Positions 1 to 34,726 of a stretch of 34,726 nt of DNA are shown piece after piece. Within the stretch, counting starts at the first letter, position 1, and every line of letters starts with the position of its first letter. Made by a program: the position numbers and the translations under genes. Location of the stretch: assembly GCA_000990445.1 (NCBI GenBank), contig LBTJ01000012.1, positions 1-34,726 of the forward strand. The letters are read 5' to 3'. The notes beneath the pieces are model-generated. The model was not told where the DNA came from. It did not search any database and saw nothing but the letters and a program-made list of their open reading frames with translations. Source of the DNA: Candidatus Roizmanbacteria bacterium GW2011_GWA2_37_7 (GTDB taxonomy: Bacteria > Patescibacteriota > Microgenomatia > UBA1406 > GWC2-37-13).

Positions 1-20
1 CCTGATATTGATACACAAAC

Positions 21-48
21 TTGTATTTTCTGTGGTATCATTTATAAT
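21..48 (+). promoter_or_regulatory. candidate sigma70-type promoter upstream of tuf (TTGTAT-16-TATAAT)
   Basis: perfect -10 TATAAT at 43-48, weak -35 TTGTAT at 21-26, 16-nt spacer. Confidence 0.4.
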
Positions 49-182
49 AGCTTTTTGTAACTAGTACATCATTTCATGCGGTTGATCAGAAGAAGTATTT
101 CGTCTTTTCGATATGTACGGAATTCTTCTGCTGAATATGAACCACGAGTTGAAGTGATCCATTATTATTTAATTATTTTATT

Positions 183-1367
183 ATGGCACAAGGTAAATTT
201 CAGCGAACCAAGCCCCATCTTAATATCGGTACCATTGGTCATGTCGACCATGGAAAAACCACTCTTACCTCTGCGATCCACCACGTTCTTTCAAAGAAAG
301 GACTGGCACAGGATCTAAAATATGAAGAAATTGATAAAGCCCCTGAAGAAAAAGCACGAGGAGTCACCATCAACATCCATCATTCAGAGTATGAAACTGA
401 GAAACGGCACTATGCACATATCGATGCTCCAGGGCATGCCGATTATATAAAAAATATGATTACTGGCGCAGCTCAAATGGACGGAGCAATTCTCGTTGTT
501 TCTGCTCCTGATGGGCCCATGCCCCAGACTCGAGAACACATTTTACTTGCACGGCAGGTCAATGTTCCAGCAATCGTCGTCTTTTTGAATAAGATTGATA
601 TGGTCGATGATCAGGAGATCATTGACCTTGTTGAGATGGAAGTACGCGATCTTCTTAAAAAATATGAATATCCAGGAGATAAAATTCCGGTTATCCGCGG
701 TTCTGCACTCAAAGCGATTGCTGACGATCCAGATGCCATAAAAGCTATTGAGGAGCTTATGGCAAAGGTAGATGAATATGTGCCAGATCCGGTCCGTGAT
801 ACGGAAAAGCCATTCCTTATGCCAGTTGAAGACGTATTCACAATTGCCGGACGCGGTACTGTGGTAACAGGACGTGTTGAGCGGGGTATACTAAAAGTCA
901 ATGAAGAGATTGAGATTGTGGGTATCAAAGACACTCGAAAAACAGTGGTAACTGGAATTGAAATGTTTCGAAAAACACTTGATGAAGCACGAGCTGGCGA
1001 TAACACCGGACTTCTTCTTCGAGGAATTGAAAAAGAGGATGTTGAGCGTGGTCAAGTCATTGCCAAGCCAGGATCTGTTACTCCTCATACAGAGTTTGCT
1101 GCTGAAATCTATGTTCTTAAAAAAGAAGAAGGAGGCCGACACACACCGTTCTTTAAAGGATATCGTCCACAGTTTTATATTCGAACAACTGACGTCACCG
1201 GTGAAGTAGAGCTCCCAGCAGGAGTAGAAATGGTTATGCCTGGAGATAATATCAAAATCAGCGCAAAGCTTATTGCTCCAATTGCAATGGAAGTAGGTCT
1301 CAAATTCGCAATCCGCGAAGGAGGACATACAGTCGGAGCAGGAGTTGTCACGAAAGTCATAAAATAA
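183..1367 (+). CDS. tuf: elongation factor Tu
   Basis: [26 protein letters not shown] motifs; full-length 394 aa. Confidence 0.98.
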
Positions 1368-1415
1368 AAATAGAATTCTGTAATTCTCGTGTCCTTACCA
1401 ATTGCACATTAAAAT

Positions 1416-1586
1416 ATGCCAAAGGGAAGAATTCGCATCAGATTAAAAGCGTATGATCATCGGCTGATTGATGAAACGTGTCAGAAGCTTGTTGATGCCG
1501 CGATTAAAACCGGGGCCTCAATCATCGGTCCAGTGCCACTCCCAACAAAAAAGGAAGTGTATGTGGTGAACAAACCGCTGGAGTAG
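1416..1586 (+). pseudogene. rpsJ: 30S ribosomal protein S10, N-terminal half only (56 aa: [56 protein letters not shown]); apparent internal deletion
   Basis: clear S10 N-terminus between tuf and rplC; stops where the S10 loop should begin; a C-terminal-like S10 peptide (AGVEVEVKM*) follows in another frame. Absent from the ORF track because it is under 60 aa. Confidence 0.85.
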
Positions 1587-1607
1587 AAGTAGAAGTAAAG
1601 ATGTAAG

Positions 1608-1636
1608 TTGAAGTTGGTATGTAAGTGTTATATAAT
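1608..1636 (+). promoter_or_regulatory. candidate sigma70-type promoter (TTGAAG-17-TATAAT) between rpsJ and rplC
   Basis: -35 TTGAAG 1608-1613, -10 TATAAT 1631-1636, 17-nt spacer. Confidence 0.55.
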
Positions 1637-1643
1637 TCGTTTC

Positions 1644-1659
1644 ACATGTATATACATGT
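1644..1659. repeat. perfect 16-bp palindrome ACATGTATATACATGT
   Basis: self reverse-complementary. Confidence 0.8.
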
Positions 1660-1674
1660 ATATATTGGTTAGTA

Positions 1675-1690
1675 AGAAATATATATTTCT
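1675..1690. repeat. perfect 16-bp palindrome AGAAATATATATTTCT
   Basis: self reverse-complementary. Confidence 0.75.
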
Positions 1691-1719
1691 AATTTAACCA
1701 GATGGAAAGCTTTGCAATA

Positions 1720-1746
1720 AGCCCCAATCTGGGGCTATTTTTTTTG
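1720..1746 (+). terminator. Rho-independent terminator / possible attenuator upstream of rplC
   Basis: AGCCCC-AATCT-GGGGCT stem-loop followed by ATTTTTTTTT. Confidence 0.8.
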
Positions 1747-1797
1747 AAAAGATAATTGCATGAAATTTTGTTCATGTTTTTGAATATTTATACGATT

Positions 1798-2478
1798 ATG
1801 CCAGGATTTATACTCGGAGAAAAAAAACAACAATCCCAGATGTTTGACGCAAAGGGAACTATGATTCCTGTGACTGTTTTACATACTGCCCCTTGTTTTG
1901 TTGTGGGCATCAAATGGAATGAGACTGATGGTTATACAGCAGTCCAGCTTGGGTATGGACAAACCAAAAAAAATCAAAAACCAACCCAGGGAACCTTACA
2001 GAAAGCGGGAATCAAAATCCCGCTTCATTTTTTACGTGAAATTCGTGTTACGATTGACGACAAAAATATAAAAATCATTGAAAAAGACAAAAAAAAAGGA
2101 TTACAGATTGGAGAGTATGAACTGTTTGTTGGAACTGAAATAAAACCTGAAATGGTATTTAAGCCAGGAGACGTCATTGATGTATCCGGAATCTCAAAAG
2201 GAAAAGGATTTCAGGGAGTGGTAAAGCGGCATGGTTTTGCAGGCGGTCCAAAAACACACGGACAATCTGACCGCTTACGAGCACCAGGGGCAATTGGTGC
2301 AGGAACCACACCAGGACGCGTACTCAAAGGAATGAGGATGGCAGGACGTCAAGGAAATATGCGGACAACAATACAAAATTTAGAGGTTGTACAAACCAAT
2401 AAATCAGGTCTAACCATCAAAGGACTGATTCCCGGGGCAATTGGCGGACTTATCGAAGTAAGAACAAAAAATCTATAA
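1798..2478 (+). CDS. rplC: 50S ribosomal protein L3
   Basis: MPGFILGEKKQQSQMF...GFQGVVKRHGFAGGPKTHGQSDRLRAPGAIGAGTTPGRVLKGMRMAGRQG; ATG at 1798 preferred over the track start 1756. Confidence 0.97.
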   Translation: MPGFILGEKKQQSQMFDAKGTMIPVTVLHTAPCFVVGIKWNETDGYTAVQLGYGQTKKNQKPTQGTLQKAGIKIPLHFLREIRVTIDDKNIKIIEKDKKKGLQIGEYELFVGTEIKPEMVFKPGDVIDVSGISKGKGFQGVVKRHGFAGGPKTHGQSDRLRAPGAIGAGTTPGRVLKGMRMAGRQGNMRTTIQNLEVVQTNKSGLTIKGLIPGAIGGLIEVRTKNL

Positions 2479-2492
2479 TTTGAGATAATATC

Positions 2493-3200
2493 ATGGCAGC
2501 ACAGGAAGGTAAAAAAATAAAAAAAACAAAAGCAGTAAAAGAAAAACCCGCACATGACGAAGTAAGCGTATATGATCTTCATGGAAAGCCCATAAAAACA
2601 GAAAAATTACAGAAAGAAGTTTTTCAGCATAAAGATAATCCAGCACTTATTGCACAGTATGTCCGGGTGTATTTGAATAATCAGCGTCAAGGTACTTCTT
2701 CAACAAAAACACGTTCAGAAGTGAGCGGAACCACAAAAAAAATGTATAAACAAAAAGGCACTGGAAGAGCTCGACACGGAGCTGCAAAAGCAAATTTATT
2801 TCGCGGAGGAGGAGTCACTTTTGGTCCAAAACCCAAGGAATATTCATTGAATCTGAATAAAAAACAGAAAAAACAAGCGCTCTTTATTTCCTTAACTCAA
2901 AAAGCACGGGCAAAGAGCATACGTGTTTTGGACTCTTCAGATATGGGGAAAGAGCCAAAAACAAGCATCATTGCTCAATTCCTCACAGCCACAAAGCTTA
3001 GCGGGAAGAAAGTATTATTTATACTTTCGAAACTGGAAAAAACCTCGTTTGTACTGTCAGTACGGAATATTAAGTCCTCAGATCTCATCCAATCATCAAC
3101 AATCAATCCATATGAAATCCTCAATCATGACGAGATCATATTTGTAGACGATTCACTGCAATCATTTTATAGCCATTTTACTAAAAAAAATGAAAATTAA
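2493..3200 (+). CDS. rplD: 50S ribosomal protein L4 (N-terminal Lys-rich extension)
   Basis: YVRVYLNNQRQGTSSTKTRSEVSGTTKKMYKQKGTGRARHG; operon position. Confidence 0.96.
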   Translation: MAAQEGKKIKKTKAVKEKPAHDEVSVYDLHGKPIKTEKLQKEVFQHKDNPALIAQYVRVYLNNQRQGTSSTKTRSEVSGTTKKMYKQKGTGRARHGAAKANLFRGGGVTFGPKPKEYSLNLNKKQKKQALFISLTQKARAKSIRVLDSSDMGKEPKTSIIAQFLTATKLSGKKVLFILSKLEKTSFVLSVRNIKSSDLIQSSTINPYEILNHDEIIFVDDSLQSFYSHFTKKNEN

Positions 3201-3477
3201 TACAGTTATTCATCGTCCATTGATCACAGAAAAATCATCACAAGAGGCTTCAAAAGGAGTATATCTTTTTGAAGTAGGTACAGATACGAACAAACACCAA
3301 ATTGCTCAAACAGTTGAGGAAATATACACGGTAAAAGTTAAGTCAGTCAAAATTACCGTTCGCAAAGGAAAAGAAAGACGTGTGGGACGGAAAATGAAGT
3401 CGAAAATGATGCCGGATAGAAAAATTGCATATGTCACTTTGTCTCAAGGTGAGATAGATTTATTTCCAAAAGCTTAA
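3190..3477 (+). CDS. rplW: 50S ribosomal protein L23
   Basis: HRPLITEKSSQEA...YLFEVGTDTNKHQIAQTVEEIYTVKV. Confidence 0.96.
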   Translation: MKINTVIHRPLITEKSSQEASKGVYLFEVGTDTNKHQIAQTVEEIYTVKVKSVKITVRKGKERRVGRKMKSKMMPDRKIAYVTLSQGEIDLFPKA

Positions 3478-3495
3478 TTATTTATACATTGAAAC

Positions 3496-4266
3496 ATGGT
3501 ACTATTGAACTCCTCACAAAAACCAGAAAAAAAATTAACATCGATTCTCAAAAAAAAATCGGGACGTGATTCGAGTGGAAAAATATCAGTACGGCACCAA
3601 GGAAAAAGACAAAAGAGGTATTATCGAAAAATTGATTTTTTGCGAGATAAACGTGACATAGAAGCAAAAGTTCTTCGGATAGAGTATGATCCAAACAGAA
3701 ATGCGTTTATTGCCTTGATTGAATATAAAGATGGAGAACGAAGATATATTTTACACCCATCAAAGCTTGCGATTGGGGGTATGGTCATTTCCTCAGATAA
3801 AGCAGAGATTTCTGTTGGAAATGCTTTACCGCTTGACAGTATCCCGGTTGGAGTTGAGGTTCACAATATTGAACTATATCCTGGCCAAGGCGGAATTATG
3901 GTTCGAGGTGCAGGAACTTTTGCATCAGTGGTTGCAAAAGACGGCCATTATGTTCACCTCAAACTATCTTCGGGTGAACTGAGAAAATTTTTGAAAAACT
4001 GCTGGGCAACAATCGGAAGAGTAGGAAATATCGAACATAAGGAGCAAATTATTGGAAAAGCAGGAAGAAATCGGTTGAAGGGAATAAGGCCAACTGTTCG
4101 TGGAACTGCACAAAATCCGAGGTCTCATCCACATGGCGGAGGAGAAGGACGATCTGGAGAAGGAATGCATGCGAAAACTCCATGGGGAAAACCAGCACGA
4201 GGAAATCGTACGCGTTCGAAAAAAAAATGGAGTAATTCATTAATACTTAAACGGAGAAAAAAATAA
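3496..4266 (+). CDS. rplB: 50S ribosomal protein L2
   Basis: [57 protein letters not shown]. Confidence 0.97.
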
Positions 4267-4267
4267 C

Positions 4268-4660
4268 ATGGAATCGCTAACATATATTAAAAATATCAAA
4301 ATCACACCTAAAAAACTGAGGATGATTCGGGATCTAGTTGTTCGAATGTCCCCTCAGGATGCGCTTGATCACCTTTTGTATACGACAAGCAAGGCGTCAA
4401 AAATTTATTATAAGGCAATACATTCAGCAGTTTCCAATGCGACACAGTCTTTCAAAGTCAGTCCAGATATGTTACAATTCAAGCTTTTGAATATTGAAGA
4501 AGGGCGTACTCTCAAGCGGTTTCATGCGGGTTCAAAAGGAATGGCAAAGCCAATCAAGAAAAGTTTCTCTCACATAAAGATTATATTAGAATCAGTTCAA
4601 GAAAAATCAAAAACAAAACATATCGAACAACAGAAAAAAATTGCCAAGTTACAAAAATAA
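4268..4660 (+). CDS. rplV: 50S ribosomal protein L22
   Basis: ITPKKLRMIRDLVVRMSPQDALDHL; AVSNATQSF; position before rpsC. Confidence 0.93.
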   Translation: MESLTYIKNIKITPKKLRMIRDLVVRMSPQDALDHLLYTTSKASKIYYKAIHSAVSNATQSFKVSPDMLQFKLLNIEEGRTLKRFHAGSKGMAKPIKKSFSHIKIILESVQEKSKTKHIEQQKKIAKLQK

Positions 4661-4684
4661 AATTATTAACACATCAATTCATTT

Positions 4685-5329
4685 ATGGGTCAAAAAGTAC
4701 ATCCACACGGTTTGCGATTAGGTCCAGTTTACAACTGGTCCTCACGATGGTTTTTTTCAAACAAACGAATGTATCGTGAAGCATTTCTTGAAGATTGCCG
4801 TATACGTGGACAACTGATGAAGAAATACAGCTTTGCAGGTATTACAGAAGTTGTGATAGAGCGTGCAATTAAAAAAATCACCGTTATTATGTATTCCGTT
4901 AAACCCGGAATGATCATCGGCCGTGGAGGAAAAGGCCTTGAAGAAGTCAAGTCCATTATTACCTCACGTTTACAATCGTACAAAAAAGATAAAAAAACAA
5001 AAATCGATCTGAAAATTGAACCGGTTAAAAAACCCTACACAAATGCATATTATGTAGGGCAAATAATCGCTGAAAAGCTTGTGCGGGGTCTTCCGCATCG
5101 TGCAGTTGTGCACAGTACCATGAGTCGCGTCATGGAAGCTGGAGTAAAGGGCGTGAAAGTACAACTTGGCGGACGAATTGCGGGTGCGGAAATATCTCGA
5201 GTTGAAAAATATTTTCAGGGTACGATTCCAACATCAACTATAAGAGAGCCTGTATCATTTGCAAACTACCCTTCACTCACAAAATCAGGATATATAGGAG
5301 TAAAGGTTTGGATTTGTCAGAAGAGCTAA
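4685..5329 (+). CDS. rpsC: 30S ribosomal protein S3
   Basis: MGQKVHPHGLRLG; KH motif PGMIIGRGGKGLEEV; GGRIAGAEISRVE. Confidence 0.97.
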   Translation: MGQKVHPHGLRLGPVYNWSSRWFFSNKRMYREAFLEDCRIRGQLMKKYSFAGITEVVIERAIKKITVIMYSVKPGMIIGRGGKGLEEVKSIITSRLQSYKKDKKTKIDLKIEPVKKPYTNAYYVGQIIAEKLVRGLPHRAVVHSTMSRVMEAGVKGVKVQLGGRIAGAEISRVEKYFQGTIPTSTIREPVSFANYPSLTKSGYIGVKVWICQKS

Positions 5330-5347
5330 AAAAATTATATTCGTACC

Positions 5348-5752
5348 ATGTTAGCACCAAAAAAACAAAAATACAGAAAGCAATTTCGAGGAATATGGAG
5401 ACGAATAGCCACAAAAGGAGATAAGATAAATTTTGGAAGTGTTGGACTAAAAGCCATACAAGCTGGCTGGATCAAAGATCGGCAGATTGAGTCAGCACGT
5501 GTCGTTTTGGCCCGTGCAACAAGAAAAGAAGGAAAATACTGGATTCGAATATTTCCGGACAAACCATTCACAAAAAAGCCACCAGAAGTAACAATGGGAG
5601 CAGGAAAAGGAGATGTGGCATATTTTGTTGCATCAGTCTGCCCGGGAAGAGTGTTATTTGAGGTTGATGGTTTGAGTGATGAAGTATCAAATAAAGTGTT
5701 GAGAAGTGTTGCAGCAAAGCTATCAGTGAATACAAAAGTTGTTCGGAAATAA
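5348..5752 (+). CDS. rplP: 50S ribosomal protein L16
   Basis: MLAPKKQKYRKQFRG...GLKAIQAGWIKDRQIESARVVLARATRKEGKYWIRIFPDKPFTKKPPEVTMGAGKG. Confidence 0.97.
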   Translation: MLAPKKQKYRKQFRGIWRRIATKGDKINFGSVGLKAIQAGWIKDRQIESARVVLARATRKEGKYWIRIFPDKPFTKKPPEVTMGAGKGDVAYFVASVCPGRVLFEVDGLSDEVSNKVLRSVAAKLSVNTKVVRK

Positions 5753-5757
5753 AAACC

Positions 5758-5967
5758 ATGAAAAAAATTACAAAAGAGCTTATCAATAAATCAATTACGG
5801 ATCTTGTCCAAGAAGCAGCAACAATCCGAAAAGATATTGCAAAAAAAATGATTGAAAGAAAAGTGAAGTCAGAAAAAAATACAAACACCATTAAAACACT
5901 TAAAAAAAGGCTTGCGGCGGCTCTTACTATTGTACGTCAAAAAGAGCTTACCGAAAAAGCAAAATAA
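5758..5967 (+). CDS. rpmC: 50S ribosomal protein L29
   Basis: small basic coiled-coil; position between rplP and rpsQ. Confidence 0.85.
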   Translation: MKKITKELINKSITDLVQEAATIRKDIAKKMIERKVKSEKNTNTIKTLKKRLAAALTIVRQKELTEKAK

Positions 5968-5980
5968 TTAATTTAATTTT

Positions 5981-6226
5981 ATGAGCAAACAAATAACTGG
6001 AACAGTTGTTTCAACTGCAATGCAAAAGACAATTGTTATTCAAACTGAACGCAGGTATCGCCATCCATTGTATTTGAAAGTTATAACAAAACATAAGAAA
6101 TTTAAAGCGCATAATGATCTTGGCAATATCCATATTGGCGATAAGGTAATGATCCAGGAGACGCGTCCAATTTCAAAAGAAACACATCATACAGTTATAA
6201 GTAAAATTGGTTCAAAAAAGAAATAA
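5981..6226 (+). CDS. rpsQ: 30S ribosomal protein S17
   Basis: GTVVSTAMQKTIVIQTERRYRHPLYLK...AHNDLGNIHIGDKVMIQETRPISK. Confidence 0.96.
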   Translation: MSKQITGTVVSTAMQKTIVIQTERRYRHPLYLKVITKHKKFKAHNDLGNIHIGDKVMIQETRPISKETHHTVISKIGSKKK

Positions 6227-6230
6227 AAAC

Positions 6231-6605
6231 ATGTTGCAACTAAAATCCATGTTGATTGCTGCAGATAATTCAGGAGCAAAATCAATTCAGCTCATCGGCA
6301 TCCCGAAAAAAGGCAATAGAAGAATTGCCTACTTGGGAGAAATATTTACCGGAGTAGTTAAAAAAGCCGCACCGCACGGCCAGGTAAAAAATGGTGAGAT
6401 TGTACAAGCTGTAATTGTACGTTCAAGAAAAGAATCAAAACGATCAGATGGAAGCTATATACGATTTGATGAGAACGCTTGTGTAATCCTTGCGGGAGAC
6501 GACACACAAGAGCCAAAAGGTACCAGAATCTTTGGTCCAGTTGCAAAAGAGATCAAAGATAAAGGATATAACAAAATCGCCAGTTTAGCTGAAGAGATAT
6601 ATTAA
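6231..6605 (+). CDS. rplN: 50S ribosomal protein L14
   Basis: MLQLKSMLIAADNSGAKSIQLI...RIFGPVAKEIKDKGYNKIASLAEEIY; ATG at 6231. Confidence 0.97.
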   Translation: MLQLKSMLIAADNSGAKSIQLIGIPKKGNRRIAYLGEIFTGVVKKAAPHGQVKNGEIVQAVIVRSRKESKRSDGSYIRFDENACVILAGDDTQEPKGTRIFGPVAKEIKDKGYNKIASLAEEIY

Positions 6606-6635
6606 ATGAGCTATTAGATTAAGGAAAAATATTCT

Positions 6636-6941
6636 ATGAAAATTAAAAAAGGAGACACTATTCAAGTAATTGCCGGTAAAGACAAAGGAAGAACAGGAAA
6701 AGTCGAGCGCGCATATCCAAAGTCAGAAAAAATTTTGGTTGAAAACATCAATATGTATAAAAAACATATGCAGAAAAGTGAGAAGCTGCCAAAAGGCGGG
6801 GTCGTTGACGTACCACGTCCTTTGACTATATCAAATGTTATGTTTATGTGTCCCAAATGCAAAAAACCATCACGAATCGGTTATGCGATAAAAGACGCAA
6901 AAAAACATCGAGTGTGTAAAAAATGTAATAAAGTAGTTTAG
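6636..6941 (+). CDS. rplX: 50S ribosomal protein L24 (Zn-ribbon form, CPKC...CKKC)
   Basis: KOW motif KKGDTIQVIAGKDKGRTGKV. Confidence 0.95.
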   Translation: MKIKKGDTIQVIAGKDKGRTGKVERAYPKSEKILVENINMYKKHMQKSEKLPKGGVVDVPRPLTISNVMFMCPKCKKPSRIGYAIKDAKKHRVCKKCNKVV

Positions 6942-6973
6942 TTATTTTTTATTTTTTTGTAATTCAAATCACC

Positions 6974-7522
6974 ATGGCAGGGATCAAAGATACATACAAT
7001 TCAAGCATAAAGCAACAACTCAAAAAAGAACTCGGAATACAAAATGATTTTGCTGTTCCAAGAGTGATGAAAGTAGTGATCAATGTCGGAGTTGGAGAGG
7101 CTGTATCAAACAAAAAAGCAATTGAAAACGTAACAAAGCAGATTGAGATGATTGCTGGACAAAAAACAGTCATTACCAAAGCTCGAAAATCTATTGCTGC
7201 ATACAAAATCCGAAAAGGATTACCAATCGGTGTAAAAGTAACCCTTCGGGGTAAAAGAATGTATTATTTTCTTGAAAAACTAATATATATAGTACTGCCA
7301 AGACTGAGAGATTTTCGCGGCATATCGCATACATCAGTTGATCAACATGGAAACCTTAATATTGGTTTTACAGAACAAACACTGTTTCCTGAAATTGAGT
7401 ATGATAAAATTGACAAGCTTCGTGGACTTGAAGTAACTGTGGTAACAAGTGTACAAGATCATGAAAAAGGCAAAAAGCTTTTTGAGCATTTAGGAATTCC
7501 ATTTCAAAAAAATATACAGTAA
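6974..7522 (+). CDS. rplE: 50S ribosomal protein L5
   Basis: VPRVMKVVINVGVGEA; GQKTVITKARKSIAAYKIRKGLPIGVKVTLRG. Confidence 0.97.
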   Translation: MAGIKDTYNSSIKQQLKKELGIQNDFAVPRVMKVVINVGVGEAVSNKKAIENVTKQIEMIAGQKTVITKARKSIAAYKIRKGLPIGVKVTLRGKRMYYFLEKLIYIVLPRLRDFRGISHTSVDQHGNLNIGFTEQTLFPEIEYDKIDKLRGLEVTVVTSVQDHEKGKKLFEHLGIPFQKNIQ

Positions 7523-7543
7523 TTATTACATTGCAAGAAGATT

Positions 7544-7729
7544 ATGGCAAAGACATCGAATATTGTAAGGTCAAACAAAAAGCAGAAATATCGGGTCAGA
7601 TATAAAAATAGGTGTCCATTGTGCGGACGATCACGTGGATTTTTGAGACGTTTTGGAATTTGCCGTATCTGTTTTCGTCAAAAAGCATTAAAAGGCGAAA
7701 TACCCGGAGTTAAAAAATTTACATGGTAA
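7544..7729 (+). CDS. rpsN: 30S ribosomal protein S14, Zn-binding (type Z)
   Basis: [39 protein letters not shown]. Confidence 0.97.
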
Positions 7730-7732
7730 TCT

Positions 7733-8017
7733 ATGTCACGATCAAATAAAAAAGGACCTTATATTGACGAAAAGCTACACAGTAAAGTGCTTGGGCAAAA
7801 AGAATCTGGTCAGAAGCTGCCTATCAAGACATGGGCCCGGGCGTGCCAAGTACATCCGGATTTTGTGGGTCACAGAATCGCTGTTCACAATGGCCGCAGA
7901 TTTATCGAAGTGTTTATTTCAGAGGCAATGGTTGGACATCGGCTTGGAGAGTTTTCACCAACCAGATCGTTTCGAGCTCATGGAAAAGTTACCAAGCGAA
8001 CAGCAGAAAAAACCTAA
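7733..8017 (+). CDS. rpsS: 30S ribosomal protein S19 (relocated)
   Basis: MSRSNKKGPYIDEKL...HNGRRFIEVFISEAMVGHRLGEFSPTRSFRAHGK. Confidence 0.96.
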   Translation: MSRSNKKGPYIDEKLHSKVLGQKESGQKLPIKTWARACQVHPDFVGHRIAVHNGRRFIEVFISEAMVGHRLGEFSPTRSFRAHGKVTKRTAEKT

Positions 8018-8060
8018 AATTATTATCTATTTACCATTGAATATTTAATTCAAAAAACAT

Positions 8061-8441
8061 ATGTCAGTTATTGATCTTATTATACGAATAAAAAACGGAT
8101 ACATGGCTAAAATTGAGAACGTTGACTGCCCGTATTCAAAATACCGCGAAGCAGTACTTGTAAAACTAAAACAACTTGAGTATATCGATACCTTTGACAT
8201 AAGCGGTGACAAACAAAAAAAAATACATGTAAAATTACGGTATGAAGATGGAGTACGGGCTTTGACTGATATAAAGCTTTTTTCAACACCTGGAAAACGC
8301 ATGTATATCCCATATCGTAAGATCAAACGTGTAAAAGGTGGAATGGGACACGCATTGCTTTCATCATCCAAAGGAATTATAACCGGTGATCAAGCACGAA
8401 AAGAACGTATTGGTGGTGAGTTATTATTTTATATTTGGTAA
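8061..8441 (+). CDS. rpsH: 30S ribosomal protein S8
   Basis: LIIRIKNGYMAKIENVDCPYSK; GMGHALLSSSKGIITGDQARKERIGGELLFYIW. Confidence 0.95.
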   Translation: MSVIDLIIRIKNGYMAKIENVDCPYSKYREAVLVKLKQLEYIDTFDISGDKQKKIHVKLRYEDGVRALTDIKLFSTPGKRMYIPYRKIKRVKGGMGHALLSSSKGIITGDQARKERIGGELLFYIW

Positions 8442-8442
8442 G

Positions 8443-8985
8443 ATGTCAAAAATTGGTCAAAAAATTATTATCGTTCCCGCATCCGTGCATGTTGAGATAC
8501 AGGATAAAACTATTGTTGTGAAAGGTTCAAAAGGAACAATATCTTTTACATTGCCACGATTCCTAAGCGTCACCCAAACCGCGGGAAGCCTTTTAGTTGA
8601 GCGAAAAGGAGATACAAAAATCCAGAAATCATCACATGGACTTTTTAGGAGTTTGATAGCCAATGCAGTTTCTGGAGTCGAAACCGTGTGGTCAAAGAGA
8701 CTTGAAGTTATTGGAACAGGATTCAATGTCAAAAAGCAGGAAAAAGGAATTGTACTGAAGCTTGGTCTGTCGCATCTTGTTGTGTTTTCTCCTCCAGATG
8801 AAATTCAACTGGCAACAGAAGAAAACAATATTATTATTGTTTCTGGCGTAGATAAACAAAAAGTTGGTGAAGTCGCCCAACAAATCAAATCAATAAAAAA
8901 GCCGGATATTTACAAAGGAAAAGGAATTCGGTACGAAGGAGAGCATATAAAACTGAAACCCGGTAAAAAAGCAAAAACAGCATAA
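8443..8985 (+). CDS. rplF: 50S ribosomal protein L6
   Basis: MSKIGQKIIIVPASVHVEI...KKPDIYKGKGIRYEGEHIKLKPGKKAK; ATG at 8443. Confidence 0.96.
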   Translation: MSKIGQKIIIVPASVHVEIQDKTIVVKGSKGTISFTLPRFLSVTQTAGSLLVERKGDTKIQKSSHGLFRSLIANAVSGVETVWSKRLEVIGTGFNVKKQEKGIVLKLGLSHLVVFSPPDEIQLATEENNIIIVSGVDKQKVGEVAQQIKSIKKPDIYKGKGIRYEGEHIKLKPGKKAKTA

Positions 8986-9015
8986 AAAGCAGTTTATTAC
9001 ATAAAAATAATACAT

Positions 9016-9369
9016 ATGGTAAATAAAACACGAGTACGACAGGCACGACGCAAAAAACGTGTGAGCGCGAACATTCATGGAACCAAAGAACGTCCGCGCG
9101 TATCTGTATTCCGATCCAATCGGTATATTTATGCTCAGGCAATCGATGATACATCTGCTAAGACTTTAGTGTATGCGAGTAGTCTTGGATTGAAACAAAA
9201 ATCAAAAGCCATGAAAACCGCGCAAGCAGCACAAGTAGGAATGGACCTTGCAGATGCTTTGAAAAAAAAGAAAATTACAACAGTCGTGTTTGACCGAAGC
9301 AGGTTTTCATATGCAGGACGCGTTAAAGCACTGGCTGAGGGATTGCGCAAAGGCGGGATAATAGTTTAA
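9016..9369 (+). CDS. rplR: 50S ribosomal protein L18
   Basis: RPRVSVFRSNRYIYAQAIDD; FDRSRFSYAGRVKALAEGLRKGGI. Confidence 0.96.
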   Translation: MVNKTRVRQARRKKRVSANIHGTKERPRVSVFRSNRYIYAQAIDDTSAKTLVYASSLGLKQKSKAMKTAQAAQVGMDLADALKKKKITTVVFDRSRFSYAGRVKALAEGLRKGGIIV

Positions 9370-9376
9370 TATATAT

Positions 9377-9787
9377 ATGATAAAACGAAGACAAAAATCA
9401 CATGAAGATAAACAGTTTGACGAGCGGGTGTTGCATATCCGCAGAGTTTCAAAAAAGACAACAGGAGGAAATTATGTGTCATTTTCCGCACTTGTTGCAG
9501 TGGGTGATGGAAAAGGGAATGTCGGGATTGGTATTGGACGTGGACTACTCAAGCCGGCACCTCCCGGGACTGGATTGAAACTTGGAGGAGTGGTTCGGGT
9601 GATTCTTGATATTGCAGGTGTAAGCAATGCATCGGGAAAAATTATTGGTACTCGAAACCAGATCACCAATGCGTATGCAGTAATCGAAGCAATCAAAAAA
9701 TTAAAGCCACGCATGATTGAAGAAAAGATTGTACGAGCAGTAAAAAAAATACGAAAACCAAAAACATCAACAAAGAAACAATCGTAA
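9377..9787 (+). CDS. rpsE: 30S ribosomal protein S5 (short N-terminus)
   Basis: FDERVLHIRRVSKKTTGGNYVSFSALVAVGDGKGNVGIGIG. Confidence 0.95.
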   Translation: MIKRRQKSHEDKQFDERVLHIRRVSKKTTGGNYVSFSALVAVGDGKGNVGIGIGRGLLKPAPPGTGLKLGGVVRVILDIAGVSNASGKIIGTRNQITNAYAVIEAIKKLKPRMIEEKIVRAVKKIRKPKTSTKKQS

Positions 9788-9811
9788 AACATGTTACTAT
9801 AATACATACAA

Positions 9812-10255
9812 ATGAATACTCTATCTCATCTCACAAAAACAGCACAAAAGCAAAAAAAGCGGCTTGGCCGTGGTTTGGGTTCTGGAAGGGGATCAAAGTC
9901 AGGACGCGGCACTACACGCCATCAAACTGCACGAGAAGATATCCCGCTTCATTTTGAAGGAGGACAGAACCGTATGGTCAAGCGATTTCCCCTATTGCGA
10001 GGCAAAGCCCGAAATAAAGCAGTAGCTCCAAAGCCAGTTTTGATTTCTCTTACTCAACTGAATACTTTCAAAAAGGGTGAGGTAGTGAATTTAGCATCAT
10101 TACTAGAAAAGGGAATGATCAGAGAAAAAGAAGGAAAACGTGGAGTAAAAATTGTTGCAAATGGTGTGCTTAAAATAGCGCTAAACGTTGAGTTACCAGT
10201 TTCTCAATCTGCACAAAAACACATAGAGAATGCCGGGGGAACAATTTCGTCATGA
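9812..10255 (+). CDS. rplO: 50S ribosomal protein L15
   Basis: [31 protein letters not shown] overlap with secY. Confidence 0.95.
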
Positions 10256-11541
10256 AAGATATTTCTACTAAGTTCAGCTTGCTTATTCATGATCCAGCTC
10301 TTCGTCTTAAGACGCTTGTGACATTTGGTATAATTCTTATTTTTCGAATATTTGCATATCTTCCTGTTCCGGCAATTGATTTAGAAAGACTGCGAGCACT
10401 ATTTGCCCAAAGCCAGTTTTTGTCCTTACTCGATATTTTTTCAGGCGGAACATTGATCAATTTTTCTGTGATGGCGCTTGGTTTAACACCTTATATCAAT
10501 GCTTCAATTATCATACAACTTGTCACTATGGTGATTCCGCAGCTTGAGGCATTGGCCAAAGAAGGCGAGTATGGAAGGTTTAAAATCAATCAATATACAC
10601 GCTTTCTCACTATTCCGCTGACGTTGATCCAGGCTGTTGGTATATACGTACTACTTCGCAATCAAAATATCATCGACACTTTAAGTCCGATCGAGTTCTT
10701 TTCTTTTGTGGTCACGCTTCTTGCAGGAACATTCATCATCATGTGGTTTGGCGAGCTTATTAGTGAGTTTGGGGTTGGCAACGGTATATCAATTTTGATT
10801 TTTGCAGGAATTGTAGGACGTATCCCGGTCATACTTGGACAAACCATTACAACTTTCAATCAAGAGATCGCACTGAATATTCTGATTTTTTTGGCAATAT
10901 CCCTGCTTGTGATTGCGGCTGTCGTATTTATCAATGAGGCGGTACGAAAAATACCGGTCTACTATGCCCGAAGAATCAAAGGAAACCGGATGTATCAGGC
11001 AGCGAACAATTATTTGCCGCTTAAACTCAATCAGGCAGGAGTGATTCCTATTATATTTGCGGTTTCATTTGTTCTTTTTCCTCAAATAATTGGAAATTTT
11101 TTACAGTATGCTCCAAATGATTTTCTTGCGGGTATTGGACGATTTTTAGCGGTATCATTTCAACCATCAGGATTTTTATATAATTTTATTTATTTTTTTC
11201 TTGTTGTTGCGTTTACCTTTTTTTATACTGTCATTGTATTTAATCCGCAAAAAATCTCAGAAGATATCCAAAAACATGGGGGATTTGTGCCTGGTATTCG
11301 CCCTGGTTCAGCAACAAAAAAATACTTGCAAAACGTAGTATATAAAATTACGACGTTTGGGGCATTATTTTTAGGCGCTATTGCTATTTTACCAGCGCTC
11401 ATCTCCGGGTTTACCGGACTTAGCAATCTTGTAATCGGAGGAACAGGAATACTTATTGTCGTGTCAGTAGTTCTTGAAACATTCAAGACAATCGATGCAC
11501 AGCTTGTGATGAAGAACTATGATCGTTTTACGATGTCATAA
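10252..11541 (+). CDS. secY: protein translocase subunit SecY
   Basis: multi-[42 protein letters not shown]. Confidence 0.97.
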
Positions 11542-11590
11542 GAGTATCCTGATATAAGTGATATTTTATTATTAGTAATTGAGTCGATAT

Positions 11591-11764
11591 ATGGCAAAAA
11601 AATCAACCAGAATGCTAGTGAGTCTTGTCTGTAAAGAATGCAAACAGCAAAACTATATAACAGAAAAAAGCAAGCTGAACTCCGAGAGTGCTTTAGTATT
11701 AAATAAATACTGTAAGAAATGTAAAAAACAAACGCAGCACAAAGAGAGCAAAAAGCTTGACTAA
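11591..11764 (+). CDS. rpmG: 50S ribosomal protein L33 (Cys4 form)
   Basis: VCKECKQQNYITEKSKLNSES...LNKYCKKCKKQTQHKESK. Confidence 0.85.
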   Translation: MAKKSTRMLVSLVCKECKQQNYITEKSKLNSESALVLNKYCKKCKKQTQHKESKKLD

Positions 11765-11787
11765 ATTAATATAACACCGATAATTTT

Positions 11788-12915
11788 ATGAAACTTGTAC
11801 TTATAGGTATACAGGGATCGGGAAAATCAACACAGGGCAACTTACTATCAAAGTATCTGAAGATACCCTATCTATCAACAGGACATATTTTCCGAAGTAT
11901 TGCAAAAGAAAAAACAAAACTTGGAAAGCAGGTAAAGGTGCTTATGTCCTCAGGGTTGCTTATTCCAGATGATCTAACAATTGAGATTGTGAATAGTTAT
12001 CTTTCACGTCCTGAGTACCAAAACGGGTATATTCTTGACGGTTTCCCACGCACCTTAACACAGGCAAAAAAGTACAAAAACAATGTCGACAAAGTTATTT
12101 ATATCGAGATACCTGATAAAGAAGCTTTATGGCGTATTGCATATCGCAATGAGGAGCGCAATGACAATACAGTCAAGGCAGTTCTCAAACGAATTGAGTT
12201 GTTTCATGCGCACACAAACGATGTGATCGAATATTATGATAATGAAAAAAAACTGGTAACGATAGATGGAACAAAATCAATTGAAGAAGTAAATAGAGAA
12301 ATTCTTAAAAGTCTCGGAAAACAGCTTTTGAGAAACCATATCGCAGCATGGGAACAGAAAAAAAAGTCGATTATTGCAATTGTTGGTATGTCAGGATCAG
12401 GAAAAACTGTTGCAACGCAGTATTTTAAAAAAATGGGCGTACCGGTTGTTTCATTTAGTAATGTCATCAATGACTATGTTGATACGAAAAAATTCAAACA
12501 TACAGAGCAGATTCACCACAAACTTCGGATGAAGTTCCGAAAAAAATACGGAATGAAAGCAATGGCATATCTCAACAAAGAAGCCGTTACAAAGGCTCTT
12601 GAAAAGAGTAATATACTGTTGATAGAAGGCTTATATTCGTGGGAAGAGTACGTTTATTTGCTGAAGCATTTTCAAGAGGTAAATATCTATTTGTTGGCGC
12701 TTTTTACTGATAAATCATTGCGATACAAGCGTTTGGCAGATCGAAAATATCGATCTGAGCTTGCAGTTGGAAAAGAGCGCGATATTCATGAACTCACCGA
12801 TTTGAATAAAGGACCTGCTATTGCATACGCTGATTTTCTCATCAAGAATAATTTTTCAAAAGAAGATATGTATAACAAACTAGACGAGGTATACCGACAG
12901 ATATATTTTGCCTAA
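11788..12915 (+). CDS. adk: fusion: adenylate kinase (short LID) plus C-terminal P-loop NTPase resembling dephospho-CoA kinase/UPF0200-like proteins
   Basis: domain 1 IGIQGSGKSTQG, DGFPRTLTQAK; domain 2 IVGMSGSGKTVATQYFKKMGVPVVSFSNVIND with a second Walker A. Confidence 0.88.
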   Translation: MKLVLIGIQGSGKSTQGNLLSKYLKIPYLSTGHIFRSIAKEKTKLGKQVKVLMSSGLLIPDDLTIEIVNSYLSRPEYQNGYILDGFPRTLTQAKKYKNNVDKVIYIEIPDKEALWRIAYRNEERNDNTVKAVLKRIELFHAHTNDVIEYYDNEKKLVTIDGTKSIEEVNREILKSLGKQLLRNHIAAWEQKKKSIIAIVGMSGSGKTVATQYFKKMGVPVVSFSNVINDYVDTKKFKHTEQIHHKLRMKFRKKYGMKAMAYLNKEAVTKALEKSNILLIEGLYSWEEYVYLLKHFQEVNIYLLALFTDKSLRYKRLADRKYRSELAVGKERDIHELTDLNKGPAIAYADFLIKNNFSKEDMYNKLDEVYRQIYFA

Positions 12916-12920
12916 AAGAC

Positions 12921-13679
12921 ATGATACATCTCAAAACTAAACAAGAGATCGGCCGGATGAAAGAGGGAGGAGCAATTGTACGAGATGTTGTTGAAAAGCT
13001 TCTTGGGACAGTAGAACCAGGAATAACCACATATCAGATCGATAGATTAGCTGAAGAAATGATACGAGCACGAGGAGCCGCGCCATCTTTTCAAAAAGTC
13101 AACGGGTATAGATGGACAACATGTTTGCCGATAAATGAGCAAGCAGTGCACACGCCTCCATCAGCCACGAAACTAAAACGCGGTGATGTCCTGACAATAG
13201 ATATTGGTGTATATCACCAAGGACTTCATACGGATTTTGCAACAACTGTTGTTGTCGGAGGAGAGGGATCAGCTGACAAAAAAACAAACGCATTTTTACA
13301 AAAAGGAAAAGATACACTAGAACAGGCAATAGCAAAGGTTCAGCCATGGAAGCATCTTGGAGAAGTATCTGGGTTTATTGAACATGAAATTACCGCATCA
13401 GGTTATTTTATCTTAAAAGAACTAACCGGGCATGGAATTGGAAAAGAGTTGCATGAAGATCCATATGTTCTAAACTATCTGGATAAACCAGTTGAGAAAA
13501 CATACAAGATACAACCTGGACTTACCATTGCAATTGAGATCATATATTCGATGGGTACGACACATATTGCATATGAACCAAATATTGAATGGTCAATTAT
13601 CACAAAAGATAGAAGTTTATCTGCATGCTTTGAACGAAGTATTGCTGTGGGAGAAGAAGAAACCTTCATTTTAACGTAA
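12921..13679 (+). CDS. map: type I methionine aminopeptidase
   Basis: LKRGDVLTIDIGVYHQGLHTDFATTVVVG; ELTGHGIGKELHEDPYVLNY; IAIEIIYSMG. Confidence 0.95.
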   Translation: MIHLKTKQEIGRMKEGGAIVRDVVEKLLGTVEPGITTYQIDRLAEEMIRARGAAPSFQKVNGYRWTTCLPINEQAVHTPPSATKLKRGDVLTIDIGVYHQGLHTDFATTVVVGGEGSADKKTNAFLQKGKDTLEQAIAKVQPWKHLGEVSGFIEHEITASGYFILKELTGHGIGKELHEDPYVLNYLDKPVEKTYKIQPGLTIAIEIIYSMGTTHIAYEPNIEWSIITKDRSLSACFERSIAVGEEETFILT

Positions 13680-13703
13680 CTTTGTGATAAAATATATCTT
13701 TCT

Positions 13704-13925
13704 ATGAAAAATAATGTTACGACAATTGAAGGAGAGGTTATTGAAAACCTTCCAAATACTTTATTTAAGATTCATCTTGATGAGTCTGAAAAGATAATAA
13801 TCGGTTATCTGTCAGGTAAAATGAGAAAACACTATATTAAGATTTTACCAGGTGATCGTGTGAAGGTCGAAATGACTCCATATGATCTTGACCGGGGACG
13901 AATTGTGTATAGGAAGTCATCGTAA
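13704..13925 (+). CDS. infA: translation initiation factor IF-1
   Basis: [61 protein letters not shown]. Confidence 0.96.
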
Positions 13926-13929
13926 TAAT

Positions 13930-14046
13930 ATGCATGTAAAATCAGCTGTTAAAAAAATGTGTACGGGATGTAAACTGGTAGTGCGCAAAGGCGTACTGTT
14001 TGTAATTTGTAAACGAAATCCAAAACACAAACAAAGACAGGGCTAA
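13930..14046 (+). CDS. rpmJ: 50S ribosomal protein L36 (38 aa)
   Basis: [38 protein letters not shown]; too short for the ORF track. Confidence 0.96.
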
Positions 14047-14082
14047 AAACATTATTTTAATTATTTAAGATATTTTCATATT

Positions 14083-14499
14083 ATGTCACGTTTAATGGGA
14101 GTCAACCTTCCGGACAATAAAAGGATTGATTATGCACTGACCTTGATCTTTGGGATTGGCTGGTCAAGATCAGTGAAAATTTTAAAACAAAGTAACATTG
14201 ATGCAGCTCTCAGAGTCAAAGATATTTCAGAAGATCAACTGAAGAAACTGAATTCGTGCATAGACACAAACTATAAGGTTGAAGGACCACTTCGAGAAGA
14301 GCGAAACGAGAACATAAAACGTCTTCGAGAAATCGGATCATATAGAGGAATGAGGCATGGACTCGGACTGCCAACCCGTGGCCAAAGAACACGATCAAAT
14401 GCCCGAACAAAGCGTGGTAAACGACGAACAGTCGGAGCACTGTCAAAAGAAGCATGGTCAAAAACAGGACAACCTGAGTCAAGTACTACTGATAAATAA
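14083..14499 (+). CDS. rpsM: 30S ribosomal protein S13
   Basis: GVNLPDNKRIDYALTLIFGIG; RGMRHGLGLPTRGQRTRSNARTKRG. Confidence 0.97.
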   Translation: MSRLMGVNLPDNKRIDYALTLIFGIGWSRSVKILKQSNIDAALRVKDISEDQLKKLNSCIDTNYKVEGPLREERNENIKRLREIGSYRGMRHGLGLPTRGQRTRSNARTKRGKRRTVGALSKEAWSKTGQPESSTTDK

Positions 14500-14501
14500 C
14501 T

Positions 14502-14894
14502 ATGGCACCAACAAAATCAACAAACAAACCAAAAACAATGCGAATTGTTGCATCAGGTCGTATTTATGTGACAGCAACATTTAATAATACTCTCGTGACT
14601 GTGACTGATGAGAAAGGCAATACCATTGTTCTTAGTTCATGTGGCATGCATGGTTTTACCGGTACCAGGAAATCAACACCGTACGCAGGAACAGTAACCA
14701 CAGAAGCTGCGATATCAAAAGCTACTGAACAGCATGGTCTTCGAAAAGTAGATATTTTTATTAAAGGAATCGGACCTGGTCGTGAGGCATCTCTTCGAGC
14801 CATTCGTGCTTCAAACTTGGACGTTGGGAAAATCGTTGATATGACACCAATCCCTCACAACGGAGTTCGACCACCGAAAGTCCGAAGAGTTTAA
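14502..14894 (+). CDS. rpsK: 30S ribosomal protein S11
   Basis: ATFNNTLVTVTD; GPGREASLRAI; TPIPHNGVRPPKVRRV. Confidence 0.97.
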   Translation: MAPTKSTNKPKTMRIVASGRIYVTATFNNTLVTVTDEKGNTIVLSSCGMHGFTGTRKSTPYAGTVTTEAAISKATEQHGLRKVDIFIKGIGPGREASLRAIRASNLDVGKIVDMTPIPHNGVRPPKVRRV

Positions 14895-14917
14895 TATTTG
14901 AAAATTACGAAATATTC

Positions 14918-15538
14918 ATGAGATATACGGGACCAAAAAACAAAATAGCAAGAAGACAAGCAACCGATCTTGGATTAAAGACTGCAGGAAGCAAATCTCA
15001 TGCGTCGCTTTTGAAAAAAATGAATATCAGGCCCGGTCAGCATGGTACTCGATATCGGAGAAAAGAATCTGAACATGCGCGGCAGCTTATAGAAAAACAA
15101 AAGCTAAGATATTTGTTTGGCCTCACAGAATCTCAACTCAAAAAATATTTCACTATAGCATCAAGAAAAAAGGGGAATACAGCTATATATTTAGGGGAGC
15201 TTCTTGAACGACGACTTGATAATATTCTGTATCGCCTTGGATTTACACCGACACGAGCAGCTGCCCGACAGCTTGTCACGCACGGGCATATAGCAGTGAA
15301 TGACAAGAAAATAAACATTCCATCGTACCTTATGAAAAACAATGAGAAAATTTCATTTTTAACAAAGAAAACAAAAGAAATTCCCTATATCCAGATTTTT
15401 TGCGAAACAAGCGATGTAATTGTTCCAGTATGGCTTGAAGCAAAAAAAGACTCAGGATTACTTACTCAGACACCCGATAACACTCTTATTCAACAGCAAG
15501 TGAATTTGCGATTAGTCATCGAGTTTTATTCACGGTAA
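14918..15538 (+). CDS. rpsD: 30S ribosomal protein S4
   Basis: RPGQHGTRYRRKESEHARQLIEKQKLRYLFGL; S4 domain LERRLDNILYRLGFTPTRAAARQLVTHGHIAVN. Confidence 0.97.
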   Translation: MRYTGPKNKIARRQATDLGLKTAGSKSHASLLKKMNIRPGQHGTRYRRKESEHARQLIEKQKLRYLFGLTESQLKKYFTIASRKKGNTAIYLGELLERRLDNILYRLGFTPTRAAARQLVTHGHIAVNDKKINIPSYLMKNNEKISFLTKKTKEIPYIQIFCETSDVIVPVWLEAKKDSGLLTQTPDNTLIQQQVNLRLVIEFYSR

Positions 15539-15562
15539 TTATTTAATAATTGTATTTTTTTT

Positions 15563-16477
15563 ATGATAGAACCAATGTTTACAGTCAAAATAGAGGAACA
15601 GTCAAAAACATACGGCAAATTTTTATACGAGCCGTTTAATACGAGTTTTGGGCATAGTGTCGGCAATGCAGTTCGAAGAACTTTATTGTCATCTCTGCCA
15701 GGGTATGCAGTGGCATATGTCAAGTTTGCCGATGCAGCTCATTTGTTTACAACAATTAGCGGAGTAAAAGAATCAGTTCTTGACATCATGTTGAATCTGA
15801 AATTGGTTCGATTTAAAAGTACGGACAAAGGACCATTTGAAATGAGACTCTCTGCAAAAGGTCAAAAAAAAGTATATGCAAAAGATCTTGAGGGTGAGAT
15901 TGAAGTAGTAAATAAAGATCTGTATCTTGGTGAAATAACAGACAGCAAAGGAAAACTTGATGTTGAAATCATTGTTGAAAAAGGATATGGGTACCAAGCC
16001 TCAGAAGATAAAGAAGAGAAAACGGGATATATTGCAATCGATTCTTCTTACTCACCAATTAGCAGGGTAAACTTTACTGTTTCGGAAGCACGTGTAGGAC
16101 GGAAAAGTGATTTTGAACAAATGCTACTTGAAGTAACCACGGATGGAAGTATCACACCTGAAGAGTCGATAAAAACAGCAGCTGCGATCCTTTCCAAGCA
16201 TTTTGCGGTCATTGTTGAAGGCAAAAAATTTGTTGAAAATGATGGAGATTCGAAAGAATCTGAAGATAAAATAAATGCAAAAGTATATGAAACAATTATT
16301 GATGAATTGAATCTTCCTTCCCGAGTTATTAATGCATTGCTTCGTGAGAATATCGAGACTGTTGCAAACCTTATAGAAAGAGGAAGAAATGAACTTACGA
16401 ATTTGAAAGGTGTTGGAAAAAAATCAATAGATCTTATTGACGAGGAACTAAGAAAAATGGAAGTAGAGTTGAAGTAA
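15563..16477 (+). CDS. rpoA: DNA-directed RNA polymerase subunit alpha
   Basis: GHSVGNAVRRTLLSSLPGYAV; alphaCTD LPSRVINALLRENIETVANLIERGRNELTNLKGVGKKSIDLI. Confidence 0.97.
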   Translation: MIEPMFTVKIEEQSKTYGKFLYEPFNTSFGHSVGNAVRRTLLSSLPGYAVAYVKFADAAHLFTTISGVKESVLDIMLNLKLVRFKSTDKGPFEMRLSAKGQKKVYAKDLEGEIEVVNKDLYLGEITDSKGKLDVEIIVEKGYGYQASEDKEEKTGYIAIDSSYSPISRVNFTVSEARVGRKSDFEQMLLEVTTDGSITPEESIKTAAAILSKHFAVIVEGKKFVENDGDSKESEDKINAKVYETIIDELNLPSRVINALLRENIETVANLIERGRNELTNLKGVGKKSIDLIDEELRKMEVELK

Positions 16478-16486
16478 TATAATATC

Positions 16487-17020
16487 ATGAAGCACAGAAC
16501 AAACAAAAAGAAATTCGGAGGAGGTAGTGATGCCAACAAAATGATGATGCGTAAATTGATGAAAAATTTCATAAGCGCCTCACATATTAAGACAACAGTT
16601 CCACGGGCAAAAGCACTCAAGATTGCTTTGGATCGAATTGTGAGTAAGGCACGAACATACACTGAATCAAATAAAAATTATTTGCTTCGATTTTTTCCTG
16701 AAAAAAAATATCAAAAAGTTCTGTTTCAACAGATCGGTCCTGCCCTTTCAAAGGTAAGCGGCGGGTATGTCCGTATTATCAAACTCAATCAACGCGACAA
16801 TGATGGCGCTATGATGGCACAAATTGAGTGGGCACACCCTGTTGTTGTTGATTGGGAAAGTATGAAACCCAAAAAAAAGACGTTAAAAACAAAAAAAACA
16901 CCATCAAGCACGGAAACAAAAAGCCTTGATAAAAGCACATCGAAAGCAACAAAGCCAACGAAGCCACCTAAAAAATTACAATCAAAAAAAGAAAAAAAAG
17001 TTATCAAAACAAAGAAATAA
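16487..17020 (+). CDS. rplQ: 50S ribosomal protein L17 with Lys/Thr/Pro-rich C-terminal tail
   Basis: LMKNFISASHIKTTVPRAKALKIALDRIVSKA; position after rpoA. Confidence 0.94.
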   Translation: MKHRTNKKKFGGGSDANKMMMRKLMKNFISASHIKTTVPRAKALKIALDRIVSKARTYTESNKNYLLRFFPEKKYQKVLFQQIGPALSKVSGGYVRIIKLNQRDNDGAMMAQIEWAHPVVVDWESMKPKKKTLKTKKTPSSTETKSLDKSTSKATKPTKPPKKLQSKKEKKVIKTKK

Positions 17021-17026
17021 TTTTTT

Positions 17027-17467
17027 ATGACAAATATTACACAAACAACACGATCAATTAAGGCTTCTGAGATCAAGCGCAACTGGCATATATTTGATGC
17101 AAAAAATATGGTGCTGGGACGAACAGCTACGCAGATTGCCAAGCTTCTTCAAGGAAAGCATAAGCGGGATTATGTGCCGTATCTTGATTGCGGCGATCAT
17201 GTTGTGGTGATCAATGCAGCCGCTGTACAATTGACCGGCAGCAAAAGCTCTCAAAAACAGTATGATTCATATTCTGGATATCCTGGAGGCCGGTCGGTAA
17301 AGACGTATGAAGAGCTTATGAAACAGAGTCCTGAGAAAGTGATACGTGCTGCTGTTTCTGGAATGCTTCCAAAAAATAAACACCGAGATCCTCGGCTTGC
17401 GCGACTATTTGTTTTTAATGATGAGAGGCACCCGTACGCTCATAAATTTACAAAAACTACGATATAA
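17027..17467 (+). CDS. rplM: 50S ribosomal protein L13
   Basis: WHIFDAKNMVLGRTATQIAKLLQGKHKRDYVPYLDCGDHVVVINA. Confidence 0.97.
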   Translation: MTNITQTTRSIKASEIKRNWHIFDAKNMVLGRTATQIAKLLQGKHKRDYVPYLDCGDHVVVINAAAVQLTGSKSSQKQYDSYSGYPGGRSVKTYEELMKQSPEKVIRAAVSGMLPKNKHRDPRLARLFVFNDERHPYAHKFTKTTI

Positions 17468-17497
17468 TCGTAATACTATTTTAATTGATTACATCTT

Positions 17498-17953
17498 ATG
17501 GCAGCAAAAAAGAAAAACATTGAATATTATCAAGCAGTAGGAAGACGAAAAGAATCTACCGCTCGTGTACGTCTGTACATTGTATCTAAAAGAGATAAAA
17601 CAGTAGATGTTCGCGGATCCGCCATCAAGCAAGGCAGCATCATTATTAACGGAAAGCTTGCTGACGATTACTTTCCGCGATCGGCAGAAAAGACTTTACT
17701 TGCAAAACCATTCGTTCTTACGGAAAATGTCGATAGGTTTGTGGTAAGCATACTGGTAAAAGGAGGAGGGAAAAGCGGCCAACTTGAAGCAACAGTGCAT
17801 GGGATCGCACGAGCACTGTGTCTAGTAGATGCCAAACATCGCACAACGTTGAGAAAAGAAGGATTGCTCACTCGCGACCCACGCGTTCGTGAACGACGGA
17901 AAGTCGGAATGGGCGGGAAAGCACGACGCAAAAAACAATCTCCAAAACGGTAA
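17498..17953 (+). CDS. rpsI: 30S ribosomal protein S9
   Basis: YYQAVGRRKESTARVRL; GLLTRDPRVRERRKVGMGGKARRKKQSPKR. Confidence 0.97.
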   Translation: MAAKKKNIEYYQAVGRRKESTARVRLYIVSKRDKTVDVRGSAIKQGSIIINGKLADDYFPRSAEKTLLAKPFVLTENVDRFVVSILVKGGGKSGQLEATVHGIARALCLVDAKHRTTLRKEGLLTRDPRVRERRKVGMGGKARRKKQSPKR

Positions 17954-17995
17954 AATAGACGTATAACTTCGGATTATATTATACTTATCAATATC

Positions 17996-18880
17996 ATGAT
18001 AAAACTTTCGGTCGTCATCTTATCGTACAACACGAAAGACATTACTAAAGATTGTCTTGAGAAACTATATAAATCTTTATCAAATGCTTCATTTCAATCG
18101 GAGATTATTATCATAGACAATGCATCAGTTGACGGGTCACAAGAAATGATCTCGCAAAGTAAAAAAATATTTGCAAAAAGAAACGTAACATTTAAGACAA
18201 TATTTAATCAGCAGAATGAAGGCTATCCAAAAGGAAATAATCGCGGATTTCACAATGCCACAGGTGAATATATCTTATTTCTCAATTCAGATGTCATGAT
18301 TGATACTTTTCATTGGGATAAAGTATTGAAATATCTGGATGAACAGACAAATATCGGAGCGCTGACGGTTCGTGTCGAACTTCCCACAAAGCGCATTGAT
18401 CCCGCATCTCATCGCGGGTTCCCGACAATATGGAATTCGTTTTGTTATTATGCATACCTTGAAGCAATGACAAAACATATCCATTTTCTGAGAAGATATT
18501 TTGGCGGATATCATTTGACCAATCTCAATCTGAATACAGTGCATGAAATTGATTCCCCAAGCGGTGCATTTTATCTGACTCGAAAAAAAATACTTAATGG
18601 ACTTGGAGGGTTTGATGAAACATTTTTTATGTATGGCGAGGATTTAGATCTTTCATACAGGATGAAGGAGAATGGGTACAAGATTGTGTATTATCCTCAC
18701 GAAAATGTAACGCACTTCAAGTATCAAAGCGGTTTGAAAAATACAGTAGCTCAGAAAAAAACCAAACAATATTTTTACGATTCTATGAGGATTTTTTATC
18801 GTAAACATTATGAAGGGGAAAATCCATGGCTCATTGATCAGGTTGTTTATTTTTTTATTGGATTGAAGTCGCAGTTGTAA
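17996..18880 (+). CDS. glycosyltransferase family 2
   Basis: LSVVILSYNTKDITKDCLEKL; NQQNEGYPKGNNRGFHNATGEYILFLNSDV; GGFDETFFMYGEDLDLSYRMKENGY. Confidence 0.93.
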   Translation: MIKLSVVILSYNTKDITKDCLEKLYKSLSNASFQSEIIIIDNASVDGSQEMISQSKKIFAKRNVTFKTIFNQQNEGYPKGNNRGFHNATGEYILFLNSDVMIDTFHWDKVLKYLDEQTNIGALTVRVELPTKRIDPASHRGFPTIWNSFCYYAYLEAMTKHIHFLRRYFGGYHLTNLNLNTVHEIDSPSGAFYLTRKKILNGLGGFDETFFMYGEDLDLSYRMKENGYKIVYYPHENVTHFKYQSGLKNTVAQKKTKQYFYDSMRIFYRKHYEGENPWLIDQVVYFFIGLKSQL

Positions 18881-18908
18881 TTATTGATCTTGCGTTTAAA
18901 ATATCAGT

Positions 18909-20036
18909 ATGAAAAAAATTGGAATTGATGCGCGTCTCTATTTTCAAACCGGTGTTGGTACGTATCTTCGCAACCTTCTCCATTATTTGCCAAAAATACT
19001 CCCAAATTTCATACAAATATTTGTGTATGTTTTATCAAAAGATCTTGAACATATTGATTTTTCAGAGAGTCATTTTGTTATTCGTGGTGTGGATGCCCCA
19101 TGGCATACTTTGAAAGAGCAGATAGTGTTCTATCGAGCACTCATGCAGGATCAGCTTGACTTGATGCATTTTACGTATTTCAGCTATCCAATTCTCTATA
19201 AACAGCCCTTTATTGCAACAATTCACGATGTTACACCGTTTCTGTATAAAACAGGAAAAGCCTCCACGCACAATCCATTTGTATATGAGATGAAGCATCT
19301 CGCATTTGCGCACGTCTTAGGTGCACAAGTAAAACATGCAAAAAAAATTATCACACCGACTGTATGGGTCAAAAATCAGATTATAGAAATGTATGGTCGG
19401 CAATACGCCGATACAATACAATCGATTCCGGAAGGAGTGAGTTTTGAGTTTATGCAAGCTACTGAAAATTCCTCATTGAAAAGCAAATTTGTGAAGCCAT
19501 TTTTCCTGTATGTGGGGAATTTTTATCCGCATAAAAATGTCGAAAGATTGATCAAAGCTTATAAAATATATAGTCATCTTGATGGAGCAAAGAAACAAGA
19601 GGATCAATTACGGCTTATTCTGGTTGGCCCAGACAACATGTTTGCACAAAAACTGAAAGAGAAAGTTGAACATGAAAAAATTGAAGGCGTACAATTTATT
19701 CATGACTCAACAATCAAAGACCTTATTTTTTTCTACAAGCACGCCCAAGCGCTTATCAATCCTTCACTTTCTGAAGGATTTGGGCTTCCGCTTCTTGAAG
19801 CAACGTATTTTGGCTGTCCCGTGATCGCCTCGGATATTCCGGTTTTCCATGAAATATTGGATGATCAATATATTTCATTTGATCCTGAGAATATTGGAGA
19901 TATTGTTGAGAAGTTGCGAGTTGCGAGTTGCGAGTTGCGAGTTGCAAATAACAAGCTAAAGACTATTGTTGATAGATTTTCATTTGAAAAAATGACAAAA
20001 AATGTAGTACAATTGTATAACAATGAGTGTGAATAA
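18909..20036 (+). CDS. glycosyltransferase family 4/group 1
   Basis: GIDARLYFQTGVGTYLRNLL; FLYVGNFYPHKNVERLIKAY; NPSLSEGFGLPLLEATYFGCPVIASDIPVFHEI. Confidence 0.93.
   Translation: MKKIGIDARLYFQTGVGTYLRNLLHYLPKILPNFIQIFVYVLSKDLEHIDFSESHFVIRGVDAPWHTLKEQIVFYRALMQDQLDLMHFTYFSYPILYKQPFIATIHDVTPFLYKTGKASTHNPFVYEMKHLAFAHVLGAQVKHAKKIITPTVWVKNQIIEMYGRQYADTIQSIPEGVSFEFMQATENSSLKSKFVKPFFLYVGNFYPHKNVERLIKAYKIYSHLDGAKKQEDQLRLILVGPDNMFAQKLKEKVEHEKIEGVQFIHDSTIKDLIFFYKHAQALINPSLSEGFGLPLLEATYFGCPVIASDIPVFHEILDDQYISFDPENIGDIVEKLRVASCELRVANNKLKTIVDRFSFEKMTKNVVQLYNNECE
19912..19945 (+). repeat. 7-bp tandem repeat (GTTGCGA)x4 plus partial, inside the GT4 C-terminus
   Basis: agttgcgagttgcgagttgcgagttgcgagttgc. 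Confidence 0.9.
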
Positions 20037-20075
20037 GTTACGAAACATATTCAACCAGAGTATCAGTGAAAATAG

Positions 20076-20131
20076 AAACTACAATTTAGCCGTAAAATAG
20101 GGGTTGACAAACTACAAATTAGTACTAAAAT
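20076..20131 (+). repeat. imperfect 23-bp direct repeats (19/23) upstream of the AAA/DUF4143 gene: AAACTACAATTTAGCCGTAAAAT and AAACTACAAATTAGTACTAAAAT
   Basis: copies at 20076-20098 and 20109-20131; the second overlaps the promoter. Confidence 0.8.
20104..20131 (+). promoter_or_regulatory. candidate promoter TTGACA-16-TAAAAT, start point about 20138 (near-leaderless mRNA)
   Basis: perfect -35 at 20104-20109, -10 TAAAAT 20126-20131; ATG at 20140. Confidence 0.65.
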
Positions 20132-20139
20132 GATATTGT

Positions 20140-21222
20140 ATGACTATATTAAAGCGAACCATCGAAGATAATATTAACAAATACCTTAAAAGCCGAGAGG
20201 CAAAAACATTGTTTATTTGGGGTCCTAGACGTTCCGGAAAAACAACACTGATTGATAAATTGGCTCGGGAACTGAGAGTGACAAAATACAACTTTGATCT
20301 TGAGTCAGACCGAGAAAAATTTGCGCCCCGCAGGGATGTCCTTGAAAGGATTGTTAGTGAACATAAAGTGGTACTAATTGATGAGGTGCAAAACTACCCC
20401 GAGGCAACGGTGATGCTTAAATTGCTTCATGATGAGTTTGGGGTAAAGGTAATTGCCACTGGAAGCTCAGAGCTTCGTCAAAAATCTTCTAAAGAATTTG
20501 ACACGATGGCTGGAAGGTTTAATGAAATTTATTGCCTTCCGCTTTCAATCTTTGAAATTTTAGATAATGAAAAACCTAAATCTTCAGATAAGGAAGAATT
20601 TAATAAACAGTTGGCCAAAAAACTGCAAATTTTTGGTGCATACCCTGAGGTATATACAAGGGATAATCTAAGCGAGAAAGATCGAATAGATCTACTACAG
20701 CGCATGCTGGATGCCTACGTACTCAAAGATGTTATCAGTATTTATGATCTCAAAAATACAAGACTTGCCAAGGATATTCTGACCAAAATTGCACTTCAAC
20801 TTGGTAGTGAAGTCTACATTTTAATTTCGCTTCCGTCATTTAAAACAAATATAAGAAAGGCAGTCTCTAAAAATCGTAAACTTTACTTTTATGATCTTGG
20901 TATTCGCAATATCCTGATACAGGATTTTAGGGATCTAGAACTCCGTCAGGACAAGGGCGGTGTGTTTGAGAATTTTATTATCTCCGAGCTTGAGAAAACG
21001 CGTAGACTTACCAATGCAAAAGTAAATATGTATTTTTATCGGGAATATGGAGGAAAAGAAGTGGATGGCATTGTTGAGGATTATAAAAAGAACTATACGG
21101 CAATTGAAATCAAAACGAAAGGTGGGGCTGCTAAAAAAATTTTTCCTCTGCCAAATATCTCTGAGGTTATCACTACCCAAAATTATCTTGAAAAAATTGC
21201 TGATATTTTGAAAGGGAAATAA
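20140..21222 (+). CDS. AAA ATPase with DUF4143-type C-terminal nuclease-like domain
   Basis: WGPRRSGKTTLIDKL, VVLIDEVQNYPEA, IATGSSE, KLYFYDLGIRN, FENFIISELEK, EVDGIVE...AIEIKTKG. Confidence 0.9.
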   Translation: MTILKRTIEDNINKYLKSREAKTLFIWGPRRSGKTTLIDKLARELRVTKYNFDLESDREKFAPRRDVLERIVSEHKVVLIDEVQNYPEATVMLKLLHDEFGVKVIATGSSELRQKSSKEFDTMAGRFNEIYCLPLSIFEILDNEKPKSSDKEEFNKQLAKKLQIFGAYPEVYTRDNLSEKDRIDLLQRMLDAYVLKDVISIYDLKNTRLAKDILTKIALQLGSEVYILISLPSFKTNIRKAVSKNRKLYFYDLGIRNILIQDFRDLELRQDKGGVFENFIISELEKTRRLTNAKVNMYFYREYGGKEVDGIVEDYKKNYTAIEIKTKGGAAKKIFPLPNISEVITTQNYLEKIADILKGK

Positions 21223-21308
21223 TTGGGATTTGACTAAAATAATGAGCGCTGAAAAACTCAACCGGATTCACAAAAGTCATAGGTTAATTTTAGGATAAAG
21301 ATATACCT

Positions 21309-21623
21309 ATGTCCTATTTCTTCTACATACTTCGGTGTTCAGACAACTCTCTCTACTGTGGTATCACGACCGACCTCGCGCGCCGTGTAGCAGAGCACAA
21401 TGAAAAAAAGGGGATATCGTCAGCCAAATACACCCGCTCTCGCCGTCCTGTTCGACTGGTCTACTCTGAGGAGTATGAAAGCATGGCCGAAGCTATGAAA
21501 CGGGAACGGGAAGTGAAGAGGATGAAGAAGGAGGAGAAAGAAAAGCTTGTGATACAATTAAATAACATTATGGATTGGAAAATGAATTATTTATCTGAAA
21601 ATGGCAGCAAAAAAGAGACTTGA
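21309..21623 (+). CDS. GIY-YIG domain protein
   Basis: FFYILRCSDNSLYCGITTDLARRVAEHNEKKGISSAKYTRSRRPVRLVYSEEY. Confidence 0.93.
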   Translation: MSYFFYILRCSDNSLYCGITTDLARRVAEHNEKKGISSAKYTRSRRPVRLVYSEEYESMAEAMKREREVKRMKKEEKEKLVIQLNNIMDWKMNYLSENGSKKET

Positions 21624-22143
21624 TAATCGCATTTTCGCATTTATTGATAGTCAGAATCTCAATCTTGGAGTAAAAGCTCAAAGTTGGAAGCTCGACTGGA
21701 GAAAATTTCGTCAGTATTTACATAATAAATATAACGTAGAAAAGGCATATCTTTTTATTGGCCATGTATCTGGTAACGAATCACTTTATACTTTTTTGCA
21801 GGAATCAGATTTTATTCTGGTTTTTAAACCAACTCTTGAGTTTCAGCGAAATGGTAAAATAAAAATAAAGGGGAATGTCGATGCTGAACTTGTTCTTCAT
21901 ACCATGATTGAGAAAGACAACTATGATAAAGCAATCATCGTTTCAGGAGATGGAGATTTTCATTGCCTTATTGAGTATTTGATAAGTCAAAATAAGTTGT
22001 GCAAAGTGATGGTTCCGACAATACATTATTCGGGTCTACTTCGCAAATTCAATAAAAATAATTTAATCCTCAGGATTGATTTGCTGAGGAAGTCGCTCGA
22101 GTACAAAAAAAAGACTGGCATTCGCGTTCGGTCGAAACCTTAG
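21601..22143 (+). CDS. NYN/PIN-like domain protein (putative ribonuclease, LabA-like)
   Basis: FAFIDSQNLNLGVK, GNVDAELVLHTMI, AIIVSGDGDFHCLIEYL; overlaps upstream ORF by 23 nt. Confidence 0.85.
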   Translation: MAAKKRLDNRIFAFIDSQNLNLGVKAQSWKLDWRKFRQYLHNKYNVEKAYLFIGHVSGNESLYTFLQESDFILVFKPTLEFQRNGKIKIKGNVDAELVLHTMIEKDNYDKAIIVSGDGDFHCLIEYLISQNKLCKVMVPTIHYSGLLRKFNKNNLILRIDLLRKSLEYKKKTGIRVRSKP

Positions 22144-22149
22144 GCTAGT

Positions 22150-22450
22150 CCAGTCATCGTGATACTTCAATTTTACCCCATGAATCTCCAAGTTGCAACC
22201 CCTGCCACTTGAAGCACAAATTTCTATTCAAGCGTGAGCACGAAGCCAAGAAGATAAGGAAATCTGAGAAGGAGAGGGATTTTGAAAATTTCAAATAACA
22301 AATCTCAAAAATGGTGTGCGTTGTTATTGGCACTCGGGATGGGACAATTTTCAATGATGCTATTAGAACAGGTTTAAGGTTGCCTTTAGTAAAATCATTT
22401 GATTTTCCACATCACGAATATGTCCGACATGTAAATGTTTATGAATAATC
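22150..22450 (+). pseudogene. possible decayed coding segment (short fragments only)
   Basis: two short, charged/ordered + strand fragments: ...LKHKFLFKREHEAKKIRKSEKERDFENFK* and MVCVVIGTRDGTIFNDAIRTGLRLPLVKSFDFPHHEYVRHVNVYE*. Confidence 0.3.
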
Positions 22451-22591
22451 GGCTTTTATTCGATAATTCTCTATCGTATTGTTATCATGTGTGTATGTGG
22501 TATGAAGAGAAAGCGGTCAAAGAGAAAATCAAATCGGTTTAGGAATCTTCGTACGGAATACAAGTTGATGTAATTATATAATTTCATCACA

Positions 22592-22618
22592 TTGCTTAAT
22601 AAATATTTTTGTTACAAT
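22592..22618 (+). promoter_or_regulatory. weak candidate promoter TTGCTT-15-TACAAT, close to methyltransferase ATG
   Basis: ATG at 22625, about 6 nt downstream of the -10. Confidence 0.35.
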
Positions 22619-22624
22619 ATAAAT

Positions 22625-24202
22625 ATGAATCAGAATTTAGTATCTATTGACGAAGCAAGTAAATGGGCTACAGATTATTTATTCAAAGACATCTCCTCCT
22701 CTAACATTTCATATTTGATACAGTATGGAAAGGTCAAAAAATATAGTGGGCATGGAAGTACTTATGTAAATATTGAAGATTTGAAGAATTACTATAAATC
22801 TTATAATGGCTATCGCGAAATAAAATGGAAAGAGAAATTGGGACAAGATTTAAACTGGAGACTCTCGTTTGACCATCTAAAGGAAAAGGACACAACAAAA
22901 CATGTTCATAGGCTTCATCCATATAAAGGCAAATTTATTCCCCAGTTAGTTGAATATTTTATTGACGATCATACAGATGATATTAAGAAGCAGTTATATT
23001 TTAAGAAAGGAGATATAATTTTAGATCCATTTGTAGGTTCTGGAACCACGCTAATTCAAGCTAATGAGTTAGGAATTCACTCAATTGGAATTGACGTATC
23101 TCGATTTAATTGTTTGATAAGCGAAGTAAAGCTTAACGATTACGACTTTATTTCTTTAGAGAAGGATATCAGTCATTTTATATACAAAATCACAAATTAT
23201 GAATCTAACAGAAATATTCATAGTTTTGAAAAGGAGCTTTATGATAATCTTTATGAATTTAATACAAAATTTTTTCCGTCTCCTGACTATAAATATAATT
23301 TAAATAATAAAACAATCAACGAAGATGAATATGTAAAAGCAAAAGAGTTTGAATTTCAGAATATCTATAATAATTTAGTGATAAAACATAATATTAAACT
23401 AAAACAGACAAAAGGAAAGACGTTTTTAGATAATTGGTATATAGATAATGTACGAAACGAGATAGATTATTCTTTGGGTTTGATAAAAAAAATTAAAGAA
23501 ATCAGAAATAAAAAAGCTATTGCAGTGATTCTTAGTAGAACTATCAGGTCATGTCGAGCCACTACTCATTCAGACCTGGCAACATTAAAAGAACCTCAAC
23601 TTACAACATATTATTGCTACAAGCACAAAAAAATTTGCAAACCATTATACTCAATAAAATATTGGTTAACAAGATATGCAAATGATACAATTTTAAGACT
23701 AAAAAAGTACAAAAGTATAAAAAATAATGCAAAAAGTACAATTATTACTGCAGATTCAAGAACTGTCGATATCGAAAAAGAATTAATAAAACGTAATAAA
23801 TTATTATTTGAAATATATAAAAAACAAAAAATTAGCGGAATTTTTACGTCACCACCATATGTAGGTCAAATAGATTACCACGAACAGCACGCATATGCTT
23901 ACGATTTATTTGGTTTTGAAAGAAAAGATGAATTTGAGATAGGCCCTCTTTATAAAGGTCAAGGTGTGGAAGCAAGAGAATCTTATGTTGAGGGAATTTC
24001 TCATGTGCTATTAAACTGTAAAAAATTTTTTTCAAATGATCCAAACATTTTTCTTGTAGCAAATGATAAATATAATTTATATCCTAAAATTGCTCAAAGA
24101 TCCGGACTAAGAATTATTGATAGGTTTAAGCGGCCAGTATTGAATAGAACTGAAAGAGACAAATCGCCTTACTCAGAGACTATTTTTAATTTAAAATATT
24201 AA
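22625..24202 (+). CDS. site-specific DNA methyltransferase (N4-cytosine/N6-adenine type) with N-terminal HTH-like segment
   Basis: LDPFVGSGTTLIQANELGIHSIGIDVS; GIFTSPPYVGQIDYHEQHAYAYDLFG; ATG at 22625. Confidence 0.9.
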   Translation: MNQNLVSIDEASKWATDYLFKDISSSNISYLIQYGKVKKYSGHGSTYVNIEDLKNYYKSYNGYREIKWKEKLGQDLNWRLSFDHLKEKDTTKHVHRLHPYKGKFIPQLVEYFIDDHTDDIKKQLYFKKGDIILDPFVGSGTTLIQANELGIHSIGIDVSRFNCLISEVKLNDYDFISLEKDISHFIYKITNYESNRNIHSFEKELYDNLYEFNTKFFPSPDYKYNLNNKTINEDEYVKAKEFEFQNIYNNLVIKHNIKLKQTKGKTFLDNWYIDNVRNEIDYSLGLIKKIKEIRNKKAIAVILSRTIRSCRATTHSDLATLKEPQLTTYYCYKHKKICKPLYSIKYWLTRYANDTILRLKKYKSIKNNAKSTIITADSRTVDIEKELIKRNKLLFEIYKKQKISGIFTSPPYVGQIDYHEQHAYAYDLFGFERKDEFEIGPLYKGQGVEARESYVEGISHVLLNCKKFFSNDPNIFLVANDKYNLYPKIAQRSGLRIIDRFKRPVLNRTERDKSPYSETIFNLKY

Positions 24203-24206
24203 CATA

Positions 24207-25022
24207 ATGCTTTCTGACGAACAAAAAAATAGAATTTCAGAAGTTATCAAAAAGATATTACTATCAAGCTTAAGGAAGTTTCCTAAGGTTGATCAGCAAA
24301 ATAGAAATGCTCCATTCCATGATATTATCTTAAAAACCTTTGAAAAAGAATTGCAGCATGTCAATATATCAACGCCTTACTTACTAGCAATTTCAAGTTG
24401 GCTTCATGGGTTAAGTACCTCGATGGGCAGTAGTTATGAATCATTAGTACATATACTTTCCGGCGGATATAAAAGGAAGTTTACTGCAGCATTTACTTTA
24501 AAAGTAAAAGTTTCACAAGCTAGTACTATTGAAAATATTATTCGGGAGCTAAAAGCTGGAAATAAAGTCAGACTTCCAAATACATCAGTAGAGAATAGGT
24601 TGATCTTTAAATTTAAATCTAATGAAAAAGAGATAAATGCTTTAGAATTTACAGTTGATAATTATATTGAAACAAAAAAATATATTGAGGGAATAGAACT
24701 CAAATCAGTGAGACCAAATTCAGGTGAGGGCCGTGGAGAGAAGCAAAAAATCTTATATGCAAAGGCCGCGTTTAAAAAATTACATCCCACAAAAGAAATT
24801 AAGTATTACGTAGGATTTCCATTTGATCCGACATCTAATGATGCAGTATCTTTTAATAAAGAAAGATTTTTTAATTATCTTATTGAATTTAAGAAATTTT
24901 TTAGTCCTGAAGAAGTATTGATAGCTTCTGAATTATGGGATCATCTTTCAGGACATTCCCATACAATGGATGAAATTTTTGAAATAATTACGAAAACAAT
25001 AGAGAAGGTAAATAGAAGATAA
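24207..25022 (+). CDS. putative type II restriction endonuclease (PD-(D/E)XK-like; possibly TdeIII-like)
   Basis: immediately follows methyltransferase; FTVDNYIETKKYIEGIELKSVRPNSGEGRGEKQKILYAKA. Confidence 0.65.
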   Translation: MLSDEQKNRISEVIKKILLSSLRKFPKVDQQNRNAPFHDIILKTFEKELQHVNISTPYLLAISSWLHGLSTSMGSSYESLVHILSGGYKRKFTAAFTLKVKVSQASTIENIIRELKAGNKVRLPNTSVENRLIFKFKSNEKEINALEFTVDNYIETKKYIEGIELKSVRPNSGEGRGEKQKILYAKAAFKKLHPTKEIKYYVGFPFDPTSNDAVSFNKERFFNYLIEFKKFFSPEEVLIASELWDHLSGHSHTMDEIFEIITKTIEKVNRR

Positions 25023-25034
25023 TCCTAATTTTTG

Positions 25035-25228
25035 CCACACTTTTCCATAAAGTGTGGATAGAAGAGCTTTGTGACAATCTACACCCACACTTTACCCACA
25101 TTGTGTGGATAAAAAACCGTTGTGACGGTCTAAACAATTTTTTAGCCCACACTTTACCCACACTTTGAAAAGTATGGATAAAATAGCTTTGCAACAACCC
25201 GTATCCACACTGTTTTTCAAAGTGTGGA
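25035..25228. repeat. cluster of DnaA-box-like 9-mers arranged in inverted repeats/hairpins
   Basis: TGTGGATAA (perfect box) at 25104-25112; 8/9 matches at 25053-25061, 25092-25100, 25154-25162, 25173-25181, 25201-25209; hairpins 25035-25057 and 25204-25228. Confidence 0.75.
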
Positions 25229-25315
25229 GAATATTTTGTGCCCCACACCGAGGATCGGTTTGTGTTTCAATTATTCACTTGCAGGAGGTTGCAGATTCTT
25301 AGGATATAATATGCT

Positions 25316-26434
25316 ATGGCAAAAAGGGAAATTGCAATAGTCTACGACTGGATGGACTCATGGGGTGGAGTTGAGCGAATGCTTCTTATTCTCAATGAGA
25401 TGTTTCCTGAGGCAAAGTGGTATACGAGTTATGTGGATGAAGAGAGGGCGCAGTGGGTCAGGAAATTAAAGGTGAAAACTTCATTTATCCAATCCCTTCC
25501 TTCATTCATAAAAAAAAGCCGGATTCTTTCGCTTCCCTTCTATCCGTATGCATTTGAGAGTTTTGATCTGAAGGGATACGATTTGGTAATTTCGGTTACT
25601 TCGTCCTTTGCAAAATCCGTGATTACCGGTCCCGGCACCAGACACATCTGTATATTGTTGACACCAACACGGTGGTTGTGGAGTCATGGAGAGATGTATG
25701 ATTTAGGATGTACGAATTTTGATTTATGCAATCCAATAAAATCGTGGGTCGTCCGTAAAATGCAAGCGTGGGATATGGTTGCTGCGTCCCGGCCGGATAA
25801 AATTATTTCAATTTCTCAGACTGTAGCAGACCGGTGCCTCAAATATTACGATCGAAAATCTGAAGTAGTGTATCCGCCGTTTGATATTGAATATTGGAAA
25901 AGCGTGAAACGCAAAACGTGTAACGCAAAACGTTTATTTTTCAATGAATATTATCTCATTGTTTCAAGGCTTGAGCCATATAAAAAAGTTGATCTTGTCA
26001 TAGTAACATTTAACAAGATGAAAGACAAGAAGTTAATCATTGTGGGAAAAGGGACGCAAGAACAAAAACTCAAAGCAATTGCAGGGGAAAATACTCGATT
26101 TATTCAAGATATATCCGATCAAGAATTGGCAGATCTCTATTTGAGCGCTACAGCCTTGATCATGCCGCAGGAAGAAGACTTTGGATATGTCGCTCTTGAA
26201 GCACAGTTTTTTGGCTGTCCAGTGATCGCATATGCAAAAGGCGGAGCAACTGAGACTGTTATTCCACAAAAAACAGGTATATTTTTTTCAGATCAAACTG
26301 TCAGCTCTCTTCAAGATGCAGTTGCAGAAGTTGGCTGTAGAAAGTACAATCTAGGAGGTAGATACGGGCATTTGAAGAGGTTTTCAAAAGAAAAATTTGT
26401 ACATAAATTAGAAAGTCTCGCGTGCGACCTATAA
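25316..26434 (+). CDS. glycosyltransferase family 4
   Basis: AIVYDWMDSWGGVERMLLIL; LLTPTRWLWSHGEMY; IVSRLEPYKKVDLVI; MPQEEDFGYVALEAQFFGCPVIAYAKGGATETV. Confidence 0.93.
   Translation: MAKREIAIVYDWMDSWGGVERMLLILNEMFPEAKWYTSYVDEERAQWVRKLKVKTSFIQSLPSFIKKSRILSLPFYPYAFESFDLKGYDLVISVTSSFAKSVITGPGTRHICILLTPTRWLWSHGEMYDLGCTNFDLCNPIKSWVVRKMQAWDMVAASRPDKIISISQTVADRCLKYYDRKSEVVYPPFDIEYWKSVKRKTCNAKRLFFNEYYLIVSRLEPYKKVDLVIVTFNKMKDKKLIIVGKGTQEQKLKAIAGENTRFIQDISDQELADLYLSATALIMPQEEDFGYVALEAQFFGCPVIAYAKGGATETVIPQKTGIFFSDQTVSSLQDAVAEVGCRKYNLGGRYGHLKRFSKEKFVHKLESLACDL
25903..25930 (+). repeat. two 14-bp tandem copies CGTGAAACGCAAAA/CGTGTAACGCAAAA within GT4
   Basis: direct reading, one mismatch. Confidence 0.85.
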
Positions 26435-26455
26435 AATCCACGTTACACGATACAT

Positions 26456-27541
26456 ATGAAAGCAGTTATATTTGCAGGAGGAGTCGGTACACGTTTGTGG
26501 CCGCTTTCCCGCAAAAAATCACCAAAACAGTTTGAAAAAGTAGTTGGGGATAAATCGACACTTCAGCTTGCCGCCGAGAGATTGCAGCCTGAATTTATAC
26601 CCGCCGATATCTATATCTCAACAGGGCAGCAGTATGTCGAGATGGTGAAAGAACAGTTGCCGTTTATTCCGCAGGAAAATATCATTGCCGAACCTGCCAA
26701 ACGTGATGTCGGCCCTGCTGTTGGTTTAGTCATGGGATACCTTGCGCAGAAATTTCCTCACGAACCAGTTGTTATTTTATGGAGCGATCATTTAGTCAAA
26801 AAAATTGATCTCTTTAAAAAAATACTCATACATGTTGGCAGGTTTGTGTCAGAGAAAGAAAAATGTATTGTATTTATTGGACAAAAACCACGGTTTGCTT
26901 CTGAAAATCTTGGGTGGATTGCGATTGGTGAAATAACGTCAAAATTAGATAGTATGAAACTACATACATTTCAAGCGTTCAAATACCGTCCTGATAAAGA
27001 AACCGCTGATGCATTTTTTAACAGTAAAAAATATTGTTGGAATCTTGGATACTTTGTTTCAACACCGTTGTTTATTTATTCGTTATTTCAAAAATATGCA
27101 CCAGAGATTTATGAAGCTGCAGAAAAAATCGTACGAGTATCTACATTGCTTGAGTTTCATACAAAATTAAAAAAACACTATAAAGAAATGCCTGAGATCA
27201 GCTTTGACAATGCAGTGCTTGAAAAGATTGATACAAAATGTGCGTATGTGGTGGACGAGGATATCGGCTGGAGTGATGTAGGAGCATGGGAGGCTTTGAA
27301 GGAAGCTCTTGAACATCATCGTCAGGATAATATCACAAAAGGAAGAGTGCTGCTTGAAAGCTCGAAAGACAGTCTTGTGTATAATTATGAAGGAAAAAAA
27401 ATGATTGTCGGGGTTGAACTTGATGATGTGTTGGTAGTAAATACCGAGGATGTTTTGTTGGTTGCACGCAAATCTGCGGTCCAACAAATCAAAAAAATTG
27501 TTGAAGGGTTTCAAGGAACAGAAAACGAAAAACTAACTTAA
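26456..27541 (+). CDS. manC: mannose-1-phosphate guanylyltransferase
   Basis: AVIFAGGVGTRLWPLSRKKSPKQFEKVVGDKSTLQLAAERL; DNAVLEKIDTKCAYVVDEDIGWSDVGAWEAL. Confidence 0.93.
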   Translation: MKAVIFAGGVGTRLWPLSRKKSPKQFEKVVGDKSTLQLAAERLQPEFIPADIYISTGQQYVEMVKEQLPFIPQENIIAEPAKRDVGPAVGLVMGYLAQKFPHEPVVILWSDHLVKKIDLFKKILIHVGRFVSEKEKCIVFIGQKPRFASENLGWIAIGEITSKLDSMKLHTFQAFKYRPDKETADAFFNSKKYCWNLGYFVSTPLFIYSLFQKYAPEIYEAAEKIVRVSTLLEFHTKLKKHYKEMPEISFDNAVLEKIDTKCAYVVDEDIGWSDVGAWEALKEALEHHRQDNITKGRVLLESSKDSLVYNYEGKKMIVGVELDDVLVVNTEDVLLVARKSAVQQIKKIVEGFQGTENEKLT

Positions 27542-27558
27542 AATTTATTCTAAACTAC

Positions 27559-28230
27559 ATGCAAGAACGTGCTTCTTTCATATCTGGACAACTGTATCAA
27601 TCAATACTTAAACGACTGATCGATGTGCTCCTTTCAATTATTCTCATTGCACTATTTGGCATATTTGCAATTGTCATTGCGATATTGATTAAGTTTTCTT
27701 CAGATGGTCCGATTTTTGCAGATGTACCAGAAAGAATCGGTCAACATGGGAAACGATTTAGGATGTTTAAATTCCGTTCAATGATACAGAATGCCCATAC
27801 CTTGCTTCGGACAGATCCTCGTTTTGAGGAGCTTTATAAAGAATACAAAAAAGGAAGTTATAAACTGCAAAATGATCCGCGGATTACACCGATCGGTAAA
27901 TTTATCAGAAAGCATTCTCTTGATGAGCTTCCACAGATTCTCAATGTGTTAAACGGTGATATGAGTTTGGTTGGACCACGGGCGTATTATCCTGACGAGC
28001 TTGAAAATCAGCAAAATGAATATCCGCACGCGCGTAAACTTGTCGACAAAGTACTTTCAGTTAAGCCGGGAATCACCGGTCTCTGGCAGGTGTCAGGAAG
28101 ATCAGAGATAAATTTTGGCGAGCGTATCATCATAGACGCTCGGTATGTTGATCAGATATCGCTCCGAAACGATCTGATTATCATTGCGCAAACACCACTT
28201 GTCATGCTTACAGGAAAAGGTGCGGTATAA
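27559..28230 (+). CDS. undecaprenyl-phosphate sugar phosphotransferase (bacterial sugar transferase)
   Basis: KRLIDVLLSIILI; FRMFKFRSM; LDELPQILNVLNGDMSLVGPRAYYPDE; KPGITGLWQVSGRS. Confidence 0.94.
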   Translation: MQERASFISGQLYQSILKRLIDVLLSIILIALFGIFAIVIAILIKFSSDGPIFADVPERIGQHGKRFRMFKFRSMIQNAHTLLRTDPRFEELYKEYKKGSYKLQNDPRITPIGKFIRKHSLDELPQILNVLNGDMSLVGPRAYYPDELENQQNEYPHARKLVDKVLSVKPGITGLWQVSGRSEINFGERIIIDARYVDQISLRNDLIIIAQTPLVMLTGKGAV

Positions 28231-28237
28231 TTAAAGA

Positions 28238-30175
28238 TTGAAATTACAAATATTTTTTATTTCACATAATGCTATGAAAAGATTACTCCGACCCATCAAT
28301 TCTATGAAGACCCCAAACAATAAACTAAAAATTGCGTTTCAAAAAAAGCCATTGTTAATAGCTGGCGGCGTGCTTGGTTCTTTGATTATTGTGTTTGGAA
28401 TATTTGCATACATTTTTGTTTATGCACCTGTCATGAAGATCAAAGCCGCGGGAATGGCTGTCATGGATGAAGCAAAGAAGCTGAATCAAGATATTAAATT
28501 AAACGATATTGATCTTATTAAAACCAGCGTGAAATCATTATCTGAAAAATATCAAGCATTTGAAAAAGAGTCCCAGTCAGTGTACTGGGCGACATTTGTA
28601 CCATATGTGCGAGATTTCAAAAACGGTGTTGAGGCAGGAGGGTATGTAATCAAAGCAGCAGATGAGACAGTAGTCGCGATTTATCCGTATGCAGACCTCA
28701 TTGGATTTAAACAAGGTGAGCAGAATTTTTACGAGAAAAGCGCAGAAGATAGGCTGCAAACTGCGGTGCTTACCCTTGATAAAATGCTGAAAAGCATTGA
28801 CTCGGTTGCAAAAAATATTGAAGAAGCAGAAAAACGAATTGAGCAGATAGATCCAGATCGATATCCTGAAAAAATTGGCGGCACACAAATACGTGCTCAG
28901 ATCATCCAAGGAAAGGAGCAATTTGAAGGAATGGCTTCTCTTTTTGTTGATGCAAAACCGCTTCTTAAACAACTCCCACAAATCCTTGGATCTGAAGAAG
29001 AAAAAAACTATTTAATTCTGTTTCAAAATACTGCTGAGCGCCGTGCTACCGGAGGATTTTATACGTTTTTTGCTGTTTTTAATATAAACAAAGGAAAAAT
29101 TTTTATTAAAGATTCAAGTGATATCTATGACCTTGACAACTCAATTTCCGCACATCCAAAAGCTCCTGCAGAGATACTTACCTATCACAAAAATGTCACA
29201 CGGTTTTATCTCAGAGACAGCAATATTTCACCGGATTTTGTACAGTCTGTCAAACTATTTGATGAGTTGTATCAAAAATCGGGAAGAAAAGTCAACTACG
29301 ATGGCATAATTGCCATGGATTCAAAGGTGCTCGTTGACATGTTGAAAATTTTTGGAGACACACAAGTCAATGGTATAAATTTCTCCGCAGAGACAGATGC
29401 ACGATGTGACTGCCCGCAGGTAATTTATTCATTATTTGATATTGTTGATCGTCCGGTCAACTATGTCAAAGTAGACAGAAAACGCATTTTGGGCAATCTG
29501 ATGCTTGAGCTTTTTTATAAAGCCATTGGTTTTTCTCCATCAAAATACTGGGGGCAGCTTGCACAAACCATGTTTACGAATCTTGACCAAAAACACATTC
29601 TCCTCTATTTTATAGATAAAGATGCCCAGGCAGCTGTAGAGCGTATGAACTATGCAGGAAGAATTATCAATGTTGAAGGAGATTATCTTCATGTGAATAA
29701 CGTCAACTTTGCTGGTGCAAAATCAAACTTGTTTATTGATGAGGAACTTATTTCCAAAACAACATTTGAAGGAGAAAAAATTGTGCGTGAGGTTGTCATG
29801 AAGTTCAAAAATCCACATCCGCAATCTGACTGTAATCTTGAGCGTGGAGGACTATGTCTGAATGCAACACTGAGAAACTGGATACGATTTTATGTGCCAG
29901 AAGGCTCAAAACTTGTATCGTTTCAAGGATCAAAAACTGAAACAAAGACATATAAAAGTCTTGGCAAAACAGTATTTGAAGGGTTTATGACCGTAGATCC
30001 GGAAGGGGTAGCGACAGTGACTGTTACATACGAATTACCAAATACAATAAACAAAGAAAATTACAAACTGTATATCCAAAAGCAACCAGGTGTTGAAAAA
30101 CAGACGTTAACAGTTGAAATAGATGAGAAAAAACAGTTTACCGGACTGTTTACAGAAGACAAGGTAGTGGAGTAA
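28238..30175 (+). CDS. DUF4012 domain membrane-anchored protein (start may be 28274 or 28304)
   Basis: N-terminal TM; NYLILFQNTAERRATGGFYTFFAVFNINKGKI. Confidence 0.85.
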   Translation: MKLQIFFISHNAMKRLLRPINSMKTPNNKLKIAFQKKPLLIAGGVLGSLIIVFGIFAYIFVYAPVMKIKAAGMAVMDEAKKLNQDIKLNDIDLIKTSVKSLSEKYQAFEKESQSVYWATFVPYVRDFKNGVEAGGYVIKAADETVVAIYPYADLIGFKQGEQNFYEKSAEDRLQTAVLTLDKMLKSIDSVAKNIEEAEKRIEQIDPDRYPEKIGGTQIRAQIIQGKEQFEGMASLFVDAKPLLKQLPQILGSEEEKNYLILFQNTAERRATGGFYTFFAVFNINKGKIFIKDSSDIYDLDNSISAHPKAPAEILTYHKNVTRFYLRDSNISPDFVQSVKLFDELYQKSGRKVNYDGIIAMDSKVLVDMLKIFGDTQVNGINFSAETDARCDCPQVIYSLFDIVDRPVNYVKVDRKRILGNLMLELFYKAIGFSPSKYWGQLAQTMFTNLDQKHILLYFIDKDAQAAVERMNYAGRIINVEGDYLHVNNVNFAGAKSNLFIDEELISKTTFEGEKIVREVVMKFKNPHPQSDCNLERGGLCLNATLRNWIRFYVPEGSKLVSFQGSKTETKTYKSLGKTVFEGFMTVDPEGVATVTVTYELPNTINKENYKLYIQKQPGVEKQTLTVEIDEKKQFTGLFTEDKVVE

Positions 30176-30204
30176 CGACAAATTGTGACGGGAAAAAAAC
30201 TCTC

Positions 30205-30729
30205 ATGAGCAAGGTTCAAAAAATTACCGGGTTTGTTTTAAAAAGGAAAACCCTTCTTGAGTCTGATGTAATGGCAACTCTGTACAGCAAAGAACACGGT
30301 AAAATGACGCTGCTTGTGAAAGGGGTACGTAAAATAACCTCCAAAAGGGCGGCACATATTCAAACAGGGAACTTGATTTCAGCTCAAGTGAGAGAATCTC
30401 ATAATATTCTCTATCTCCAATCATCGGAGCTTATATCAGGATTTCTTTCTCTTCGTACTGATACGATGATTGATCAAATTTATTTATTTCTATCAATTAT
30501 TGATGGGCTTATGCCAGAAGGTCAACAAGATATCCAAGTTTTCAACAGAATTGCGCATTTTTTTATCCAGCTGAGTAAAGGACAAGATCAAACAGAGGTA
30601 TTAAAACGCAATCTTCAAAGGCTGCTTGAAATACTCGGCTATGCTGATGATAAGCTTCCGTTGTCTGCACTGTTGCAGATGGCAGAAAACCATATTGAAA
30701 AAAGGCTTCCACGCCATGTTATAATGTAA
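30205..30729 (+). CDS. recO: DNA repair protein RecO, short form
   Basis: ITGFVLKRKTLLESDVMATLYSKEHGKMTLLVKGVRKITSKRAAHIQ. Confidence 0.8.
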   Translation: MSKVQKITGFVLKRKTLLESDVMATLYSKEHGKMTLLVKGVRKITSKRAAHIQTGNLISAQVRESHNILYLQSSELISGFLSLRTDTMIDQIYLFLSIIDGLMPEGQQDIQVFNRIAHFFIQLSKGQDQTEVLKRNLQRLLEILGYADDKLPLSALLQMAENHIEKRLPRHVIM

Positions 30730-30751
30730 TTTATTTCATTTGTCTTTTTTT

Positions 30752-32125
30752 ATGGATCGCATTATTTCTCTGACAAAACGAAGAGGATTTATTTACCAAA
30801 CATCCGAAATATATGGAGGACTTGCAAATGGGTATGATTATGGTCCGCTTGGCGTAGAGCTGCTTCGAAACATAAAAGAGTTGTGGTGGAAGAAATTTGT
30901 TCATGAAAGAAACGACATGGTTGGGCTTGACACACAGATTATTCTTCATCCAAAAACATGGGAGGCTTCAGGTCATGTGGGGAATTTTGCTGATGCAGTG
31001 GTTGAAGATACGGTTACACATAAACGATACCGCGCTGATCACTTAGTTGAAAAATGGATACAAGGAAAAGAAGAGTTTCATGATGTGGTAGTTGAGGAAA
31101 TGACTATTGAGGAGCTATCAGAATTTATCAAAAAAAATAACATTAAAAGCCCGGATGGAAATACGGTTTCAGAATCAAAGAAATTTGATCTTCTCATGAA
31201 AACTCATCTCGGGTCGCTTGAGGGTGAACAAGATACGGTTTACTTGCGTGGAGAGACAGCACAGGGAATTTTTACCAACTTCAAAAATGTTCTTGATAGT
31301 ACCCGTATCAAGCTCCCATTTGGTATTGGTCAGATAGGAAAAAGCTTTCGAAATGAAATCACCCTCGGGCAGTATATTTTCCGAACCTTTGAGTTTGAAC
31401 AAGGAGAAATAGAGTATTTTTTTGATCCAGAAAAAGAAGACTGGAAACAATTGTTTAAAACGTGGCAAAACGCAATGTGGAATTTTGTGGTACAGGATCT
31501 TGGCATCCAGGAAAAAAATTTACGATGGAGACGACACACGGATACGGAGAGAAGTCATTATAGCAAAGATACCTATGACCTCGATTATCAATTTCCATTT
31601 GGCTGGAAAGAGTTGTGGGGGATTGCATATCGTACAGACTATGATTTAAAACAGCAGATGAAGGGCTCTTCAGTCGATCTTCGATATACGGATCCGTATA
31701 CTCAAAAAAAAATCATTCCTCATGTGATTGAGCCGGCGGTTGGTATGAATCGTCTGGTTTTTATGACACTCTGTGATTCATATTGTGAAGAGAACGATCG
31801 AGTGGTGCTCAAGATCAAACCAATGCTTGCGCCATATACTGCCGCTGTTTTCCCCCTTGTGTCAAATAAACAAGAACTGATTACCTATGCTGAAAAGATT
31901 TTTAATCAATTGAGCGCACAGTATCATACGTACTGGGATGATCGTGGGAACATAGGAAAGCGATATCGATATCAAGATGAAATTGGAACTCCGCTATGCA
32001 TTACTGTTGACTATGAATCTCTTGAAACGCATACTGTAACTATACGTGATCGAGACACCATGAAACAATCACGCATTGCGGTTAAAGATGTTGTATCGTA
32101 TATTGCAAACATTATTAAGAAATAG
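30752..32125 (+). CDS. glyS: glycyl-tRNA synthetase (class II, single-chain)
   Basis: GFIYQTSEIYGGLANGYDYGPLGVELLRNIKELWW; YLRGETAQGIFTNFKNV; ATG 30752 preferred to TTG 30740. Confidence 0.95.
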   Translation: MDRIISLTKRRGFIYQTSEIYGGLANGYDYGPLGVELLRNIKELWWKKFVHERNDMVGLDTQIILHPKTWEASGHVGNFADAVVEDTVTHKRYRADHLVEKWIQGKEEFHDVVVEEMTIEELSEFIKKNNIKSPDGNTVSESKKFDLLMKTHLGSLEGEQDTVYLRGETAQGIFTNFKNVLDSTRIKLPFGIGQIGKSFRNEITLGQYIFRTFEFEQGEIEYFFDPEKEDWKQLFKTWQNAMWNFVVQDLGIQEKNLRWRRHTDTERSHYSKDTYDLDYQFPFGWKELWGIAYRTDYDLKQQMKGSSVDLRYTDPYTQKKIIPHVIEPAVGMNRLVFMTLCDSYCEENDRVVLKIKPMLAPYTAAVFPLVSNKQELITYAEKIFNQLSAQYHTYWDDRGNIGKRYRYQDEIGTPLCITVDYESLETHTVTIRDRDTMKQSRIAVKDVVSYIANIIKK

Positions 32126-32156
32126 TATTACTCATTCGTACGTTCAATAAATAAAC

Positions 32157-32618
32157 ATGAAACAAGCACAAAAACAGTATATTTTTTTTGGATTCATTAT
32201 TATTATTCTTCTTGCAGTTGGTGTATTTTTTTATGTAAAATCAAAACCTTCAAAGCAAAATGCTCAAGAGAAAAAATCAGTATTTGAGGAACCTACTGAG
32301 ATTATTCCGACTGTTGATTCTTCAGTAAAGGTAGACATTGAAGGAAGAAAAGATGCAGTCATCAAGATTTCGGGGATACAGACAGGCACAGATAGTATTG
32401 AATATCAGCTCACCTATGCGACTGCAAGCGGCGGCAACGAGGGAGTACTTGGTGTTATTACAAAAATAACAAATAGCAAAGCAGAAAAAGATGTTACCTT
32501 TGGAACATGTTCTTCGGGTGTATGCCGATATCATGAAATTGATGGTCCGGTAACCGGAGTATTCAAATTTTCAGGTACATACGGAGACCGGCTTCTTGAA
32601 ACAACATTTGAACTATAG
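32157..32618 (+). CDS. hypothetical protein with N-terminal TM anchor
   Basis: IFFGFIIIILLAVGVFFYV; extracellular-like remainder with C-x4-C. Confidence 0.7.
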   Translation: MKQAQKQYIFFGFIIIILLAVGVFFYVKSKPSKQNAQEKKSVFEEPTEIIPTVDSSVKVDIEGRKDAVIKISGIQTGTDSIEYQLTYATASGGNEGVLGVITKITNSKAEKDVTFGTCSSGVCRYHEIDGPVTGVFKFSGTYGDRLLETTFEL

Positions 32619-32693
32619 CGCTTTCTATATATAATAGGTTCTTACATTATGAATTATTGATCTTCACTATATTGTGGGGATTTTAGTACAATA

Positions 32694-32704
32694 AAAGGAG
32701 GTGA
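32694..32704 (+). promoter_or_regulatory. full-length Shine-Dalgarno-like sequence AAAGGAGGTGA, 15 nt upstream of rpsT
   Basis: direct reading. Confidence 0.6.
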
Positions 32705-32719
32705 CAAGTACAAAGAACT

Positions 32720-32971
32720 ATGCCAAATATCAAATCAGCAAAAAAACAGATGAGGCAAGATCAGCGTCGAACAAAAGATAATGACAAATATATGAATCAG
32801 GTCGAAGAAGTCATAAAGGCAGCAAAAAAAGGTGTGAAATCAAAAAAAAATGAATTTGTATCAAAAGGATATTCTATTGTTGACCGCGCTGCAAAAAAAC
32901 ATGTAATCCATAACAACAAGGCAAGTAGACTCAAAGCGCGAATTAGTAGATTAGTGAAGAAAGCCTCATGA
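32720..32971 (+). CDS. rpsT: 30S ribosomal protein S20
   Basis: MPNIKSAKKQMRQDQRRTKDN...AAKKHVIHNNKASRLKARISRLVKK. Confidence 0.93.
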   Translation: MPNIKSAKKQMRQDQRRTKDNDKYMNQVEEVIKAAKKGVKSKKNEFVSKGYSIVDRAAKKHVIHNNKASRLKARISRLVKKAS

Positions 32972-33492
32972 AATACCAGATAAATTTATTTCCAACTTTA
33001 GAGAAAAATAAAACTGATAAAATTATCTACTTTGCGTTTCATTATCTTCGATACGTCTTGGTTATTACTCAGTTTGTGGCAATTTGTGTCTTTTTTTTCC
33101 GATTTAAAATTGATCAGGAAATTGTTGATCTCAGAGAAAAATTAGACCAAAAGCAATCAATATTAGTAGCGACCGACGATTTGCTAACACGAGTAAAGCA
33201 GGTTGATGCAAAAATGAAACAGGTTACTGTCCTGCTTGATACCCAAGAGTTATTTCAATCCAAATTTAACTATATCTATAGCAAGCTTCCGCAAGGAGTC
33301 CAACTTGCTGATTTCAGTCTTTCTGATGCAGGAATCATCCTTCAAGGAGTATCCACTACCATTGAGCCTGTGAAGTCTATGTATGAAGATCTTCAGTCTG
33401 AAAAGCGTTTTAAGACTATTGAGCTTAGCAATATCGAAAAAACTGATGATGGCTTTATCTTTAATATGAGTTTGAATGAGTTTTCATTGTGA
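32968..33492 (+). CDS. PilN-like type IV pilus assembly protein
   Basis: KYQINLFPTLEK, single TM then coiled coil; precedes PilO-like ORF. Confidence 0.65.
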   Translation: MKYQINLFPTLEKNKTDKIIYFAFHYLRYVLVITQFVAICVFFFRFKIDQEIVDLREKLDQKQSILVATDDLLTRVKQVDAKMKQVTVLLDTQELFQSKFNYIYSKLPQGVQLADFSLSDAGIILQGVSTTIEPVKSMYEDLQSEKRFKTIELSNIEKTDDGFIFNMSLNEFSL

Positions 33493-33493
33493 T

Positions 33494-34192
33494 ATGAATA
33501 AGGAAAAATTTCTTGCATTACTCAAGGATAAAAAGGTTCAAAATTATTCGTATAATATTTTCTTTTTTATTGTATTTACTTTTTTTATCATTTTTGCAAT
33601 TCGGCCAAATCTCATTACAGCTTTTAATCTTCAAAAAGAACTTCAGGATCTTCGTCTCAAAAACAAACAGTCAGAAGAGGTGATTCTACAAATTGTCAAT
33701 TATCAGTCGCTTATGGAGGAGTATCGCGATAGTCTGTATGTCCTTGATGATGCAGTACCTTCATCGCCCAAACTTGCTCAGTTTGTTGAGGAAATTTCTC
33801 AAACAGCTACTGATTCAGGATTGGTTGTGCAGTCCTTGACAGTTGAAAGTATTGCATTCAAAGGACAAGTTGGGGGTGATCAAGAAAGTATAGACGGCAG
33901 TTCAGAGGCAATTACACCGCAGGCTGATCCAGACAATCCAGAACAAGCAGTAGACGAGTCGGGAGATGGTGAAAAATCTATTGACGAGTCTTCTCTTGTT
34001 CCAAAGAGTCCTGAGTTATTGTCGTTTACTATTACGGTTGATGGTGCTGCTACGGTACCACAAATTGCACAATTTCTGAATCAAATCCTTGCTCAAAGAA
34101 GGCTGAAGACGTATGACTCACTGACCCTTTCAACAGCTAAAGCTACCGCAAATACAGTCATTAATATTTTGATACGAACATATTATTTATGA
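33494..34192 (+). CDS. PilO-like type IV pilus assembly protein
   Basis: single TM, coiled coil, ferredoxin-like C-terminus (SFTITVDGAATVPQIAQFLNQILAQRRL); ATG at 33494. Confidence 0.65.
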   Translation: MNKEKFLALLKDKKVQNYSYNIFFFIVFTFFIIFAIRPNLITAFNLQKELQDLRLKNKQSEEVILQIVNYQSLMEEYRDSLYVLDDAVPSSPKLAQFVEEISQTATDSGLVVQSLTVESIAFKGQVGGDQESIDGSSEAITPQADPDNPEQAVDESGDGEKSIDESSLVPKSPELLSFTITVDGAATVPQIAQFLNQILAQRRLKTYDSLTLSTAKATANTVINILIRTYYL

Positions 34193-34371
34193 AACAAAAA
34201 GATCTTCTTATCATCTCATTGACGATATTTCTTACAGTGATAGCATGGGTCATGCTTGAACTCAAATCAATTCGTGAGCAAACACCGACAGATACACAGA
34301 TAGAGTCGTACTCACTGGACTATAATGTAGATACAAAGATATTAAAAGTACTTGAAGAAAAAAAACCATAA
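34189..34371 (+). CDS. small single-TM protein in the pilus gene set
   Basis: MKQKDLLIISLTIFLTVIAWVMLELKSIREQ; ATGA overlap with upstream gene. Confidence 0.65.
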   Translation: MKQKDLLIISLTIFLTVIAWVMLELKSIREQTPTDTQIESYSLDYNVDTKILKVLEEKKP

Positions 34372-34726
34372 TGTACTCAGATTTATATACTCATCCACGA
34401 TTTAGCCCAATCAAACTATTGACAACTATTGCGATTGTTATAGTCGCGGCTCTTGGATTATTCCTTTTTACGCAGGATTCAATACCAACTCGTGCATCAA
34501 AGCGAGCTCTCCTTGATCATCAAATAGTAAATATATCACAAAAACAGCTTGGGATTTTCTGGGAAATTGATACAGCGGATGAAGGGTGGATTTTGTATGG
34601 AAAGAACCCAAACAATCTTGATATGACTGCGTTTGATGAACGGGATATAGACGGAGAGAAAGAAAAAAGAATTTTTCACTTTGCGCTTCTTCGCAATCTT
34701 GAGCCAGCTTCGACCTATTACTACAA
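34371..34726 (+). CDS. membrane-anchored protein with Fn3-like extracellular region, truncated by window end
   Basis: MYSDLYTHPRFSPIKLLTTIAIVIVAALGLFLF...LGIFWEIDTADEGWILYG...LLRNLEPASTYYY; TAATG overlap. Confidence 0.65.
   Translation, partial: MYSDLYTHPRFSPIKLLTTIAIVIVAALGLFLFTQDSIPTRASKRALLDHQIVNISQKQLGIFWEIDTADEGWILYGKNPNNLDMTAFDERDIDGEKEKRIFHFALLRNLEPASTYYY

What the first reader, a model, noticed from the sequence alone, without database searches (positions are those of the whole stretch)
25035..25228. Noncoding cluster of DnaA-box-like sequences arranged as hairpins
About 190 bp contain one perfect DnaA box (TGTGGATAA = TTATCCACA) and five 8/9 matches on both strands, several paired as inverted repeats (e.g. 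TTACCCACA-TTG-TGTGGATAA; CCACACTTT-TCCAT-AAAGTGTGG). They occur in diverged repeat units with a recurring (A/G)GCTTTGTGACAA-like tail. It may be an origin-like or DnaA-titration (datA-like) site, an origin remnant of an integrated element, or a clade-specific intergenic repeat family that mimics DnaA boxes. All flanking genes run the same way and dnaA is not nearby, which argues against the main oriC.
Basis: partly seen in the sequence, partly recalled or inferred. Interest (0 to 1): 0.7.

Follow-up and report, generated by a model that had tools for sequence, protein, structure and literature searches.

The report
Dispersed hairpin repeat mimicking DnaA boxes
This 215-base noncoding stretch is one of three copies of a dispersed hairpin repeat, probably spread by a small IS200-type (RAYT) transposase, and its likeness to the binding sites of the replication initiator DnaA is most likely a by-product of the hairpin sequence and not a replication control site.

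Summary
In detail: one perfect and six 8/9 DnaA-box matches lie in 180 bp (at most 3 in any of 200 simulated windows). But the DnaA box is not the conserved feature. The block, 25035-25249, is a noncoding repeat of four hairpin units (CCACACTTT..AAAGTGTGG), three followed by a tail like GCTTTGTGACAATCTAMA. Two more whole copies (89%, 86% identical) lie on other contigs of the genome, in both orientations relative to genes. dnaA, with its own inverted DnaA boxes, lies elsewhere. A unit model found units in related genomes that keep the tail but whose hairpins are no longer DnaA boxes (e.g. GTACACTTCGGAAGTGTAC). In one relative, two such units form a 44-nt inverted repeat around a RAYT-type Y1 transposase gene. 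A same-genus genome has a two-copy, 387-bp counterpart built of TTGTGG boxes. Best reading: a non-autonomous repeat of the RAYT/"TIRtron" kind that mimics DnaA boxes. DnaA binding was not testable and could exist as a side effect. No RAYT gene flanked by this exact hairpin was found in the 85%-complete genome, so the mobilising enzyme is inferred.

The parts
25035..25249 (+). whole repeat block, about 215 bp, noncoding; two further whole copies at G000:C22:7684-7898(-) and G000:C59:3458-3671(-)
25035..25057 (.). unit 1 hairpin CCACACTTT-TCCAT-AAAGTGTGG
   Evidence: DNA folding z = -3.8
25069..25083 (+). unit 1 tail TTGTGACAATCTACA, one mismatch from the tail found in related genomes (TTGTGACAATCTAAA)
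25085..25108 (.). unit 2 hairpin CCACAC..GTGTGG
25104..25112 (-). the only perfect DnaA-box match (TTATCCACA), made of the hairpin foot plus the A-rich spacer
25120..25134 (+). unit 2 tail TTGTGACGGTCTAAA; with its left neighbours it forms the small palindrome CCGT-TGTG-ACGG, which is CTGT-TGTG-ACAG in the C22 copy
25147..25177 (.). unit 3: CCACACTTTACCCACACTTT..AAGTATGG (longer, imperfect; the other two copies read AAAGTGTGG)
25189..25203 (+). unit 3 diverged tail TTGCAACAACCCGTA
25205..25227 (.). unit 4 hairpin CCACACTGTTTTTCAAAGTGTGG, no recognisable tail
   Evidence: z = -4.1
25243..25248 (+). terminal partial box CCACAC, last part shared by all three copies

Best explanation
The stretch is a dispersed, noncoding, non-autonomous repeat made of head-to-tail units, each a hairpin followed by a short spacer and (in three of four) a tail close to GCTTTGTGACAATCTAMA. 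In a related genome, units of this plan are the terminal inverted repeats of a RAYT-type (Y1/IS200-like, HUH) transposase gene. The most likely mechanism is that such a transposase recognises the single-stranded hairpin and tail and copied or moved the block to several intergenic sites. The DnaA-box likeness arises where the hairpin foot GTGTGG meets an A-rich spacer (ATAA). Shown: three copies, unit structure, shared tail, absence of the DnaA box in relatives' units, a RAYT gene flanked by such units in one relative. Inferred: that a RAYT moved this particular block, and that DnaA binding is not its role.
For: Three copies with common ends, in intergenic sites and both orientations relative to genes; none found by nucleotide search in 36 relatives, six of them congeneric. 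At the NadM-like gene beside the C22 copy, congeneric G004 has no such block. Between the copies the CCACAC/GTGTGG hexamers are nearly invariant (1 of 60 positions varies against 39 of 155 elsewhere, Fisher P = 1e-5). The unit model R1 found, in relatives, hairpin plus tail TTGTGACAATCTAAA with different hairpins. In G028 two such units are a 44-nt, 91% complementary inverted repeat, 758 nt apart, around a 233-aa Y1_Tnp protein, and a third unit lies elsewhere on that contig. A model built only from relatives' units (R2) scores all three own copies at about 20 bits, E about 0.005-0.007. The own genome holds five Y1_Tnp genes, one of them 40% identical to the G028 RAYT and itself flanked by inverted hairpins. 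Congeneric G001 has a two-copy, 387-bp, 91% identical noncoding block of TTGTGG boxes with GGGCTTTGGGACAATGTAAA-like tails.
Against: No RAYT gene flanked by the CCACACTTT hairpin was found in the own genome (about 15% of which is missing). No target-site duplication could be recognised at the three copies. The link to the RAYT-flanking units rests on a 15-nt tail plus a partly shared stem (ACACTT/AAGTGT), with a spacer about 4 nt longer here, and the R2 scores are modest. Only one RAYT flanked by tail-bearing units was seen. Constraint on the hexamers could also mean another binding protein.
Confidence: 0.68

Rival explanations
1. A mobile, MITE-like noncoding element moved by some other transposase or recombinase that binds the arrayed GTGTGG boxes (multiple end-binding sites), with the tail an accidental or separately retained part.
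For: Whole-block dispersal with sharp ends in both orientations; many identical boxes per block; the congeneric G001 block of 387 bp with ten TTGTGG/CCACAA boxes has the same style. Two related phage contigs carry tandem CCACACTTTACCCACACTTT near an integrase gene and a tRNA-like end, showing that such boxes can sit in a recombination site.
Against: No clean terminal inverted repeats or target duplications; no transposase or integrase gene recognised beside any of the three copies; does not explain the shared tail around a RAYT in G028.
Confidence: 0.14
2. A DnaA-binding cluster with a role in replication control (datA-like titration site or secondary origin).
For: Seven box-like 9-mers in 180 bp, far above chance; each of the three copies keeps one perfect TTATCCACA; the host dnaA has TTATCCACA and TTGTCCACA just upstream, so its DnaA probably reads this sequence.
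Against: The perfect box sits at a different place in the C59 copy; the ATAA half of the box varies between copies while GTGTGG hardly does; homologous units in relatives differ from the box at 3-6 of 9 positions (2 in the congeneric G001); the block is absent by nucleotide search from relatives that must also control replication; dnaA and an oriC-like pair of boxes lie on another contig.
Confidence: 0.08
3. An array of binding sites for another DNA-binding protein, or a transcribed RNA of tandem hairpins (including a TIGR-type guide array).
For: Hexamers constrained beyond the rest of the block; three of four units fold well; a Candidatus Daviesbacteria contig has eight AGTGTGG motifs in about 110 bp between genes.
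Against: No Rfam family reaches its gathering score; the three copies are near-identical with no variable guide-like spacers and no Nop-domain gene was recognised among the ten window proteins scanned (partial check); the block lies in either orientation relative to its neighbours; only one base pair with two-sided change in the alignment fold.
Confidence: 0.1

Closest known systems
TIR repeats of TIRtrons: RAYT-like (TIRYT) transposase genes flanked by long terminal inverted repeats, with dispersed TIR families (PMC3733652)
   Same: Units like this one flank a Y1/RAYT gene as an inverted pair in a related genome; the paper describes TIRs that are partly self-complementary and whose dispersed copies form dimers or clusters.
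   Different: The own block is a head-to-tail array dispersed as a 215-bp whole, low copy number (three), with no matching transposase gene seen in the own assembly.
REP / BIME / REPIN elements with RAYT (PMC3116915, PMC2817692; abstracts only)
   Same: Short intergenic palindromes, often clustered, linked to Y1 transposases; a GTAG-tagged example is also present in this genome around the C44 Y1 gene.
   Different: No GTAG tag at the hairpin foot here; a 15-nt tail instead; three copies, where REPs usually exceed a hundred; same-direction units.
datA / DARS / oriC DnaA-box clusters of E. coli (PMC4585315, PMC12371093; abstracts only)
   Same: Noncoding cluster of several DnaA-box-like 9-mers.
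   Different: Multi-copy; box not conserved in homologous units; binding untested.
MITEs
   Same: Noncoding, 70-300 bp, dispersed next to genes, palindromic.
   Different: No clear terminal inverted repeats or target-site duplications.

Membership tests
RAYT/TIRYT-associated TIR repeat | the same repeat unit flanks a Y1/RAYT gene as an inverted pair | tested here: inconclusive
   Met for the homologous unit in relative G028 (44 nt, 91% complementary, around a 233-aa Y1_Tnp protein). Not seen for the exact own hairpin: the stretches around the five own Y1 genes show no similarity to the block.
RAYT/TIRYT-associated TIR repeat | dispersed copies away from the transposase gene | tested here: met
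   Three copies in the own genome; extra unit at G028:C23:7201-7243.
RAYT/TIRYT-associated TIR repeat | host encodes a RAYT-type transposase | tested here: met
   Five Y1_Tnp matches; the C37 protein is 40% identical to the G028 RAYT.
GTAG-tagged REP | GTAG tetranucleotide at one hairpin foot | tested here: not met
   Not in the units; present in a different repeat at C44.
datA-like / origin DnaA-box cluster | cluster of DnaA boxes above chance | tested here: met
datA-like / origin DnaA-box cluster | boxes conserved in homologous loci | tested here: not met
   Units in relatives keep hairpin and tail but differ from the box at 2-6 of 9 positions.
datA-like / origin DnaA-box cluster | DnaA binding, effect on initiation | not testable with these tools
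   needs a binding assay or marker-frequency data
main chromosomal oriC | next to dnaA, AT-rich region with DnaA boxes | tested here: not met
   dnaA-dnaN and an inverted pair of boxes are on another contig, C1:32912-35517.
MITE | terminal inverted repeats and target-site duplication | tested here: not met
   Ends compared for three copies; no duplication seen.
TIGR array | adjacent Tas (Nop-domain) gene and variable spacers | tested here: not met
   Copies near-identical, no variable spacers; Pfam scan of ten window proteins, including both neighbours, found no Nop domain.

The most novel reading that the evidence does not exclude
A fast-evolving recognition code: in this bacterial family a transposase-linked repeat keeps its tail (TTGTGACAATCTAAA) while its hairpin box changes from species to species (GTGTGG, TTGTGG, GTGTAC, GTTGAC), and in this species the box has drifted onto the DnaA box so that the dispersed copies now act as DnaA sinks.
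Probability: 0.08. Interest if true: 0.65.

Novelty: new variant of a known kind. Interest (0 to 1): 0.36.

Why it matters
It warns that clusters of DnaA-box-like 9-mers in small, poorly studied genomes can be palindromic mobile repeats and not origins, which matters for origin prediction. It also extends RAYT/TIR-type repeats, with a conserved tail and a changing hairpin, to a group of very small bacterial genomes, where the pairing of transposase and hairpin across species could be used to study recognition.

Tried and rejected
Phage and plasmid collections: no similarity. Rfam: only sub-threshold matches to unrelated families. Pattern scan for the exact palindrome in GTDB genomes: mostly isolated single hairpins that look like terminators; only the Candidatus Daviesbacteria contig had an array. 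Direct AAGTGTGG pairs in 281 class members: no further arrays. Integrase arm-type sites: a 20-nt match in two related phage contigs near integrase genes, but a follow-up pattern found nothing and no integrase gene lies by the block; left as a lead. Viral contigs with the tail motif: eight matches without hairpins, taken as chance. DNA-uptake sequence: AAGTGTGG occurs only 40 times in the genome, about half of them in the three blocks. TIGR arrays: considered after a paper search and rejected.

Full report
Observation. The cluster is real. One perfect and six 8/9 matches to TTATCCACA lie between 25053 and 25231; 200 Markov simulations of the window never gave more than 3 in 195 bp. The stated inverted repeats and the recurring tail are present. 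The block is noncoding, between a TdeIII-type restriction endonuclease gene and a glycosyltransferase gene.

The block is repeated. The window is contig C12 of a 962,621-bp, 79-contig genome estimated 85% complete. Two more copies, 89% and 86% identical over about 215 bp, are on C22 and C59. The ends agree: all three begin at CCACACTTT and end near CCCCACAC. All are intergenic (in C22 the end overlaps the last codons of a NadM-like gene), and the block runs in the same direction as its neighbour genes at C12 and C59 but opposite at C22. No target-site duplication is seen. It was not found by nucleotide search in 36 relatives including six of the same genus, nor in phage or plasmid collections. 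The congeneric G004 keeps the NadM-like gene but not the block.

What is conserved is not the DnaA box. The block is built of four units: hairpin CCACAC..GTGTGG, an A-rich spacer, and in three units a tail. Among the three copies the hexamers CCACAC/GTGTGG vary at 1 of 60 positions and the rest at 39 of 155 (Fisher P = 1e-5). The DnaA box TGTGGATAA is the hexamer's last five letters plus spacer letters ATAA, and the third of these varies in two units. Each copy has one perfect box, but in C59 it is at another place. The three copies are related by descent, so these counts are not independent evidence of selection in three places.

The host has its own dnaA. dnaA and dnaN lie at C1:32912-35517, with TTATCCACA and TTGTCCACA as an inverted pair just upstream of the likely dnaA start. 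This is the likely oriC region; it was not tested by skew or read depth.

Relatives reveal the family. A covariance model of nine units (R1) was searched in 116 relatives. Besides the nine own units it found weak matches, several of which have the tail TTGTGACAATCTAAA, or one or two letters off it, 7-9 nt after a perfect or near-perfect hairpin: GTACACTTCGGAAGTGTAC in G013, GTACACTTCGGGTGTGTAC in G028, a hairpin around CTCCGAAG in G041, GTCAACCTCGGGGGTTGAC in G005, and others in G314 and G023. Not every R1 match is of this kind; several had the tail without a hairpin and are left out as possible chance. The feet of the G013, G028, G041 and G005 hairpins differ from the DnaA box at 3-6 of 9 positions. 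Simulated sequences with the block's own dinucleotide make-up reach one mismatch to the tail in 2 of 4000, without asking for the hairpin in front. A second model built only from the relatives' units (R2) scores all three own copies at about 20 bits, E 0.005-0.007 over 180 kb; since those units had been found with R1, this is supporting and not independent evidence.

Link to a transposase. In G028 two units (L092:699-742 and 1501-1544, 44 nt, 91% complementary) enclose a 233-aa protein with a Y1_Tnp domain and the motif MPNHFHF, with another unit elsewhere on the contig. The flanking inverted repeat was found independently of the model by the repeat finder. This fits the published TIRtron plan, in which RAYT-like genes are flanked by long terminal inverted repeats that can also occur as dispersed families in dimers or clusters (PMC3733652). 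The own genome has five Y1_Tnp genes. One, at C37, is 40% identical to the G028 protein and lies between inverted CGCACCTCGGGGGTGCG hairpins without the tail. None is flanked by the CCACACTTT hairpin, so the enzyme that spread the block is one of these acting at a distance, one in the missing part of the genome, or lost.

A congeneric counterpart. G001 has a 387-bp noncoding block in two copies, 91% identical, holding ten TTGTGG/CCACAA boxes and tails GGGCTTTGGGACAATGTAAA and GGCTTTAGGACAGTCTAAA. Thus the box changes (GTGTGG to TTGTGG) while the style and tail persist. A Candidatus Daviesbacteria contig has an array of eight AGTGTGG motifs in about 110 bp, at one place in its genome and without the tail; whether it is related is open.

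Verdict. Its own refutation test for the origin/datA idea, dispersed copies across intergenic regions, is met in a small way (three copies). The mechanism, mobilisation by a RAYT-type transposase, is inferred from relatives.

Noticed in passing
G000:C44 (L087:958-2000): A Y1_Tnp gene (163 aa) and a neighbouring 144-aa ORF are bracketed by GTAGTGACAACTCTAGAGTTGTCACTAC palindromes, with a similar one inside the Y1 gene: a GTAG-tagged REP arrangement.
   Followed up: partly
G000:C61 (L085:1266-2010): A 234-aa RAYT-like gene has AGGGTCAGACCCT-type palindromes before, after and inside the coding sequence.
   Followed up: no
L016:6830-6965 (JAKFWZ010000006.1, Candidatus Daviesbacteria): Array of eight AGTGTGG/CCACACT motifs on both strands in an intergenic stretch between divergent genes, one perfect DnaA box among them.
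   Followed up: partly
L009:12800-12820 (G000:C1:44799-44819): Inverted pair ATATCCACA-ACG-TGTGGATAA in an AT-rich stretch about 9 kb from dnaA; possible second DnaA-box pair.
   Followed up: no
L088:2149-2168 and L089:3821-3840 (viral contigs): Tandem CCACACTTTACCCACACTTT near a tRNA-like end and a tyrosine-integrase-like gene; possible integrase arm-type sites.
   Followed up: partly
window 22592-25022: Type II restriction-modification pair: N6/N4 DNA methylase (536 aa) and TdeIII-type endonuclease (271 aa), in a stretch of lower GC (0.31).
   Followed up: no
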